Positions 1-64,000 of a stretch of 64,000 nt of DNA are shown piece by piece. The stretch's first letter is position 1; every line of letters begins with the position of its first letter. Under the pieces are notes generated by a model. The model saw nothing but the letters and a program-made list of their open reading frames with translations. It had not been told where the DNA came from and searched no databases. Origin of the DNA: Niastella vici (GTDB lineage: Bacteria > Bacteroidota > Bacteroidia > Chitinophagales > Chitinophagaceae); assembly GCF_002077945.1 (NCBI RefSeq), contig NZ_LVYD01000050.1, positions 62,001-126,000 on the forward strand, given 5' to 3'. The position numbers were made by a program, and so were the translations under genes.

Positions 1-1
1 G

Positions 2-1867
2 CTGAACAACCTGCGCATTGCCATCATGGCCCAGCTCATCAACAGCAACCTGGTGCCCATGCTTACTGAAAGCGGCATTACTGTTTCGCGGGGCGCGGGC
101 CGCGAACTGTACGCCCGGTTAAAACATAAATTATTACCCGCCGCACAGGACCCCAACGATTTTTTATACTTACTGAACCGCATCTTTTTCAGGCATACCG
201 ATTATGAGTGGGTTGAACAGCTGGGCCGCGAAAAATGGATGCATTTATTTCAGCTCATCGGACTTTCTTTTTCGGGTAATGAACCGGTGATCGTTAAACA
301 GGCCATTCTTTCCTTACAAATATTGAGCGCCCGCGTAGCGCAGTTGGGCTGGGAAAACGAGATCACGCATAATATACCTGCCCAATGGCAGCCACCCAAT
401 AATCCTTTTGCGGTGCAGCAACACCTGGTGTACCAGATAAAAGAATTAGTGCTGCGCCAAAATAAAACCAGGGAGGCAGTGCGCGAATTGACGGCTGCAT
501 TAGGCGAGGTGCTGGCCCATTGTTTCGAACTGGTTCAACATATTCGCAACGAAACGGCCGAAAAAGGCGCCAGCCTGTCGCAAACATTTATCCTGTTCCA
601 GATTGAACAGAAACTGAACCGCATGAGCCTGCTGCTCGATATTGCCGATGCCGATGAAAAGATCAACCTGGCAAGGTTCGCCAACCTGTTCATTGTTGTG
701 GTTCGCAATGAGAACAGGAAGAACAGTATCAGGGAATTCCTGTCACAAACTACCGGCTACCTGGCTTACCAGATAGCCGAGCACAAGGGAAAGAAAGGCA
801 GCAAATACATTACCTCCACACCGCTTGAATATTTTCAGATGATCGGCAGCGCCATGTGGGGCGGCCTTATCATTTGTTTTGTAGCCATTTTTAAAAACCT
901 GTTGACATTGCTGCACCTGGCGCCCTTCTGGAGCGGTTTTGTATACAGCATCAATTACAGTCTGGGTTTTGTAGCCATTGAAGAAACAAAGGCTACCCTT
1001 GCCACCAAACAACCGGCCTTCACCGCCAGCGCTGTCGCCAGTTCGTTAGACGCGCGTAAAAGCGATGAACCGCCTAACTTATATAACCTGGCCGTAACCG
1101 TATCGGAAGTAAGCCGCAGCCAGATCGCGTCTTTTATCGGCAACCTCATTGTGGTGTTTCCCGTCACTTACCTGCTGGCGTGGTTGTACGACCTGGCTAT
1201 TGGCCACCCGCTGGTGCAAGGCGAAAAGGCTGCTCAGTTATTGCAGGATCAGCACCCGGGTTACAGCCTTTCCCTGCTGTACGCCTGCAATACCGGGTTC
1301 TTTCTTTTTTTAAGCGGTATTATAGCCGGGTATGTACAAAACAAAATAAATTATGGGCGCATTGGCAAAAGGCTCACCGAGCACCCGGTGCTGCGCCTGT
1401 CGCTTCCACCAAACCGGTTGCAGAAAATAGCCAATTATGTAAACAAAAATGGGGGCAGCCTGGCCGGTAATATTGCTTTAGGTATTTTTCTGGGTACGGC
1501 CGGCATCCTGGGTAAAATATTTGGTATACCTTTCGATATCAGGCACATTACCATTTCGGCAGCCAACACTTCCTTAGGGGTGTATGGAGTAGGGTGGGCG
1601 CATCTCAATTACAGGTACCTGGCCAATGTGGTGGTGGGTGTGCTGGGCATCGGTTTTTTTAATTTCCTGGTGAGCTTTTCACTGGCCTTTATTGTAGCAG
1701 TACGGTCAAGGGGTATTCGCCTGAAGGATTACCCTGGTTTTTTACGCATCCTTTGGAAATATTTTCGCAATCATCCGCTTGATTTTATCAGGCCGCGGAA
1801 ATCCCGCAATAGGCGGGACCCGGGGCGGAACGGGCGATCAGAAACGGATATAAAAGAATCAGTATAA
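2..1867 (+). CDS. Gcr-family membrane protein ('site-specific recombinase', PF10136-like), 5' truncated by window edge
   Basis: The reading frame is open from base 2, ahead of the first ATG at 26, so the gene very probably starts upstream of the window. The visible part is about 620 residues. The N-terminal half is soluble and helical. From about residue 275 onward come several hydrophobic segments (roughly 275-300, 310-325, 370-392, 415-437, 478-500, 525-575), then a basic tail rich in Arg. The overall look matches the Gcr family, which is named site-specific recombinase after a gonococcal gene although these are multi-pass membrane proteins with no visible recombinase motif. I infer family membership from general resemblance only; the true role is unknown. 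A formimidoylglutamase-like gene follows 27 bp after the stop and may be co-transcribed. Confidence 0.6.
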   Translation: MNNLRIAIMAQLINSNLVPMLTESGITVSRGAGRELYARLKHKLLPAAQDPNDFLYLLNRIFFRHTDYEWVEQLGREKWMHLFQLIGLSFSGNEPVIVKQAILSLQILSARVAQLGWENEITHNIPAQWQPPNNPFAVQQHLVYQIKELVLRQNKTREAVRELTAALGEVLAHCFELVQHIRNETAEKGASLSQTFILFQIEQKLNRMSLLLDIADADEKINLARFANLFIVVVRNENRKNSIREFLSQTTGYLAYQIAEHKGKKGSKYITSTPLEYFQMIGSAMWGGLIICFVAIFKNLLTLLHLAPFWSGFVYSINYSLGFVAIEETKATLATKQPAFTASAVASSLDARKSDEPPNLYNLAVTVSEVSRSQIASFIGNLIVVFPVTYLLAWLYDLAIGHPLVQGEKAAQLLQDQHPGYSLSLLYACNTGFFLFLSGIIAGYVQNKINYGRIGKRLTEHPVLRLSLPPNRLQKIANYVNKNGGSLAGNIALGIFLGTAGILGKIFGIPFDIRHITISAANTSLGVYGVGWAHLNYRYLANVVVGVLGIGFFNFLVSFSLAFIVAVRSRGIRLKDYPGFLRILWKYFRNHPLDFIRPRKSRNRRDPGRNGRSETDIKESV

Positions 1868-1894
1868 TTACATCTTAAACTATTGACTATCTGT

Positions 1895-2953
1895 ATGAAA
1901 AATTTCAAGTTCTACAATAAGCACGATGTATTGAACCTTACCAGGATCCGGCGTTTTGAAACCAAATTAGGAGAAAGTGTGCAGGTGCTGCCCGACAAAA
2001 CCGCCTGGGAAACGGCTTTACAACAATCGCCGGCAAAGTATGTAGTGTTTGGAATTCCGGAAGACATTGGTATTCGCGCCAACCATGGCACCGGCGGGGC
2101 CGATTCGGCCTGGTTGCCCTTTCTGTCGGCTTTTTTAAACCTGCAAAGCAATGATTTTTTGAACGGAGAAGAACTGCTGTTACTGGGTCAGTTTAACTTC
2201 AGCGACGCCAGTGCGCTGATTGAACAGAATGCCTACAGCTATGAAGAAAAAGTGGATGCTTACCGGCATGCGGTTATCACCATCGATGATGAAGTGGAAG
2301 AACTCACCAGGATCATTACCACAATGGGCAAAATACCTATTGCTATTGGCGGTGGCCACAACAACGCCTACCCGCTGATAAAAGGTGCGGCCAAGGGCCT
2401 GCACAAAGCCGGTATTCTGCCCCTGGCCCAAATAAATTGTATCAACCTCGATGCCCATTCCGATTTCAGACCATCTGAAGGGCGGCACAGCGGCAACGGG
2501 TTCAGGTATGCTGAAGAAGACGGGTACCTGCAGAAATATTGTGTGGTAGGACTGCATGAAAATTACCTGCCGCAAAACGTTTGGCTCGATATCGTGAACA
2601 ATCCCTTCCTTGATTTCATTACGTATGAAGATATTTTCATTCTCGAGAAAAGGAATTTCATTCAGGCCGTAGCGCATGCCACCAACTTCACCGAAGAAAA
2701 TTATACCGGTATTGAGCTGGATATGGATTGTATTGAAAATACGTTGTCAAGCGCCATGACGCCCTCAGGCATTTCGCCCTTGCATGCCCGCCAGTATGTA
2801 ACGCTGGCAGCCCGCGAAAGCCAGGTTGCCTATTTACATATTTGTGAAGGCGCTACCCGCCTTACCGACGGCCGTACTAACGATACCACGGGTAAGCTCA
2901 TCAGTTACCTGGTAAGCGATTTTATAAAGGCGCATGAAGGAAATGGAGAATAG
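1895..2953 (+). CDS. Arginase/formimidoylglutamase family metallohydrolase
   Basis: A 352-residue ureohydrolase-fold enzyme. Mn-binding motifs are all present: GGGH with His155, DAHSD with Asp186, His188 and Asp190, and DMD with Asp276 and Asp278. Known members cleave guanidino or formimidoyl groups (arginine, agmatine, formimidoylglutamate). The length and the divergent N-terminal 60 residues fit Bacteroidota formimidoylglutamase (last step of histidine use) better than the shorter agmatinases, but substrate cannot be read from the sequence and no other hut gene is adjacent. The start is placed at the ATG at 1895 (MKNFKF); an in-frame TTG lies at 1883. An arginine decarboxylase occurs 16 kb away, so agmatinase is the main alternative. 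Confidence 0.8.
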   Translation: MKNFKFYNKHDVLNLTRIRRFETKLGESVQVLPDKTAWETALQQSPAKYVVFGIPEDIGIRANHGTGGADSAWLPFLSAFLNLQSNDFLNGEELLLLGQFNFSDASALIEQNAYSYEEKVDAYRHAVITIDDEVEELTRIITTMGKIPIAIGGGHNNAYPLIKGAAKGLHKAGILPLAQINCINLDAHSDFRPSEGRHSGNGFRYAEEDGYLQKYCVVGLHENYLPQNVWLDIVNNPFLDFITYEDIFILEKRNFIQAVAHATNFTEENYTGIELDMDCIENTLSSAMTPSGISPLHARQYVTLAARESQVAYLHICEGATRLTDGRTNDTTGKLISYLVSDFIKAHEGNGE

Positions 2954-2962
2954 ACCGTTTTA

Positions 2963-5212
2963 TCAGAAAGGAATGCCCAGGTTAATATACCACTGTAATT
3001 TTTTTGTTTGATCGCAATACATGGTGCTCATTTCAAGCGGGCCCAGGGCAAAGTTATAGGTATAGGTCAACGAGTAACCCGACAAAAAATCGGGGTTTTG
3101 AAAGAAGTCGCTCCGGGTGATAAAATTAGTGAACAGTACGTTGGCCTTACCCGTAACGTAGTTATTGGGAAATAACATTACCCGAAGCCCGCCCTGAAGC
3201 ATGGCCACAGCAGGCGTATACAGGGTGCCTTCCTGCAAACCGGCAAAGGTGATCTGGTTGCGATACAATTTGGTTAACCCGCCGATCACAAACTCATTCA
3301 GCACATTTCGTTTATAATTGAAATTGATACCACCCTGGCCATTCAGCAACAAGGTAGCGCGGCGGCCAAACGGGATATAACTTTCCACATCGAGTGAGGT
3401 GCGTAAATAGGGATAGGTGCTGAACTTAGTTGAGTCAGGATCGGAGAGGGGCTCCCCATTTGACAGAAAATTGAGTTTGGGATGTTGCTCAAAAACATGG
3501 CCGGCCTCCCCGTACACTTTTACTCCTTTTTTGGGTAATATGGCCCGGTCGAGCGAATTATACGCAACAAACCCATACACAGTATTGAAACTGTTGCTTC
3601 CTTTTAATTCTATTCCTTTTGAGATCTTCGGGGTGTAATGCACCCATTCGAACCGGTGACCAATTCCAGTAGAAAAACTGCGGGAGGGCGAAAACTGAAA
3701 GCGTTCGCCAAATTTGAAAAAGTTTTGTTTATATAATCCGTCCTGTTTGTATTGATCGTAGGTGTTCACATCAAACCGGTCGAACTGGGTTTCGGCCACC
3801 AACGCGAAATTTTTTAACCGCCCCAGGTATTGCAGGTGTTCGCCCCTGATGCGGAAACTTTCCCCGATATTGACAGTGACCAGGCTGCGGGAATTAGTGA
3901 TGAAAAAATTTCGGGCAGTAAGATTAACAATAACACCTATACCGGTAAACCGGTTATAATGAATGCCGAGTTTGGCAAAGGTGAACGGGTTTTCGGTTAC
4001 GTCGAACACGATCTTGCTGGTGCCATCGGGTTGCGGAACCAGGGAATAGATGATGCGGCTGTAATACCGCGTACCATACGCCTGGCGCACCATGTTCGAC
4101 AGGTTCTTTGCCGTATAGGATTTGTTCAATTCCAGGTCCATGGTGTGTACAAAGAATTCTTTCGAAGTTCTGTCGACACCGTTTACTTCATACGATGAAA
4201 TGATGGCCGAGCTTACAAGTGGCAACCGGTTTATTTTTAGCGTATCAGGACCATACAGGGCATTCAGCGAATCGGCCAGTTTTTTAAAGCGGGGATATAA
4301 TTTCCGTCCTACCTCGATCCCTGTGTCTAAAATGGCGTTCCCATCGCCAAAACTGCCCATATTGAATCTTTCCATTTTAAATGGAATATAAATATCGCAT
4401 TGGGGCACTTCGGTTTTGGCATCTTCAGCTTCCCTGAAAAATGCGATCTGCAATAAGATCTGCAAGGCATTGCGTACTCTTTCAGAAGGTAACAGTCCGC
4501 TGGCCACATTACTGCCAATGACAATATCGGCGCCCATTTCTTTTACGTCGCGTACGGGAAAATTGCGTACAATACCGCCATCGACCATGCGCTTGCCGTT
4601 AAAATCAACTGCTGTAAATACCGAGGGAATGGCCATACTGGAGCGGATAGCCGAGACTATTTCTCCTTCCTTCATTACAATGGCTTCGCCATTGCCCACA
4701 TCGGTACCTATGCAACGGAATGGAATGCTGAACCGGGAAAAATCTTTTTGCTGATGTACCGGGAAATACAATTCAGAGAATTTGAGCCAGAGTTCCTGCC
4801 CCTGCAGCAACCCGCTGGGCAGGCGGAATTTGTTTTTTTGCCAGGGCAGTTCTACCACATACTTTGAATACTCATCTTTTTCTTCCAGGAAAATGCTGCG
4901 CAGGGAGCTCTGGTTGCTCAGCAGCAGGTCCCAGTCGATGGAGCGGGTAATTTTTTCGATACTGTCGGCCGAATAACCAATGGCATACAAACTGCCAATG
5001 ATACTGCCCATACTGGTACCGGTTATATAATCAACGTTCAGTCCGGCGCTGTCAATAGCTTTCAGGATGCCGATATGCGCCAGTCCTTTGGCGCCGCCGC
5101 CACTGAGCGTTAACCCTATCTTGGGGCGATGGGCCGGTGGCTGCGCCATAGCCGTTTGAACCAGTAAAAACAACCAAACCAAAGCCGGTTTGTACAATTT
5201 GATTACTACCAT
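2963..5212 (-). CDS. Patatin-like phospholipase with POTRA and BamA-like beta-barrel
   Basis: A 749-residue secreted protein with an N-terminal signal peptide ending near AMAQ (residue 24). The patatin domain spans about 30-330: oxyanion loop SGGGAKG (37-43), nucleophile elbow GTSMG with Ser67, and the second dyad residue Asp211 in DGG. A POTRA-like segment (about 335-415) and a C-terminal 16-strand-type barrel (about 415-749, ending in an aromatic residue, GIPF) follow. This is the PlpD-like (type Vd) architecture: the barrel anchors the lipase in the outer membrane. The likely activity is lipid acyl hydrolysis; lipid substrate is unknown. It is last of a minus-strand group after the ABC-F and GNAT genes, with about 200 bp and a repeat hairpin between it and the GNAT gene. 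Confidence 0.88.
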   Translation of the reverse strand: MVVIKLYKPALVWLFLLVQTAMAQPPAHRPKIGLTLSGGGAKGLAHIGILKAIDSAGLNVDYITGTSMGSIIGSLYAIGYSADSIEKITRSIDWDLLLSNQSSLRSIFLEEKDEYSKYVVELPWQKNKFRLPSGLLQGQELWLKFSELYFPVHQQKDFSRFSIPFRCIGTDVGNGEAIVMKEGEIVSAIRSSMAIPSVFTAVDFNGKRMVDGGIVRNFPVRDVKEMGADIVIGSNVASGLLPSERVRNALQILLQIAFFREAEDAKTEVPQCDIYIPFKMERFNMGSFGDGNAILDTGIEVGRKLYPRFKKLADSLNALYGPDTLKINRLPLVSSAIISSYEVNGVDRTSKEFFVHTMDLELNKSYTAKNLSNMVRQAYGTRYYSRIIYSLVPQPDGTSKIVFDVTENPFTFAKLGIHYNRFTGIGVIVNLTARNFFITNSRSLVTVNIGESFRIRGEHLQYLGRLKNFALVAETQFDRFDVNTYDQYKQDGLYKQNFFKFGERFQFSPSRSFSTGIGHRFEWVHYTPKISKGIELKGSNSFNTVYGFVAYNSLDRAILPKKGVKVYGEAGHVFEQHPKLNFLSNGEPLSDPDSTKFSTYPYLRTSLDVESYIPFGRRATLLLNGQGGINFNYKRNVLNEFVIGGLTKLYRNQITFAGLQEGTLYTPAVAMLQGGLRVMLFPNNYVTGKANVLFTNFITRSDFFQNPDFLSGYSLTYTYNFALGPLEMSTMYCDQTKKLQWYINLGIPF

Positions 5213-5340
5213 CTGTTACCCCCACAATTGATTTCGGGAATGGGCGAAATGTTGCACGTTGGGAAAATCCTGTCAAAATAGCTGATAAGTTCCTGAAATT
5301 TGTTGGCAAAATCTTAAATCTTCTAAAATCCGATGGATTT

Positions 5341-5412
5341 AGAGATTTTTCGATTTCGGGATTTTGGGATTTCAAATCACAAGGTCTCTACATCTCAAAA
5401 TCACAAATCTCA
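5341..5412. repeat. Word repeat (GATTTTGG-type) with inverted arm at the GNAT stop codon
   Basis: The left arm (5341-5373) repeats GATTT words about every 7-8 bp. The right arm (5390-5412) carries the complementary AAATC/ATCTC words and includes the TGA stop of the GNAT gene (5410-5412). Read on the minus strand the arms can form an imperfect hairpin directly after the GNAT coding region. Confidence 0.5.
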
Positions 5413-5853
5413 ATGCAATTCAAAAAGGCAATTCATTTCAACATCATCAATCAGGGCGCCCATTTTTCTATAGAATGCAATGGCCGGCTTATTCCAGTTG
5501 GAAACCTGCCAGCGAACTTTTACGCATTTTGTTGCCCCGGCATGGTCGATAACCGTTTGTAACAACCGGGTACCGATGGCCTGCCCGCGGGCCGATTCAA
5601 CCACATACAGATCGTCGAGATACAGCGCTTTGCCTGTCCAGGAGAAATAAGCGAAGAAAAAGGCCGCATAACCAACGATTTTGTTCTTTTCATCTACAGC
5701 AACAAAACACTGGAACAAATTGTTGTCGGCTTTCATTTGTTCTACAGAATTTGTTACCCTTTCCGGTGTTTTTTGAAAAAGTGCGAATTGATGAATAAGC
5801 TCAACGATCGCCGGGTAATCGGCTTCAGTGCCTTTACGGATAGTGATATTCAT
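5410..5853 (-). CDS. GNAT-family N-acetyltransferase
   Basis: A 147-residue single-domain GNAT protein. The acetyl-CoA binding motif A is visible as the strand YLDDLYVV followed by ESARGQAIGTRLL (about residues 79-100), matching the R/Q-x-x-G-x-G/A loop. The C-terminal segment NKPAIAFYRKMGA is the usual motif B helix. It resembles the diamine/spermidine acetyltransferase-like group of small GNATs, but the acceptor cannot be told from the sequence. The start is the ATG at 5853 (MNITIRKGTEAD), typical for this family. It sits between the ABC-F gene and the patatin gene on the same strand, with repeat hairpins in both flanking spacers. Confidence 0.85.
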   Translation of the reverse strand: MNITIRKGTEADYPAIVELIHQFALFQKTPERVTNSVEQMKADNNLFQCFVAVDEKNKIVGYAAFFFAYFSWTGKALYLDDLYVVESARGQAIGTRLLQTVIDHAGATKCVKVRWQVSNWNKPAIAFYRKMGALIDDVEMNCLFELH

Positions 5854-5873
5854 GGGATGGTTTTTTAAGGGGG

Positions 5874-5976
5874 GATGAGTAGGATGTAAGAAGTTCCCGA
5901 TATTTGAGACTCAAAACAAATAGCGAGGCTTGGTATTCAAACTCTTCTTACTTCTTACCTCCTTCTTCCTACTTCA
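5874..5976. repeat. GAAGTAG heptad inverted repeat, copy 1
   Basis: The left arm (5874-5894) holds GAGTAGG/ATGTAAG words. The right arm (5943-5976) holds repeated CTTCTTA and CTTCCTA words, the reverse complement of the same theme. The right arm covers the TGA stop codon of the ABC-F gene (5974-5976). Four more copies lie at 12211, 35776, 45902 and 50402. Confidence 0.65.
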
Positions 5977-8010
5977 TGATTTCGACTCCAGCTCCATTAT
6001 TTTCTCAAACACTTCTTCGTATTGTTTGTTCAACCGCAGCAATTCATCACTCACTTTTTTATAATCCGTTTCTGTTTGCACGAACTTGTTCCGGTCGGCA
6101 TAAGTATCGGGCGCCGTCAGCTGCGCTTCGAGGGTTGTTTTCTGCTGGTTCAGCTTCGCAATGTTTTCTTCCAGTTGCTGAAACAGCCGTTGTTGTTTCT
6201 GCAATTCCTTCTTCAGCTCTTTATTGATAGGTCCCTGGGGTTTGAACTCGGGTACGGGTGGTTTGCTTTCTACCACCGGTTCCGGCTTTTTTACCACCTC
6301 TGCCTTCTTTACTTCTTCTTCCGGCTTCTGGTTTTTGGCTTCAGCCTTCCTGCTTCCGTTTTCCGCCTTCTCCCCATCGGTTCTCGCCTTTTGCCGTTCT
6401 TTCCATTCTCCCCATTCTTCGTATCCGCCGTCAAAGGTTTTGATCTTGTGGTTATCGATCTCCCAAATGGTATTGGCCACTTTCGAAACAAAATAGCGGT
6501 CGTGGCTTACCAGTATCAGGCTGCCTTCGTATTTGTTCAATGCTTCTATCAATAACTCTACGGAATGAATATCCAGGTGGTTGGTAGGCTCATCGAGCAT
6601 CAGGAAATTAGCTTTGCTGATGATGGTCTTGGCCAATGCCACCCTGGCTTTTTCGCCTCCGCTCAGTACTTTGATCTTTTTATCGATATCATCGCCGCCA
6701 AATAAAAAACAGCCGAGCAGGGTACGCAGTTCCTGTTCGGTTTTCTGACTGCCAGCCGATTTCATTTCATCGAGGAGGGTATTGTTCACATCCAGCGCTT
6801 CGAGCTGGTGCTGGGCGTAAAAGCTTTCTTCCACATTGTGGCCCCATTTGCGATCACCGGTATACGATTCGGCGCCGGCAATAATGCGCAGCAGGGTCGA
6901 TTTTCCTTTACCGTTGGCGCCAATGAGGGCGATCTTATCGCCGCGGTTTATTTCGGCCCCTGTATCTTCTACAATGGTGTTATCGCCAAACTTCTTGGTT
7001 ATATGTTTTAATTCGCACAGTACTTTACCAGGTGTTTTATCAACCTGGAAGTTGATGCGGATGTTGGGCCGTTCAATGGCCACATCTTCAATACGGTCGA
7101 GCCTTTCAAGGCGCTTCATGGCGCTTTGGGCGGCAGCCGCTTTACTGGCTTTTGCCTTGAACCGTTCAATAAAACGTTCCTGCTGACGAATATAATCCTG
7201 CTGGTTCTCGAACGCACGTTGCTGCAGCTCTACCCGTTGTACTTTCTCCACTTCGTAATAGGAGTAATTGCCACTGTAAACATGCAGTTGCCGCTGGTAA
7301 ACCTCTACAATTTTGGTTACCATACGGTCGAGGAAATATTTATCGTGACTCACGATCACCACCGAACCCTGGTAATGGATCAGGTATTTTTCGAGCCATT
7401 CAATAGAGGGCAGGTCAAGGTGGTTGGTAGGCTCATCGAGCAACAACAGGTCGGGTGCCTGCAGGATCATTTTTGCCAGCAGCACCCGCATACGCCAGCC
7501 GCCACTGAATTCGCGGTAGGGGCGTTGCAGATCTGCATTGGAAAAACCGAGGCCCTGCAATACTTCTTCTGTTTTGTGATGGATATTATAACCGCCCAGC
7601 GTTTCGAGCTCGTGTAATTTGTCGGAATATTTATGCAATAGTACTTCCTGTTCGGCATCGCTCATGCCGCTGTTGTGGGAGTTTTCCAGTTCTTTACCCA
7701 GTTCCTCGATCTCCTTTTCCAGTTGCAGCACCCGTTCAAAGGCCCCCAGCGCCACCTGCAAAATAGAATCGTGGGTATCAAAACTCAGGAGGTCCTGGTG
7801 TAAATAGCCAATGGATGTACCGCGGCTGCGTTCAACCGTACCAGCCGAGGGCTGGTACTGGCCCACCAATAATTTCAATAAAGTCGATTTTCCGGTCCCA
7901 TTATAGCCAATTAATCCAATTCGTTCATTGGGTTGAATATGCCAGGTGGCATCTTCTACAATTGCACGGGCTCCAAACTCAAAAGTTACGTTCGTTAATC
8001 CTGCCAGCAT
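5974..8010 (-). CDS. ABC-F family ATP-binding protein
   Basis: A 678-residue soluble ABC-F ATPase with two fused nucleotide-binding domains and no membrane segment. NBD1 has Walker A GYNGTGKST (about 35-43), signature FSGGW and Walker B LLLLDEPTNHLD. NBD2 has Walker A GANGKGKST, signature LSGGEKARVALAKT and Walker B LMLDEPTNHLD. A charged Lys/Glu/Pro-rich linker (about 545-605) precedes a C-terminal coiled coil (about 605-675), as in Uup/YheS types. ABC-F proteins act on the ribosome E site in translation rescue or antibiotic protection; which subtype this is cannot be decided. The start MLAGLTNVTF is standard. It is first in a minus-strand group with the GNAT and patatin genes. Confidence 0.93.
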   Translation of the reverse strand: MLAGLTNVTFEFGARAIVEDATWHIQPNERIGLIGYNGTGKSTLLKLLVGQYQPSAGTVERSRGTSIGYLHQDLLSFDTHDSILQVALGAFERVLQLEKEIEELGKELENSHNSGMSDAEQEVLLHKYSDKLHELETLGGYNIHHKTEEVLQGLGFSNADLQRPYREFSGGWRMRVLLAKMILQAPDLLLLDEPTNHLDLPSIEWLEKYLIHYQGSVVIVSHDKYFLDRMVTKIVEVYQRQLHVYSGNYSYYEVEKVQRVELQQRAFENQQDYIRQQERFIERFKAKASKAAAAQSAMKRLERLDRIEDVAIERPNIRINFQVDKTPGKVLCELKHITKKFGDNTIVEDTGAEINRGDKIALIGANGKGKSTLLRIIAGAESYTGDRKWGHNVEESFYAQHQLEALDVNNTLLDEMKSAGSQKTEQELRTLLGCFLFGGDDIDKKIKVLSGGEKARVALAKTIISKANFLMLDEPTNHLDIHSVELLIEALNKYEGSLILVSHDRYFVSKVANTIWEIDNHKIKTFDGGYEEWGEWKERQKARTDGEKAENGSRKAEAKNQKPEEEVKKAEVVKKPEPVVESKPPVPEFKPQGPINKELKKELQKQQRLFQQLEENIAKLNQQKTTLEAQLTAPDTYADRNKFVQTETDYKKVSDELLRLNKQYEEVFEKIMELESKS

Positions 8011-8267
8011 AAGTTTACATCAAAATGATCTGCAAAAGTAGTACAAATCGGGGGGTAAAGGAAGGGATTGGCAAAAGTTGACAGTGAGAAAAAAAACTGG
8101 CCTCAATTTATACCAAAACACCTGTATATGAGCCAGTAATGTAAGGTTATTCTTTTATCTTTGGAATATAAAAACACCCTAAAGTGCCCTTCAGGGAAAA
8201 TTTCGGCAAGATTATTTCGGTAGGGATGTCTGCCACCCCGGATCCGTAACACGTAAATTGTAAAAGG

Positions 8268-8876
8268 ATGAAAAAAATTGTAATCGTAGTTATTATTGTT
8301 GCTGCTATTATTTTGGTTGCCCGGCCCTTTTTTTGCAACAGTGACGGTAAACTGAATGATAAAGCTGCCGAAGAAACCAAACAACAGCCCTTATCGATCT
8401 CTCAAAATACCGATGTTTTTAAGCAGTCGTTCACCCAATTACTCAATGCATACAATTCGCTGAAAGATGCCCTGGTAGCCAGTGATACCGCAAAAGCATC
8501 AGCAGCCGCCCTTTCTTTGAAGGCAGCCGTCGATAGCCTGAAGGTGAATGAGATCAAGGGCGACAGTACCGGTGTAATAAAAGAAACTGCCCAAACCTTT
8601 ACCAGCACCATAACCGGTTCGGCACAGGCCCTGGCAGCAGAAAAAGATCTGAAAAATAAACGGAATGAATTTGCAATAATAGCCGATGCCATTTGGAGCC
8701 TTGCCCGTACAGTGCGGTACAGCAGTCAAAAGTTATACTGGGAATATTGCCCCATGGCTTTTGACCAAAAAGGCGCCTACTGGATCAGTTATGAACGGGA
8801 GATCAAAAATCCCTACTTCGGTAGTCAAATGATGAATTGCGGATCTGTAGAGGATTCACTCGATTATTCGAAGTAG
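8268..8876 (+). CDS. DUF3347-like exported protein
   Basis: A 202-residue protein with an N-terminal hydrophobic segment (residues 4-19), so secreted or inner-membrane anchored. The region from about 50 to 197 matches what I know of DUF3347: a helical stretch (LLNAYNSLKDALVASDT), then LARTV, YWEYCPMAF, KGAYWISYEREIKNPYFG and MNCGSVED near the end. In this family the CPMA and C-G motifs, found in CusB-like and other metal-related proteins of Bacteroidota, are thought to bind metal. Cys at the CPM and MNC positions are both kept. A TAnnTTTG-like box (TATCTTTG, 8156-8163) lies upstream. A TonB-dependent receptor follows 54 bp later and may be functionally linked, for example in metal uptake or export (inference). 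Confidence 0.75.
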   Translation: MKKIVIVVIIVAAIILVARPFFCNSDGKLNDKAAEETKQQPLSISQNTDVFKQSFTQLLNAYNSLKDALVASDTAKASAAALSLKAAVDSLKVNEIKGDSTGVIKETAQTFTSTITGSAQALAAEKDLKNKRNEFAIIADAIWSLARTVRYSSQKLYWEYCPMAFDQKGAYWISYEREIKNPYFGSQMMNCGSVEDSLDYSK

Positions 8877-8930
8877 CGGCCTGATGATACCGGTAGTCTT
8901 CCTGTTCACGAAAATGGAAATTGCTGCCCA

Positions 8931-11288
8931 ATGATGAGATTCCTTGCGATAGTATTTGGTGTGTGTTGTGTCCTGTGCGTAAACGCCCAGGAAAAATTCA
9001 CGTTGAGTGGATACATCAAAGATTCCCTCTCGGGCGAAACGCTTATTGGGGCTACGGTTTCGGTTAACGGGCATGGTAAAAGCATTGCCAGTAACCAGTT
9101 CGGTTTTTTCTCCATCACCTTACCCCGCGGCACTTATCCTGTGTATATTACTTTCACCGGGTACCAGGCGCTTGAGCTGGTCATTGACCTCGACAGAAAT
9201 ATTGAACAGAATTTCTTTTTAATAACCAAACCCGTTTTACAGGAAGTTATTGTTGCAGCAGCGCGGCGGCGGCGCGACGAAAATGTGACCACTGCCCAAA
9301 TGGGGAAGATCGACCTGTCGATAAACCAGGTAAAATCAGTGCCGGTACTGTTGGGTGAAACCGATCTGCTGAAGACCCTGCAATTGTTGCCCGGCGTGCG
9401 TAATGCCGGGGAAGGCAATACCGGTTTGTATGTACGGGGTGGGGGCCCCGATCAAAACCTGATCCTGCTCGATGATGCCATCGTATACAATACCGGCCAC
9501 CTGTTCGGTTTTTTCTCCATCTTTAATTCAGACGCCATCAAAAATATTTCGCTGGTGAAAGGCGGCATGTCGGCCCAATATGGCGGACGGCTTTCATCGG
9601 TGTTGGATGTTGCCATGAAGGAAGGCAACCTCAATAAGTTTGAAGCCGAGGGTGGAATAGGGGCCATTGCTTCCCGGTTATCGATACAGGGACCTATTAA
9701 AAAGAATAAATCTTCGTTTATTGTTTCGGGCCGCCGCACCTATATCGACCTGCTGACAAAGCCGTTTATTTCAAAAAACAGCGATTTTTACGGCTCGGGC
9801 TATTACTTCTATGATTTTAACGCCAAGGTGAATTATATTTTTTCTGATAAGGACCGCCTTTACCTGAGCGGGTATTTTGGCCGGGATGTGTTCACGTATC
9901 GCAACTCGCGCCGGGCGTTCAAAGCCGATATTCCCTGGGGCAATTCAACGGCCACCCTGCGCTGGAACCATGTGTTCAACCGGAAATTATTTGCCAATAC
10001 CACCCTGGTATATAATGACTATGCATTTTCCTTTGGCGCCACGCAAAACGATTTCAATATCAAATTATCATCCGGCATTCACGACTGGAGCGCCAAAACC
10101 GATCTTGATTTTTATGCCTCGCCGCAGCACAAATTGCGCTTCGGCGGGTCGTATACCTATCATACGTTCACGCCCAATGTGCTGAGCGGCAACCAGGGCG
10201 ATAACCAGTTTTACCCCGATAACACCATGAAAAAATATGCCGGCGAAATAGGCATATACCTGCAGGATGACTGGGAAATAAGCCAACGGATAAAAGTGAA
10301 CGCCGGCTTGCGATACAGCCGTTTTATACAAATGGGTCCGTATAAAATATTTTCAAAGGACATTTCGGGTAATAAAACCGATAGCGTTTCTTTTGGCCGG
10401 AACAAAACCGTAAAAAGTTATGATGGGTTTGAACCGCGGTTCACCATTCGCTATGCCCTCAATGACCAAACCTCGCTGAAAGCAGCCATCACCCGCAATA
10501 TTCAATACATTCATTTGGTAAGCAATGCCGGTTCTACCTTGCCCACCGACCTGTGGGTGCCCAGTACCTACCGCGTAAAGCCGCAACTGAGCTGGCAGTA
10601 TGCTGCCGGACTGTTCAGAAATTTCAACAACAATATGCTGGAGACTTCGGTTGAAGTGTATTACAAAAAGATGGACAACCAGATCGAATACCGCGAGGGT
10701 TATACGCCGTCGTTAAAAGATCCGGAAGAAGATTTTGTATTTGGTAAAGGCTGGAGCTATGGAACGGAATTATTTATAAATAAAACCAGGGGCAAATTTA
10801 CCGGCTGGATCGGTTATACGCTTTCGTGGAGCTGGCGGCAGTTCGATACGCTGAATGATGGCAAAAAATATCCCTCGAAATACGACCGGCGGCACGATCT
10901 TTCAGTAGTTGGCACCTACCAGTTGAACAAAAAATGGAAGCTGTCGGGGGTATTTGTTTATGGAAGCGGCAATGCGGTTTCTTTGCCCGAGCGCTTTTAT
11001 GTAATTGGCGGAATACTTACGCAGGAATACAGCAAGATCAATCAATACCGGCTGGCCCCTTATCATCGCATGGATCTTTCAGCCACGCTTACCCCCCACA
11101 CAAAGCCCAATCAAAGATGGCAGCAAAGCTGGGTATTCAGTATCTATAATGTGTACAGCAGGCTGAACCCATATTTCGTTTACTTCAGTCAGAATGGTAG
11201 CCCCTACGACGGCTCGCTCACCATAGAAGCGCAACAGGTTTCGCTGTTCCCGATCATTCCCGCCGTTACCTGGAATTTCAAATTTTAG
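8931..11288 (+). CDS. TonB-dependent receptor with carboxypeptidase-regulatory-like N-terminal domain
   Basis: A 785-residue outer-membrane receptor. A signal peptide (1-20, ending VNAQ) is followed by a CarboxypepD_reg-like beta-sandwich (about 24-105; GYIKDSLSGETLIGATVSV). A plug domain follows (about 115-225; LLPGVRNAGEGNTGLYVRGGG, then DDAIVYN), and then a 22-strand-type barrel to the C-terminal aromatic residue (WNFKF). It imports a bulky ligand using the TonB/ExbBD system; no SusD partner is adjacent, so it is not a classical Sus pair. The ligand is unknown; the DUF3347 neighbour hints at a metal-related role. There are two ATGs in a row at 8931 and 8934; either can be the start. Confidence 0.9.
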   Translation: MMRFLAIVFGVCCVLCVNAQEKFTLSGYIKDSLSGETLIGATVSVNGHGKSIASNQFGFFSITLPRGTYPVYITFTGYQALELVIDLDRNIEQNFFLITKPVLQEVIVAAARRRRDENVTTAQMGKIDLSINQVKSVPVLLGETDLLKTLQLLPGVRNAGEGNTGLYVRGGGPDQNLILLDDAIVYNTGHLFGFFSIFNSDAIKNISLVKGGMSAQYGGRLSSVLDVAMKEGNLNKFEAEGGIGAIASRLSIQGPIKKNKSSFIVSGRRTYIDLLTKPFISKNSDFYGSGYYFYDFNAKVNYIFSDKDRLYLSGYFGRDVFTYRNSRRAFKADIPWGNSTATLRWNHVFNRKLFANTTLVYNDYAFSFGATQNDFNIKLSSGIHDWSAKTDLDFYASPQHKLRFGGSYTYHTFTPNVLSGNQGDNQFYPDNTMKKYAGEIGIYLQDDWEISQRIKVNAGLRYSRFIQMGPYKIFSKDISGNKTDSVSFGRNKTVKSYDGFEPRFTIRYALNDQTSLKAAITRNIQYIHLVSNAGSTLPTDLWVPSTYRVKPQLSWQYAAGLFRNFNNNMLETSVEVYYKKMDNQIEYREGYTPSLKDPEEDFVFGKGWSYGTELFINKTRGKFTGWIGYTLSWSWRQFDTLNDGKKYPSKYDRRHDLSVVGTYQLNKKWKLSGVFVYGSGNAVSLPERFYVIGGILTQEYSKINQYRLAPYHRMDLSATLTPHTKPNQRWQQSWVFSIYNVYSRLNPYFVYFSQNGSPYDGSLTIEAQQVSLFPIIPAVTWNFKF

Positions 11289-11289
11289 C

Positions 11290-12147
11290 TTAGGGCTTTT
11301 TATCGGGCGGTTCATACCGGAACTTCACCACGGCACTTTTTTGTTCGCTCGACGACAGGTGCAGCTGATAACGTTTTCGGCCGGCTGTTATCACCATTAA
11401 TGAGGTATTGGGCGGAATGCGGCCCAGGTTATCGGCATACATCATGACCTCATAATCGGTATTGGGAAAAATATTAACATCGAGCACCAGCGGTTTGCCC
11501 GTGAGCCGTTTTTTATATAGCAGCAGGGTGTTGTTCAGGAAAACGGTTACGGTATCATCATCGATCTCTGCATTATCGTACAGCTCAATTTTTATAAAGG
11601 AAGTATCAATGGCGATGGTCTTCACCAGGTCTTTTTCGCGGCGCTCCAATTTCAGATCTTTCTGCAATTTGGCCAGGGTATCGTTCTGGTAAACATCAAC
11701 GGGAAAAATTGATTTGGTGAGGCGGGAGAGGGAGATCCTGCCGGGCTGGCAATCGTGGTTATTGCCCATTTCATGTCCGCGCCATTCGCCCTGCAGCATA
11801 TCGGCCTGGCCGTTCTTTGAAAAGGTAAGCTCATAGGTCTTTATACAGGGTACACAACTATCGGGCACATTGTATTGCAACACGGCGTTTTCGATGATGA
11901 CCATGCGTTTGGTGAGCGGGTTGTATTTGCCGGTAAAATTTATTTTGGTGTAGCGGTCGTTATCGTAGCTGTAAACGTTTCCCAGGAAGGAGTTGTTTTG
12001 CATATAAATAATATGCAGCTCGGTTGTATATTCGGGAAAACAGCCACCCGCATGTTGCGTTCTGATGCCACCCCAAATACCCGTAAGCAATTGGGCGTGG
12101 GCAATAAAAGTGAATCCCAGCAACACCGGCAACAGCAGGAAACGCAT
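11290..12147 (-). CDS. Secreted hypothetical protein, paralogue of the gene at 12337
   Basis: A 285-residue protein with a signal peptide (1-18, AHAQ) whose mature part opens with LTGIWGG. The C-terminal 90 residues (DNAEIDDDTVTVFLNN to the end) closely match the C-terminal part of the upstream gene: both share KKRLT, NLG.IPPNTSLMV and SSSEQKS/TSTEQKN. The N-terminal domain also matches (LTGIW, then a tyrosine-rich beta region with Cys). I recognise no named family. The convergent TonB-receptor gene ends only 1 bp away, with no room for a separate terminator. The role may be a periplasmic or cell-surface binding protein (inference). Confidence 0.72.
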   Translation of the reverse strand: MRFLLLPVLLGFTFIAHAQLLTGIWGGIRTQHAGGCFPEYTTELHIIYMQNNSFLGNVYSYDNDRYTKINFTGKYNPLTKRMVIIENAVLQYNVPDSCVPCIKTYELTFSKNGQADMLQGEWRGHEMGNNHDCQPGRISLSRLTKSIFPVDVYQNDTLAKLQKDLKLERREKDLVKTIAIDTSFIKIELYDNAEIDDDTVTVFLNNTLLLYKKRLTGKPLVLDVNIFPNTDYEVMMYADNLGRIPPNTSLMVITAGRKRYQLHLSSSEQKSAVVKFRYEPPDKKP

Positions 12148-12210
12148 GAATGAATTTTAAGGGAATTTAGCAACAAAAGTCACATTGGTTGGTACCGTTT
12201 GTGTAAAGGC

Positions 12211-12345
12211 TGAAGTAAGAGATAGGAAGAATGTCGAAGCAAGAAGTAGGACGTAGGAGGTAAGAAAGGCCCGAAATTCTTAGCCTCTCCATTACTCGTC
12301 AACTTGTAAATTCATTATCTTCTTACTTCATACTTCTTACTTCTG
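12211..12345. repeat. GAAGTAG heptad inverted repeat, copy 2
   Basis: The left arm (12211-12269) contains GAAGTAA, GATAGGAAG, GAAGTAG and GAGGTAA words, mostly spaced by 7 bp. The right arm (12316-12345) contains CTTCTTA, CTTCATA and CTTCTTA. The right arm includes the stop codon of the gene at 12337 (TAA, within CAGAAGTAA on the coding strand). It fills most of the spacer between two paralogous genes. Confidence 0.65.
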
Positions 12346-13473
12346 GTATTTAAATACCACAACAGCGTTCTTTTGTTCAGTAGAGGTAATACGAACTTCA
12401 TACTGCTGTTTGCCCGCTTTCACCACCATGAGGGAGGTATTGGGTGGAATTTCACCCAGGTTCTCGGCCACCATCACCAACTCGTGATAGTTTGCCGTTT
12501 CATCGAGGTTTATTTTGAGGGTGAGGGCTTTTTCGGTAAGCCGTTTTTTCGACATCACCAGCTTTTTATCGAGGTATACCGAAATGGTGTCATTATCAAC
12601 GGTACCATTGTCGTAAATATCGATCTCAATTTCCGTAGCTGCGGTAATAATGGTTTTTACAAGTTCATTATCGCGACTGGCCAGCTGTTTGGGCGTGGGA
12701 ATATTAGTAAACGGCGGCGCCTTGATCACTTCTTTAGCGGTATCAACAGGTATAATTTTTACGCTGGGTTTTGTTTCAGGCGTTTTGACAACCGTATTCT
12801 TTTCGGTTGTTTTTGGTGTAGCGGTCACCGTTTTTTTGGTAACGGGGGTGGTTGTTTTAGGGGTGGTCTTAGGCGTTGTTTTTACAATCGCTTTTTGTTT
12901 TTGGGCAGTATCCGGTTGTATCGGTTTTATTTTAGTGACCTCGGGCTTTTTCTCTGCCTGTTTTTCCTTCTCCCGCTTTACCAGGAATGGTTCTTCGTAA
13001 AAGTCGGAAGTGGTCACCTTACGCAAGAAAACAGTTCCTTTACCACAATTGGTTGAATCCCGGGTATTGAAACTGCTGTATGTGCCCTCCAGAAATTCTT
13101 CATCATTTTCTTTGGTATATTTCAAATTCAGCGTCATTACGCAGGCATCGCTGCCACCGGCCATGCGCACTTCCACAATTTTCAGTTCTTCGAGCCGTAC
13201 CAGTTTGGTATCGGGGTTCACTGTACCCATACAGGTAGCCTTACCATAAAACACGGTGCTGAGATAGGAGTAGGTAACACCCTTGAAGTTTTTACTATTC
13301 TGATCTACCTGTACCTCAAATTTATAACGGTCGTCGCCACCAAGCAGGTCCAGCATACGGCCGTTTGCGCCAACCGGGGTCCTTTTGAAACTTCCACGCC
13401 AGATGCCGGTGAGGTCCTGCGCCTGTACACATAACCCGAGGCCCAAAAACAGAAATAGTAAAGCTGATTTCAT
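12337..13473 (-). CDS. Secreted hypothetical protein with Lys/Thr/Pro-rich linker
   Basis: A 378-residue protein with a signal peptide (1-18, CVQAQ). The N-terminal domain (19-155) begins LTGIWRGSF and has several Cys (about residues 81, 110 and 142). A long low-complexity linker rich in Lys, Thr and Pro (about 165-255) contains repeated TPKTT words. A C-terminal beta domain (about 275-378) is shared with the protein encoded at 11290. The linker looks like a flexible spacer that lets the two domains reach apart, for instance across peptidoglycan. The pair arose by tandem duplication, and the shorter copy has only a short linker. Function unknown; signal peptide and start are clear. Confidence 0.75.
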   Translation of the reverse strand: MKSALLFLFLGLGLCVQAQDLTGIWRGSFKRTPVGANGRMLDLLGGDDRYKFEVQVDQNSKNFKGVTYSYLSTVFYGKATCMGTVNPDTKLVRLEELKIVEVRMAGGSDACVMTLNLKYTKENDEEFLEGTYSSFNTRDSTNCGKGTVFLRKVTTSDFYEEPFLVKREKEKQAEKKPEVTKIKPIQPDTAQKQKAIVKTTPKTTPKTTTPVTKKTVTATPKTTEKNTVVKTPETKPSVKIIPVDTAKEVIKAPPFTNIPTPKQLASRDNELVKTIITAATEIEIDIYDNGTVDNDTISVYLDKKLVMSKKRLTEKALTLKINLDETANYHELVMVAENLGEIPPNTSLMVVKAGKQQYEVRITSTEQKNAVVVFKYQK

Positions 13474-13786
13474 CAGAAAATAATAATTTTTCTTTGGCCC
13501 GATGGAACTTACCCTGCCAGAATTTTCATTTAAGTTGAATGCATAATGAAAATATTGTCAGGCACGTTTCATCTTATTAAAAAAACTGATTTTACCTGGT
13601 TCCATCGTGTTCATCCCCCCGGAACCAACTGCATCAACCGGCAATTTACTTAATAATTAGTTTTTTACGACACATATCGTAAATGGTGGTCTGCAAATTG
13701 TTCGTTAAATTTGCCGTTCTTCCGGCAATACAGGGGTTTTGAAAGCACCCTTTGTATAACCGGCCACAAAAAAAGGTAGTGACAAA
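13474..13786. promoter_or_regulatory. Divergent spacer and thrS leader
   Basis: This 313-bp spacer lies between divergent genes. TAAATTTG at 13706-13713 fits the Bacteroidota -7 consensus TAnnTTTG, but no clear TTTG -33 box is seen at the right distance. A short hairpin (13711-13728; TTGCCG/CGGCAA around a 6-nt loop) overlaps its end. If the box is used, the thrS leader is about 65 nt. No T-box-like or tRNA-like structure was recognised. Confidence 0.35.
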
Positions 13787-15727
13787 ATGATTAAAATTAC
13801 TTTCCCGGATGGAAATGTACGGGAGTACAAAGAAGGAACCACTGGTTTGGAAATAGCAAAGTCGATCAGCGAAGGATTGGCTCGAAAAGTATTGGCCGCA
13901 AAAGTAAATGGTGAGGTATGGGATGCCACGCGCCCCATTAACACCGATGCTACCCTTAATTTACTGACCTGGGACGATAAGGACGGTAAATTAACCTTCT
14001 GGCATTCCTCTGCGCACCTGATGGCTGAAGCGGTTGAAAGCCTGTATCCCGGGGTGAAATTCTGGGTTGGTCCCGCCATTGATAACCCACAGGGTTTTTA
14101 TTATGATATGGACCTGGGCGACCGCAAGCTCACCGAGGAAGACCTGGCCATATTGGAGAAAAAAATGAATGAGCTGGCCAAACAGAACAACAGCTATGTG
14201 CGCAAAGAAATGTCGAAAGGTGACGCCATTAAATATTTCAGCGAAAAAGGGGATGAATATAAACTCGATCTGCTCGGTAATTTGACCGACGGATCGATCA
14301 CTTTCTATAGCCAGGGGAATTTTACCGATCTGTGCCGCGGGCCGCATATACCGTCTACAGCGCCCATCAAAGCTATCAAGTTGACCACCATCGCCGGCGC
14401 TTACTGGAAAGGCGATTCAAACAATAAGCAGCTTACCCGTGTTTATGGGGTAACCTTTCCTTCCCAGAAAGACCTGGACGAATACCTGACCCTGCTTGAG
14501 GAAGCAAAGAAACGCGATCACCGCAAGCTGGGTAAGGAACTGGGTATTTTCACCATGGATGATGATGTGGGTCCTGGCCTGCCTTTATGGATGCCCAATG
14601 GCACCATCATTATTGAAGAGTTGGAAAAGCTGGCCAAGGAAACCGAGCAGGCAGCTGGCTATAAAAGGGTGGTAACGCCCCATATTGCCAAGGAAAGCAT
14701 GTACCTCACCAGCGGGCACCTGCCGTATTACCAGGACAGTATGTTCCCGGCCATGGAACTGGAAGGGCAGAAGTACTACCTGAAAGCCATGAACTGCCCG
14801 CACCACCACAAAATATTCGGTGCTGAGCCCAGAAGCTATAAGGAGTTGCCTTTGCGCCTGGCGGAGTATGGTACCTGTTACCGTTACGAACAAAGCGGAG
14901 AACTGTTTGGACTGATGCGTGTGCGTTGTTTACACATGAATGATGCGCATATCTATTGCACCCGCGAACAGTTTGCCGATGAGTTCAGGGCGGTAAATGA
15001 AATGTACCAGAAATACTTTAAAATATTCGGTGTTGAAAAATATGTGATGCGGCTGTCGTTGCACGAACCGAGCAAACTTGGTCAGAAGTATGTTAATGAA
15101 CCTGAATTGTGGAAAGAGACCGAGGAAATGGTTCGCCAGGTATTGATAGAATCGAATATCCCTTACGTGGAGATACAGGATGAAGCGGCGTTTTATGGAC
15201 CCAAGATCGATGTGCAGATCTGGAGTGTGATAGGCAGGGAGTTCACCCTGGCTACCAACCAGGTAGACTTTGCCCAGGGCCGCCGGTTCAAACTGGAATA
15301 CACTAATAAGGAGAATAGTGCCGAAACCCCGTTGATCATTCACCGGGCACCACTTGGAACCCATGAGCGGTTCATTGGCTTTTTGCTGGAACACTATGCA
15401 GGCAAGTTCCCGTTATGGCTGGCGCCGGTTCAGGTAAAGATCCTGCCTATCAGTGACAAGTTCCTGCCATATGCAAATAGTGTTTTGGAATCGCTGAAAA
15501 ATGCAGATATTCGTGGAGAAGTGGATGACCGGAACGAAAAAATAGGCAAAAAGATACGCGATACCGAGCTCATGAAAGTGCCTTATATGCTGGTAGTTGG
15601 CGAAAAAGAGATGAATGAGAATAAAGTGGCGATCCGCCGGCAGGGTAAGGGCGATGTAGGTACAAAAGGGGTTGATGAGTTCATTAGTGAAGCTAAGGCT
15701 GAGATCAAAGAACGCAGAGGAGAATAA
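13787..15727 (+). CDS. thrS: Threonine--tRNA ligase
   Basis: A 646-residue class II aminoacyl-tRNA synthetase charging tRNA-Thr. The TGS domain is at 1-62. The editing domain (about 65-225) has its metal-like motifs HSSAH (His73, His77) and CRGPH (Cys183, His187), which hydrolyse Ser-tRNA-Thr. The catalytic core (about 245-530) has zinc ligands Cys337 (NCPHHH) and His388 (NDAHIYC). The anticodon-binding domain follows (about 535-646). Length and start (MIKITFPDGN) are standard. It opens the thrS-infC-rpmI-rplT order commonly seen in bacteria, with infC 170 bp downstream. Confidence 0.97.
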   Translation: MIKITFPDGNVREYKEGTTGLEIAKSISEGLARKVLAAKVNGEVWDATRPINTDATLNLLTWDDKDGKLTFWHSSAHLMAEAVESLYPGVKFWVGPAIDNPQGFYYDMDLGDRKLTEEDLAILEKKMNELAKQNNSYVRKEMSKGDAIKYFSEKGDEYKLDLLGNLTDGSITFYSQGNFTDLCRGPHIPSTAPIKAIKLTTIAGAYWKGDSNNKQLTRVYGVTFPSQKDLDEYLTLLEEAKKRDHRKLGKELGIFTMDDDVGPGLPLWMPNGTIIIEELEKLAKETEQAAGYKRVVTPHIAKESMYLTSGHLPYYQDSMFPAMELEGQKYYLKAMNCPHHHKIFGAEPRSYKELPLRLAEYGTCYRYEQSGELFGLMRVRCLHMNDAHIYCTREQFADEFRAVNEMYQKYFKIFGVEKYVMRLSLHEPSKLGQKYVNEPELWKETEEMVRQVLIESNIPYVEIQDEAAFYGPKIDVQIWSVIGREFTLATNQVDFAQGRRFKLEYTNKENSAETPLIIHRAPLGTHERFIGFLLEHYAGKFPLWLAPVQVKILPISDKFLPYANSVLESLKNADIRGEVDDRNEKIGKKIRDTELMKVPYMLVVGEKEMNENKVAIRRQGKGDVGTKGVDEFISEAKAEIKERRGE

Positions 15728-15781
15728 GAATAATTATGTAGTTGCGAGTTCACATAGATTTCATAACTTAGGACGGGAAAC

Positions 15782-15812
15782 TTTGTTTTTTAGTATCCGT
15801 AACATATATTTC
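15782..15812 (+). promoter_or_regulatory. Putative infC promoter
   Basis: TTTG (15782-15785), then 19 bp, then TATATTTC (15805-15812), which matches the Bacteroidota promoter pattern TTTG-N19-TAnnTTTG at all but the last base. It lies in the thrS-infC spacer and would give infC a leader of about 80 nt. Confidence 0.5.
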
Positions 15813-15897
15813 GAAAACAAAATCAACATTCAAAACCGGTAGCTCAGTTTAGTAGCCTGGTTACCAACTAAAAAAATTGTTTAATTAAAAGATTTAA

Positions 15898-16482
15898 ATG
15901 GCATTTCCACCGCGACAACCGAGAGGTAATTTCAATCCCCGATTCAGAAAGGAACAACAGCAGGAACATCGCACCAACAACATGATACGCGTACCGCAGG
16001 TACGTTTGGTAGGCGATAATGTAGAAGTAGGCGTTTATTCAATCCAGGAAGCCATGAAAATGGCGCAGGAGCAACAGCTTGACCTGGTTGAAATTTCACC
16101 GCAGGCAGACCCACCCGTTTGTAAGATCATCGATTATAATAAATTCCTGTACGAGAAGAAGAAGAAGGAAAAAGAGATGAAGTCGAAGAGTAAAACGGCT
16201 GAGGTAAAAGAGATCCGTTTTACGCCTGGTACAGATGATCACGACTTTGATTTTAAGGCCCGTCATGCTGAAAGCTTTTTAAAAGAAGGCAATAAAGTAA
16301 AAGCATACGTGCAGTTTAAAGGCCGCGCCATCATGTTCAAAGAACGGGGTGAGCTGGTATTGTTAAAATTCGCTGAGCGCCTGGCAGAAGTAGGTCAGCC
16401 CGAAGGGTTGCCCAAGCTGGAAGGCAAGCGCATGCTGATGATCATTTCGCCCAAAGGCAAGCAAAAGAAGAAAGAGGCCTAG
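15898..16482 (+). CDS. infC: Translation initiation factor IF-3
   Basis: A 194-residue protein with the two-domain IF-3 layout. The N domain (about 25-95; RVPQVRLVGDNVEVGVYSIQ) holds the PPVCKIIDYNKFLYE motif. A Lys-rich linker helix (KKKKEKEMKSK) leads to the C domain (about 105-190; EIRFTPGTDDHDFDFKARHAESFLKEGNKVK). IF-3 binds the 30S subunit and checks start-codon choice. The start used is an ATG at 15898; many bacteria use a rare AUU/AUA start for infC, which is not seen here. The N-terminal 24 residues are Arg/Pro/Gln-rich. A strong terminator follows the stop at 16507. Confidence 0.96.
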   Translation: MAFPPRQPRGNFNPRFRKEQQQEHRTNNMIRVPQVRLVGDNVEVGVYSIQEAMKMAQEQQLDLVEISPQADPPVCKIIDYNKFLYEKKKKEKEMKSKSKTAEVKEIRFTPGTDDHDFDFKARHAESFLKEGNKVKAYVQFKGRAIMFKERGELVLLKFAERLAEVGQPEGLPKLEGKRMLMIISPKGKQKKKEA

Positions 16483-16506
16483 GGTAAGTTATAGATTGAG
16501 CTTTAA

Positions 16507-16540
16507 AAGCATTCTTCCGCAAGGAGGGGTGCTTTTTTTT
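16507..16540 (+). terminator. Rho-independent terminator after infC
   Basis: A 12-bp stem (AAGCATTCTTCC with GGAGGGGTGCTT, three G-T pairs) is closed by a GCAA tetraloop and followed by a run of T. It separates infC transcription from the genes after it. Confidence 0.85.
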
Positions 16541-16633
16541 GTTTAAAAGCGCTGTATAAGGGTGGGGAAGTAAGGAGCAGGTAACCGGGTACTGAAAAAA
16601 TTACCTATTTTACTTAAATTTGTTTCAAACGCT

Positions 16634-16882
16634 ATGAATATGACTACTGTAGCACTACGGCAAAAGCTTCATAAATTCATTGATTCCATTGAAGAAAAAA
16701 AGGTAAAGGCTATATATACCCTTTTTGAAAATGAAATTGAGCAATCTGAAGTGGAATATTCCGATGAATTTAAAGCCGAACTTGACAAGAGAGTGGAATA
16801 CTATCTAAATGGAGGAAAAACAGTTAGTGCAACTGAAATGAAGAAAAGGATCAGGGCTATTAGGCAAAAGCAGGTTAAATGA
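16634..16882 (+). CDS. Addiction-module antitoxin-like protein
   Basis: An 82-residue charged helical protein upstream of a ParE/RelE-like toxin. The segment YSDEFKAELDKRVEYYLNGG resembles the C-terminal region of the 'putative addiction module component' (PF09720/TIGR02574) antitoxins, which wrap around the toxin. The N-terminal part is an amphipathic helix. The start is ATG at 16634, with a second ATG at 16640. The stop overlaps the toxin start in ATGA (16879-16882), giving translational coupling. The pair lies between infC and rpmI, which is unusual. Confidence 0.8.
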   Translation: MNMTTVALRQKLHKFIDSIEEKKVKAIYTLFENEIEQSEVEYSDEFKAELDKRVEYYLNGGKTVSATEMKKRIRAIRQKQVK

Positions 16883-17178
16883 AGTACAAGTGCCGGTTTG
16901 ATCCGGTTGCTGCCAGTGAATACGAAGCTGCCTATTCCTGGTACATTGAACGAAGTATAAAAGCTGCTGATAATTTTGTGATGGCAGTTGATGAAGCCAT
17001 CACCGCTGTATGCGCCAATCCTCATCGTTATAAAAAAAGCTATAATAATTTACGGGAAATCGTATTAAAAAAATATCCATTCTATCTCATTTACCTGATT
17101 GATGAAAGAAAGAAATTGATTATCATCACCTCCTTATACCACAACAAAAGAGATCCTGATAAAAAACATGTCAAATAA
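16879..17178 (+). CDS. RelE/ParE-family toxin
   Basis: A 99-residue protein of the RelE/ParE superfamily. Visible family features are the N-terminal helix pattern ASEYEAAYSWYIERS, the central P-x-x-Y (NPHRYKKSY), the strand LKKYPFYLIYLID and the C-terminal SLYHNKRDP. Such toxins either cleave mRNA on ribosomes or poison gyrase; the residues here do not settle which. Translation is coupled to the antitoxin by a 4-bp overlap. The pair follows the infC terminator and precedes rpmI by about 210 bp. Confidence 0.85.
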   Translation: MKYKCRFDPVAASEYEAAYSWYIERSIKAADNFVMAVDEAITAVCANPHRYKKSYNNLREIVLKKYPFYLIYLIDERKKLIIITSLYHNKRDPDKKHVK

Positions 17179-17262
17179 AATCCAATAAGATCATTGATAA
17201 TCAAAAACTTATACCGAATTTAGGATTCTCACATATTTCTTCTTCTGTATTTATATTTTCCC

Positions 17263-17270
17263 TACCTTTG
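17263..17270 (+). promoter_or_regulatory. -7 box of the rpmI-rplT promoter (putative)
   Basis: TACCTTTG fits TAnnTTTG and is preceded by an AT-rich tract. No perfect TTTG -33 box is seen at 19 bp. Its place after the toxin gene suggests rpmI-rplT is transcribed separately from infC. The resulting leader of about 110 nt could also hold an L20-type control element, but I could not identify one. Confidence 0.45.
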
Positions 17271-17389
17271 CGCTCCATTTTACGTTTTATTGGCTATAAC
17301 CCATAAAACAAACATTGCCCACAAGGCCCAAAAAGTTTCCCGTCAGTTCGGGAGCGCCAGCAGGGTATCACAGCAAAAGGTCTTTAACT

Positions 17390-17587
17390 ATGCCTAAGGT
17401 TAAAACAAACTCCAGTGCCAAAAAAAGATTTAAAGTAACTGGCACCGGCAAGATCACGCATCAGAAATCCTTCAAACGTCACATTCTTACTAAAAAGTCT
17501 AATCGCCGTAAACGGGCCCTCAACAAAGATGGCGTTGTGCACAAAAGCAACGTTGACTTCGTAAAGCGCTTACTGAGACTGAAGTAA
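17390..17587 (+). CDS. rpmI: 50S ribosomal protein L35
   Basis: A 65-residue basic protein. The segment [20 protein letters not shown] and the C-terminal LLRLK region are typical for L35, with the KKRF and HILTKKS motifs. The ATG at 17390 is chosen because the family starts MPK; the open frame runs further upstream to a TTG at 17315, but that extension has no counterpart in L35. rplT follows 43 bp later. Confidence 0.95.
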
Positions 17588-17630
17588 ATTTCCCTTTTAA
17601 TCAATTATCAACTTTTCAAATTTTTAAGAT

Positions 17631-17975
17631 ATGCCACGTTCAGTAAATGCCGTAGCATCCCGTGCACGCCGCAAAAGGATCCTGAAAGCCGCCAAAGGTT
17701 ACTATGGCAAACGTAAAAACGTATACACCGTTGCGAAAAACGTAATGGAAAAAGGTCTGCAATATAAATATGTAGGCCGCAAACTGAAGAAAAGAGAGTA
17801 CCGCTCGCTGTGGATCGCCCGTATCAACGCCGCCGTACGTGCCGAAGGTTTAACTTATTCTCAGTTCATCCACAAGTTGAACGGGAAAGGTATTGGTCTC
17901 GATCGTAAGATCCTGGCTGATCTGGCCATGAATGAGCCTGAAACTTTCAAGAACCTGATCGCTTCTGTAAAATAA
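17631..17975 (+). CDS. rplT: 50S ribosomal protein L20
   Basis: A 114-residue protein of normal L20 length. The N-terminal basic tail ([20 protein letters not shown]) and the globular C-terminal part ([20 protein letters not shown]) are diagnostic. L20 binds 23S rRNA early in assembly and in many bacteria represses its own operon. It is the last gene of the split infC-rpmI-rplT series; a terminator follows at 18000. Confidence 0.97.
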
Positions 17976-17999
17976 GCTTACGAGCATCAATATATTGAG

Positions 18000-18030
18000 G
18001 CCCTCCGATAAACCGGAGGGCTTCTTTTTT
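18000..18030 (+). terminator. Rho-independent terminator after rplT
   Basis: GCCCTCCG pairs with CGGAGGGC around a loop of about 6 nt and is followed by a T-rich tract (TTCTTTTTT). Confidence 0.85.
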
Positions 18031-18150
18031 GTGGTAACAATTAATTAACAGGAACGCAAAACGCCTGTTCTGCCCATCGTGAATTGCCTCCGGCAGCGGG
18101 CCGGGGTATCAACATAATATTGACAATTTTAATAAGGGCATGTTTTTTTA

Positions 18151-18180
18151 TTTGATAAATTGTTCAAACGATTACTTTTG
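18151..18180 (+). promoter_or_regulatory. Putative promoter of the arginine decarboxylase gene
   Basis: TTTG (18151-18154), 18-bp spacer, TACTTTTG (18173-18180): both boxes match the Bacteroidota consensus. This gives a leader of about 70 nt before the ATG at 18258. Confidence 0.6.
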
Positions 18181-18257
18181 CAATAATTTTTTTACAGTTT
18201 GGGTACAACTTTTTCTGACCATTAAAATTCACCACCATCAGCAACCTGAACCAGTTC

Positions 18258-19652
18258 ATGAACAACTCGTACACCGACCTGGTGCACCAGACCTTTAACT
18301 TTCCCCAGGAAGGGTTCGATGTAAAAGACAGCTATCTGCATTTTAACGGGCTCGATCTCAAAGCGCTTATTGCCAAGCACGGCACGCCCATGAAGCTCAC
18401 CTACCTGCCCAAGATCGGCATGCAGATCAAAAAGGCAAAAAAGATGTTCGCCAATGCCATCAAAAAGCATAAGTATGAAGGCGAATACAATTATTGCTAC
18501 TGCACAAAAAGCTCCCACTTTTCGTTTGTGGTAGAAGAAGCCCTGAAGCACGATATTCACCTCGAAACGTCCTACGCCTACGATATCGAGATCATTAAAA
18601 AGCTGTATGATCGCAAAAAGATCACCAAGGACACGTTCATCATTTGTAACGGCTACAAGCAAAAAACCTATACCAGCCGTATAGCCAATTTGCTGAATAC
18701 CGGATTCAAGAACGTGATCCCCATCCTCGATAACAGGGAAGAACTGCAGCATTATAAAAAGTCGGTTAAAGGTCCTTTCAAACTCGGCATACGCGTAGCC
18801 GCCGAAGAAGAACCAACCTTCCCGTTCTATACATCCCGCCTGGGTTTCAGGGCCAGGGACGTACTGGAGTTTTATGTTGACAAGATCGAAGGCAATGAAG
18901 ACCGCTTTCAGCTAAAGATGCTGCACATTTTCCTCAATAAAGGTATCAAGGATGATATCTATTACTGGAGTGAGCTCAACAAGGTCATTAACCTGTATTG
19001 CCAGTTGAAAAAGATCTGCCCCGAGCTGGATTCAATCAATATCGGCGGCGGATTCCCCATTAAACACTCACTGGGTTTCGAATACGACTACCAGTTCATG
19101 ATCAATGAAATTGTAGGAAACATTAAAAAAGCCTGCAAAAAGAACAATGTGCCCATGCCGCACATCTTCACCGAGTTCGGCAGCTATACCGTAGGGGAGA
19201 GCATGGCCCATATTTACAGCGTGATAGGGCAAAAAGTGCAGAACGACCGTGAGATCTGGTACATGATCGATTCTTCATTCATCACCACCTTACCCGATAC
19301 CTGGGGCATAGGGGAGAAGTTCCTTATGCTGCCCGTAAACAAATGGGACCAGGAATACCAGCGTGTGGTGCTGGGCGGTATCACCTGCGACAGCCACGAC
19401 TATTACGACTCGGAAGAACACATCAATGAGGTGTTTCTGCCCAAGATCAACAATGGCGAACCGCTGTATGTAGGATTTTTCCATACCGGCGCTTACCAGG
19501 ACCAGATCAGTGGTTACGGCGGTATCAAGCACTGTCTTATTCCATCACCCAAACACGTTATTGTTGGGCACGATAAAAATGGTAAATTGGTCGACTGGGT
19601 GTATGCAAAAGAGCAAACTGCTCAAAGTATGCTGAAGATCTTAGGGTATTAG
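18258..19652 (+). CDS. speA: Arginine decarboxylase (PLP-dependent, fold type III)
   Basis: A 464-residue alanine-racemase-fold decarboxylase of the Orn/DAP/Arg group. The PLP lysine sits in CTKSSH (about residue 77), where the more usual form is YALKAN. The phosphate-binding glycine loop is NIGGGFP (about residue 257), and HTGAYQ near residue 411 supplies dimer-interface residues. It fits the short Bacteroidota type of arginine decarboxylase, producing agmatine for polyamine synthesis. Substrate choice between arginine and related amino acids rests on family resemblance. The ATG at 18258 is the only in-frame start after an upstream stop. Confidence 0.85.
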   Translation: MNNSYTDLVHQTFNFPQEGFDVKDSYLHFNGLDLKALIAKHGTPMKLTYLPKIGMQIKKAKKMFANAIKKHKYEGEYNYCYCTKSSHFSFVVEEALKHDIHLETSYAYDIEIIKKLYDRKKITKDTFIICNGYKQKTYTSRIANLLNTGFKNVIPILDNREELQHYKKSVKGPFKLGIRVAAEEEPTFPFYTSRLGFRARDVLEFYVDKIEGNEDRFQLKMLHIFLNKGIKDDIYYWSELNKVINLYCQLKKICPELDSINIGGGFPIKHSLGFEYDYQFMINEIVGNIKKACKKNNVPMPHIFTEFGSYTVGESMAHIYSVIGQKVQNDREIWYMIDSSFITTLPDTWGIGEKFLMLPVNKWDQEYQRVVLGGITCDSHDYYDSEEHINEVFLPKINNGEPLYVGFFHTGAYQDQISGYGGIKHCLIPSPKHVIVGHDKNGKLVDWVYAKEQTAQSMLKILGY

Positions 19653-19676
19653 TTAAGCGACGAGACAATTTACCAC

Positions 19677-20141
19677 ATGAAACGATTTGCGACTTTATTA
19701 ACCGTAGCTGTAGCCATAGCCTGTACAACGCAGGCGCAAACAACAACGGAGGAAGATTCGGTAAAAGCAACCGTTAACCGGTTGTTTGAAGGCATGAAGA
19801 ACGCCGATACCACGGTGCTGAAATCGGCATTTACTGATTCGCCGATATTACAGACCATTGCCACCAATAAAAAGAAACAGGTATATATAAAAATGGATAA
19901 GTTTGGCGATTTCGTCAAATTTATCGGCGATCAAAAACCAGGGCAGGCCGATGAGCGCATTGAATTTGGCGCCATTCGCATCGATGGTCCGCTCGCCATG
20001 GTTTGGGCGCCCTATCAGTTCTACTACAAAGGCAAATTTCACCATTGCGGCGTTAATTCTTTTCAGTTAGTAAAACTGGACGATGGGTGGAAGATCCAGT
20101 ACCTGATTGATACCAGGCGAAAAGATTGTGACACTAAATAA
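19677..20141 (+). CDS. Secreted NTF2-like (SnoaL-fold) protein
   Basis: A 154-residue protein with a signal peptide (1-20, TTQAQ). The mature part has the nuclear-transport-factor-2-like pattern: a first helix (DSVKATVNRLFEGMKNADTTVLKSAF), a central strand pair (IDGPLAMVWAPYQFYYKGKFHHCG) and the final strand pair (NSFQLVKLDDGWKIQYLIDTRR). Members bind small hydrophobic ligands or are catalytic; no catalytic set is clear here. It follows arginine decarboxylase by 24 bp, and a palindromic terminator follows. Confidence 0.75.
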   Translation: MKRFATLLTVAVAIACTTQAQTTTEEDSVKATVNRLFEGMKNADTTVLKSAFTDSPILQTIATNKKKQVYIKMDKFGDFVKFIGDQKPGQADERIEFGAIRIDGPLAMVWAPYQFYYKGKFHHCGVNSFQLVKLDDGWKIQYLIDTRRKDCDTK

Positions 20142-20142
20142 C

Positions 20143-20183
20143 AAAGAAAAAGGGCTGATGATAAACACCAGCCCTTTTTCTTT
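20143..20183. terminator. Bidirectional terminator
   Basis: A near-perfect 15-bp stem (AAAGAAAAAGGGCTG with CAGCCCTTTTTCTTT) has an 11-nt loop. A/T runs on both sides let it serve the convergent genes at 19677 (+) and 20201 (-). Confidence 0.9.
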
Positions 20184-20200
20184 TATTAGTTCGTACCGCA

Positions 20201-21511
20201 CTATCTTTTGATGCGATATTTCTTATTCACTTTCGGACTATTGAAGTACTGATTCAATTCCTTTTCACTCATATCGCTGGTTATCTCAACGGGAATATCA
20301 ACCAGCTGAACCTGCATTTGTTTTAATTCCTCTTTCAGTTTGGCGGTTTTACGGGCAATATCCGGATCGCGTTCACCAACCAGCGCATTATCGCTCACCA
20401 TATATTCAAGCCGTTTAATGGCCGTACGTATCTGTGCCGCCTGGTTCTGCTCGGTAACTTTTTGCGGCGCAATGGCCTCTTTCACCGGCACCAGCGATAC
20501 GCCAACACTTGGCATTATCTTACCTATATTTTGATCACTGGAGGCCGAAGAAGAAGCCAGAATACTACCGGTTAACGCGGTGGTAGAACCGGTGATATCG
20601 AAAGTAGTACGGGTCGATTTTGTTTTTTTAACCCCTCTGTCGAGCTGCAGGAAGGTATACTTCAACCGCAAAACGTAGCTGTTAATGACGTTCACTGTGA
20701 GTTTAAAATCCTCAACCGTCAACGGATAATTCAATGCGTCCTTCACCACGATCTTCACCTGGGCGGTATCGCGCACCATAAACCGGGTGGCGCCCACAAA
20801 ACTCAGGATCACTACCCGTTCCTTACCCGGATCAGATTCTTTTACAAAATCGAACTGGGGCGACCAGATAAAATCATCATCACATTTTTTTACCAGCGTA
20901 GCCCCCTTCAAAGGCATATTGGCAAAATAGGTAATGGTCTCTATAGGGAAATTACCATTTTCGCATAGTACCTTGAAAGCAACCGTATCACCTTCATCGA
21001 TAGTGAGCGTGCCACCAACCGTTGGTTTTACTTTCGATTGAATGATATCGGTATTATAGAAGGTGATATAAAAAGAGGTATCAACGTGGTCATCGGGCTT
21101 TTCGAGGTTCTGTACGCCCACACTTACTTTATACTGATAATCATATTTCAGCTTGCCCGAAAGGAAATAGTTTTTCTCGGCCTTGAAGGTCAGTAAACCA
21201 TTGTCCTTGTTAATGCGCAAGCCAACCGGCGGGTTACGCAGGAACCAGTAATATCTCGACTGGTCTTTGTTGATCTCCAGCTTATAGGCCAGCGAAGAAT
21301 CAACGTGTAGGGAAAAATACGGGTTTAGATTCTTGATACGAAGGGCGATCTCGGCCGAATCAACAACAAATGGAAATGTGTCCAGATGTTTACGGCCGTG
21401 AAAAGTACTATCTGCCGGCTTCAGGTCCTGAGCTAAAGACCATAGGCCAGAAAATATACATAGTACGAACAATCCCAACGTCTTTCGGATACAGGAGGTA
21501 AGTTCTCTCAT
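20201..21511 (-). CDS. Secreted hypothetical protein with cadherin/Ig-like repeats
   Basis: A 436-residue protein. The start is set at the ATG at 21511 (MRELTSCIRKTLG) because a good signal peptide follows (ending near LAQ, residue 28); the frame extends 15 codons upstream. The middle (about 75-285) is beta-rich with repeated Asp-containing motifs (DEGDTVAFKV, DTAQVKIVVKDALNYP) like cadherin- or PKD-type domains. The C-terminal 120 residues contain a Ser/Ala stretch (about 315-330) and a helical, coiled-coil-prone region (RTAIKRLEYMV to LKQMQVQ). I recognise no specific family. Probably cell-surface or periplasmic. Confidence 0.7.
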   Translation of the reverse strand: MRELTSCIRKTLGLFVLCIFSGLWSLAQDLKPADSTFHGRKHLDTFPFVVDSAEIALRIKNLNPYFSLHVDSSLAYKLEINKDQSRYYWFLRNPPVGLRINKDNGLLTFKAEKNYFLSGKLKYDYQYKVSVGVQNLEKPDDHVDTSFYITFYNTDIIQSKVKPTVGGTLTIDEGDTVAFKVLCENGNFPIETITYFANMPLKGATLVKKCDDDFIWSPQFDFVKESDPGKERVVILSFVGATRFMVRDTAQVKIVVKDALNYPLTVEDFKLTVNVINSYVLRLKYTFLQLDRGVKKTKSTRTTFDITGSTTALTGSILASSSASSDQNIGKIMPSVGVSLVPVKEAIAPQKVTEQNQAAQIRTAIKRLEYMVSDNALVGERDPDIARKTAKLKEELKQMQVQLVDIPVEITSDMSEKELNQYFNSPKVNKKYRIKR

Positions 21512-21538
21512 GGGGGCCGAAGTTAGGACAAAACATAT

Positions 21539-21567
21539 AAAAAAACCATCCACCAACCGGTGGATGG
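21539..21567 (-). terminator. Terminator after the Hsp20 gene
   Basis: CCATCCACC pairs with GGTGGATGG around a 4-nt loop. On the minus strand a T run follows, so it stops transcription of the Hsp20 gene ahead of the next minus-strand gene. Confidence 0.85.
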
Positions 21568-21625
21568 CCTTCTAAACCAAAACCAACTGCTTATGAAACT
21601 AAAAATTTAATATTTCTTTTACTTA

Positions 21626-22057
21626 TTATTGAACTACAACCTGTTTGGGGCTGTCTTTAACCTGTTCTTTTTTAGGCAGGAACAGCTTTAAAATACCGTT
21701 TTCATATTTAGCCTGTATAGCATCAGCATTTACCTCATCGGCTACTGTAAAGCTGCGTTTAAAGCTACGATGGCTGAATTCGCGGCGAATGGTCTTTGAC
21801 TCTTCCGGTTTGCTTTCTTCCTTCTTATCGTAGCTGATGGTCAGTAAACCCTTTTCAACATTCACTTTGATATCTTCTTTATTGATACCGGGAACGCTTA
21901 CTTCCAGGTTGAAACCACCTGCAGTTTCAGAAATATTTACAGGCGCCAGGTTAATGCCGCTGTAGCCATCATTCCATAAACCGGGAATAGAATTAAAGAA
22001 ATCATCAACTACAGAATCGAATGATTTACGAGCGGGATGGTGCAGTCTAACTGTCAT
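21626..22057 (-). CDS. Hsp20/alpha-crystallin small heat-shock protein
   Basis: A 143-residue holdase chaperone. The alpha-crystallin domain covers about 38-125 (NISETAGGFNLEVSVPGINKEDI, then the A-x-x-x-n-GvL signature as KYENGILKLFLPK). The C-terminal tail carries the I-x-I-like anchor region in a shortened form (KQVVVQ). It binds unfolded proteins and forms oligomers. The start MTVRLHHPAR is standard. The long upstream spacer (22058-22279) faces a divergent bacilliredoxin gene, so both stress-related genes could share control in this spacer (inference). Confidence 0.93.
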   Translation of the reverse strand: MTVRLHHPARKSFDSVVDDFFNSIPGLWNDGYSGINLAPVNISETAGGFNLEVSVPGINKEDIKVNVEKGLLTISYDKKEESKPEESKTIRREFSHRSFKRSFTVADEVNADAIQAKYENGILKLFLPKKEQVKDSPKQVVVQ

Positions 22058-22249
22058 AATTATAATTTTTATTGTTTTTTAAAATTTGACGTACGCCTAA
22101 TCATTTTTCAAACAGTGTACCATTGCAAAAAAGGGCCAAAAACCGGTCATATTTGACAGAAAGAAGCGAACAGCATGCGACATAATTACAGTCGAAACCG
22201 TTTTCGCATGACATAAATTCCTGTTTAGGGTACAAATAAACTTTTTACG

Positions 22250-22257
22250 TAGTTTTG
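22250..22257 (+). promoter_or_regulatory. -7 box for the bacilliredoxin gene (putative)
   Basis: TAGTTTTG matches TAnnTTTG and lies 22 bp before the ATG. The -33 region has TTTA at 22224-22227, a weak match. Confidence 0.4.
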
Positions 22258-22279
22258 CGTTTCAATTAAAAAACAGAAA

Positions 22280-22693
22280 ATGTATCCAACAGAAATAGTA
22301 CTCCCCATGAAGGAGGAGTTGACAGACAATGGGTTTCAGGAGCTGTTGACTCCCGATGAGGTTGATAATCAACTGAATTCAAAAGGCACAACACTGGTGA
22401 TGATCAATTCGGTATGTGGTTGCTCGGCTGGTTCTGCACGTCCCGGTGTATTAATGGCTGTAACCAATTCGCCCAAAAAGCCAGATCATTTAGCTACCAG
22501 TTTCGCAGGTTACGATATTGATGCAGTAAAGAAGTTGCGCGAGCATTTGCTGCCTTATCCGCCATCTTCCCCGGCTATTGCCCTGTTTAAAGATGGCCAG
22601 CTGGTTCATTTTATCGAAAGACATATGATCGAAGGCCGTCCGGCTCAGCTGATCGCCCACAATTTGATAGCAGCATTTGAAGAATATTGTTAA
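22280..22693 (+). CDS. BrxA/BrxB-family bacilliredoxin
   Basis: A 137-residue thioredoxin-like protein of the YphP/YqiW group. The active site is CGC (Cys46-Gly47-Cys48) in SVCGCSAGSARPG, in place of the usual CxxC. Bacilliredoxins remove bacillithiol or other low-molecular-weight thiols from proteins. Length and the C-terminal VHFIERHMIEGR motif fit the family. A strong terminator follows at 22734. Confidence 0.92.
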   Translation: MYPTEIVLPMKEELTDNGFQELLTPDEVDNQLNSKGTTLVMINSVCGCSAGSARPGVLMAVTNSPKKPDHLATSFAGYDIDAVKKLREHLLPYPPSSPAIALFKDGQLVHFIERHMIEGRPAQLIAHNLIAAFEEYC

Positions 22694-22733
22694 AATTTCT
22701 TAGCTGATTAATTCAGCTTTGTTCATAGTGATG

Positions 22734-22761
22734 AACCCTCTCATTCCTGAGAGGGTTTTTT
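22734..22761 (+). terminator. Rho-independent terminator
   Basis: AACCCTCTCA pairs with TGAGAGGGTT around a TTCC loop, followed by a T run. It ends the bacilliredoxin transcript. Confidence 0.88.
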
Positions 22762-22890
22762 AATTCATTTTCAGGGGCTGTATTTCATAAATATCCACAT
22801 TTATAAGGGCAATCCATTTCAAGAATCTTCGTTTGTTTTCTTATCATTGCACCTTTATTAACTAATTGGAAGTAAAACTATTCCTGATAC

Positions 22891-24198
22891 ATGTATCCAA
22901 ACCTATATTACGCTTTTAAGGATCTATTTGGTGTTAACTGGAACGGACTTCGTTTTATCAATTCCTTCGGTTTTTTTGTAGCCCTCTCATTTTTAGCGGC
23001 GGCCTATATTTTAACGCTGGAATTAAAACGCAAGGAAAGAGCAGGTTTGTTATCGTTTCAGGAAGTGAAAATGAACGTAGGAAAAGGGGCCAGTGCCGGG
23101 GAATTGCTGTTGAATTTCCTCCTGGGCTTTTTGTTAGGCTATAAGATCATCGGTTTGTTCATAGCAGGCAGCGAAGCGGCCGATCCCCAGCAATTCATTT
23201 TCTCTTCAGAAGGGAACTGGCCTGTTGGTATAGGCCTGGGCATTTTGTTTGCCGGTTTGAAATGGTGGGAAAAGCACAAACAAAAACTCGATAAGCCTGA
23301 AGAACGCACCATCCGCATTTGGCCGCACGACCGGGTAGGGGACCTGGTGATCTATGCAGCCCTGTTCGGCTTTCTGGGCGCCAAGATCTTCCATAACCTC
23401 GAGAACTGGCAGGATTTTAAAACAAACCCTATTGAGGCGTTATTGTCGTTCAGCGGGCTTACCTTTTATGGCGGCCTTATTTGCGCGGCCGTTGCCATCT
23501 GGTTCTATACCCGTAAGCATAAGATCAGTTTTACCCATTTGTGCGATGCCATTGCGCCCGCCCTTATTCTGGCTTATTCCATTGGCCGTATTGGCTGCCA
23601 GGTGGCAGGTGATGGCGACTGGGGGGTACTGAACAGTGCATATGTAACAGTACCGGGCAATCAATCGACTGTACAGTTAGCCGACACCGCCCGTTTTCAG
23701 GGCACGTTGCAATCGCACGGCAATTTTTACCTGCGTACCTTCCAGGTCAATAATATTTCAGAAGTACCGCACATAAGTGTAAAAGCACCCGGCTGGCTGC
23801 CCAACTGGTTGTTTGCTTATACGTATCCGCATAACGTGGTTAATGAGGGCGTACGCATACCCGGTTGCGAGGGGGACCAGTTCTGTAATCAACTGCCCAT
23901 CCCAGTTTTTCCCACGCCGTTCTATGAAACGGTGACCAGCTTTTTGCTGTTCCTGTTGCTATGGACATTGCGTAAGAAAATGAAGATCCCCGGCACGCTG
24001 TTCGGCATATACCTGATCGTAAATGGTATAGAACGCTTTTTTGTAGAACAGATACGGGTGAACACCAAGTATTCGATCTTTGGCTTTCACCCCACACAGG
24101 CCGAGATCATTGCTGTTATGCTGGTGATCGGCGGCGCGGCTTTGTATTTTATTTCGAAGAAAAAGTACGCGGCTAAGGTCGAAACAAACAAGGCTTAA
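22891..24198 (+). CDS. lgt: Prolipoprotein diacylglyceryl transferase
   Basis: A 435-residue inner-membrane enzyme that moves diacylglycerol from phosphatidylglycerol to the lipobox Cys of prolipoproteins. Visible features are about seven membrane segments, the Lgt signature GRIGCQVAGDGDWG (about 231-244), and the C-terminal block GIYLIVNGIERFFVEQIRVN with FHPTQAEII. It is longer than E. coli Lgt because of an insert of about 75 residues after the signature (about 245-330, periplasmic, with one Cys pair), which is usual for Bacteroidota forms. The start is ATG at 22891; a hairpin terminator follows at 24214. Confidence 0.93.
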   Translation: MYPNLYYAFKDLFGVNWNGLRFINSFGFFVALSFLAAAYILTLELKRKERAGLLSFQEVKMNVGKGASAGELLLNFLLGFLLGYKIIGLFIAGSEAADPQQFIFSSEGNWPVGIGLGILFAGLKWWEKHKQKLDKPEERTIRIWPHDRVGDLVIYAALFGFLGAKIFHNLENWQDFKTNPIEALLSFSGLTFYGGLICAAVAIWFYTRKHKISFTHLCDAIAPALILAYSIGRIGCQVAGDGDWGVLNSAYVTVPGNQSTVQLADTARFQGTLQSHGNFYLRTFQVNNISEVPHISVKAPGWLPNWLFAYTYPHNVVNEGVRIPGCEGDQFCNQLPIPVFPTPFYETVTSFLLFLLLWTLRKKMKIPGTLFGIYLIVNGIERFFVEQIRVNTKYSIFGFHPTQAEIIAVMLVIGGAALYFISKKKYAAKVETNKA

Positions 24199-24213
24199 TT
24201 CTATCACTATACT

Positions 24214-24262
24214 AAAACGCTCCATACGAAACGCAGGTTTGCGTTTTGTATGGAGCGTTTTT
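24214..24262 (+). terminator. Long hairpin terminator after lgt
   Basis: A stem of about 22 bp (AAAACGCTCCATAC with GTATGGAGCGTTTT, continued by GAAACGCA/TGCGTTTT) has a very small loop, then a T run. It may serve both strands, since the next gene is convergent. Confidence 0.85.
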
Positions 24263-24333
24263 GCGTTATGCATTTTCATTTTCTTCGTCGCAGATCAGTA
24301 TCATGATTTTTACAGCGGCAATACGATTACAGA

Positions 24334-25056
24334 TCACTTACGATCGAGCACGTACTTTCGGGGGCCATGGGAGCCATCCCAGATTTCAAAATTAAGGTTA
24401 TTATTGTTGTTTGAAAGGTTGATGGCCTTTAGTTGATTTTGTTTCGTGTCGCCTGGCCAAAAGTAAATAACGATGTTACCATTGGCACCTGCTGCATCCA
24501 AAGAAAGTATTTGGAAGGTCTTGTCAGGTGAATCTGTATCCACTCCATAATACAACGCAGGCGTGCTGCTATTGGTTGAATGTGCCGAATACTGCCCGTT
24601 GCTGAAGAACTCCATATCTACCTCATAAACAGGTTGCCAGGGCGTTGTTACGGAACCATGCCATTTGCCAACCATCTGCCGCTGTATAGTGGCAGGTGTA
24701 TTTTGAACATGAATCTGGGCGTTGGCGGTAACACTGTTTTTTCCCATGAAAGCTTTCGCAATGATGCGGTAGTCCCCATCATGTTGCGGAACCCAATAGA
24801 TAACAGTATCAGAAGGACTGGAAATTATTGCCACCTGGTTGTTGGAATTATCCAGGACCTGCCAATGGCACGAATCGGGCCTGAAAGAATCACCATCGAC
24901 CGTTGCTGAAGCAACAAGGCTCGACTTCACTGTATCGAGTGTGCCTGCTTGAAGGGGAGTGGTTAGGATTGTAGGAATAATTAAGTCTACGTCTTTTTTA
25001 CAGCTCACAAAAAGAATAATGCCAAGTAGAAGAATAACCGAAGATTTTATTTTCAT
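24334..25056 (-). CDS. Lipoprotein with Ig/PKD-like and lipocalin-like regions
   Basis: A 240-residue lipoprotein with a clear signal: hydrophobic 7-16, then FVSCKKD with Cys19 as the lipidation site, a common Bacteroidota form. The segment about 35-115 is beta-rich with a PKD-like pattern (DGDSFRPDSCHW, WVPQHDGDYRIIAKAF). From about 122 to the end a beta-barrel-like domain begins QMVGKWHGSV, as in lipocalin-like small domains (WxG near the start of the first strand). Function unknown. It is convergent with lgt and monocistronic. Confidence 0.75.
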   Translation of the reverse strand: MKIKSSVILLLGIILFVSCKKDVDLIIPTILTTPLQAGTLDTVKSSLVASATVDGDSFRPDSCHWQVLDNSNNQVAIISSPSDTVIYWVPQHDGDYRIIAKAFMGKNSVTANAQIHVQNTPATIQRQMVGKWHGSVTTPWQPVYEVDMEFFSNGQYSAHSTNSSTPALYYGVDTDSPDKTFQILSLDAAGANGNIVIYFWPGDTKQNQLKAINLSNNNNNLNFEIWDGSHGPRKYVLDRK

Positions 25057-25730
25057 ACATAAGGGTTGTTGTTACAAAAGTAGAAGTTTCTCTTGTAGGA
25101 TGAAATACAAGTAATTATCAGGACAAGTTGTAAAATGCAGAGAGTAGATAATTTCAATGCCAGCCAGCTTTTCCACATATCCTAAATAATTAATATACCC
25201 TTTGTGTAATAAAGATCAATAGCGGTTTTGTTTAAATTGAATTCTATTAAGCGACCAACCTTCCTCAGACCGAACAATACCCCAATTGGTCTGCCACGTG
25301 TAGGCATTATTATCACATTATCATTTTATCTCATTAGCAAATTAACCCATTAACTCATTCTGCACCTCATCCCGCATTTCCACCTTCCATCCCAAACACC
25401 CCGCCATTAGTAACCTTAGTGTAGCTCATACGTCCCAATTGCTATGCAAAAAGTATATGCAACAGGGGAAATGGATTTTTCAGCACTCAACCCCTCTTTC
25501 GGCTTCCAGGGCTTCAGGGAACCTGCTCAAACGCACGCCCAGGCTTGGGGCAGGAACCATCTCACCCGCCCTGGACCCGGCCATTTGGGTTACCCAGATC
25601 TCCCGTTTCACTTTTCCGGACATCAACCTTATCAACCATTCGACACAAAGTAAGGTACTTTACATTGCATAGTACTTAATTTTGGACTGTAATCAATTAA
25701 GCAAAGTATTTAACAACCAATAAAAGAACC
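25057..25730. other. 674-bp spacer with word repeat and no credible gene
   Basis: A short stretch (25308-25360) carries ATTATC/ATTAGC/ATTAAC words like the arm family at 31420. Open frames of 69-77 codons near 25440 have no start context or recognisable protein features. A palindrome and a -7 box (25655-25684) lie at the right end. Nothing else was recognised. Confidence 0.5.
25655..25684 (+). promoter_or_regulatory. Palindromic operator-like site with -7 box
   Basis: The 21-bp segment GTACT-N11-AGTAC (25655-25675) pairs at 8 of 10 symmetric positions. It abuts TAATTTTG (25677-25684), a match to TAnnTTTG, 46 bp before the receptor ATG at 25731. A regulator bound here would overlap the promoter. 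The sequence style resembles PadR-type sites in Bacteroidota, from memory. Confidence 0.45.
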
Positions 25731-28190
25731 ATGAGAAAGCTTCCCAACCTGTTTATAATCATACTGTTAACAGTATCCTTTATAGGCAGGGCGCAAAACA
25801 GAACTGCCGTAAAGCTCAGTGGAAAAGTAGGCGCAACCAACCAATCAGCCTTATCAGCCGCTACCATAACCCTTTTAAAAGCCAAAGATTCAAGCGTGGT
25901 GAAGATGTCGGTCACCGACCAGGACGGCCATTATTCCTTCGATAACCCGCCTAAAGGCAAATACCTGGTATCCGTTTCGGCTGTTGGATATGAAAAACAA
26001 TATTCGGCCCCCTTCAGCATTTCGGCCGACAGCTCCCTGATGGAGCTCACAACCATCGTACTCAGCCAACGCTCCAATAACCTGAAAGCCGTAACCGTAA
26101 GCGCCCGTAAACCACTGGTTGAGCAAAAGATAGACCGTATGGTGGTTAATGTTGACGCATTCATCAGCAACACCGGCGCCAATGCCCTGGAAGCCCTTGA
26201 AAAATCACCCGGCGTACAGGTCGATAAAGACGGGAACATTAGCCTCAAAGGCAAACAGAGTGTAATGGTATTGCTCGATGGCCGCCCCGCATACCTCAGC
26301 GGCGCCGACCTGGCCAATATGTTAAAAGGTATGCAGGCTTCGCAACTGGAATCAATAGAGATCATGACCAATCCGCCCGCCAAATACGACGCAGCCGGCA
26401 ATGCGGGCATTATCAATATCAAAACAAAAAAGAACCGGGTAAAAGGTTTTAACGGTAACGTAAGCGCCGGGCAGGGGCAGGGGGCATACTTCAAAAACAA
26501 TGAAAGCCTGAGTCTCAATTACCGCAATGGTAAGGTGAACCTCTTCAGCAATTACAGCTTCAACCGCAATGATAATTACCAGGAACTCGACATCTTCCGC
26601 CGGTACAGGAATGAAGACGGTTCAACCAGCGCCATCTTTGAACAGGTGGCATTCATGAAACGCCGCAATATGAGCAATAACCTGAAACTGGGTATGGATT
26701 ACTATGTAACCGATAAAACAACCCTCGGTATTGTTGTAAGCGGTTTTTATAATCCCGAAAGCAGCATTAACAACAATACCAGCTATCTCGAAAACCCGAA
26801 CAAAATGGTTGACAGCATTGCAACCGCCAGCTCCTATATCAAAGGCACCTGGAAGAATGCCAGCGTGAACCTGAACATGCGGCACCAGTTTGATTCTACC
26901 GGCCGCGAACTCACCGCCGACCTCGATTATATCGTATATGACAATGCAAACAAGCAGCATTTCATCAATACTACCTACGAACCAAACTGGATAAAAAGAT
27001 ACGACGAACAATTACAGGGCAACCTGCCCGTTACCGTTAACATTTACTCGGCCAAAATGGATTACACCCATCCGTTGAAGAACAATGCTAAAATTGAAGC
27101 AGGGGTAAAATCGAGCTACGTGCAAACGGTGAATAAAGCCAATTACTATACCTTAAATAACGGTGAATGGATAACAGATTACGGCAAAACAAACTTTTTC
27201 GATTACAATGAGAACATCAATGCCGCTTATATAAACCTGAACAAACAGCTCACTAAAAAATGGGGCGTGCAAACCGGGTTACGTTACGAGAATACAAATT
27301 ACAAGGGCCATCGTTATGGCAACCCTACAACCGGTGATTCCAGTTTCAAACGCACCTACAACAGCTTTTTCCCGACCGTATATATAAGCTATGGCGCCAA
27401 CAAGAACAACCAGTTTGGTCTTTCCTTTGGCCGCCGCATCGATCGCCCGGGATACCAAAGCCTGAACCCCTTCCTGTTCTTCCTTGATAAATACACCTAT
27501 GAAGCCGGCAACCCTTATTTAAAGCCCCAGTACACAAACAACGTTGAACTAACCCATATTTTTAAAGGCTGGTTAACAACAACCCTTAACTACAGCCTCA
27601 CCACAAACGAGTTCAACGAAACATTTGATTCAAGTGGATATGCCACTATCGTAAGAAGAGCCAACATCGGCCGCCGCGAGAACGCCGGTATTGCAGTAAA
27701 TGCACAGATACATGTTACCAAATGGCTCACCAGTATGCTGTATACCAACTATAGCTACACCCGTTACTCTGGTAAATTATATGGAGAAGACCTGAAAGTG
27801 GAAGGCGGTACATTAAATGCAAACATGAATAACCAGATAACCCTTACAAAAGGATGGAGTGCCGAACTGAGTGGTTGGTATATGAGTAACAGCGTTGATG
27901 GACAAATTCTGTTAAAATCAATGGGCGCATTATCGGCCGGTATTTCAAAACAAGTGTTAAAAGGTAAGGGAACAGTGAAAGCCAATGTGCGGGATATTTT
28001 CTATACTCAAATAGCGCAGGGGGATATCTATTTCAAAAACACCGAAGCCAGGTTTAGAAATACCCGCGATACCCGGGTTGCCAACATAACGTTCACCTAC
28101 CGCTTTGGAAAACCCATAAAAAATACTAACGGACAACGTAAAAAAGGCGGGGCCAGCGACGAACAAAACCGCGTTAATGTGGGAAATTAA
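25731..28190 (+). CDS. Outer-membrane beta-barrel receptor (OMP_b-brl_3 type) A
   Basis: An 819-residue TonB-receptor-like protein. Signal peptide 1-22; carboxypeptidase-regulatory-like domain about 27-115 (TITLLKAKDSSVVKMSVTDQDGHYSF). Then a plug-like region (about 120-230; LEALEKSPGVQVDKDGNISL, LLDGRPAYLSG, IEIMTNPPAKYDAAGNAGIINI) and a long barrel (PF14905 style) to the end. The C-terminal tail after the last strand (FGKPIKN onward) is Lys/Gly/Asn-rich and probably periplasmic. The ligand is unknown. The next receptor gene is a tandem paralogue with the same domain order. Confidence 0.9.
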   Translation: MRKLPNLFIIILLTVSFIGRAQNRTAVKLSGKVGATNQSALSAATITLLKAKDSSVVKMSVTDQDGHYSFDNPPKGKYLVSVSAVGYEKQYSAPFSISADSSLMELTTIVLSQRSNNLKAVTVSARKPLVEQKIDRMVVNVDAFISNTGANALEALEKSPGVQVDKDGNISLKGKQSVMVLLDGRPAYLSGADLANMLKGMQASQLESIEIMTNPPAKYDAAGNAGIINIKTKKNRVKGFNGNVSAGQGQGAYFKNNESLSLNYRNGKVNLFSNYSFNRNDNYQELDIFRRYRNEDGSTSAIFEQVAFMKRRNMSNNLKLGMDYYVTDKTTLGIVVSGFYNPESSINNNTSYLENPNKMVDSIATASSYIKGTWKNASVNLNMRHQFDSTGRELTADLDYIVYDNANKQHFINTTYEPNWIKRYDEQLQGNLPVTVNIYSAKMDYTHPLKNNAKIEAGVKSSYVQTVNKANYYTLNNGEWITDYGKTNFFDYNENINAAYINLNKQLTKKWGVQTGLRYENTNYKGHRYGNPTTGDSSFKRTYNSFFPTVYISYGANKNNQFGLSFGRRIDRPGYQSLNPFLFFLDKYTYEAGNPYLKPQYTNNVELTHIFKGWLTTTLNYSLTTNEFNETFDSSGYATIVRRANIGRRENAGIAVNAQIHVTKWLTSMLYTNYSYTRYSGKLYGEDLKVEGGTLNANMNNQITLTKGWSAELSGWYMSNSVDGQILLKSMGALSAGISKQVLKGKGTVKANVRDIFYTQIAQGDIYFKNTEARFRNTRDTRVANITFTYRFGKPIKNTNGQRKKGGASDEQNRVNVGN

Positions 28191-28512
28191 GGCACAAATC
28201 TATTCAGCCGTATCACTCGTATATGATAACAGGCAGTTAACAATTAGCCTCGGTATATTCGTTAAACCAATGAGCGCAGTACCAGTCTCAGAAGGGAGTT
28301 ACAAAAAGAGATTATACGGTAAAATAGAGCAGAAGCATTTTAAGAAAACGATAGTCGAATGTGGCATAATTTCTGAATAAGTAACCATAGCTGTTTGAAA
28401 GAAAGAAAATAATAAAAAGAGTTATTTAGATTTTTTTAACAGTGGACAATGAAACCTTTTTACCGTTTAAGCGTCTTATTAATAAAGCGGCAATAATTTA
28501 AAAGATTGGACA

Positions 28513-28581
28513 ATGAGAAAGATAATACTAATAGCAATAGCACTTGTTTACCTGGTAGGATGTGGGATTTCTTATATGTAA
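28513..28581 (+). CDS. Possible 22-residue lipoprotein-like peptide
   Basis: The frame runs from ATG to TAA and encodes a basic start (MRK), a hydrophobic core (IILIAIALVYLVG) and Cys17 in a good lipobox (LVGC), leaving only six mature residues. It is followed 83 bp later by a terminator, so it may be the only product of a short transcript. Such tiny entericidin-like lipopeptides exist, but a frame this short can arise by chance. No other support is available. Confidence 0.35.
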   Translation: MRKIILIAIALVYLVGCGISYM

Positions 28582-28664
28582 CGCACAAATAATTAAGCAA
28601 ATAAACTTTCTTCATAAATAGCAGTCATACAGTTTTTCTCATAAGCAGTTAGTTTTGGTTAACG

Positions 28665-28696
28665 AGGCCCCATTTCTATGGGGCCTTTAATTTTTT
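28665..28696 (+). terminator. Rho-independent terminator
   Basis: AGGCCCCAT pairs with ATGGGGCCT around a 4-5 nt loop, followed by TTAATTTTTT. Confidence 0.85.
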
Positions 28697-28929
28697 AAAC
28701 GCTTAAGTATCACAAGAGAATGTAGATGAATTGCCCCGGTTTATCAGGCCACTATCAACTGTTCACCCCTGCACCTTTCTTCCTGATTTTTCTCCGTTGG
28801 TGTATTGATACCGAATATGAGCCCCCTGTCTGTTAATAGTACTGATTATCATTAATCCTTTTTTAATCCCGCAAATACGTCGCACCTTACAGTAGAGATT
28901 CCACCGTTAAAACCCTTCAAAAATCGCGC

Positions 28930-31422
28930 ATGAAAAACAGATCTACCTATTTAACGGGTTTACTGTGTTTTCTTTCCTTTATTGTTACTGCACAAAACAA
29001 GTTGGGTAAAGTAACTGGTGTTATCACCGATGCTGATGCCCAGGCTGTGGAATCGGCCACCGCATCGCTGCAACGGGCAAAAGATTCTGCTCTCGTTAAA
29101 GTAGCCGTTTCAGATAAACACGGGCTTTTTGAATTTGAACACCTGGCCGAAGGAGAATATTTTGTTGTAGTTACCGCAGTTGGTTTTATAAAAACAAGCA
29201 GCAAACGCTTTACGGTTTCTTCCACCTCACCATATAAATTACCTTCTTTTCAATTACAGAAAGCAGCCGGCAAAACGCTGGGTGCAGTAACTGTAACCGG
29301 CAAAAGACCACTCATCGAAAACAAGATCGATCGCATGGTGGTGAATGTTGAAGCAGCGCCTACCAATGCCGGCGCCTCAGCCCTGGAAGTGCTGGAAAAA
29401 TCGCCCGGCGTAACCGTTAGTAATGAAGGCGAGATCAGCCTGAAAGGAAAACAGGGCGTAAAGGTCATGCTCGATGGCAAACCAACTTATTTGTCGCCGG
29501 CCGACCTGGCCAATGTGCTGAAAAACCTGCCGGCCTCCGCGCTTGACCAAATAGAGATCATGACCAATCCGCCTGCCCGTTACGACGCCAGCGGCAATTC
29601 GGGCATTATCAACATAAAAACCAAAAAAAGCCTTACAGAGGGGTTCAATGGCAGCATAACACTTGGTGGAGCGGTTAGCCTCTTTCATCGCAATAATTCA
29701 TGGTATACGCCCCCTCGCAGCAATGCCAGCATCAATTTAAACTACCGTAAAGGGAAATGGAACCTGTTCGGGAATTACAATTTCAACTACCGCGAAGGAA
29801 AAGGTTACCTCGACCTTACCCGCCGCTTTTTTGAAAAAGACGGCTCGCTGAACTCTACATCATCTTCACATTCTGATTTTAACTTCCGCAATAATAACCA
29901 CACCATAAAACTTGGTTTTGATTATTATGCCGATAAAAAGAACGTTATTGGTGTGGTGGTGAACGGATTCGGATTTTTTGGCCGCCCGGCTTCTGCCAAT
30001 GTGCAAAGCATTAGCCAGCCCGATGGCAGCATTGAATCGGTGCTGGCCACCGACAACGTCAATAAAAATAATTTCTTCAATTATTCGGCCAACCTCAATT
30101 ACAAACATACTTTCGATTCAGCAGGCCGTGAGCTTACTGCCGATCTGGATTATATCGGTTACACCAACAATACCAAAAACACCCTGTACACCACGGTCTA
30201 TGACTCGTATGGCAACACCACCGGCAGCCTCATCTTAAACGGCGATATCCCCGGGCTTATCAATATTTATTCGGCCAAAACCGATTATGTACATCCTTTA
30301 AAGAACAACCTGCGTTTCGATGCCGGCCTCAAATTAAGCTATGTGCGCAACGACAATGAAGTAAAATACACGCGGAACGATAACGGCAGCTGGAAACCCG
30401 ACGACCGTTCGAACCATTTTATTTATCGCGAAAACATTAATGCCGGTTATGTAAGCCTTAACAAAAAATGGAAGAAATGGGGCGCGCAGGCCGGGTTGCG
30501 TATTGAAAATACCATTGCAAAGGGAAAGCAGGTCACCAATGATTCAGGTTTTACCCGCAACTATACCAGTTTGTTTCCCACTATGTACGTGAATTACGAG
30601 GCAAATAAAAATCACAGCTTCACTTTATCGTATGGCCGCCGTATTGAACGGCCCAATTACCAGGACCTGAACCCGTTCATCTGGTTCCTCGACTCCTTAC
30701 AATACCGGCAGGGCAATCCGTACCTGCTTCCCCAATACGCCAACAATATTGAATTGCGGCATACGCTGAAAGGGCGCTTCACCACTACGGTCAATTATAC
30801 CGTCACCGACGATGTAATATCGCAGCTATTAAAACAGAACACCGAGAAAAGGATCACCTTCCTTACACCCGATAATGTGGCCCGGTTCAAGAATATTGGC
30901 GTGGCCATAAACGCCCCCTTTACCCCGGTAAAGAACTGGAACGTGAACCTGTTTGTAAATGTGTTTAACAACCGGTACCAGGGCACCTATTTTAATTCAT
31001 TTACCGGTAATAACGACCCCATCGACATCAGCTATACTTCGGCCACGTTGAACGTTAGTAACACGTTCAGCTTCAAAAAAGGATGGAGTGGGGAAGTAAG
31101 CGGTTGGTACCGGGGCAAAACCATTGAGCAACTGACCATTACCGACCCAATGTATTTTATGACCCTGGGGGTACAAAAACTGGTCATAAAGGGAAAAGGC
31201 ACCTTACGGTTAAACATCCGCGATCCTTTCCACTGGCAACAATTCAATGGGCGCACCCTGTACAGTGATATTGATGTGCGAATACATAACAAGTGGGATA
31301 ACCGGGCTTTTACGGTTACATTCAGCTATCGTTTTGGTAAAACCTCGGTGGCCCAGGCAAGAAAGCGCACGAGTGGCGCTACTGAGGAGCAGAACAGGGC
31401 AGGGGGAGGCCAGAACCAGTAA
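28930..31422 (+). CDS. Outer-membrane beta-barrel receptor (OMP_b-brl_3 type) B
   Basis: An 830-residue paralogue of the receptor encoded at 25731 with the same layout: signal peptide (1-21), regulatory-like domain (about 27-115), plug-like region (VLEKSPGVTVSNEGEISL, MLDGKPTYLSPADLANVL, IEIMTNPPARYDASGNSGIINI) and barrel. Both proteins end in a similar tail (ATEEQNR here, ASDEQNR in the other), supporting tandem duplication. No palindrome like the one before copy A was found upstream. Its stop codon (TAA, 31420-31422) forms the first bases of an inverted word repeat. Confidence 0.9.
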   Translation: MKNRSTYLTGLLCFLSFIVTAQNKLGKVTGVITDADAQAVESATASLQRAKDSALVKVAVSDKHGLFEFEHLAEGEYFVVVTAVGFIKTSSKRFTVSSTSPYKLPSFQLQKAAGKTLGAVTVTGKRPLIENKIDRMVVNVEAAPTNAGASALEVLEKSPGVTVSNEGEISLKGKQGVKVMLDGKPTYLSPADLANVLKNLPASALDQIEIMTNPPARYDASGNSGIINIKTKKSLTEGFNGSITLGGAVSLFHRNNSWYTPPRSNASINLNYRKGKWNLFGNYNFNYREGKGYLDLTRRFFEKDGSLNSTSSSHSDFNFRNNNHTIKLGFDYYADKKNVIGVVVNGFGFFGRPASANVQSISQPDGSIESVLATDNVNKNNFFNYSANLNYKHTFDSAGRELTADLDYIGYTNNTKNTLYTTVYDSYGNTTGSLILNGDIPGLINIYSAKTDYVHPLKNNLRFDAGLKLSYVRNDNEVKYTRNDNGSWKPDDRSNHFIYRENINAGYVSLNKKWKKWGAQAGLRIENTIAKGKQVTNDSGFTRNYTSLFPTMYVNYEANKNHSFTLSYGRRIERPNYQDLNPFIWFLDSLQYRQGNPYLLPQYANNIELRHTLKGRFTTTVNYTVTDDVISQLLKQNTEKRITFLTPDNVARFKNIGVAINAPFTPVKNWNVNLFVNVFNNRYQGTYFNSFTGNNDPIDISYTSATLNVSNTFSFKKGWSGEVSGWYRGKTIEQLTITDPMYFMTLGVQKLVIKGKGTLRLNIRDPFHWQQFNGRTLYSDIDVRIHNKWDNRAFTVTFSYRFGKTSVAQARKRTSGATEEQNRAGGGQNQ

Positions 31423-31550
31423 TGTGATAATTAGAAAATTTGATAATGCATTAAATTCGAGCGGTCCCTATAATTTCAATGCTCACGCGAATGCATTCGC
31501 AGTAGCTGTATTCCATGTATCACATTATCGAATTATCGAATTACCTGATT
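31420..31550. repeat. GATAATT-type inverted word repeat after receptor B
   Basis: The left arm (31420-31448; TAATGTGATAATTAG and TTTGATAATG) and right arm (31518-31550; TATCACATTATCGAATTATCG) are reverse-complementary in theme. The left arm starts with the stop codon of the receptor gene. Confidence 0.55.
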
Positions 31551-31609
31551 GTTCTTACGTTTCATGTGCAACACACAAGCCTGCTCCAGTTTTCTGGGCG
31601 GGCATTTTT

Positions 31610-31720
31610 GTTACCGGGTACCGGGTACCAGTTACCGGGCCTGAAAGTCGATCGTTCTCCCAATAATCGGGGATTCCGAATTTTTTCCCTGGTAACCGGG
31701 AACCGGAAACTGGTAACCAC
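31610..31720. repeat. ACCGGTA-type heptad inverted repeat, copy 1
   Basis: The left arm (31610-31640) repeats TACCGGG every 7 bp. The right arm (31688-31720) repeats GGTAACC/GGAACCG/GAAACTG. Together with the GATAATT repeat it fills almost all of the 366-bp spacer before the YajQ gene. Confidence 0.6.
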
Positions 31721-31788
31721 AACTTTCACCATTCACGATTTTGCTTACTTTCGTACCCGTATACCATTCAGCACTTTAAATTTACGAT

Positions 31789-32280
31789 ATGCCTTCTTTT
31801 GACATTGTTAGTAAAGTGGATGCACAGGCACTGGACAACGCAGTGAATGTAACCACCAAGGAGATCACCAACCGTTTCGACTTTAAAGGTTCGCATGTGG
31901 TGATCAACCTCGACAAAAAGGAATTCAGGATCAACATTGAAACAGACGATGACATGAAAATGCGCCAGCTGATAGATGTATTGATCAACCGGGCCCATAA
32001 ACAGAACATTTCACCCGAGGCATTTGACCTCTCCAAAGAATCTTATCAAAGCGGTAAAGTGGTGAAGCAGGAGGTAAGTGTGCGCAACGGCCTGAAACAG
32101 GAAGACGCCAAAAAGATCGTTAAGCTCATCAAGGACTCAGGATTAAAAGTGCAGGCCCAGATCAACGATGATCTTGTTCGCGTAACCGGTAAAAAGATCG
32201 ACGATCTGCAGGAAGTGATCCAATTGTGTCGCAATGCCTCACTGGGTATTCCCCTGCAGTATGAGAATATGCGGAGCTGA
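31789..32280 (+). CDS. YajQ-family nucleotide-binding protein
   Basis: A 163-residue protein of the YajQ family (two ferredoxin-like halves). Family marks include MPSFDIVSKVDAQALDNAV at the start, NRFDFKGS, the central AFDLSKESYQSGK region, and KIVKLIKDSGLKVQAQI with VRVTGKKIDDLQ near the end. Family members bind cyclic di-GMP or nucleotides and act as regulators; the exact ligand here is not known. ACCGGTA repeats flank it on both sides. Confidence 0.93.
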   Translation: MPSFDIVSKVDAQALDNAVNVTTKEITNRFDFKGSHVVINLDKKEFRINIETDDDMKMRQLIDVLINRAHKQNISPEAFDLSKESYQSGKVVKQEVSVRNGLKQEDAKKIVKLIKDSGLKVQAQINDDLVRVTGKKIDDLQEVIQLCRNASLGIPLQYENMRS

Positions 32281-32284
32281 AATT

Positions 32285-32399
32285 CAGTTACCAGTTCCCG
32301 GTTTCCAGATACCGGGCCAAAAACCAATAGCAAACTGAGTAATAGCAAGCATGCCGATATAGAGGACCTGGCAACCGGAAACCGGTAACCGGCAACTGT
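32285..32399. repeat. ACCGGTA-type heptad inverted repeat, copy 2
   Basis: The left arm (32285-32318; CAGTTACCAGTTCCCGG) starts 4 bp after the YajQ stop. The right arm (32367-32399) has CGGAAAC-CGGTAAC-CGGCAAC in exact 7-bp steps. The arms can pair imperfectly. Confidence 0.6.
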
Positions 32400-32694
32400 G
32401 AATAATTTGGTGCAGAACAGGTGCAAAACCTGACTTAAATAAATTTGGGAAACTGGTCATTTAATAAGTAACTTAGGTATAGAAAATCGCAGTAAGCTAG
32501 TAAAATGGTTCAATGCGATTAGCGGAAAGCATTGGGTATACAGGTTATACGTGCACGTAGCAGGTATAAAATGGATCCGGTGCTTTCTTTTTTTAATTTA
32601 ATTTCTTGCCTGAAAAATTTATTTTTACCTGCCAGTTTACTAATTTTCCTTTTTTCTTTAATAAATTTTTAAAAAAGTCAGGAATAAAATTTAA

Positions 32695-32726
32695 TTTGGC
32701 GGAGTTATATAGGAGAGCTAATTTTG
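32695..32726 (+). promoter_or_regulatory. Promoter of rpmE2 (putative)
   Basis: TTTG (32695-32698), 20-bp spacer, TAATTTTG (32719-32726): a good match to the Bacteroidota consensus. The predicted start near 32733 gives a leader of about 78 nt. Confidence 0.6.
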
Positions 32727-32768
32727 CGGCTTTGCTGCTAAAACCAGCATAACAAATATATTAACAGG

Positions 32769-32790
32769 GTACACCGCAAAATCGGTGTAC
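32769..32790 (+). promoter_or_regulatory. Leader hairpin before rpmE2
   Basis: GTACACCG pairs perfectly with CGGTGTAC around a 6-nt loop, ending 20 nt before the ATG at 32811. Its place in a ribosomal-protein leader suggests, but does not show, autoregulation by L31. Confidence 0.45.
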
Positions 32791-32810
32791 AATTTAAAAA
32801 TCAAAGAGTT

Positions 32811-33062
32811 ATGAAAAAGGGACTTCATCCCGAAAATTATCGGTTCGTTGTTTTTAAAGATATGAGTAACGGGTACAGTTTCCTCAGCCGTTCTACCTCT
32901 CCTTCAAAAGAGACTATTAAATGGGAAGATGGCAATGAATATCCTCTCATTAAATTAGAAATTTCTAACACATCTCACCCCTTCTTTACTGGTCAGAACG
33001 TACTGGTAGACACAGCGGGTCGTATTGATAAATTCAAGAAACGTTACGAAAAGAAAAAATAA
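32811..33062 (+). CDS. rpmE2: 50S ribosomal protein L31 type B
   Basis: An 83-residue protein. [21 protein letters not shown] and the C-terminal FKKRY motif identify L31. The zinc-binding CxxC pair of type A is absent, so this is the zinc-free form (type B), which in many bacteria replaces type A under zinc limitation; in Bacteroidota it is often the only copy. A terminator follows at 33111. Confidence 0.94.
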
Positions 33063-33110
33063 AAAGCGTAATTTCAATACAAACATTTTTGTTTTTCATG
33101 GCTATACTTT

Positions 33111-33144
33111 CCCTTTCCTTGTCTAAGGAAGGGGATTTTTGTTT
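33111..33144 (+). terminator. Rho-independent terminator after rpmE2
   Basis: CCCTTTCCTT pairs with AAGGAAGGGG (one G-T pair) around GTCT, then ATTTTTGTTTT. Confidence 0.85.
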
Positions 33145-33540
33145 TATAGCACATCAATAACGCTCCGGTTAAATTGTTTTATTGTTCTGCATAAGTTAAA
33201 GCTTCACTTAATTCCTGCAATTATGCCTTCGGTAACCCCGTATTCCTGTTCATTTGTTCATCCGCTTCATTTCCCAAATTGTTTTGAGTAATTACTTTTT
33301 AAGTATGCGGCTATTCTTGTTAAGTATTGGGCATAGTTGATCACTTTTACAGTACAATCGGGTTGTTTTTGATACAGGTTGAATAAAAAAAGAGGCAGGT
33401 TGCCATTTTATGGTGCCAACCCACCAACCTAAGCACCTGGTTTAACCAGTTATACTCCTGAGTTTTCAATTATACCACTCAAATTGCCAATTGTAAGGCC
33501 CAGCTAACGATTTTATGCCCGTAAGTTGGAAGGGATCGGG
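33145..33540. other. Unassigned spacer
   Basis: About 400 bp between the rpmE2 terminator and the 20-bp repeat array. It is AT-rich with no credible frame. I see no RNA gene or mobile-element end. Confidence 0.4.
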
Positions 33541-33815
33541 AATTCCCGGAAGGTTTTAAGATTTCCCGGAAGGAATTTGGATTTCCGGGAAGATTTTGAA
33601 AATTCCTTCCGGCTTTTCCGGTTTCCTGTAAGGAATTGAGGATTCCCGAATGGAATAGCCAATTCCTTGCTGCTTTTCTGATTTCCCTGAAGATTTTGAG
33701 TTTTCCCGGAAGACTTTTAGAATTCCCTGAAGGAAGAGCGATTTCCCTGAAGGAAAAGAGAATTCCCTGAAGCAATTGAAAATACCCTGAAGGAATTGAG
33801 AATTCCTGTAAAACC
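33541..33815. repeat. Tandem array of about 13 degenerate 20-bp units
   Basis: Consecutive 20-bp units start at 33541, 33561, 33581 and so on to 33801. The consensus is close to AATTCCCTGAAGGAATTGAG; the most conserved parts are TTCCC and GAAGG, which make a TTCC/GGAA dyad inside each unit. The period is held exactly although bases vary. As 20 is not a multiple of 3, the frames that cross it on the minus strand (88-98 codons) do not encode a regular peptide repeat. There are no spacers, so it is not a CRISPR array. It ends about 90 bp before the GlmU-like gene. Confidence 0.85.
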
Positions 33816-33905
33816 TAACCACCTGCTGAAAGTTTCAAAAATGAACTAAGTTTGGCCCTCCGGCCCGCTAAAATCGCAGAACCAGGAACTCAAGAACTAA
33901 AACCA

Positions 33906-34949
33906 ATGAACAAACCCGTATTTCTTTCCGATAAAGAGGTGGCAGCGCATCTATTTCCCTTTTCCCAAACACGCCCGGTGGCCGATATCCGTATCGGTAT
34001 TCTCACCATCCGCCAAAAATGGGAAAAGCTGTTGCAACAACCCGTTACCGTGCTCAAACCCGATGAAGAAGCACCTGCCAATGCCATCGTATTTGCAGCC
34101 AATATTATACCAACAGCTGCCTTCATTCAATCTATTTTCAACAACGAACCCGATTACACCTCCGTAAAGGTGTTGCAATACCCCTGGCACATTTTTCAAT
34201 GGAACGACTGGGCGCTGCGCGAAGATTTTCAGTTGCTGACCCAGGGCCGGTATTCAGAGCCGATCCCCGAATCGGTACAGGTCATTAATTCGAACCAGGT
34301 ATTTATTGAACCGGGCGCTGTGCTGCACCATTGCATGCTGAACGCCTCTACCGGACCTATATATATTGGCCCGAACGCTGAGATCATGGAAGGCTCGTTC
34401 ATCAGGGGGCCATTTGCCCTGGGCGAAGGAGCCCTGGTAAAAATGGGGGCAAAGATCTATGGGGCAACCACCATTGGACCGTATTCCTTGGCAGGCGGCG
34501 AAATCAAGAATTCGATCCTGTTCGGCTATTCAAACAAAGCGCATGACGGCTATTTGGGCGACTCGGTCATAGGGGAGTGGTGCAACCTGGGAGCAGGTAC
34601 CTCCAATTCAAACATCAAGAATACCGCCAGCGAAGTGAATATCTGGCATTATCATTCCCGCGAATACATGCGGGCCGGCATAAAATGCGGCCTGCTGATG
34701 GGCGATTATTCGCGGGCCGCCATTAATACCTCGTTCAATACCGGAACAGTGGTAGGTATTTGCGCCAATATCTTTGGCGAAGGCATGCCCCCAAAATTCA
34801 TCCCCAGTTTTACCTGGGGCAACAAGGGACTAAGCCTGTATGAATTTGAAAAAGCCCTGAAAGACATCGCCAACTGGAAAAAATTAAAAAATCAGGTCCT
34901 CACAGAAGCAGAAATAACTCAATTGAAACATATTTTTGGGCAATCATAA
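33906..34949 (+). CDS. GlmU-family putative sugar nucleotidyltransferase
   Basis: A 347-residue protein. The start is set at the ATG at 33906 (MNKPVFLSDK); the frame runs 18 codons upstream without family support. The N-terminal third (RPVADIRIGILTIRQKWE) resembles the reduced nucleotidyltransferase domain of Bacteroidota GlmU-like proteins and lacks the full GxGTRM-type loop. From about residue 140 a left-handed beta-helix follows with hexapeptide repeats (VFIEPGAVL, IYIGPNAEIMEGSFIRGPFALGEGALVKMGAKIYG, and an acetyltransferase-like LGAGTSNSN). A role in sugar-nucleotide or cell-envelope synthesis is inferred; the substrate is unknown. tpiA follows 40 bp later and is probably co-transcribed. 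Confidence 0.8.
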   Translation: MNKPVFLSDKEVAAHLFPFSQTRPVADIRIGILTIRQKWEKLLQQPVTVLKPDEEAPANAIVFAANIIPTAAFIQSIFNNEPDYTSVKVLQYPWHIFQWNDWALREDFQLLTQGRYSEPIPESVQVINSNQVFIEPGAVLHHCMLNASTGPIYIGPNAEIMEGSFIRGPFALGEGALVKMGAKIYGATTIGPYSLAGGEIKNSILFGYSNKAHDGYLGDSVIGEWCNLGAGTSNSNIKNTASEVNIWHYHSREYMRAGIKCGLLMGDYSRAAINTSFNTGTVVGICANIFGEGMPPKFIPSFTWGNKGLSLYEFEKALKDIANWKKLKNQVLTEAEITQLKHIFGQS

Positions 34950-34989
34950 AAAGATCATAAAAGCCTTCACATTAAAAAAGACGACACTT

Positions 34990-35751
34990 ATGCGCAAACA
35001 AATTGCTGCGGCTAACTGGAAGATGAATTGTACCTATCAACAGGGTGAACAGTTACTCGATGAGATCCTTTCAGCCAACATAGCATTAAAAGGACATCAA
35101 TTGACCATTTTTGCCGTTCCGTTTCCCTACCTCATCATGGCCAAAAGTGAAACTGAAGAAGAGAACAACTATTTTGTTGCTGCACAGAATTGCTATAATA
35201 AAAAATCGGGCGCTTACACCGGTGAAGTATCTGCCGAAATGCTGCAATCGATCGGTATACAATATTGCGTGCTGGGCCATAGCGAGCGCCGCGAATATTT
35301 CCAGGAATCGAATAAAATGCTGGCCGAAAAACTGGACCTCTGCCTGCAATATGATATCACTCCCATTTTTTGTTGTGGCGAACCGCTGAACATTCGCGAA
35401 GCCGGCACACAGAACAGCTATGTGGAAGTACAGTTACAGGAATCGCTTTTCCATTTGTCTGAATCAGCCATCAAACGCATTGTGATCGCTTATGAACCCA
35501 TTTGGGCCATTGGCACCGGTAAAACAGCCACAAGTGACCAGGCACAGGAAATGCATGCGTATTTGCGCAGCGTGCTGGCCAAAAAATATGGCGCCGAAAC
35601 AGCCAATGCCATTTCTATTCTGTACGGCGGCAGCGTGAAAGCCAATAATGCCAAAGAACTGTTCTCGCAACCCGATGTAGATGGCGGACTGGTTGGCGGG
35701 GCTTCATTGAATGCGGCTGAGTTTATTACAATTATCAGTAGTTTGAAATAG
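34990..35751 (+). CDS. tpiA: Triose-phosphate isomerase
   Basis: A 253-residue TIM barrel interconverting dihydroxyacetone phosphate and glyceraldehyde 3-phosphate. Catalytic residues are visible: Asn9 and Lys11 (AANWKMN), His97 (LGHSERR) and Glu169 (AYEPIWAIGTG). The phosphate loops ILYGGSVKANN and GGLVGGASL are present. The ATG at 34990 is chosen because the family starts MRK; the frame extends to an upstream TTG at 34936. It follows the GlmU-like gene. Confidence 0.97.
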   Translation: MRKQIAAANWKMNCTYQQGEQLLDEILSANIALKGHQLTIFAVPFPYLIMAKSETEEENNYFVAAQNCYNKKSGAYTGEVSAEMLQSIGIQYCVLGHSERREYFQESNKMLAEKLDLCLQYDITPIFCCGEPLNIREAGTQNSYVEVQLQESLFHLSESAIKRIVIAYEPIWAIGTGKTATSDQAQEMHAYLRSVLAKKYGAETANAISILYGGSVKANNAKELFSQPDVDGGLVGGASLNAAEFITIISSLK

Positions 35752-35775
35752 AAACATTTCATGTAATAGATTTAT

Positions 35776-35850
35776 GAAGTAGGAAGTAGGAAGTAGGAAA
35801 AACGCCTCTTCTTACTTCCTCTTACTTCTTACCTCTTACTTCTTACTTCT
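35776..35850. repeat. GAAGTAG heptad inverted repeat, copy 3
   Basis: The left arm (35776-35798) is GAAGTAG three times in exact 7-bp steps. The right arm (35807-35850) holds CTTCTTA/CTTCCT/CTTACCT words. It begins 24 bp after the tpiA stop. Confidence 0.7.
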
Positions 35851-36004
35851 GCCCGTTCGAATTGCATATTGATTATTAATTATCTCCTAAGATTCATTTC
35901 ATTTTTAATATAATGTAAACGAACCGTTAAAGATGTTTCAAACTTTTCCCCATTTCGGTGTTATGGAGTGATTATTGTTTAAACGGAAGGGGAGGATTTG
36001 TTTT

Positions 36005-36439
36005 ATGGAACATTCAAGGGCTTTACAGGTACTATCCTGGCAACACAAGGAAGACAGGCTTAAATGCCGTGAATTAATGCGCGACATCCAGCAACAACGA
36101 GATAAATCAGCCATCAGGCAGCGACTTATTCAATTCTGGAAAAACGAGCTGCAAAAGCATGTGGATGCAGAGGAGGCGATATTATTTCCTTTTTTGCAGA
36201 AGCATCAATTCCCCTTTAATTTTATGAATGTGCTGAAGCGGGAACACGATACCATTCGCCTGCTGGCCGAACGGCTTAACCGGCACGATGAAGATTATTA
36301 CCTCTACAAAGCTTTTATAAAGCTGGTCGACCAGCACAGCCATTTTGAAGATGAGATCATTTTCAGAAAAATGGAAGAGGTTATTCCCCAACAGGAACTT
36401 AGTCAGCTCAATGTATCAATGGCTGCCGTAAACAGATAA
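36005..36439 (+). CDS. Hemerythrin-domain protein
   Basis: A 144-residue four-helix protein with the hemerythrin iron ligands: His in WQHKED (about 14), HVDAEE (His and Glu about 58-62), REHD (His about 82) and the HSHFEDE motif (about 108-114). Bacterial hemerythrins sense or store O2 or nitric oxide, or repair iron-sulphur clusters. The start is the ATG at 36005; an in-frame TTG at 35975 would add ten residues without support. Confidence 0.85.
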   Translation: MEHSRALQVLSWQHKEDRLKCRELMRDIQQQRDKSAIRQRLIQFWKNELQKHVDAEEAILFPFLQKHQFPFNFMNVLKREHDTIRLLAERLNRHDEDYYLYKAFIKLVDQHSHFEDEIIFRKMEEVIPQQELSQLNVSMAAVNR

Positions 36440-36463
36440 TACCACGCACAACCGCCATATGGC

Positions 36464-36748
36464 CTAAGCAAACAGTGAAGGATTTTTTTCCCGCACTTTG
36501 GGGATGGTATATTCATAAGTGCCACCTGACAACGTAATTTGTCCGGGCAACTGTTTCTCCTCAGCTTCTATGACCAGGTCAAACACCAGGTCATAATCCC
36601 AACGCTTTTTTTCCAATCCACCACACACTACCAGGTTGTAAAACTGCGAATTTGTTGAAAATCGGGTATTTAAACGATACTTTCCCGCCAAATAATATAT
36701 TTGTGGGTTTATATACCAGACGGGCGATAATGACACAACCAGGTTCAA
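36464..36748 (-). CDS. Hypothetical small protein (uncertain)
   Basis: A 94-residue frame overlapping, in antisense, the FkbM remnant and the promoter-like box at 36696. The C-terminal half (LEKKRWDYDLVFDLVIEAEEKQLPG, then YEYTIPKVREKNPSL) looks protein-like, with alternating hydrophobic residues, while the first 40 residues look less so. I recognise no family. It could be a real short gene, the 3' piece of a degraded gene, or a chance frame. Confidence 0.35.
   Translation of the reverse strand: MNLVVSLSPVWYINPQIYYLAGKYRLNTRFSTNSQFYNLVVCGGLEKKRWDYDLVFDLVIEAEEKQLPGQITLSGGTYEYTIPKVREKNPSLFA
36696..36703 (+). promoter_or_regulatory. -7 box before the FkbM remnant and flippase (putative)
   Basis: TATATTTG matches TAnnTTTG and lies 27 bp before the ATG at 36730. 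No TTTG is seen at the right -33 distance. Confidence 0.35.
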
Positions 36749-36846
36749 TTTATGATATTGGCGTGCATTATGGCGATGATACGGCCTGGAACCAGCAACC
36801 GGGATACCGGGTTGTTGCAGTGGAAGCGAACCCTATAGATCAATAA
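36730..36846 (+). pseudogene. Remnant of an FkbM-family methyltransferase (N-terminal piece)
   Basis: A 38-codon frame whose product reads SIYDIGVHYGDDTAW and then GYRVVAVEANP, the SAM-binding motif I and following strand of FkbM methyltransferases (usual length about 230-280 residues). The frame then ends in IDQ and TAA, with no remaining catalytic region, and the flippase gene starts 15 bp on. This is the front end of a gene whose rest has been deleted; the retained promoter-like box may now serve the flippase gene. Polysaccharide loci commonly carry FkbM next to flippases. Confidence 0.7.
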
Positions 36847-36860
36847 TCTACTACTATTAC

Positions 36861-38219
36861 ATGAAGCTTTTACAGTCGATTCTTGAAAAAATTTTGAAAA
36901 GCGATCTGCCGAAAGAAGAGCGTACCAGACTTGTAAAAGGCCTTATCCATTCTTTTATTATCCAGGGCATTTCCATAGTAATGGTGTTTACCGGGAATTA
37001 TTTGCTGGTAAAATTTTTCGGCGCCGAAATATATGGCGTTTATGTGCATGTTTTCAACTGGATCAGTGTATTGACCGTGCTGGCAATGGGCGGACAGGAA
37101 GATATTGTTTTAAGCCGTATGCCCAAATATATGGCCCAAAACAATCGGTTGCAAATAGGCGCCATTATCAGGCATTCCAATACCCGGGTGGCCATTAACA
37201 GTATTTTGATCAGCGGGCTCTTTTTATTGCTTATTCAATTGTTTCCGGTACCAACTTTAAGTAAATACAGGCCGCAATTCATGGTAGCAGCCGGCACAAT
37301 TTATTTGTCGGTCTTTCTTACCTTTAACCAGTACGTATTACAGGCGCTGAACCATATACGGCTTAGCCAGGTTACAGAACGGTTATTGAAACCTTTTGTA
37401 TTTACCCTGTTTATTGCAGGGGCAGGGTGGTTGTCGATCGCTGTTGATGCCAGCCGGCTGATCGGGATAGCGTTGATCAACCTGGTTATTTGTGCGCTGG
37501 TGCTGTTGTGGCTGGTTATTAAAAAAACAAAACCTTATTTCAGTAAGGGCACCGAACGCTACAAAGGAGAAGGCGTTTCAAAACAGGCATTTTATTTTCT
37601 ATCTATCAGCCTGCTGCAGCTGCTTGCCACCCGCATTGGCATGTTAATAATGCCGTATTTTATCGAGGAAAAGAACATCGGCATTTTCAACATTGCAGCG
37701 CGATTTTCAGATATTATCATTTATCCATTCTATTTACTGCATTCCATGCTGCCCCAGCTTTTTGCGAAACATCATTCGGCCGAGCTGTCGTATAAGCAAA
37801 AGCTGTATTCCGAAAGTACCTGGATCATTATGATCACCTCACTGCCTTTATTAGCAACGAATATAGTAGTTGGTCCGTGGTTATTGGGACACCTTTTTGG
37901 CAGTGAATTTACGGCTGGTTATCCGGCACTGGTTTTAATGAGTGCCTCCAATGCTTTGTTTGGCATATTTGGCCCAGCCAATACCATTTTAATGATGCAG
38001 GGAAAAGAAAAACAATCGGCCTTTGCCTTAGTGGTAAATGTTATACTGCTAACCGTACTAAGCCGCCTGCTGATCCCTACACAGGGAGTAACCGGCGTAG
38101 CATGGGCCATGCTGATCAGTAATATTCTTTACAATATTCTACTTGCCATATTCGCCCGCTATCATACAGGAGTTATGTCACCCTTCTTTATTCCCTTTGC
38201 AAAACGGTACCGCGTATAA
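36861..38219 (+). CDS. Oligosaccharide flippase (Wzx-like)
   Basis: A 452-residue inner-membrane protein with about 12-14 membrane segments beginning near residue 30 (IIQGISIVMVFTGNYLLVKFFG). The N-terminal GAEIYGVYVHVFNW motif is typical of polysaccharide-biosynthesis (Polysacc_synt) proteins of the MOP superfamily, which move undecaprenyl-linked glycans across the membrane. Its last 58 bp overlap the convergent gene at 38162. No glycosyltransferases lie nearby; with the FkbM remnant this looks like what is left of a glycan locus. Confidence 0.85.
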   Translation: MKLLQSILEKILKSDLPKEERTRLVKGLIHSFIIQGISIVMVFTGNYLLVKFFGAEIYGVYVHVFNWISVLTVLAMGGQEDIVLSRMPKYMAQNNRLQIGAIIRHSNTRVAINSILISGLFLLLIQLFPVPTLSKYRPQFMVAAGTIYLSVFLTFNQYVLQALNHIRLSQVTERLLKPFVFTLFIAGAGWLSIAVDASRLIGIALINLVICALVLLWLVIKKTKPYFSKGTERYKGEGVSKQAFYFLSISLLQLLATRIGMLIMPYFIEEKNIGIFNIAARFSDIIIYPFYLLHSMLPQLFAKHHSAELSYKQKLYSESTWIIMITSLPLLATNIVVGPWLLGHLFGSEFTAGYPALVLMSASNALFGIFGPANTILMMQGKEKQSAFALVVNVILLTVLSRLLIPTQGVTGVAWAMLISNILYNILLAIFARYHTGVMSPFFIPFAKRYRV

Positions 38220-39040
38220 AGCCGGTTAAAATTGATAAAAGTTAAACTAAGTATCAACAGCTCGAAGAACCAGGTATCGGCTATAAGCCAGAAACCAATA
38301 GGTAATACCAGAGAAAGCAATAACAGGAACCGGTCGTATTTACGGGTGAAGAAACCAATGATAAACAACCCTTCCATAATCATGCCGGTGATGTATATAC
38401 CCTGCAACAGGCCTGGATATTGCAGCAGCCACCGGTAAAATGCAGCGGTCCCTGTATGCCGTTCAAGATATAAAAATGCCGTCTGGTTCATTTTCAGAAT
38501 AAGCATACCCTCACTATTATACAGCCAGGAAAGCCGGAAAAACTTCCACAAAAAAGCATCTGCAAAGGCAAAACACATAAAATACCGCAGGCCCTGCCAT
38601 AAAAAATTGAACGATTTGTAATCGGCCACTGTAAAGGGAATGGCAATCAGCAAAAAACCGATCTTATGATTGGTGTGATGGCAGCCAAACGTATTGAACG
38701 TAATAAAATAAACGAAGTACAACACAATGAACGACCAAATGAACAGGCGTTTTAGCGGGTATAGGAACGACAGCAAACAGGATGCAAAAAGCGCCAGATC
38801 GAACAGAACGGCAACCCCAAAATGACCGGTTATAAATTCGGGTAGCTGCAAATAATGCATCACCCAATAAGTTGTATCTACATACGGGAATTTCAAAACA
38901 GGCTGCTGCAACTGGTGCAACAGGGTATGGGAAAAAAAAGACAGGAGAAGCGACACCAATGCCAGTCCAAACACGATGCGGGCTATACGCGTTCTTTGCA
39001 AGGGTGTATAGAAATTGATATGCGTTACGGTTTTTCCCAT
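38162..39040 (-). CDS. HTTM-like integral membrane protein
   Basis: A 292-residue protein with about six to eight membrane segments (about 22-42, 75-95, 98-125, 130-152, 160-180, 215-240, 248-275). The FGCHHTNHKIGFLL motif and the tyrosine/phenylalanine-rich segments resemble HTTM (vitamin K-dependent carboxylase-related) or DoxX-like membrane proteins of Bacteroidota. The start overlaps the stop of the preceding gene by 16 bp, so translation is probably coupled. Its 3' end overlaps the convergent flippase by 58 bp. Function unknown. Confidence 0.7.
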   Translation of the reverse strand: MGKTVTHINFYTPLQRTRIARIVFGLALVSLLLSFFSHTLLHQLQQPVLKFPYVDTTYWVMHYLQLPEFITGHFGVAVLFDLALFASCLLSFLYPLKRLFIWSFIVLYFVYFITFNTFGCHHTNHKIGFLLIAIPFTVADYKSFNFLWQGLRYFMCFAFADAFLWKFFRLSWLYNSEGMLILKMNQTAFLYLERHTGTAAFYRWLLQYPGLLQGIYITGMIMEGLFIIGFFTRKYDRFLLLLSLVLPIGFWLIADTWFFELLILSLTFINFNRLYTRYRFAKGIKKGDITPV

Positions 39041-39570
39041 TTTTCAAACAGATATACGGAGTCTGTTACCAGGTCATGACTGGTATAATGTGCTTTTACT
39101 ACATCTATGCGCAGCGAATGAACAGGCGTATTGGTAACCTGTTGCAGATACCGGGCATACCAGCTTAAAAATTCCTGCTGGCGGGCGGGCATATTGAACA
39201 CAGATGGTTCCAGGAACCGGATATTTTCATAATGCCCATGCAGTTTCGATTGCAGAAAGGAGATGGTGGGGTCCAGGTTATTATTGTCTTTTATTTTTTT
39301 ATACCAGGCAACAGGCGCTATCAGGTAAAATCGGGTATCGGTAGTATGATAGGCATAAGGATCTACCACCATACTATCGTTGATGGTTGTTTTCAGGACC
39401 TCGTATTGCTGAACGGGTTTTATTTTTTCAGAATACATTCCCCATACAAAAAAAGGCGTCACTTCATCGCCCAGTAAATTGGTGATGCCTGTAACCACGC
39501 AAAAGGCGATCAGCAGATAACACAGTTTCCTGTTGTGCAGCCAAACCTGGTATATGAATGTTTTTTTCAC
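39025..39570 (-). CDS. Hypothetical single-pass membrane protein
   Basis: A 181-residue protein with one hydrophobic segment (about 16-33), then a periplasmic domain with the opening GDEVTPFFVWGMYSEKI. I recognise no named family. It lies between an acyl-CoA-binding-protein gene (2 bp upstream) and the HTTM-like gene (16-bp overlap), and the three form a compact minus-strand operon. A joint role with the HTTM-like protein is likely. Confidence 0.7.
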   Translation of the reverse strand: MKKTFIYQVWLHNRKLCYLLIAFCVVTGITNLLGDEVTPFFVWGMYSEKIKPVQQYEVLKTTINDSMVVDPYAYHTTDTRFYLIAPVAWYKKIKDNNNLDPTISFLQSKLHGHYENIRFLEPSVFNMPARQQEFLSWYARYLQQVTNTPVHSLRIDVVKAHYTSHDLVTDSVYLFEKWEKP

Positions 39571-39572
39571 TA

Positions 39573-39827
39573 TTATTTCAACTTCCCCATCAAATCAACA
39601 TATTCCTGCATGGCAGCCTCCTTTGGCTTTCCTTTCAAACTTTCCCATGCATTGAATTTGGCTTTGCCAACAAGATCAAACATATTGGAAGGGGGTTCTA
39701 TATTAATATCGCCTTCGGTACTTTGTTTATAAAGGGCGTATAATTGTAGCAGAATGTCGTTGCCGGGCTTTTCGGTAAGGGTTTTACTACGTGACACGGC
39801 CTGCTGAAATAATTCCTGGATATTCAT
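39573..39827 (-). CDS. Acyl-CoA-binding protein
   Basis: An 84-residue four-helix protein. Family motifs are clear: LLQLYALYKQSTEGD (acyl-CoA contacts at Tyr and Lys), then FDLVGKAKFNAWESLKG, and EAAMQEYVDLM at the end. ACBPs bind long-chain acyl-CoA and are mostly eukaryotic, with scattered bacterial copies, many in Bacteroidota. It is first in a three-gene operon with two membrane proteins, which may point to a lipid-related task. Confidence 0.92.
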   Translation of the reverse strand: MNIQELFQQAVSRSKTLTEKPGNDILLQLYALYKQSTEGDINIEPPSNMFDLVGKAKFNAWESLKGKPKEAAMQEYVDLMGKLK

Positions 39828-40000
39828 ATGATACTTGTTTTTGGCAAATGCGAAAATAGGCGTTTTGGGGCGGAACCGGACAGTTCAGGGAGGCTCCTGT
39901 AAATTATGTAATAAATTTATCGCCAATATGACAATGAATATATGATTTTAGTCATTCATTGAATAGAATAAAATACGAACTTTAAACAAATGTATATTTC

Positions 40001-40462
40001 ATGAGAACGGTAGACGATCTTATAGCCAGTAAACCGCGTCCGGAGAATATCATCTCGCCCAACGTGCTGGTCATTGATGCCCTGCACCAGCTTGAAGTGG
40101 TAAACCTGAGTTACCTTATAGTAATGGAAGGGGATGATTACAAAGGTGTTTTTTCGGAAAGGGATTACAGTCGTAACGTAGTATTAAAAGGCCGCAGCAG
40201 CAGGGAGGCCAAAGTACAGGAAGTAATGACCACCGACCTGCCGGTTGTTGCTCCCGATGATACGGTAGAGCATTGCATGACCATGATGGCCCGAAGTAAG
40301 GCCCGTTACCTGGTTGCCCTCGATAACGGCCAGTTTATGGGTGTTATTACTATTCACGACATACTTCGTGAGGTATTGGCCAACAGGTCGGAAGTATTTG
40401 ATGATGCACTTGCCCAGAAATTGATTGATACAGCAGAGGGGCGGGGGAAAAGAATTTATTAG
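40001..40462 (+). CDS. CBS-domain protein
   Basis: A 153-residue protein made of two CBS motifs (about 12-70 and 78-135). DYKGVFSERDYSRNVVLKGR and MGVITIHDILREVL are the strand-helix signatures. CBS pairs bind adenosine nucleotides and sense energy state; no catalytic partner is fused. It stands alone, with a terminator at 40480. Confidence 0.88.
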   Translation: MRTVDDLIASKPRPENIISPNVLVIDALHQLEVVNLSYLIVMEGDDYKGVFSERDYSRNVVLKGRSSREAKVQEVMTTDLPVVAPDDTVEHCMTMMARSKARYLVALDNGQFMGVITIHDILREVLANRSEVFDDALAQKLIDTAEGRGKRIY

Positions 40463-40479
40463 TTCGCCCTTCAAAGTAA

Positions 40480-40524
40480 AAAAGTTCTCAGTTAGTTTCT
40501 TTATAGAACCAGCTGAGAACTTTT
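40480..40524. terminator. Bidirectional terminator
   Basis: AAAAGTTCTCAG pairs with CTGAGAACTTTT around a loop of about 21 nt that can itself pair in part. It lies between the convergent CBS and esterase genes. Confidence 0.8.
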
Positions 40525-40542
40525 AGTTATTATCTGAATAGT

Positions 40543-41934
40543 TTACCAGGTATCAGTTCTGAACGGGCAAACCGGTAATCCTTCCTTCCCGAATAAATTA
40601 CCGATACCGGTATTCGTGAACCCATACCGTACGGCAACCGGTTCCTTCACCAGTTTGCTGCTAACCACCAGTTGGTTATTCTCGATCTTTGCATCGGCCG
40701 GGTAAAATTGCTGATCACTGCCGGCGATATACACTTCAGTAATTTTTTTATCTTTTGCCATAATACCGGTGGGGGCATTATCGAAAGTGATATAAGCCTT
40801 GTCCTTCTTCACTTCCATGCTTTTGTACAGCGGGCTTTTATAAACAATACCTTCCTTTTTATAGGTCTCGTGCAGGGCCCAGTTGGCCAGCCGCGCACCC
40901 ACATCATGTTTATTGGTAGGGTGAATATTATTGGTATCGGCTACCAGGTCGGTAATAACCACCATGCCTGTTTGCGGATGGCTCATGGTTTTTGTTTGCT
41001 GTTCGCGCAACAAAGCGCCGATCTGCGGTGAACCATATTTATAAGGCGCTATCTGTACATAGTAAAAAGGAAATTCCCTGTTCCAGGCCTTGCGCCAGCT
41101 GTCGATCATGGTAGTGAATAATTTGCCATAGGTGGCAGCAGTTTCGGTATTGCTTTCGCCCTGGTACCAAATGGAACCGGCAATGGCATAATTGGTGACA
41201 GGCGCAATCATGGCATTGTAGGTATAACCGGGCGTTATGGGCCAGCGTGAATCTGGTTTTTGTTTAACGGCAGCCGCTTTTAATTCCCCATCATTATTTA
41301 CCAGCGCTTCGGGCGTCCATACTTCGGCCGGTGTACCGCCCCAGCTGGCATTGATGAGGCCAATAGGCACGTTGAGGTCCTGGTTCAGTTTTTTGCCAAA
41401 GAAATACCCAACGGCGCTGAAGAATTTCAGGGCATTGGAATCGCACACCGCCCATTTGGCGGCGCAATCATCCTGCGGATAAACGGCTGTGGTTTTGGGA
41501 ATATGGAAGAACCGGATATTCTTATTATAGCAGGTCGGCAGTTCAGCGGCGATATCGGGGAGTTTATTATAATAATTCCACTCCATGTTCGACTGGCCCG
41601 AGCAAACCCACACTTCGCCGATCAGTACATTTTCGAGTACAATGGGCGTTGCCGTATTGCTGCCCCAGATGGTAATGGTAAAAGGCCCGCCGGCGGCCGG
41701 GGTTTGAATGGTATACAGCCAGTTGGCGTCGCGGGTACCTTTCAGGGAATCGGTCTTGTTATTCCAGGAAGTGGTGATGGCGATCTTTTCGCCGGGACTG
41801 CACCAGCCCCACAATTTTACGTTTGACTGTTGCTGCAGCACCATATTGCTGCTGATAACAGCGGGCAGGCGAATGGCAGCATGGGAGGCAATGACAAGCG
41901 AACATAAGAAAAGGAACGATGACCATTTTTTCAT
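40543..41934 (-). CDS. Sialate O-acetylesterase (SGNH hydrolase)
   Basis: A 463-residue secreted esterase; signal peptide 1-19 (IASHAA). The ATG at 41934 is chosen because the signal peptide starts there; the frame extends 20 codons into an inverted repeat. SGNH motifs are present: GQSNMEW (nucleophile Ser), GGTPAEVW, WYQGESN and NNIHPTNK with the catalytic His. Enzymes of this family remove acetyl groups from sialic acids or, in environmental Bacteroidota, from plant glycans. A perfect 20-bp inverted repeat lies upstream. Confidence 0.9.
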   Translation of the reverse strand: MKKWSSFLFLCSLVIASHAAIRLPAVISSNMVLQQQSNVKLWGWCSPGEKIAITTSWNNKTDSLKGTRDANWLYTIQTPAAGGPFTITIWGSNTATPIVLENVLIGEVWVCSGQSNMEWNYYNKLPDIAAELPTCYNKNIRFFHIPKTTAVYPQDDCAAKWAVCDSNALKFFSAVGYFFGKKLNQDLNVPIGLINASWGGTPAEVWTPEALVNNDGELKAAAVKQKPDSRWPITPGYTYNAMIAPVTNYAIAGSIWYQGESNTETAATYGKLFTTMIDSWRKAWNREFPFYYVQIAPYKYGSPQIGALLREQQTKTMSHPQTGMVVITDLVADTNNIHPTNKHDVGARLANWALHETYKKEGIVYKSPLYKSMEVKKDKAYITFDNAPTGIMAKDKKITEVYIAGSDQQFYPADAKIENNQLVVSSKLVKEPVAVRYGFTNTGIGNLFGKEGLPVCPFRTDTW

Positions 41935-41975
41935 CTGTAATTTTTTATTTTTTTTAATATGGCCAGATGGAACCC

Positions 41976-42028
41976 GGCATGATAAAATTTTCATTTCCGC
42001 AGGTTTATAATGAAAATTTTATCATGCC
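41976..42028. repeat. Perfect 20-bp inverted repeat upstream of the esterase gene
   Basis: The arm at 41976-41995 (GGCATGATAAAATTTTCATT) is exactly complementary to 42009-42028, with a 13-bp loop. Each arm is itself nearly palindromic (ATGA...TCAT). It ends 41 bp before the esterase ATG, so it is in the likely leader or operator region. There is no T run, so it is not a terminator for that gene. Confidence 0.85.
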
Positions 42029-42154
42029 TCGTTTCATATCTCTATAGCAATTTGCGTTTAAAAGTATTTCCGTAACAGAAACCAACAAAAATTATATTTT
42101 ATAATGGAATGATTGGTAGAAGCATTTTGAGGGGTAAAGGTTGTTTAGTTTAAT

Positions 42155-42185
42155 AAAAAAACCGTCCCGGATAATCCTGGACGGT
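42155..42185 (-). terminator. Terminator after the OsmC gene
   Basis: ACCGTCC pairs with GGACGGT, extended by GG/CC inside. On the minus strand a T run follows. Confidence 0.8.
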
Positions 42186-42265
42186 TGATATTGCAAATCC
42201 TGAATTTTGTTTTATTGTAATTTGTTATTTGAGTTTTGGGGGTTTGAAATTCCCCCTTCAGGTGG

Positions 42266-42691
42266 TTAGCCGGTGATCATTTCGGGTTTCCAGTTGAAGG
42301 TCACATTTACTTCAATATCGGGATGAATGCTGTACATAACGGGGCAGGTATTGGCTGCACGTTCCAGAATGGTCTTTTGTTTTTCGTCAACCTGCAGGGT
42401 ATCGGGAAAATGAAATGTTAAATTTATGCCACCAATCCGGCGCGGATCGGCCTTCATGAGCTTTTCCACATCTATTTTTATCCCCTTTATATCAAGGTTC
42501 ATATCGCGTGCTTTTATGCCCATTATCGTTAGCATGCAGGTTCCAAGGGCCGTTGCCACCATATCGGTCGGTGAAAACCGTTCTCCCAAACCCTGGTTAT
42601 CGGGTGGCGCGTCAGTTTCAATAACGGATCCGGATTTTTCGTGTGTACAAACCGTTCTTAGATTTCCTTCGTAAACTACTGTTGAGGTCAT
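42266..42691 (-). CDS. OsmC-family thiol peroxidase-like protein
   Basis: A 141-residue OsmC/OhrA-fold protein. The start at 42691 (MTSTVVYEGNLRT) is set because the frame further upstream overlaps the divergent gene and is not OsmC-like. Two cysteines in family positions are seen: the first in ALGTCMLTIMG (about residue 59) and the second in ANTCPVMYSI (about 118). They reduce organic hydroperoxides in true OsmC/Ohr proteins. Confidence 0.88.
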   Translation of the reverse strand: MTSTVVYEGNLRTVCTHEKSGSVIETDAPPDNQGLGERFSPTDMVATALGTCMLTIMGIKARDMNLDIKGIKIDVEKLMKADPRRIGGINLTFHFPDTLQVDEKQKTILERAANTCPVMYSIHPDIEVNVTFNWKPEMITG

Positions 42692-42740
42692 TATGAATAT
42701 TTTTACCTTAAATTTACGTTTAATAATCAAATCATAGCCA

Positions 42741-43544
42741 GTGAAGAAAATAGTTTTGTTCCTTTTGGCTGGTATGCTTGCATCCAATATTTGGGCGCAG
42801 GATAATCCAACTCCCAAATCACCAACAGCGAAAAAAGACAAACAGGCCGCAAAAAGAGAAAGGATCAACAACCTGCTAAAGCAGGAAGAAGAAGGAGAAA
42901 TTATTTTCAGTAAGCAAAACGCTTTCGGAATAAAGTTAAACACCGATGGCTATGGGCTTTCTTACGAAATAGGGCGGTTCAAAAGCGCCCGGGTCGCCAA
43001 CATTTTTCAGTTGGAGATAAACGAAAAAAAGCATAAAAAAGAAAAGCGCACCTCTTTGCTGAACGGCTTTAATTTCAACAGCGTTATTTACGGCAAACTC
43101 AATAATTTTTACCAGGTAAAGCTCAGCGCCGGCCAGCAACGCATTATTGGCGGTAAAGGCAACAAGAACGGGGTAGCGGTAATGGCCGTATATACCGGTG
43201 GCGTGAGCATAGGCTTGCAAAAACCCTATTTTGTTGATGTAACCGATGGGGCAAACCAGCGGTATCGTAAAACTTACCCCGAAATTATCGATAGTAGTTA
43301 TAAGGAAACAGGTGGTTCAGGTTTTACCGTAGGGTGGGATAAAGTGCAGCCCAAATATGGCCTTACGGCAAAGGGCGCCCTCCGTTTCGATTATGGCCGG
43401 TTCAATGAAACCGTTTCGGCCATTGAAGTGGGTTTGAACGCCGAATTCTATTTTAGTAAAGTGGCCCAAATGGCCTATAACCCCGAAAAGAACTTTTTCT
43501 TCAACGCTTATATTTCGTTGTTATTGGGACGACGTAAATCATAG
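42741..43544 (+). CDS. Secreted outer-membrane beta-barrel-like hypothetical protein
   Basis: A 267-residue protein starting at a GTG (42741). Signal peptide 1-19 (ASNIWAQ), then a Lys-rich segment (about 25-50), then repeated amphipathic strands (FGIKLNTDGYGLSYEIGRF and others) ending in strand-like AYISLLLGRRKS. This suggests a small barrel in the outer membrane. I recognise no named family. It is divergent from the OsmC gene with a 49-bp spacer. Confidence 0.72.
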   Translation: MKKIVLFLLAGMLASNIWAQDNPTPKSPTAKKDKQAAKRERINNLLKQEEEGEIIFSKQNAFGIKLNTDGYGLSYEIGRFKSARVANIFQLEINEKKHKKEKRTSLLNGFNFNSVIYGKLNNFYQVKLSAGQQRIIGGKGNKNGVAVMAVYTGGVSIGLQKPYFVDVTDGANQRYRKTYPEIIDSSYKETGGSGFTVGWDKVQPKYGLTAKGALRFDYGRFNETVSAIEVGLNAEFYFSKVAQMAYNPEKNFFFNAYISLLLGRRKS

Positions 43545-43588
43545 GGGGCTTTTGGATGGGCGGGAAGCTGCGGATGCCATAGGCAAAA

Positions 43589-43685
43589 AGTTCCAGGTTA
43601 CAAGTTTCAAGTTAACAGGTTAACAGGGCAAAATAAGACCTGCACCATTTTCCATGAAACCTGGAACCTGCAAACCTGAAACAGG
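43589..43685. repeat. CAAGTTT/CAGGTTA inverted repeat, copy 1
   Basis: The left arm (43589-43628) has CAGGTTA, CAAGTTT, CAAGTTA and CAGGTTA, mostly in 7-bp steps. The right arm (43652-43685) has the complementary AACCTG/AAACCTG words. Confidence 0.6.
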
Positions 43686-43691
43686 AGACAA

Positions 43692-43736
43692 CTGTTGCCC
43701 ATTCCCTTATAACCGGTATCCGGTAACTGGCAACAG
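43692..43736. repeat. ACCGGTA-type element, copy 3
   Basis: CTGTTGCC (43692-43699) pairs with GGCAACAG (43729-43736). The interior has ACCGGTATCCGGTAAC in 7-bp steps. Confidence 0.5.
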
Positions 43737-43930
43737 CCTTTCCTCCTTGATTTATACACTCTTACGGGATAACTAAAACCCTTCATTAACCAGTTTTTGG
43801 TTATTTTTGTTGGCTAATAGCTAAAGCCCTGTTTAATAGGTGGCTATTTATCAATTTGTTACAGAAAACCTTTTGGGTACTGGCCTGTTATATTACCTGA
43901 TACCCAAGGTTTAACCAGAATAAAAGAGTT

Positions 43931-44866
43931 ATGCAGGAATTACCCGTTATCAGTAATGTGAATGAATCAAATTCTGTTGTAAAAAAGCCCAACTGGCTGC
44001 GCGTAAAATTACCCACCGGCGAAAATTACCGGCATGTTCGCAGCCTGGTTGATACCCATAAACTGCACACCATTTGTGAAAGCGGCAATTGTCCGAATAT
44101 GGGCGAATGCTGGGGCGAAGGAACAGCCACCTTTATGATCCTGGGCAATGTATGCACCCGCAGCTGCGGTTTTTGCGCCGTTGCCACCGGCCGTCCCGAG
44201 GCAGTTGACTGGGACGAACCCCAGCGTGTGGCAGAAGCCATTCACCTGATGAAGGTGAAACACGCCGTACTCACCTCCGTTGACCGCGACGAGTTGAAAG
44301 ATGGCGGCAGCATCATTTGGCACAATACCATCAAAGCTGTAAAAGCATTGAATCCTGATACTACGCTCGAGACCCTGATCCCCGATTTCAAGGGCAAGGC
44401 AGAAGATATACAACGCATTATTGAAGCAGCCCCCGAAGTAGTATCGCACAATATAGAAACCGTTGAACGCCTCACCCGCCAGGTACGCATTCAGGCAAAA
44501 TACCGCCGCAGCATGGAAGTGCTGAAGATCCTGAAACAGGGCGGTATGCGCACCAAGAGCGGCATCATGTGTGGACTGGGCGAAACAAAGGAAGAAGTAT
44601 TGCAAACCATGCAGGACCTGCGCAACAGCGGGGTCGATGTAATTACCCTGGGCCAGTACCTGCAACCCACCCGCAAACATTTACCGGTGTTGCGATTTGT
44701 GCATCCCGATGAATTTGCCGAATACCGCGAAGCCGGCTATAACATGGGTTTCGATTATGTAGAAAGCGGACCGCTGGTTCGTTCTTCTTACCACAGCGAG
44801 AAGCACGTTATTCCAGGTTACGGTAAAGAACAATGGCTGAAGCAAAAAGAAATGATGGTTCAATAA
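43931..44866 (+). CDS. lipA: Lipoyl synthase
   Basis: A 311-residue radical-SAM enzyme inserting two sulphurs into octanoyl groups of E2 subunits. The auxiliary-cluster cysteines are Cys49, Cys54 and Cys60 ([12 protein letters not shown]). The radical-SAM CxxxCxxC is Cys75, Cys79 and Cys82 (CTRSCGFC). The C-terminal RSSYHS serine motif is present. The start is ATG at 43931. No lipB is adjacent. Confidence 0.97.
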
Positions 44867-44946
44867 TGAATATTGAAAAGCGAAAAAGACCTGTCAGGTG
44901 CGCAACTGCCAGCTGGCACACCTTTGCTTAACTTCAATAACCAACA

Positions 44947-45909
44947 TTGCACATTCGATATTCAATATTAACGTTGCTCGGCCTTTTACCGCTGTGGGGG
45001 CTTACCCAGGTGAGGTGGATAAAAGCCAGCAACGAATTCGACAGCCTGCCCAAAGCCATCCGTGTTTTTAAAACTTCCGATTCATTGAATGGCCGCCCTT
45101 TTAAAGCCTGGTGCGCTGAGGTACGGTTGAAAGACAAACACATTGACTTCACGGCCCAAACGGGAGCCGGTAGTTGCTACACACCTTCCGAATATTATTC
45201 CCGGGAAGAACAACCGTATATCGTTGTAAACGGCGGCTATTTTTCCTTTCAAACCCATCAGAACCTGAACGTGATCATTCGCGATGGAAAAATGGTGGCG
45301 TATAATATCCCGGCCCTTAAAAGTTTGTACAGCGATTCGTTCTATTATGCCACGCGCAGCGCTTTCGGCATCTCAAAAAAACGGCTGGCCGATGTGGCCT
45401 GGCTGTTCACCGATACCGCCAAACGATGGCCATACGCTTTTCAAACCCATCCCATCATAGCCAAAGGCAGCAATCCCGATCCATCGTTTTCCGACCTGCA
45501 TACCATTGAACAATGGAACTGGTGGAAGATGAATACCGCCATTGGCGGCGGCCCCGTACTGGTACAGGAAGGCGCCGTGTTCATCACCAATAAGGAAGAA
45601 CAGCTGTACGCCTTTGAAAATGACGACCGGCATCCACGTACGGCTATCGGTTATACCCGCAATCACCGGCTGATCATTCTGGTTATACAGGGGCGTTCAC
45701 CCGGCCTTGCCGAAGGCGCCACGCTTGAAGAAGAAGCGCGCATTTTAGTGGAGCTGGGTTGTGTAGAAGCCATCAACCTCGATGGCGGCGGCAGCAGTTG
45801 TATGCTCATCAATGGGAAGGAAACCATTCAACCGGCCGACGGCGGCAAACAACGGCCGGTGGCGAGTGTGTTTATGGTTACGAGGAAGCTGCCGAAGAAG
45901 AGGAAGTAG
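44947..45909 (+). CDS. Phosphodiester glycosidase family protein (NAGPA-like)
   Basis: A 320-residue secreted protein. The start is placed at TTG 44947, the first possible start after an in-frame stop at 44938; a signal peptide follows (residues 1-21, GLTQ). The family core is present: VNGGYFSFQ, WKMNTAIGGGPVL, NDDRHPRTAIGYT and the terminal NLDGGGSSCMLINGK. Members hydrolyse GlcNAc-1-phosphodiesters or similar sugar phosphodiesters on cell-wall polymers. The TAG stop sits inside the first word of a GAAGTAG repeat. Confidence 0.88.
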   Translation: MHIRYSILTLLGLLPLWGLTQVRWIKASNEFDSLPKAIRVFKTSDSLNGRPFKAWCAEVRLKDKHIDFTAQTGAGSCYTPSEYYSREEQPYIVVNGGYFSFQTHQNLNVIIRDGKMVAYNIPALKSLYSDSFYYATRSAFGISKKRLADVAWLFTDTAKRWPYAFQTHPIIAKGSNPDPSFSDLHTIEQWNWWKMNTAIGGGPVLVQEGAVFITNKEEQLYAFENDDRHPRTAIGYTRNHRLIILVIQGRSPGLAEGATLEEEARILVELGCVEAINLDGGGSSCMLINGKETIQPADGGKQRPVASVFMVTRKLPKKRK

Positions 45910-46053
45910 GAGATAGGAGGTAAGAAGTAGATCAAGCAAAGACGAAAGCACGAAGCTTGACATAAAAAAGGACCAAAGTTGATAGTAAATATCCGCTTTG
46001 GTCCTTTTGTATTTTGTATTTCTTACTTCCTATTTCTTACCTCTTACTTCTGA
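45902..46053. repeat. GAAGTAG heptad inverted repeat, copy 4
   Basis: The left arm (45902-45930) starts within the stop codon region (GGAAGTAGG) of the glycosidase gene. The right arm (46020-46053) has CTTACTTCC, CTTACCT and CTTACTTCTG words. A bidirectional terminator is nested between the arms. Confidence 0.65.
45966..46008. terminator. Bidirectional terminator nested in repeat copy 4
   Basis: AAAAGGACCAAAG pairs perfectly with CTTTGGTCCTTTT across a 17-nt loop. It lies between the convergent glycosidase and glucokinase genes. Confidence 0.85.
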
Positions 46054-46102
46054 CTCTTGAGATTCGTGGAGAATAAATTTACGGTGAAATAAGCCTACAT
46101 TT

Positions 46103-47083
46103 TTAAACGACTTTATCGGTCTTCGCTTCCCATACCAACGCGCTGGCTCCCAGCACCGCCGCATCGGCCTCGCGCAATTCAGAGAACAACAGCTTTATCT
46201 TGTTCTGGAAAATAGGGAGCAGGTTCTTCTCCATATGCTCGCGCGTGGGTTTCAGGATCAGATCGCCGGCCTTCGTCATACCACCAAATAAAATGATGGC
46301 TTCAGGTGAAGAGAACATCACAAAATTGGCAAGGGACAGTCCCAATATTTCACCGGTATACTCATATACTTCCTTGGCAATGGCATCACCCTCCATGGCG
46401 CATTCGTATACAATGCGGGAATCAATTTCATCCCGGTTGTATTGGCGCAGCAGGCTCTTTTGATTGGGATCGCGGTCAAGGAACTCGAGGGCGGTGCGGG
46501 TAACGCCGGTCGCCGACGCATACGATTCAAGGGAACCCCGCAGTCCGGTGCCTTTATGTAAACGGCCGCCGGGGATTATGGTGGTATGTCCCAGTTCGCC
46601 GGCAAAACCATCGTGCCCATAAATGAGCTGGCCATTGGCCACAATACCGCTGCCTACGCCGGTACCCAGGGTGATCATTATAAAATCGCGCATGCCACGG
46701 GCCACCCCGTACATCATTTCGCCCACCGCCGCTGCATTGGCATCGTTGGTGAGTGAACAGGGAATGCCGAACTTATCGGTCATCAGCTGTTGCAGGGGAA
46801 TAAGGCCTTTCCAGGGTAAATTGGGCGCATATTCAATAGTGCCTTTATAGTAATTACCATTGGGAGCGCCAATACCAATACCACGGATGGCATTGATGCC
46901 GCCAACCTGGTCTATTGCCGGAGCCAGGGCGCCGGCCAGTTCGTCAATATAATCGGTTACCTCACTGTGCTTGCGGGTTGAAATGGCCCCCCGGTACGAA
47001 ATATCTCCCCGGTGATCTACAATTCCGAAAACGGTGTTGGTGCCGCCAATATCAATTCCAATGGCATACTCTTGTTGTCTCAT
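46103..47083 (-). CDS. ROK-family glucokinase-like sugar kinase
   Basis: A 326-residue ROK protein. The N-terminal phosphate loop is IGIDIGGTNTVFGIVD. The sugar-binding motif FAGELGHTTI carries Glu and His, and catalytic Asp lies in LTNDANAAAVGE. The usual zinc motif C-x-C-G-x-x-G-C-L-E is replaced by LHKGTGLRGSLE, so all the zinc cysteines are missing while the glycine and Glu pattern is kept. It probably phosphorylates glucose or a related hexose. It is second in a minus-strand pair after a sugar MFS transporter (83-bp gap). Confidence 0.88.
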   Translation of the reverse strand: MRQQEYAIGIDIGGTNTVFGIVDHRGDISYRGAISTRKHSEVTDYIDELAGALAPAIDQVGGINAIRGIGIGAPNGNYYKGTIEYAPNLPWKGLIPLQQLMTDKFGIPCSLTNDANAAAVGEMMYGVARGMRDFIMITLGTGVGSGIVANGQLIYGHDGFAGELGHTTIIPGGRLHKGTGLRGSLESYASATGVTRTALEFLDRDPNQKSLLRQYNRDEIDSRIVYECAMEGDAIAKEVYEYTGEILGLSLANFVMFSSPEAIILFGGMTKAGDLILKPTREHMEKNLLPIFQNKIKLLFSELREADAAVLGASALVWEAKTDKVV

Positions 47084-47166
47084 TGCTATTATTCAGTTTC
47101 TTTTGTTCAGTCATAAACAGCCCCATTGGACCATTTTGCGGCGCGAAGATACCATCTATTTGCGTA

Positions 47167-48657
47167 TTAATGACCGCCTCCGCTTTCAAGTTTATCATAA
47201 TCAATGCCCTGGGCCTTCAAAATCACTTTGGCACGGATGGCATAAAAGGCCAGGTAGGCAAAACAAAGTACACCTACTATGAAAGAAGCCTGAATACCCA
47301 GCATATTACTGCCGGCCAGCCAGCCCTGCAATACACTGATAAATCCGCCCCCCATGATCATCATGATAAGGAAGCTGGCGCCTTCGTTGGTATGGCGGCC
47401 CAAACCGGCAATGGCCAGGGTAAAAATACAGGGCCACAGGGTAGAACAGAACAATCCCACGCTGGTAAAGGCATACACGCTCACCATGCCATCGGATAGC
47501 ATACCGATAATCAAACTGGACATACCGCAGATGGAGAAAATCAGCAACTGGCGGGCGGGGTTCCCCTTGCTCAACAGATCGCCAATGATGAGGGCAACGA
47601 TCACTGCTGCATACACATAAAAAGGTGTTATATCATGTGAGGCAATTTTATTGATAAGCAGGAAGACGCCAAATGCCAGGTAGGGCATAATAAAGCGCAA
47701 TACCGATTTAAAACTGGCGCTAATATTAAAGGCGCCAATTGAATTGGTCCAGCGGCCCATCATTAAACTGGCCCAGTACAGGGAAACAAAAGGCGCAATT
47801 TTTTCGGTGGGGAAAGCAAGCCCGTCTTCGCCTTTCACATGTTCGGTCATGAACTGGGGCAGGTTACTGGCCGTTGCCACTTCCACGCCCACATATATAA
47901 AAATACCGATCATCCCCAGCCAAAGTTGTGGGTAACGGATGGCGCTTGTATGATTTAAAGACGGCATGGGTTTAGCCGTTACTTCAGAAGCTTTATCAAA
48001 GTCAAGCTCAATTTCTTCGTTATGCTCAATTTTATTGGGGATGGGCGAAAATTTGAAAATGATAGCTACCAATATAAAAGCAGCACCCAGCACCAGGTAA
48101 GGCACTTTTACGGCACCAATGTCGGCCACTTTTGACGCGCCGGCCACAGAACCAAAAATAGCCAGGCTCACGATCACGGGTCCCAGGGTAGTACCCAGGT
48201 TATTGATACCGCCTGCCATGCTTAAACGCTGCGAACCGGTTCTGGGGTCGCCCATATTAATGGCCAGCGGGTTAGCCGCCGTTTGCTGCAGGGAGAACCC
48301 AAGCCCTACAATGAACAATCCGGTGATCATAAGCAGGAACGACTCAGTTTGGGCCGCCGGATAAAACAACAGGGTTCCCAGGGCAGAAATCACCAGTCCC
48401 AAAGCAATGCCGTTTTTATAACCCAACTTGTTTAAAATATCGCCCCCCGTGGCCTTACTCACAGCGAAATAAATAACAGAACCAACTGTATATGCAACGT
48501 AGAATGCAAATGAGATCATCTGCGACTGCCAGGGTGCCAAATGTAATTTTTCCCTGAAAACCGGGATCAGGATATCGTTGCTGGCGGCAACAAAACCCCA
48601 GAAAAAGAAAACAGAAACAAGAACACCAAATTGCGACCATTTAGTTTGTTGGCTCAT
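47167..48657 (-). CDS. Sugar MFS transporter (FucP/GluP type)
   Basis: A 496-residue 12-helix major facilitator. The N-terminal FGVLVSVFFFWGFVAASNDILIP and the GLGFSLQQTAANPLAINMGDP motif fit the fucose/glucose-galactose:H+ symporter family. The central loop (about 205-235) is acidic. Pairing with a ROK kinase indicates uptake of glucose or galactose followed by phosphorylation. The divergent glgA gene begins 300 bp away. Confidence 0.9.
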   Translation of the reverse strand: MSQQTKWSQFGVLVSVFFFWGFVAASNDILIPVFREKLHLAPWQSQMISFAFYVAYTVGSVIYFAVSKATGGDILNKLGYKNGIALGLVISALGTLLFYPAAQTESFLLMITGLFIVGLGFSLQQTAANPLAINMGDPRTGSQRLSMAGGINNLGTTLGPVIVSLAIFGSVAGASKVADIGAVKVPYLVLGAAFILVAIIFKFSPIPNKIEHNEEIELDFDKASEVTAKPMPSLNHTSAIRYPQLWLGMIGIFIYVGVEVATASNLPQFMTEHVKGEDGLAFPTEKIAPFVSLYWASLMMGRWTNSIGAFNISASFKSVLRFIMPYLAFGVFLLINKIASHDITPFYVYAAVIVALIIGDLLSKGNPARQLLIFSICGMSSLIIGMLSDGMVSVYAFTSVGLFCSTLWPCIFTLAIAGLGRHTNEGASFLIMMIMGGGFISVLQGWLAGSNMLGIQASFIVGVLCFAYLAFYAIRAKVILKAQGIDYDKLESGGGH

Positions 48658-48957
48658 TTAAAGGTTGGTTTTAGTCAAAAGATGTTTTAAAAGTAACAAG
48701 TTTTCGCCACAGCCGGTCCCTATATTTCAGGGGCCGGCCCCATACTTACAGATACTTTTTCTATTAAGCTTGCCAAATTACTGCTTTAGCATTTACGCAG
48801 GCACGAATTTTTATATACCCGAAGCTGTTGTGGTGCGCTTATTCGTGTCATACCCAGCATCTTTTGTAATCATTTTTTTCAGTTACTGCACTATAAAATC
48901 AAAATCCTTCCTATATTGAACACACATTTCCTTTTTTCATTAACCTGATCATTAAGA
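48658..48957. other. 300-bp divergent spacer between sugar MFS and glgA
   Basis: It holds the promoters for both sides. A GC-rich imperfect hairpin is visible near 48705-48740 (GCCGGTCCC against GGGGCCGGC). I found no convincing TAnnTTTG/TTTG pair for either gene. Confidence 0.3.
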
Positions 48958-50376
48958 ATGGATATATTACATGTAAGCGCGGAATGTTACCCTGTAGCCA
49001 AGGCAGGCGGGTTGGGAGATGTGGTAGGGGCGTTACCCAAATATATGAATGCACTGGGCCATACAGCCCGAGTGGTAATGCCTATGTACCGGACCAAATT
49101 TTTATATGCCAATGAATGGGAAGTAGTACATAAAGGCAATACCAACATGGGCAACTGGTGGTTCGAGTTCACCGTGATCAAAGAAAAGACCAACAAACTC
49201 GGTTTTGAACTGTACCTGGTTGATGTGAACGGTTTGCTCGACCGTGAAAAAGTGTACGGGTACAATGACGACAACGAACGGTTCACCGCTTTTCAGATCT
49301 GTGTGCTCGACTGGGTGAGCACCTGGGCACAAAAACCCGACATCATTCATGTGCACGATCACCATACGGGGCTGATCCCCTTTATGGTAAAACACTGCCT
49401 CAAATACCGGCCGCTTTCTACCATAAAAACAGTGCTCACCATTCACAATGCCCAATACCAGGGCTGGATGCCGTGGAGCCGCAGCATCCTTATTCCGCAA
49501 TGGGATATGTGGAAATGGGGCATGCTCGACTGGAACAATACCATTAACCCGCTGGCCAGCGGCGTTAAATGCGCCGACAAGGTTACTACCGTTAGCCCCA
49601 GCTATCTCAATGAGCTCAGGTATATGAGCAATGGGCTGGAATCGCTGTTCGAGTATGAAAAAGGAAAATGCGTGGGCATCCTGAATGGCATCGACGATCT
49701 GCACTGGGACCCGCAGGTTGATGAATATTTACAACACCATTATTCGTTGAACGACCTGGAAGCCGGCAAGGCAAAAAATAAAATGCTGTTGTGCGACCAG
49801 TTCAATCTTGATTTCGACAAACCCCTCATAGGTTTTATCGGCCGCCTCGTGGGCGAAAAAGGCGCCGACCTGTTACCACAGGTTATCAGCGATTCATTCT
49901 ATTTTATAGGCCGGCGAATGAATTTCCTCGTATTGGGCAGCGGCTTCCCCGAAGTAGAAGCCGGTCTTTCGGCACTAAAACCATTATCGCAATACGACTA
50001 CAATGTATTTATCGGTTATAATGAAGGGTTAAGCCACGTGATGTACGCCGGGCTCGATTTTTTGTTGATGCCTTCGCGGGTTGAACCCTGTGGCCTCAAC
50101 CAGATGTATTCCATGCGGTATGGAACCATACCGATGGTACGCCGCACCGGCGGTTTAAAAGATACAGTAATTGATATGGGCGAGGTTAATGGATATGGCA
50201 TCTGTTACAACCATGCCAGCATACCCGATATTACCCATGCCGTATGGCGGGCCGCCCAACTATACCACGACAAAGAAAAAATGCACCGCGTAAGACAGCA
50301 AATGATGAAACTCGATTTTAGTTGGGAAACGAGTGTCAAACATTATATTGACGTTTATTCAGCATTAGTAATATAA
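48958..50376 (+). CDS. glgA: Glycogen synthase (GT5)
   Basis: A 472-residue GT-B glycosyltransferase elongating alpha-1,4-glucan from ADP-glucose. KAGGLGDVVGALPK (Lys15 onward) binds ADP-glucose. The second-domain loop FIGRLVGEKGADLL and the motif EPCGLNQMYSMRYGTIPMVRRTGGLKDTV with the catalytic Glu are typical. Length is normal for GT5. glgC follows 173 bp later, across a GAAGTAG repeat. Confidence 0.95.
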   Translation: MDILHVSAECYPVAKAGGLGDVVGALPKYMNALGHTARVVMPMYRTKFLYANEWEVVHKGNTNMGNWWFEFTVIKEKTNKLGFELYLVDVNGLLDREKVYGYNDDNERFTAFQICVLDWVSTWAQKPDIIHVHDHHTGLIPFMVKHCLKYRPLSTIKTVLTIHNAQYQGWMPWSRSILIPQWDMWKWGMLDWNNTINPLASGVKCADKVTTVSPSYLNELRYMSNGLESLFEYEKGKCVGILNGIDDLHWDPQVDEYLQHHYSLNDLEAGKAKNKMLLCDQFNLDFDKPLIGFIGRLVGEKGADLLPQVISDSFYFIGRRMNFLVLGSGFPEVEAGLSALKPLSQYDYNVFIGYNEGLSHVMYAGLDFLLMPSRVEPCGLNQMYSMRYGTIPMVRRTGGLKDTVIDMGEVNGYGICYNHASIPDITHAVWRAAQLYHDKEKMHRVRQQMMKLDFSWETSVKHYIDVYSALVI

Positions 50377-50401
50377 TAATTGTATAACTTTAAGAAAGGG
50401 T

Positions 50402-50482
50402 CTGAAGTAGGAGGTATGAGGTAAGAAGTAGGAAAATACAATTCAGGATTTCTTACCTCATACTTCTTACTTCCTACTTCAG
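50402..50482. repeat. GAAGTAG heptad inverted repeat, copy 5
   Basis: The left arm (50402-50435) reads CTGAAGTAG, GAGGTAT, GAGGTAA, GAAGTAG. The right arm (50449-50482) read on the opposite strand is CTGAAGTAG, GAAGTAA, GAAGTAT, GAGGTAA. The same set of four heptads occurs in shuffled order, with a 13-bp loop. It starts 25 bp after the glgA stop. Confidence 0.75.
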
Positions 50483-50549
50483 CCACCCAGTATAACAGGA
50501 CACACAATTAAGAACCAAGAATCTTAGAACTCGGACTAAATTTTCAAAC

Positions 50550-51824
50550 ATGAGCAAACAAGTGATTGCTGTCATCCTGGGCGGTGGAGCCGGAACACGA
50601 CTCTATCCCCTGACCGCCAGCCGTTCAAAACCCGCGGTTCCCATTGCCGGTAAATATCGTTTGGTAGACATTCCCATTTCAAACTGTATTAACTCCGGTA
50701 TTAACCGAATGTTCGTTTTAACGCAGTTTAACTCGGCATCGCTGAACAAGCACATCAAAAACACGTATCACTTCAGCATTTTCAGCAGTGCCTTCGTAGA
50801 CATTCTGGCGGCAGAGCAAACACCCGATAACCCATCGTGGTACCAGGGTACAGCCGATGCCGTGCGCAAATCGTTACGCCACCTGAGCCAACACGATTTT
50901 GATTACGTGCTGATACTATCGGGCGACCAGTTGTACCAGATGGACTTCCAGGATATGATCAACAAACACCATGAATCGGGCGCCGCCATTTCAGTGGCCA
51001 CCATTCCGGTGCATGCCCGCGAAGCATCTGACTTCGGGATCCTGAAAGCCGATCACGATGGCCATATCACTTCCTTTATTGAAAAACCCAAGCAGGACCT
51101 GCTGCCCGACTGGAAAAGCGAAACCAGCGAAGAAATGCAAAAGCAGGGCAGGGTATACCTGGCTTCTATGGGTATCTATATCTTCAATCGCAAGCTGATC
51201 TTTGAACAGCTGATGGAAGAACATAAGAACGCCACCGATTTCGGGAAGGAAATTCTACCCAAATCAATCGGCGTTCATAAGATCATGAGTTATGAGTACG
51301 ATGGCTACTGGACCGACATAGGAAATATTTCCTCGTTCTTTGAAGCCAACCTGGCGCTCACCTCAGATATTCCGCCCTTTAATTTATTCGACAACAGCAA
51401 CGCCGTATATACCCGCGCCCGCATGCTGCCGCCGGCCAAGATCAGCGGCACCACGCTCGAAAAGACCATCATCGCCGAAGGCAGCATCATCAATGCCAGC
51501 CGTATCGAGAATAGTGTGATCGGCATTCGCAGCCGCATTGGGCATGGTACCACCGTAGTGAGCAGCTACATCATGGGTTCAGATTATTTTGAGACCATTG
51601 AAGAAATGCAGCACTCCGTTGAGCGGGGATTGCCTAAACTGGGTATTGGTGAACGTTGTTATATCCGAAATGCCATCGTTGACAAGAACTGCCGCATCGG
51701 GAACGATGTACGCATCAACGGCAGCAATCACCTTGAGAATACCGATCACTCGTTATACACCATCAAAGACGGTATTGTAGTGGTAAAGAAAGGGTCGATA
51801 TTACCTGATGGATTTGTAATATGA
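50550..51824 (+). CDS. glgC: Glucose-1-phosphate adenylyltransferase
   Basis: A 424-residue enzyme making ADP-glucose. The N-terminal nucleotide loop is GGGAGTRLYPLT, followed by SRSKPAVPIAGKYRLVDIPISN. Substrate-binding YQGTADAVR and SGDQLYQMDF are present. A left-handed helix with acyltransferase-like repeats forms the C-terminal part (about 295-420). It supplies glgA; the two genes form the glycogen-synthesis core here. Confidence 0.96.
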   Translation: MSKQVIAVILGGGAGTRLYPLTASRSKPAVPIAGKYRLVDIPISNCINSGINRMFVLTQFNSASLNKHIKNTYHFSIFSSAFVDILAAEQTPDNPSWYQGTADAVRKSLRHLSQHDFDYVLILSGDQLYQMDFQDMINKHHESGAAISVATIPVHAREASDFGILKADHDGHITSFIEKPKQDLLPDWKSETSEEMQKQGRVYLASMGIYIFNRKLIFEQLMEEHKNATDFGKEILPKSIGVHKIMSYEYDGYWTDIGNISSFFEANLALTSDIPPFNLFDNSNAVYTRARMLPPAKISGTTLEKTIIAEGSIINASRIENSVIGIRSRIGHGTTVVSSYIMGSDYFETIEEMQHSVERGLPKLGIGERCYIRNAIVDKNCRIGNDVRINGSNHLENTDHSLYTIKDGIVVVKKGSILPDGFVI

Positions 51825-51876
51825 TCCTGCCGGTAAGTCCCTTTTGAACAGGAATGAATGAATTTTCTATACACAT

Positions 51877-51910
51877 AGCCTCCCGAGGAATCGGGAGGCT
51901 TGTTTTTTTA
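51877..51910 (+). terminator. Rho-independent terminator after glgC
   Basis: AGCCTCCCGA pairs with TCGGGAGGCT around GGAA, followed by a T run. Confidence 0.9.
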
Positions 51911-52240
51911 TTGACAATCTGACTTGCGAGTAGTATTTATCTCATGTGCTACTTGTTACAAACTTTTTTATTGCTGACATAACAACCACAAAAATGCCGG
52001 AACCTATAACCGTTATAATCAATTAAATATGATTTTAGTGATTCCTTCACCTGTCCGGTTTCGATACGGTTGGTGTACGAAAAGGAAATACAGGATACAA
52101 GTTGCAAGTTGCAGGTTACAGGGGAGCATCCCTTTTGATTTCCCTGTAACCTGAAACCTGTAACAGTTTTCTATATTTACAAGTTATCATCTTTTACATT
52201 AAGGTTTTTCATAACTTTCCTTTACTCAAAGCGATTGCAT
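51911..52240. other. Spacer before the maltose/sucrose-type MFS gene
   Basis: It holds the CAAGTTG repeat copy at 52091-52166. Otherwise it is AT-rich with no clear element. Confidence 0.4.
52091..52166. repeat. CAAGTTG/CAGGTTA inverted repeat, copy 2
   Basis: The left arm (52091-52123) has ACAAGTTG, CAAGTTG and CAGGTTACAGGG in 7-bp steps. The right arm (52142-52166) has CCCTGTAACCTGAAACCTG. The CAGGTTACAGGG/CCCTGTAACCTG core pairs perfectly over 12 bp. Confidence 0.65.
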
Positions 52241-53608
52241 ATGGAACCATCACCCATTGTATTGGATACCGAACAGGCCATACAGTCAAAACCCCATTTC
52301 AACTTCTGGCAGGTATGGAATATGTGTTTCGGTTTCTTTGGAATTCAGTTTGGCTGGTCGTTACAGATGAACAATATGAGCGCCATTTATGAATACCTGG
52401 GCGCCTCTCCCGAACAAATTCCCGGCTTATGGCTGGCGGCTCCCATGACCGGCCTCCTTGTTCAACCCATTATCGGTTATCTCAGCGACCGCACCTGGCA
52501 CCCCACCTGGGGCCGGAGAAGACCCTTCTTTTTGATCGGCGCCATCTTAAGTTCACTCGCTCTGTTTATAATGCCCAATGCCTCGGCCATCTGGATGGCA
52601 GCCGGTACCCTGTGGATCCTTGACTCATGCATTAATGTTAGTATGGAACCGTTCCGCGCATTCGTTGCCGACAACCTCAACGAACAGCAACGGCCATTCG
52701 GTTATGCCATGCAAAGCATGTTCATAGGGGCGGCGGCTTTTATCGCAGGCTTTTTGCCCGGATTGCTGGTAAACTGGTTGGGCTTTTCACGCGAAAAGGT
52801 AGCCGGCGGCATACCGCAGAATATCATGTGGTCATTTTACATTGGCGGCATCATGTTCCTGTGCGCGGTGTTGTATACCGTGCTGCGCAGTAAAGAATAT
52901 CCGCCCACCGATCCCAACTGGCGGCAACAACTCGATGCACAGCATGGAAGCGGCCTCAGCGGCGCCATTAAAGAGATCACAGCTTCCATTTTACAGATGC
53001 CGAAGCAAATGAAAAGGCTGGCGCTGGTGCAGTTCCTCACCTGGCCCGGCCTGTTCCTTATGTGGTTCTATTATACCACCGGTGTAGCCAGGGATATCTT
53101 CAAAGGCGACCCCAATACGTCAAACGACCTATATACGCAAGGTATAGAACACGCCAATGCCACATCAGCGGTGTTAAACCTCGTCACCTTTTTGTTTTCA
53201 CTAACGCTTTCCTTCTGGGTGGCGAAGCTGGGCAAAAGAATGACGCATACATTCTGCCTCCTCATTGGCGGTATTGGACTCTTCTGTGTAAAATTCATCA
53301 GCGATCCCAATATGTTATATGTGGTCATGAGCATGGTAGGTGTTGCCTGGGCTTCCATTCTGTCGATGCCATACTCCATGCTGGCCGGACATTTACCCGA
53401 AAACAAGATCGGCATCTACATGGGCATTTTTAATTTCTTCATTGTATTACCCGAGATCATCGCATCCCTGTTCTTTGGCAGGATCATGGAAAATTTTCTG
53501 CACAACGACCGGTTACTGGCCGTGCAAATAGGTGGCAGCTTACTGATTATAGCAGGTATTGTTTGCGCTTTAATTGTAAAAGAAAAAACACATGAAGATC
53601 TGTTGTAG
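52241..53608 (+). CDS. MFS transporter (SLC45/glycoside-pentoside-like, alpha-glucoside type)
   Basis: A 455-residue 12-helix transporter. The ATG at 52241 (MEPSPIVLDTEQ) is chosen; an in-frame TTG lies two codons upstream. The GYLSDRTWHPTWGRRRPFFLIGA motif between helices 2 and 3 and the NMSAIYEYLGA segment resemble sucrose/maltose transporters of the SLC45 kind. The 3' end overlaps the amylase gene by 17 bp, so the two are translationally coupled. The pair fits uptake of maltooligosaccharides. Confidence 0.87.
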   Translation: MEPSPIVLDTEQAIQSKPHFNFWQVWNMCFGFFGIQFGWSLQMNNMSAIYEYLGASPEQIPGLWLAAPMTGLLVQPIIGYLSDRTWHPTWGRRRPFFLIGAILSSLALFIMPNASAIWMAAGTLWILDSCINVSMEPFRAFVADNLNEQQRPFGYAMQSMFIGAAAFIAGFLPGLLVNWLGFSREKVAGGIPQNIMWSFYIGGIMFLCAVLYTVLRSKEYPPTDPNWRQQLDAQHGSGLSGAIKEITASILQMPKQMKRLALVQFLTWPGLFLMWFYYTTGVARDIFKGDPNTSNDLYTQGIEHANATSAVLNLVTFLFSLTLSFWVAKLGKRMTHTFCLLIGGIGLFCVKFISDPNMLYVVMSMVGVAWASILSMPYSMLAGHLPENKIGIYMGIFNFFIVLPEIIASLFFGRIMENFLHNDRLLAVQIGGSLLIIAGIVCALIVKEKTHEDLL

Positions 53609-55466
53609 GAAACTCACGCTCATTGTCACCTGTTCTTTATTGGTTTTACAAATTGCAGCCCAGGATAGCCTGCGGGTGTTTCCAACCCATTGGTGGGTAG
53701 GCATGAAGAACCGCAACCTTCAACTGATCTTTTATAATAACCATAAAGATCTGGCCGTTGACAAATTAGTCGTACAGTCAGGAAATACCGCCATAAAGAT
53801 CAAAAAAGTAAACAAGGTCAGCAACCGCCATTACCTGGTTGTTGATGTAGAAATTGCCGCCGGCGCCCAGCCCGCCAAATATGAGATCAGCTTTGGCGGC
53901 ATTATAAGGTCAGAGTGGAACCACGTCTTTTATGAGTTGAAGCCACGCAGCAAACAGAATGGCAAAACAAGGATCAAAGGAATAAACAGTTCCGATCTTA
54001 TTTACCTCATTATGCCCGACCGCTTCAGCAATGGCGATGCCGGCAACGACCGCATTGCCGGATTAAGAGACCAAAGCCTTGACCGGAGCGATTTCTTCAA
54101 ACGCCATGGCGGCGATCTGAAAGGCATTCAAAACCACCTCGATTACCTGCAGCAATTGGGCGTAACGACGCTTTGGCTGAACCCGGTGCTACTAAACGAC
54201 ATGCCCGACCGTACCGAACATGGCTATGCCTTTACCGATCATTATACCATTGACCCGCGGCTGGGCGGCGCCACCGCTTATCACGAGCTCATCGACAGCC
54301 TGCACAAACGCGGCATGAAGATCATTCAGGATGCCGTGTACAACCATGTAGGCATTGAACATTTCCTGTTTCGCGATATGCCCGACAGTTCCTGGTTTCA
54401 CTGGTGGCCGGTGTATACCAACACTACGTACAAAGACCAGGTATTGATGGACCCATACGCCTCACAGAGCGATAAAAAACGCATGAGCGATGGCTGGTTC
54501 ACGCAAACGATGCCCGACGTAAACCAGGGCAATGCGTTTTTCGCTAACTTTTTAATACAACATGCCATTTGGTGTACCGAAGAATTTGGCCTCGATGGCT
54601 GGCGCATTGACACGTACGCCTATAATGACCTGGATTTTATGAACCGTTGCAACCAGGCCCTCCTCAATGAATATCCGCAGTTGCATATGTTTGGTGAAAC
54701 CTGGGTGCATGGCATTCCCAACCAGAGCTTTTTTACCCGCAACAAATACAATATACCTTACAAAAGCAATTTGCCGGGGGTAACCGATTTTCAGTTGAAC
54801 CTGTATGGCATTGTGCCCGCCTTAACGCAGGCATTTGGCTGGACGGAAGGGGTGAACCGCCTGTATTTAACCGCCACCAATGATTTTGTGTATACCGATG
54901 CCACAAAGAATGTGATCTTTTTAGACAACCACGACATGAGCCGTTTTTTCAGCATGGTTGGCGAAGACGTTGCCAAACAGAAAATGGGCCTTGCCTGGTT
55001 GCTTACATTCCGCGGCATACCCCAGTTATATTATGGTACCGAAATATTGATGAAAGGTTTCTCGGATCCCGATGGAAAGGTGCGGCTCGATTTTCCCGGC
55101 GGCTGGACAGGAGATGGAGCTAATAAATTTGAACCCGGGGGCCGAACACCAGCCGAAAACGAGGTATACAACTATGTGCGTACGCTGGCAAACTATCGCA
55201 AAACCGCCAGCGCGTTGAAGACGGGCAAGATGATGCAATTTGTACCCGAAGATGGGGTGTACGTTTATTTCAGGTATAATAACCAGCAAACGGTGCTATG
55301 CGTAATGAACACCAATGATGGGGAAAAGGAAATAGATATGCACCGGTTTTCAGAACGAATAAAAAACTTCACCAGGGCCAGGAGTGTAATAGATGGTTCG
55401 GAGCTGGATATCACCGGAAATATAAAAGTCCCGGGGAAAACGGTGTGGGTGGGGGAGTTAAGGTAG
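53592..55466 (+). CDS. Secreted GH13 alpha-amylase-family enzyme (cyclomaltodextrinase/neopullulanase-like)
   Basis: A 624-residue enzyme with a signal peptide (1-24, IAAQ), so periplasmic or outer-membrane located. An N-terminal beta-sandwich (about 28-120) precedes the TIM barrel. Catalytic residues are the nucleophile Asp340 (GWRID), the acid/base Glu369 (GETW) and Asp448 (DNHD); region I is DAVYNHVG. The C-terminal beta domain starts near 540. It cleaves alpha-1,4-glucans or cyclodextrins. It overlaps the transporter gene by 17 bp and is the last gene of the glucan block. Confidence 0.93.
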   Translation: MKICCRKLTLIVTCSLLVLQIAAQDSLRVFPTHWWVGMKNRNLQLIFYNNHKDLAVDKLVVQSGNTAIKIKKVNKVSNRHYLVVDVEIAAGAQPAKYEISFGGIIRSEWNHVFYELKPRSKQNGKTRIKGINSSDLIYLIMPDRFSNGDAGNDRIAGLRDQSLDRSDFFKRHGGDLKGIQNHLDYLQQLGVTTLWLNPVLLNDMPDRTEHGYAFTDHYTIDPRLGGATAYHELIDSLHKRGMKIIQDAVYNHVGIEHFLFRDMPDSSWFHWWPVYTNTTYKDQVLMDPYASQSDKKRMSDGWFTQTMPDVNQGNAFFANFLIQHAIWCTEEFGLDGWRIDTYAYNDLDFMNRCNQALLNEYPQLHMFGETWVHGIPNQSFFTRNKYNIPYKSNLPGVTDFQLNLYGIVPALTQAFGWTEGVNRLYLTATNDFVYTDATKNVIFLDNHDMSRFFSMVGEDVAKQKMGLAWLLTFRGIPQLYYGTEILMKGFSDPDGKVRLDFPGGWTGDGANKFEPGGRTPAENEVYNYVRTLANYRKTASALKTGKMMQFVPEDGVYVYFRYNNQQTVLCVMNTNDGEKEIDMHRFSERIKNFTRARSVIDGSELDITGNIKVPGKTVWVGELR

Positions 55467-55551
55467 ATGCTGAGGGTCCTGGGCGTATGCCCGCCCGCTG
55501 GCGGAAAGTCGCCGAGTTGAGGGAAGCATCGAGCGGGCTTGCCTGAGCGTA

Positions 55552-55583
55552 GTCGAAGAGTCGAAGGATCGAAGTGTCGAAAC
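55552..55583 (+). repeat. GTCGAAG 8-bp tandem words
   Basis: Four 8-bp units in a row: GTCGAAGA, GTCGAAGG, ATCGAAGT and GTCGAAAC. The flank GCCTGAGCGTAGTCGAAG resembles a short repeat seen in many bacterial genomes (from memory). The element lies after the amylase gene and before the Roco-TIR gene. Confidence 0.55.
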
Positions 55584-55737
55584 ACTGTTTTTCGTTATAT
55601 TTACAATTCCACATTTCCCAACCAACTGAATAGGCGCTTGCCTGTTGCATGTTTATGAGCATGCTTTCATGAATTCTCATTACGATCCTTATTAGTCTCG
55701 AAAGACCAACAGTCAATTATAGCCTAAACATATTGTA

Positions 55738-58434
55738 ATGAGTGACTTAGCCCTTAAGGTAATAAATGAATGCCTTGAAACGAAAGATCCCTATTTAGAT
55801 TTAGGCCGTTGCTTTTTAACCGATCATGATTTTGTTAGAGGAAGCCCGGTTGATATTGCTTTAAGAAAATGCCAATTTGTACGAACTCTTAATCTTAGTA
55901 ACATATGGTATGATTATGATAAATTGGGATTTCAACACAGCAAAAACAAGGGCAAACCTAATCATCTTTCTTTATGCCCACAGGCCCTTATCGCATTGAA
56001 GGAACTTTCTGGGTTGATTATCGCAGGTGATATTGGTACCACCTGGGATATTATTAATACAGAGCCCTTGGCTTCTCTTACCCAGCTTACTCATCTGGAT
56101 TTAAGTCATAATAAAATACGAGAGCTTAAAGGACTGGATCAGTTAACTCATTTGCAATCACTAATTCTTCGTCACAACCTTTTTAAAGATGTCAACGGGT
56201 TAGCTCAATTATCCAATTTAAAGCGGCTTGTTATTATTGAAAATCAAATATCTGATATCACCCCTTTGCGCCCTCTTTTCCAACGGGCAAAAGATCCGTC
56301 TAAATTGGTATTAAAACCAAGGTGGGAAACAGCTAAAGATGAAATAAATGTATCTGACAATCCAATTACTACCCCGCCTAAAGAAATTGTGGAGCAGGGA
56401 AATGATGCGGTGCTCCGGTATTTTGAAAGAATAAGTAATGAAGGCATCGATTACCTGTACGAAGCCAAATTAACCCTGGTAGGCGAAGGGAATGCCGGTA
56501 AAACATCCTTACAAAAAAGATTGGTCAATGACATTGCGCCCTTACCTACTGAAGATGACAGAACAAGAGGAATACTGATTATTGATTGGGCATATGAAGG
56601 ACCCGGCGAAAAAAAGCATATAGCCCATATTTGGGATTTTGGCGGTCAGGATGTATACTATCCGGTTCACCGTTTTTTTCTTACCGAAGATTCTGTATTT
56701 GTCCTACTTGCCTCCACAAGGCAGACCTTGCACTATTTTGATTACTGGATACCCACCATTTTTCAGTTTGGCGGTAACAGCCCTATAATAATAGGGCAAA
56801 CCTGTCACCAGGGCAATAAAGTACCCTGGAATGATCTGGGTTATTATTTATCAAATGATGATTTCAACATCATAAAGACCGGGCAACGGCCTTATATAGA
56901 ATTAAACCTGCTTAATAACAATGAAGGGCTAAAGGAAATTAAAAAAGCCATCATTGATCAAATTGAATTGCTGCCACATTATGGAAAGGGAGTGCCCAAA
57001 TCCTGGATACCAGCCAGGGAAGCTATAGCTGAAACAGCTAAAACAAAAGACTGCATTTCTTTTGAAGATTTCACGAAAATATGCCTGAAAACAAATGCAG
57101 AGAAATTCGCATCAAAAATCGACGTAGAAGATTTCGCTCATTTTTTACATGCTTTAGGAATTGTGCTTTGGTATAGTGATATAGAAGAATTGCAGCACTG
57201 GGTGATCCTTCAACCGGAATGGGCGATGAACGCCGTATATAAAATTATTGATGATGACACCATTCAAGAAAGGAGAGGCCATATTTCCGCAACCGATTTT
57301 TCAAGAATTTGGGCGGAGAAATGTTACGAATACCGGTTTGAGATCCTAAAGAAAATGCTACAGGTATTTAAAATTGCATTTCGCAAGAAACATGAAAAAC
57401 TCGACTTCATCATTCCCTGCCGTTTGGATTCAATACCCCATGAACTAATATGGAAGGATGACGCTAAGTATTTGCGATTGGTATATAAATATAACTTTAT
57501 GCCAAGAGGATTGGTAAATCAATTAAGCGCCGACCTCAGCAGGCATATTAAATCGGACAGTGACGTGTGGAATAATGCTGTTAATTTTGAACATAAAGAT
57601 ACCAAAGCCCAGGCCCAGGTAGTGGAAGACTTTTATAACCGGTCAATAAGTATCCGTGTTACCGGTAAAGACGCCCGGGGATTAATGATGCTGATCATTG
57701 AGGCAATGCGGGATGTTATTGACAGTTATAAAAGGGTAACGCCGTCCATAATAGTACCTTGTCCCTGCCAGGAATGTAAGAGAAGCGATAACCCCACCAC
57801 TTTTGAATATGAAAAATTGCTGAAATGGTCCGAAACAAAGCCATCAGTTCATTGCAACGAAGGAGATGTAAAACTTCCTATTGAAGAACTATTATACAAT
57901 GTGGGCTTAACAAACGATAAAAAGAAAACAAGGCCTTTAAAAGCGTTTATTTCTTACTCAAAACATGATGGTGAACTGGCAAAAAATGGAGGCAATTATT
58001 TAGATGCCTTTAAAAAGCACCTTTCGCCATTAAGTACTCATACCGAGTTGATCCAACCCTGGGACGACACCCTTTTAATAGCCGGTGAAGATTGGGATAA
58101 AAAGATCAGGGAACAATTAAATACCTGTGATATCATTTTCCTGTTGATAAGCCCTGATTTTTTAAATACGAAATATATACAGGATACAGAACTACAAATA
58201 GCCATAAAAAGACATGAAAATAGGGAATGCATAGTAGTGCCTGTTATTGTAAGGGCCTGCGGTTGGACTGATATTCCAATGCTCAGTAAATTAAGCGCCC
58301 TTCCCAGAAAAGGGGATGCTGTAGCTTCATGGAAAAATAATATAAACTGGCAAACCATTGATGATGCCTGGAAACATGTTTACGATGAAGTTAAAAAGCT
58401 GATCGATCAATTTGCAAAAAAGACCGCCGAATAA
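55738..58434 (+). CDS. LRR-Roc-COR-TIR protein (bacterial Roco with C-terminal TIR)
   Basis: An 898-residue multidomain protein without signal peptide. Residues 1-110 are unassigned. Three or four leucine-rich repeats follow (about 111-181; LTHLDLSHNKI, LQSLILRHNLF, LKRLVIIENQI). The Roc GTPase domain has its P-loop at Gly249-Ser257 (GEGNAGKTS) and G3 at Asp300-Gln304 (DFGGQ). The COR region runs about 405-720, with a Cys cluster Cys675, Cys677, Cys680 and Cys706. The TIR domain starts at Lys735 (KAFISYS) and has Glu818 (DTEL), at the position of the catalytic Glu of TIR NADases. The likely role is a GTP-switched sensor with a TIR effector, possibly immune. It is AT-richer than its neighbours. 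Confidence 0.9.
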   Translation: MSDLALKVINECLETKDPYLDLGRCFLTDHDFVRGSPVDIALRKCQFVRTLNLSNIWYDYDKLGFQHSKNKGKPNHLSLCPQALIALKELSGLIIAGDIGTTWDIINTEPLASLTQLTHLDLSHNKIRELKGLDQLTHLQSLILRHNLFKDVNGLAQLSNLKRLVIIENQISDITPLRPLFQRAKDPSKLVLKPRWETAKDEINVSDNPITTPPKEIVEQGNDAVLRYFERISNEGIDYLYEAKLTLVGEGNAGKTSLQKRLVNDIAPLPTEDDRTRGILIIDWAYEGPGEKKHIAHIWDFGGQDVYYPVHRFFLTEDSVFVLLASTRQTLHYFDYWIPTIFQFGGNSPIIIGQTCHQGNKVPWNDLGYYLSNDDFNIIKTGQRPYIELNLLNNNEGLKEIKKAIIDQIELLPHYGKGVPKSWIPAREAIAETAKTKDCISFEDFTKICLKTNAEKFASKIDVEDFAHFLHALGIVLWYSDIEELQHWVILQPEWAMNAVYKIIDDDTIQERRGHISATDFSRIWAEKCYEYRFEILKKMLQVFKIAFRKKHEKLDFIIPCRLDSIPHELIWKDDAKYLRLVYKYNFMPRGLVNQLSADLSRHIKSDSDVWNNAVNFEHKDTKAQAQVVEDFYNRSISIRVTGKDARGLMMLIIEAMRDVIDSYKRVTPSIIVPCPCQECKRSDNPTTFEYEKLLKWSETKPSVHCNEGDVKLPIEELLYNVGLTNDKKKTRPLKAFISYSKHDGELAKNGGNYLDAFKKHLSPLSTHTELIQPWDDTLLIAGEDWDKKIREQLNTCDIIFLLISPDFLNTKYIQDTELQIAIKRHENRECIVVPVIVRACGWTDIPMLSKLSALPRKGDAVASWKNNINWQTIDDAWKHVYDEVKKLIDQFAKKTAE

Positions 58435-58732
58435 GTGTATCATATACCCAAAAGCGCCCCAACCGTAATGCAATGGCTCATTGCTGGCCTTCAGTGTCCC
58501 CAAGGCTGATTATTTATGCACATTACAACCAGGCACAGGGGCACTAACGTCGGGTAAACACTTATTGCAGGCAAAAAATCGTCCTGCGCCATCCTGTAAT
58601 GATCAGTTTTCGGCCTAAGTATTTTGAAATACATGGTAGTTTTTATATTTTGCATTCGAATCAGATGAAAAGACAAATTGTTGCTGCCATAGGAAGATCA
58701 TTAAGCATTACTAACCCTTCCATTGAGCGAAC

Positions 58733-59215
58733 ATGAAAAACTGTACCCTTTACATATTTCCCATTCTATTCCTTACGTTATCTACTATTTCCTGTAAAAA
58801 TTCTATAGCTGTTAAAACAGCGGCGCTACAGGCAAAAAAAGTCTGCAATTCCTATTTTAGCGATTTGCTGAACAAACAGGTTTATACCAGGATGGAAATT
58901 GAGCCCGAGTTTCCCGGTGGCATGTCGCAATATGTTAAGTTTATGAACCGGCATGTAAGGGTTACCCCTGAAATGATTGAAAAAGGCAGCCGGCAAACTT
59001 CTGTTGGTTTTATATTAATGATTGATACAGATGGGCAAATTAAATACCCTGCATTTCACGGCAGTATAGATACCACAGAATTCAATCCGCTTGAAAAGGA
59101 AATATACAGAGTGCTTAAATTAATGCCCAAATGGACCCCTGGTATGTGTAATGGAAAAACGGTGGCAGGCGAAGTAAAACGATCGATGACGGTTAATTTG
59201 GAGAAGGGAAAATAA
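58733..59215 (+). CDS. TonB C-terminal-domain-like lipoprotein
   Basis: A 160-residue protein with a lipoprotein-like signal (hydrophobic 6-19, Cys21 in TISCKN; the -3 Thr is weak). The mature part has a TonB_C-like domain (about 55-157): EPEFPGGMSQYVKFMNRHV, then a strand pair around IDTDGQI and the closing LMPKWTPGMCNGKTVAGEV. No proline-rich linker or N-terminal TonB anchor is present, so it is not a full TonB. Members are widespread and unexplained in Bacteroidota. A terminator follows at 59244. The gene at 59365 is a paralogue. Confidence 0.78.
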   Translation: MKNCTLYIFPILFLTLSTISCKNSIAVKTAALQAKKVCNSYFSDLLNKQVYTRMEIEPEFPGGMSQYVKFMNRHVRVTPEMIEKGSRQTSVGFILMIDTDGQIKYPAFHGSIDTTEFNPLEKEIYRVLKLMPKWTPGMCNGKTVAGEVKRSMTVNLEKGK

Positions 59216-59243
59216 TTGAATTAATTATAAGAAAGAATTGCAC

Positions 59244-59276
59244 AAAGGCTGTTCCGGGAAGCGGGATGGCCTTTTA
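59244..59276 (+). terminator. Terminator after the first TonB_C-like gene
   Basis: AAAGGCTGTTCC pairs with GGGATGGCCTTT (with several G-T pairs) around a 7-nt loop, followed by TTAT. Confidence 0.55.
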
Positions 59277-59364
59277 TACTTTCAGGATAAAATAAGCCAA
59301 TAAATGTTTAAAAAAATGAAACTGAATGGTTATTTTCCTGAAATTTTCAGTGTTTCGTTACAGT

Positions 59365-59820
59365 ATGCAAACAAGGATATTATTTTTATTTGGCATATTA
59401 TTGATGGCATATGAAACCAGGTCCGGCTACACGGGGAAGCTGGAATGTCCTTTCTATTATAGCAAGCTTTTAAAAAAGAATGTGTATACCAAAGTGGAAA
59501 TTGAGCCCGAGTTTCCGGGTGGGGAGGCAGCTTATCAACGTTTTCTCAATAAAAACCTGTTGATCACAGAAGACCCTAACGATGATGTTACTTCATTACC
59601 TATTCCTAAAATGAATTTCATTGTTGATACTGATGGGCAAATCATCAACCCCTGTATTGATAGCAAATACGACACTACACAATTCAACTGTCTCGAAAAA
59701 GCCGCGTGGCGCCTTATCAAAAAAATGCCGAGGTGGCAACCAGGCGTATGTGAAGGAAAAGAGGTAGCTGTAGAAATAACCCGTCCCGTAGCTATTTGCC
59801 TCCTGTGGAAAACTGAATAA
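59365..59820 (+). CDS. TonB C-terminal-domain-like secreted protein (paralogue)
   Basis: A 151-residue protein. The ATG at 59365 (MQTRILFLFGILL) gives a usable signal peptide; the frame runs 13 codons further upstream. The domain matches the protein at 58733: CPFYYSKLLKKNVYTKVEIEPEFPGG, IVDTDGQI, KKMPRWQPGVCEGKEVAVEI. It has extra cysteines (about residues 29, 98 and 107). No TonB anchor is present. The next gene, a membrane protein, starts 20 bp on. Confidence 0.75.
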   Translation: MQTRILFLFGILLMAYETRSGYTGKLECPFYYSKLLKKNVYTKVEIEPEFPGGEAAYQRFLNKNLLITEDPNDDVTSLPIPKMNFIVDTDGQIINPCIDSKYDTTQFNCLEKAAWRLIKKMPRWQPGVCEGKEVAVEITRPVAICLLWKTE

Positions 59821-59840
59821 CCTAACACCTTCATGCCAAT

Positions 59841-60407
59841 ATGAAAAACAATATTATATTGCTTGTACTGTTTTTAGCTTCCATTACGATAGCAACGGCA
59901 CAAACTACGGATAGTTTAAGGCAGGTTCAGCATACCCAACAAACAGATTCACTGTCAATAGCTCAATCCAACCTGGAACAAGAAAATTATGACGATGTTG
60001 CGCCTTTCCTGTTTATAATTGGCATGATCTTTTTTGTAATTATGTGCATAGGCATTGGTAGCGGGATTGTTATAACCGCGGCAATTTCGTTTATTATTTT
60101 CGCTATGACCTCATTTGGTATTCTATCTACATCTCTTATTGTGGGGTTCTATAAAAAATCAATTACAAAAGGCATAAAAACATTCTATGTATTGTGTTCA
60201 ACAATTGGCATTACAATATGCGGCGGAATAGGTTTATTTATAGTAAACAGGTTCTATCATTGGATGGAATCACCAATTGCTTTTATGTGGGGAACCGTAT
60301 TTGGGTTTGTTGCGGGTTTCCTGAATGGACTGATCACATTCTATATTTTGCAGCGGCTTGTGGCGTATTTTAAAACAAAAATAAACGCTGTACCAATCTC
60401 GAAATGA
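59841..60407 (+). CDS. Four-helix hypothetical membrane protein
   Basis: A 188-residue protein with a signal-peptide-like start (1-20, TATAQ), a short polar stretch (22-52), then hydrophobic segments about 54-76, 78-102, 112-135 and 147-172. Glycine-rich helices (GIGSGIVITAAISF) are prominent. No named family is recognised. The start codon of the next gene overlaps its stop by 4 bp, so the two are coupled. Confidence 0.68.
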   Translation: MKNNIILLVLFLASITIATAQTTDSLRQVQHTQQTDSLSIAQSNLEQENYDDVAPFLFIIGMIFFVIMCIGIGSGIVITAAISFIIFAMTSFGILSTSLIVGFYKKSITKGIKTFYVLCSTIGITICGGIGLFIVNRFYHWMESPIAFMWGTVFGFVAGFLNGLITFYILQRLVAYFKTKINAVPISK

Positions 60408-60871
60408 ATACCTATTCTTCATCTGACAAGAATAAAAATCAACACATGCCACAATACGTAGTTCACAAGATCGGCTTTTTCTTTACAGACGAAAATTATG
60501 AAATAGAGCAGGAAAGAGGGAACCTGGTTGCTATATCCAAATCACTCGAAGAAGCAAAAGCCACTAAATTCAGGGCAGACATTGAATCAATGAAAAGCCA
60601 GGCTGACAATAATGCCGTTATTTTTTATTTAGAAAATCCCAATTACGAAGCCATCACAAAAAAACTAACAACATATTATAACTCGGAATTCGGTCAATTT
60701 ACAAGTAGAATACCCCCCATTCTACTACCCTATAATATGACTGACGAGCAGGCCGCTCAATTCCTGTCGATCATGGAACTCACATTTCATACGATTGTTG
60801 AATACGGTGACGATGAAGTGATCGATGCGGCTGCATTTGATCTAAACAATGATGAATACTGCTGGTTTTAA
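60404..60871 (+). CDS. Unknown cytosolic protein, paralogue of the gene at 60954
   Basis: A 155-residue protein with no signal or membrane segment. The start ATG at 60404 overlaps the upstream stop (ATGA); an internal ATG at 60446 (MPQYVVHKIGF) aligns with the start of the paralogue and may be the true start. The shared core is QYVVHKIGF..TDE at the start, SLEEAKA in the middle, and a C-terminal segment FLSIMELTFHTIVEYGDDEVIDAA. Acidic C-terminus. I recognise no family. Confidence 0.68.
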   Translation: MNTYSSSDKNKNQHMPQYVVHKIGFFFTDENYEIEQERGNLVAISKSLEEAKATKFRADIESMKSQADNNAVIFYLENPNYEAITKKLTTYYNSEFGQFTSRIPPILLPYNMTDEQAAQFLSIMELTFHTIVEYGDDEVIDAAAFDLNNDEYCWF

Positions 60872-60953
60872 TTCACAAAGTCCCAATCCCACTTGCATTT
60901 CTAACTCATAGCTTATACATTAGCAAACTATTTAACCAACCAAAATCAGTTGC

Positions 60954-61388
60954 ATGGCACAGTATGTGGTTCACAAGATCGGCTTTTGGTATACCGACGA
61001 ATGTTTTGTAGCAGGCGAAGAAAAAGGGACCGTTATGGGCATTACTCGGTCACTGGAAGAAGCCCAGGCTATAAAAAGCAGGGAAGACATTAAATCCATG
61101 AAAAACGTAGGCGGCTTTACAGCTCTCGACTTTTTCTTCGACCATGAGAACTTCAAAGGAATACATAAAAAATTACGCGAATTATATAAAGCGGAGTTCA
61201 ACCAAATTATCGAAAAAGACAATTACGACATGGTGCTGCCCAAGTCAATAACCGATGAGTTGGCCATCAAATTCCTGTCGGCTATGGAACTCAGCTTTCA
61301 CAATATCGTTGAGTATAGTGACGATGAAGTGATCAACCCCGCAGATTATGAGTTTGATGAAGAACATGATGAAATAAGCGGTTTTTAA
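60954..61388 (+). CDS. Unknown cytosolic protein, tandem paralogue
   Basis: A 144-residue protein aligned over its full length with the one encoded at 60404: QYVVHKIGFWYTDE, SLEEAQAIK, then FLSAMELSFHNIVEYSDDEVINPA. The C-terminus is very acidic. An 82-bp spacer separates the copies. The DUF6915-like gene starts 8 bp after its stop and is likely in the same transcript. Small paired acidic proteins of this sort are seen among immunity or inhibitor proteins, but nothing here proves that. Confidence 0.7.
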   Translation: MAQYVVHKIGFWYTDECFVAGEEKGTVMGITRSLEEAQAIKSREDIKSMKNVGGFTALDFFFDHENFKGIHKKLRELYKAEFNQIIEKDNYDMVLPKSITDELAIKFLSAMELSFHNIVEYSDDEVINPADYEFDEEHDEISGF

Positions 61389-61396
61389 TTCCCCCT

Positions 61397-62002
61397 ATGA
61401 ACGCATACAAACACGCAGAGATCTCTGTAAAAAGAAGGGGCGGGGTAGTGGAAGATTACCTGCCCATTCACGACTTTATCGATAGCACCAAAGAGCTGTG
61501 CAGCGATAACCGCCATCGTATACTGCATACCCTTTGGGGCATCAGACGGGTCATTGTACCCATATTCGGGCAAACGATCACCAACAGCAACGGAAAGATC
61601 ATAAACGTCAAAGACCTCTGCGAACAGGACCATATTCTGCCCGATTATCTTAACCGCTTTATTCCAACCCTGGCCGATTTTGTAAACGCCATCAACCGGC
61701 ACGCCGACGATGAACATCGCCTCCGCGAATTTGCCGGCAGCTACGAAAACGATCCGGAATTGTCTGAATTATTGCTGTCGCCATTGGCCAATACCGGTTC
61801 CTTAACGTCATTGTTGTTAACCCATAATTCCTGGTTCATCAATGACATCGTTCCTAAAGTATTAAAAAGAAAACCCCTCATTCAAAACTTTGGTATATCT
61901 CCCGCTGACTTCTTCGACCGCATGAACTTTCAGCTGTGGATGGACAATGGCGCCAGCATTCCGCCAAGCGCTCAAAAAACCGCAGGTAAAGTGGTAGGGT
62001 AA
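61397..62002 (+). CDS. DUF6915-like protein
   Basis: A 201-residue soluble protein. The N-terminal 100 residues (MNAYKHAEISVKRRGG, EDYLPIHDFIDSTKEL, RHRILHTLWGI, FGQTITNSNGK, EQDHI, then IPTLADFVNAI) look like DUF6915, a family of unknown role with conserved His residues. The C-terminal 80 residues form an extra part not seen in short family members. It follows the acidic paralogue by 8 bp and ends 7 bp before the convergent clpP. Confidence 0.68.
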   Translation: MNAYKHAEISVKRRGGVVEDYLPIHDFIDSTKELCSDNRHRILHTLWGIRRVIVPIFGQTITNSNGKIINVKDLCEQDHILPDYLNRFIPTLADFVNAINRHADDEHRLREFAGSYENDPELSELLLSPLANTGSLTSLLLTHNSWFINDIVPKVLKRKPLIQNFGISPADFFDRMNFQLWMDNGASIPPSAQKTAGKVVG

Positions 62003-62009
62003 ACGACAA

Positions 62010-62717
62010 TTAATTCTTTTTCGCACCGGCTTCATCGCCCAACACCTCATCGATCATACCGAAGGCTTTGGCCTCGTGCGCTTTCATCCAGTGATCGCGG
62101 TCCGAAGCTTCGTGTACCTGCTGGTAATTTTGCCCGCTGTGTTTGGCGATGACCGAATACAGTTCATGCTGCAGCTTTTTGATCTCATGCATGGTGATCT
62201 CAATATCGGAGGCATTGCCCTGTATACCACCCGATGGCTGGTGGATCATTACCCGCGCATGTTGTAAGGCCGCCCGTTTACCGGCAGCGCCTGCGCACAA
62301 CAATACGGCACTCATCGATAAGGCGGTACCTGTACATATAGTGGCCACATCGGGTGTAATGTATTGCATGGTATCATAAATGCCCAACCCTGCATATACC
62401 GATCCGCCGGGTGAATTGATGTACAGTTGTATGTCGCGCTTGGCATCGGCCGATTGCAGGAATAACAATTGCGCCTGAATGATGTTGGCGATCCTGTCAT
62501 CAACGGCATCGCCGAGGAAGATGATCCTGTCCATCATTAACCGGGAGAATACATCCATTTGCGCCACATTCAACTGGCGTTCTTCGGTGATGTAGGGCGT
62601 CATGGCCATGGGTATAAAGCGGTTTTCCATGCGGGTAATAAAACCGTCAACATACTGGCTGCCTATGCGATGATGATGTACTGCATAGGCACGAAAATCC
62701 TGTTTCATACTGATCAT
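62010..62717 (-). CDS. clpP: ATP-dependent Clp protease proteolytic subunit
   Basis: A 235-residue serine protease with the catalytic triad Ser134 (LSMSAV), His159 (MIHQP) and Asp208 (DRDHW); the spacing (25 and 49 residues) equals that of E. coli ClpP. The N-terminal 30 residues carry a His-rich stretch (AVHHHRIGSQ), common in Bacteroidota. The start is set at the ATG at 62717 (MISMKQDF), with a second ATG at 62708; the frame runs on upstream into a repeat. No clpX or tig is adjacent, so this may be an accessory copy. Confidence 0.94.
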   Translation of the reverse strand: MISMKQDFRAYAVHHHRIGSQYVDGFITRMENRFIPMAMTPYITEERQLNVAQMDVFSRLMMDRIIFLGDAVDDRIANIIQAQLLFLQSADAKRDIQLYINSPGGSVYAGLGIYDTMQYITPDVATICTGTALSMSAVLLCAGAAGKRAALQHARVMIHQPSGGIQGNASDIEITMHEIKKLQHELYSVIAKHSGQNYQQVHEASDRDHWMKAHEAKAFGMIDEVLGDEAGAKKN

Positions 62718-62751
62718 AGTATAATGTTTGTAATTAAATAAAAGTTTAATG

Positions 62752-62790
62752 CTGGAACCGGGATCTGGAACTGGCAATCGGTGATCTGGC
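62752..62790. repeat. ACCGGTA/CTGGAAC word repeat, copy 4
   Basis: CTGGAACCGGGATCTGGAAC is followed by CTGGCAATCGGTGATCTGGC. The words are like those of copies at 31610 and 32285, but here no inverted arm is seen. It lies upstream of clpP. Confidence 0.4.
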
Positions 62791-62827
62791 AAGACGGAGT
62801 TCCTGCTCCCCCTTTAGGGGGCTGGGG

Positions 62828-63091
62828 CTAGAAAAGCCTCATTATTCTCTTCCGGAAAGAAAGATGCTCCGGCCCGGTGAACAGCTGCTGATGCACTGTT
62901 TCTATTTCTGCCTTTAACTGGCGGCGGCTGTATTGCCTGATAATTTCATAGGTCTTTTGCTGCCATAGCATGGTCTCGCGCAGGGCCGGCTGTAACAGCA
63001 ACCGCGCTTCAAACAGCAGTGCGTCTGCTTCGCCTGCATATTTTAAAAGATAATCGTCTATTTGCCGTATCTCATTCAAGGAAGTCCTCAT
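62828..63091 (-). CDS. Small protein encoded with the sigma factor
   Basis: An 87-residue helical, charged protein without signal or membrane segment (ALLFEARLLLQPALRETM in the centre). Its start overlaps the end of the sigma-factor gene by 20 bp, so translation is coupled. Small proteins in this place often modulate the sigma factor, but no anti-sigma fold can be recognised from this sequence. Confidence 0.65.
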   Translation of the reverse strand: MRTSLNEIRQIDDYLLKYAGEADALLFEARLLLQPALRETMLWQQKTYEIIRQYSRRQLKAEIETVHQQLFTGPEHLSFRKRIMRLF

Positions 63092-63620
63092 AACCCAACG
63101 ATTTTTCTTTTACAATATCCCTTACTTTTTCGAGGCACTTGTATTTTTGAACCGTGGCCGACCGCTCGCTGGAGAACCCAAACAAACCGGCGATGCGGCG
63201 CATGGGCAGCTTGTCGTAATAAAACGCCTGCAATAATTCCATACATTTTTGCCCGGAGGTATGCAACAGATCAAGGAGTTTGTCTGTAGCGGAAACAGAG
63301 GCCGTTTTATTGTCGGCAATGCCGGTTAATGAATCGTCCAGGGCTGTAAGCCGGTTGTTCTGTTTATTTTTCTTTGACCAAATGTGCCGGGCAATGCCCA
63401 GGATGTAAGCGCGTTCGCTGTGCTGTAATTGAACCGGCGAGTCAACTAGTTTTTCATAATATATAACCAGCGCATCCTGAAAAACATCTTTGGCTTCGTC
63501 AAACGACCCGCCCATACTGCGCACATATTTAGCCACCAGCGGAAAAGCCTGTTGGTACAACTGCATAAAAAGGGCTTTCCGCTCCACCACTGCATCTGCT
63601 ATCGCCATCGTTTGGGTCAT
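63072..63620 (-). CDS. ECF-like sigma-70 family RNA polymerase sigma factor
   Basis: A 182-residue protein. Region 2 includes YVRSMGGSFDEAKDVFQDALVIYYEKL, and region 4 is the helix-turn-helix LPMRRIAGLFGFSSERSATVQKYKCLEKVR. The start at 63620 (MTQTMAIADAV) is chosen; a second ATG at 63608 is possible and the frame extends 13 codons upstream. The genes it controls are unknown. The TonB-dependent receptor downstream of the promoter-proximal side and the small partner gene are in the same region. Confidence 0.85.
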   Translation of the reverse strand: MTQTMAIADAVVERKALFMQLYQQAFPLVAKYVRSMGGSFDEAKDVFQDALVIYYEKLVDSPVQLQHSERAYILGIARHIWSKKNKQNNRLTALDDSLTGIADNKTASVSATDKLLDLLHTSGQKCMELLQAFYYDKLPMRRIAGLFGFSSERSATVQKYKCLEKVRDIVKEKSLGYEDFLE

Positions 63621-63768
63621 AGGCCATCTCTTTATAAATAAGTGCCGTTTACAACCCAAATATCACCCTAAAATGGCAGATTATTTTAAATCATAGAAGA
63701 AAGGGAAGGATTACGCTATATCAATCAGCGTGCTAATGCGTTCTTTTTTGCGGCCGTGCCGGGGCGCA

Positions 63769-63804
63769 CAAAAAAGCCCTGTCCCGGCTGAACCAGAACA
63801 GGGC
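63769..63804 (-). terminator. Terminator after the TonB-dependent receptor
   Basis: GCCCTGT pairs with ACAGGGC across a 15-nt loop. On the minus strand a T run follows. Confidence 0.8.
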
Positions 63805-63824
63805 CTGCTATATATAAACAATTA

Positions 63825-64000
63825 TTAATTAAACTTAAAAGTAAGATTAACGGTAACCCGGGTGGGGTTTTGCGCCGCCAGGCGGTTCGACCAGTATTTT
63901 TCATTCGTAAGGTTATCTACTTTCAACCCTATGCGGTAAACCGGTTTGTCATAGAACAGCGACGCATCCAGCACCGTATAGGAAGGAATGGTGAAAGCAT
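63825..64000 (-). CDS. TonB-dependent receptor, C-terminal end (gene runs past the window)
   Basis: The frame is open to the window edge and ends at TAA (63825-63827). The 57 residues read include PSYTVLDASLFYDKPVYRIG, NLTNEKYW and the last strand VTVNLTFKFN, the usual C-terminal barrel strands of siderophore-type TonB receptors. Start and ligand cannot be seen. Confidence 0.8.
   Translation of the reverse strand, partial: AFTIPSYTVLDASLFYDKPVYRIGLKVDNLTNEKYWSNRLAAQNPTRVTVNLTFKFN

Follow-up and report, generated by a model that had tools for sequence, protein, structure and literature searches.

A putative guide-bearing mobile element of about 100 bp ahead of ATGAA in Niastella vici and other Bacteroidota

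Introduction

HEARO/IscB elements are long, encode an HNH protein and insert at ATGA or GTGA. For IS200/IS605 elements, the accessible part of PMC6006769 describes a guide 5′ of the hairpin foot; at the left end it contacts the flanking target and at the right end the terminal bases. The same part describes the Y1 proteins of subclass 1.2 in Bacteroidetes as generally without IS-type ends, and states that the Bacteroidetes genes of subclass 2.6 have atypical flanking structures, copies of which occur at other places in the genome. CGTC-tagged palindromic repeats are also dispersed, Bacteroidetes included, and the accessible text of PMC3733652 gives no dedicated transposase for them.

A window of 64,000 nucleotides of Niastella vici (contig NZ_LVYD01000050.1, positions 62,001 to 126,000), the whole stretch of DNA analysed, was found to hold two copies of an element of about 100 bp that comes closest to IS200/IS605-derived miniature elements and REP sequences. 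It appears to work like them. It was not filed as a member, because the defining feature tested for each kind, a Y1 association and a GT[AG]G foot respectively, was absent. Our literature searches, with most subscription papers beyond their reach, returned no published description of the element.

Results and Discussion

Hairpin upstream of the sialate O-acetylesterase gene

Positions 41976-41995 (GGCATGATAAAATTTTCATT) are exactly complementary to 42009-42028 across a 13-nt loop (41996-42008), which confirms the exact 20-bp inverted repeat reported in the original prediction. Its statement that the repeat lies far beyond chance also held. The hairpin heads the list of ten inverted repeats found in the window, where it is extended to 38 nt at 82%. 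The near-palindrome ATGA...TCAT noted within each arm is present. Behind the stem, in gene sense, come GGGTTCCATCTGG and an A-rich linker; a T run is absent, as had been remarked, and an intrinsic terminator was rejected on this ground. Two further long inverted repeats in the window, at 24214-24261 (22 nt at 95%) and 50404-50473 (24 nt at 92%), were not matched by covariance model R1, described below.

The hairpin lies ahead of a sialate O-acetylesterase gene of the SASA family (40543-41934, minus strand; PF03629, Pfam 5e-20). The start given by the ORF caller, the ATG at 41994, falls inside the hairpin, and the suggestion that the repeat explains a false longer start was borne out. The true start is most likely 41934, because the orthologues open with ATGAAAAAATGG right behind a homologous non-coding flank: in the congeners G003, G004 and G009 the upstream flank leads straight into ATGAAAAAATGG. 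Lying between the start codon and a flank common with element-free relatives, the element is probably part of the mRNA leader, and the earlier idea of a leader hairpin was retained in this form.

Structure of the element

The boundaries of the window element were set by an alignment of 19 copies and by empty sites in relatives. It measures 103 bp on the minus strand (41935-42037), its outermost bases being the A of the left ATG at 42037 and the G of CAG at 41935, and is matched by R1 at 41926-42043 with 110.6 bits. Read in gene sense, it begins with the left end ATGAAAC (42031-42037), assigned from sequence, alignment and pairing as the 5′ strand of a helix P1. The 20-bp 5′ arm (42009-42028), the loop and the 20-bp 3′ arm (41976-41995) follow, then the guide GTTCCATCTG (41964-41973) and an A/T-rich linker with a conserved GGCC beside the guide (41938-41963). 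The right end CAG (41935-41937) adjoins the target ATGAA (41930-41934) with the start codon inside it; alignment and empty sites place both within 41930-41937. The second window copy, also on the minus strand (13474-13572; R1 match 13465-13578, 99.9 bits; sequence as L027/L053), stands before another gene starting at 13473.

The same gene-sense order was seen in the 19 aligned copies, with variations: ATGAAAC (or T), stem-loop, GTTCCATCTGG, A/T-rich linker, CAG and ATGAA. Across copies both ends are conserved, as are the guide and the pairing, and the arm sequence varies; in L026, L065 and L067 the stem is replaced by unrelated short G+C-rich palindromes. In some copies (L020, L062, L063, L393) a further small hairpin, of the CCTGTCCCGGCTTGTCGGGAG type, separates the stem from the guide and seems to be another dispersed palindrome that inserted there.

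The genome-wide search proposed in the original prediction yielded many copies. With 161 bp as query, 23 places were found, some being opposite-strand shadows. The right-end pattern with up to two mismatches gave 24 matches against one for the reversed control, although some of the 24 do not look like copies. Model R1 returned 27 rows at E≤0.001 in the Niastella vici genome, corresponding to 26 distinct sites and one opposite-strand shadow.

Pairing of the guide with both ends

The guide GTTCCATCTG, at the 3′ foot of the hairpin, is complementary to CAGATGAAAC with one mismatch. Its GTTCCAT pairs with the left-end ATGAAAC (helix P1) and its CATCTG with CAGATG at the right junction (helix P3), the CAT being common to both helices. 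Both P1 and P3 covary. Pairing holds in 94.7% of the cells of the 19-copy alignment, and both partners have changed in 14 of the 28 pairs; none of 500 shuffles reached this level, and pairing drops sharply once the partners are slid. In 66 of the 79 parsed Niastella-group copies (28 of 107 were unparsed and left out), every base of the guide triplet is complementary to the right-end triplet; 10,000 shuffles averaged 44 such copies and never exceeded 53. Among 21 copies with guides other than CTG, 12 are complementary (CCG/CGG, GTG/CAC, GCG/CGC, CAG/CTG, GAG/CTC). Copies within one genome are not independent of one another. The P1 mismatch, an A.C according to the alignment, is unpaired in 17 of the 19 copies.

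Between P1 and the stem, a tandem 5′-GA/GA mismatch occurs in 38 of 70 phylum-wide rows and its mirror TC form in none; at the same positions 16 rows are Watson-Crick at both, one has tandem AG and 15 have other combinations. When the esterase leader of the window copy was folded as RNA, the result (z = -4.6) was equalled by none of 200 shuffles, and the predicted structure contains the stem, P1 with its mismatch and, in place of P3, a pairing just behind the start codon. P3 is present in the predicted folds of two phylum copies. Of the three leaders folded, L263 hardly beats its shuffles (z -1.5, 10/200).

Target and start codons

Directly behind the right end most copies have ATGAA, and variants such as ACGAA, ATAAA or ATGAC occur. 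The copies stand for the most part at start codons and in the orientation of the gene. ATGAA is found on both sides of the element, and the left one may be the element's own; the sixth base differs between left and right in L015, L075 and L095, so that a duplication comprises at most ATGAA.

In the phylum set an open frame of at least 50 codons lies behind 58 of 78 distinct copies with enough flank and behind the other 20 there is none. By a crude ORF-based gene call, about 33% of the available ATGAA in the same loci, those outside predicted genes or at starts, are starts (209/636). Copies at starts are thus enriched (binomial p ~8e-14, for copies that are not independent). Of the 107 Niastella-group copies, 89 stand before such a frame and 18 do not. 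The excess at start codons may reflect either choice at insertion or survival afterwards. The genes behind the copies, named from their sequences and not by family search, are unrelated: aspartate kinase, isocitrate-dehydrogenase type, GAPDH, RND pump, AMP nucleosidase and lipoproteins.

Empty, filled and shared sites

Seven element-bearing genes were compared with 51 upstream regions from nine congeners. A site was counted as empty when R1 had no match there and the 40 nt left of the element were homologous to the 40 nt before the ATG, with none of 200 shuffles scoring as well. This applied to 21 of the 51 regions, at five genes: RND pump (6), aspartate kinase (7), esterase (3, in G003, G004 and G009), AMP nucleosidase (4) and GAPDH (1). 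Precise loss could also produce an empty site. The other 30 regions comprise three with strong matches (L136, L142, L149), nine with weak matches (L131, L163 and seven at isocitrate dehydrogenase), one that was too short (L153) and 17 that pass neither test clearly. The strong matches are in place at aspartate kinase in G005, at the RND pump in G002 and at GMD in G001. For GMD no empty allele was found among these regions, since the left flanks are not homologous. Upstream of the esterase, G005 has a decayed copy (26.8 bits) and G006, by eye, a copy with another hairpin.

At the isocitrate dehydrogenase site, weak R1 matches (23-41 bits, E 0.0001-0.08) occur at the right place and on the right strand in seven of eight congeners, so that these seven share an old and diverged copy; an empty site in all eight was accordingly rejected. 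In the eighth congener, G002 (L157), the region satisfies both criteria of emptiness but by eye seems decayed, and it was left out of the count of empty sites. In Niastella vici itself (L023/L058, G000:C1:15200-15314; compare L155-L162) linker and left flank have about 19 nt in common, an indication of a tandem or renewed unit, and visual inspection suggests that the unit modelled there is a second one next to the remnant of the old copy.

Orthologous element sites common to two to four congeners form 14 sets, so that copies persist through speciation. Head-to-tail arrays of two and three non-identical units were found in the McBI.38 genome (L437, L438) and arrays of two units in L229 and L296. 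In the McBI.38 arrays the ATGAAA that ends one unit is the beginning of the next.

A probable mobile element with an internal guide

Taken together, these data make it likely that the hairpin belongs to a non-autonomous mobile element of about 100 bp which carries a guide and is dispersed in Bacteroidota. The guide would set the points of cutting and joining by pairing both to the ends of its own element and to the target. An exchange between CAG|ATGAAAC and NNN|ATGAA would place the unit before ATGAA and leave the gene intact. Once inserted, the unit would form an mRNA leader in which P1 could hide the duplicated upstream ATG and P3 could pair with the start codon. An element landing exactly between leader and start codon can swap leaders across a phylum with the genes unbroken, and it misleads start-codon annotation, as at the esterase. 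The rule that links guide and target (GTTCCATCTG and ATGAA) makes the mechanism directly testable.

Comparison with known elements

Read along the antisense strand, the parts are, in order, target TTCAT, proposed cut, CTG, linker, guide CAGATGGAAC, hairpin, GTTTCAT, proposed cut. Here CAGATGGAAC stands ahead of the hairpin, and at each end it pairs with TTTCAT with one G.T wobble. As in the IS200/IS605 family, to the extent of the description available, a guide 5′ of the hairpin foot thus matches target and element end, and the target is short and fixed. In contrast, the element has one hairpin and not two, its guide pairing extends up to 7-10 nt compared with 4, no transposase gene lies in or beside it, and the tandem G.A favours the opposite strand.

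With REP/RAYT systems the element shares that it is short, palindromic, extragenic, non-autonomous and present in high copy. It differs in its length of about 100 bp, its fixed target and the absence of a GT[AG]G tetranucleotide at the 5′ foot, where the alignments show CG/GA or CGTCC. No RAYT association was found: the YIHNNP-type loci L357, L364 and L366, a few cases among the 31 Y1 loci, are without model hit. The Niastella-group copies resemble CGTC-tagged repeats in holding CGTC after ATGAAA, but those have stems of 8-9 bp, loops of 4-5 nt and CCA tails, and the accessible part of PMC3733652 describes no ATGAA target, guide or linker for them. The likeness to HEARO/IscB elements lies in integration at ATGA or GTGA; a unit of about 100 bp differs from long elements with an HNH gene.

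A DDE-type MITE was rejected, as the ends ATGAAAC... and ...CAG are not inverted and the inverted repeat is internal. A known Rfam RNA family was likewise rejected, since only tRNAs exceeded the gathering score in the 30 loci scanned.

Candidate transposases and the mobile strand

By analogy with IS200/IS605, the element may be moved in trans, as single-stranded DNA, by a Y1 HUH transposase; we put this forward tentatively, at less than an even chance. The only Y1 gene found in Niastella vici (L099 1474-1902; G000:C46:19892-20227) encodes 142 aa with domain PF01797. It lies between two genes that we take to be aromatic-pathway enzymes, and no element copy was found beside it. No transposase gene was associated with the element, either within or adjoining it. 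The motifs DHMH and YIEKQEEHH of the L099 protein fit the signature Y---Q--HH of subclass 1.2, as given in PMC6006769. The subclass 1.2 proteins of Bacteroidetes are candidates for the mover.

In 31 Y1 loci (99 kb) the model gave five hits, in four loci, two of them weak. In 296 phylum genomes, searched for both at the same settings and assumed to be the same draw, a Y1 hit occurs in 13 of 14 element-positive and in 190 of 282 element-negative genomes, which is suggestive and not decisive. Chitinophaga cymbidii, with 31 element matches, and G502, with seven, gave no hit in the Y1 search.

Tandem G.A pairs are stable, and their presence would mark the mRNA-sense strand as the folded one. The A.C mismatch of P1, which becomes a G.T wobble on the other strand, speaks against this, and sheared G.A pairs form in single-stranded DNA too. 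In the modelled helices G.U and A.C cells number 22 and 17, giving no strand verdict, and when the two strands of the window copy are folded as DNA they come out about equal. A more specific version of the mobile-element reading has a single internal 10-nt guide that recognises the joined ends and ATGAA and acts on the mRNA-sense strand, with a mover other than a known transposase; landing at start codons would be built in and the duplicated start hidden in the element's own helix. We consider this version rather improbable.

Alternative explanations

The element could instead be a dispersed cis-regulatory leader. The mRNA would toggle between P1, with the upstream ATG hidden and the real start free, and P3, with the start sequestered, and would so set translation, mobility being a mere means of spread. 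Placement at start codons above the share of available sites fits such a leader, as do the covariation of P3, which spans the start codon, and the tandem G.A on the mRNA strand. A test for selection at orthologous sites, from which one set (31% identity) and two paralogues had been excluded beforehand, was mixed: the pair is kept in 32 of 38 two-sided changes, counted over species pairs that are not independent, but one-sided changes break it in 117 of 156 cells, about the level estimated for drift. With unrelated genes behind the copies, no 50-codon frame behind 20 of the 78 phylum and 18 of the 107 Niastella-group copies, and no Rfam family, a leader of this kind is unlikely. A regulatory effect of the element on its gene is possible.

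Spread at the RNA level, by insertion into transcripts or copying by a reverse transcriptase, would make the folded mRNA-sense strand the mobile one, and the sense orientation and start codons would then be natural targets. The strand-specific tandem G.A (38 of 70 rows, mirror image 0), the enrichment at starts and the incomplete match between Y1 genes and element are in its favour. Since sheared G.A pairs also form in single-stranded DNA and 20 of 78 copies lie away from 50-codon frames, we regard this route as quite improbable.

The pair of operator sites of one regulon, or regulator binding site, put forward in the original prediction had symmetric arms and many copies ahead of genes to recommend it, but is very improbable given that the arms are replaced by unrelated palindromes in three loci, that the genes have no common function and in 18 of 107 cases no 50-codon frame follows, and that relatives have empty sites.

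Distribution

The element was traced beyond Niastella vici with two covariance models and a sequence pattern; the counts of R1 matches in congeners and family and of R2 matches per genome and phylum may include opposite-strand shadows. R1 matched in each of nine congeners, with 1 to 27 rows and as many as 26 sites in one of them, and among 39 genomes searched, matches beyond the genus occur in G016, G018 and G031. In the family and phylum surveys 12-13 candidates were scored per genome. With strict filters, R1 matches at E≤1e-6 were present in 22 of 294 genomes of the family sample, six being of the genus Niastella.

Model R2 was built from 53 rows, 17 of 70 parsed rows having been dropped beforehand and 11 of 81 matches being without a left end by rule. 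With up to 150 candidates scored per genome, it gave at least 150 matches in one Bacteroidota genome, 138 in a second and 120 in a third, Labilibacter sediminis, 31-85 in eight others and 21 in Niastella vici. At E≤1e-5 with strict filters, 14 of 296 phylum genomes were positive.

A pattern scan of a species collection, in which guide and right end are fixed and P3 is thus beyond its test, found at least 116 stretches. Among the 80 loci listed, 79 have Bacteroidota titles and one is an Ignavibacterium bin; Chitinophaga, Algoriphagus, Labilibacter, Marinifilum, Prolixibacteraceae, Winogradskyella, Aquimarina and others are among the Bacteroidota matches listed. The guide and right-end pattern is also carried by the IMG/VR contigs L439, L440 and L441, and viruses may be carriers of the element between hosts. 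Three contigs of Bacteroidales UBA6680 (L239, L261, L270) stop 8 bases behind the element and a fourth (L233) stops 63 bases behind it, as expected if assemblies break at near-identical copies.
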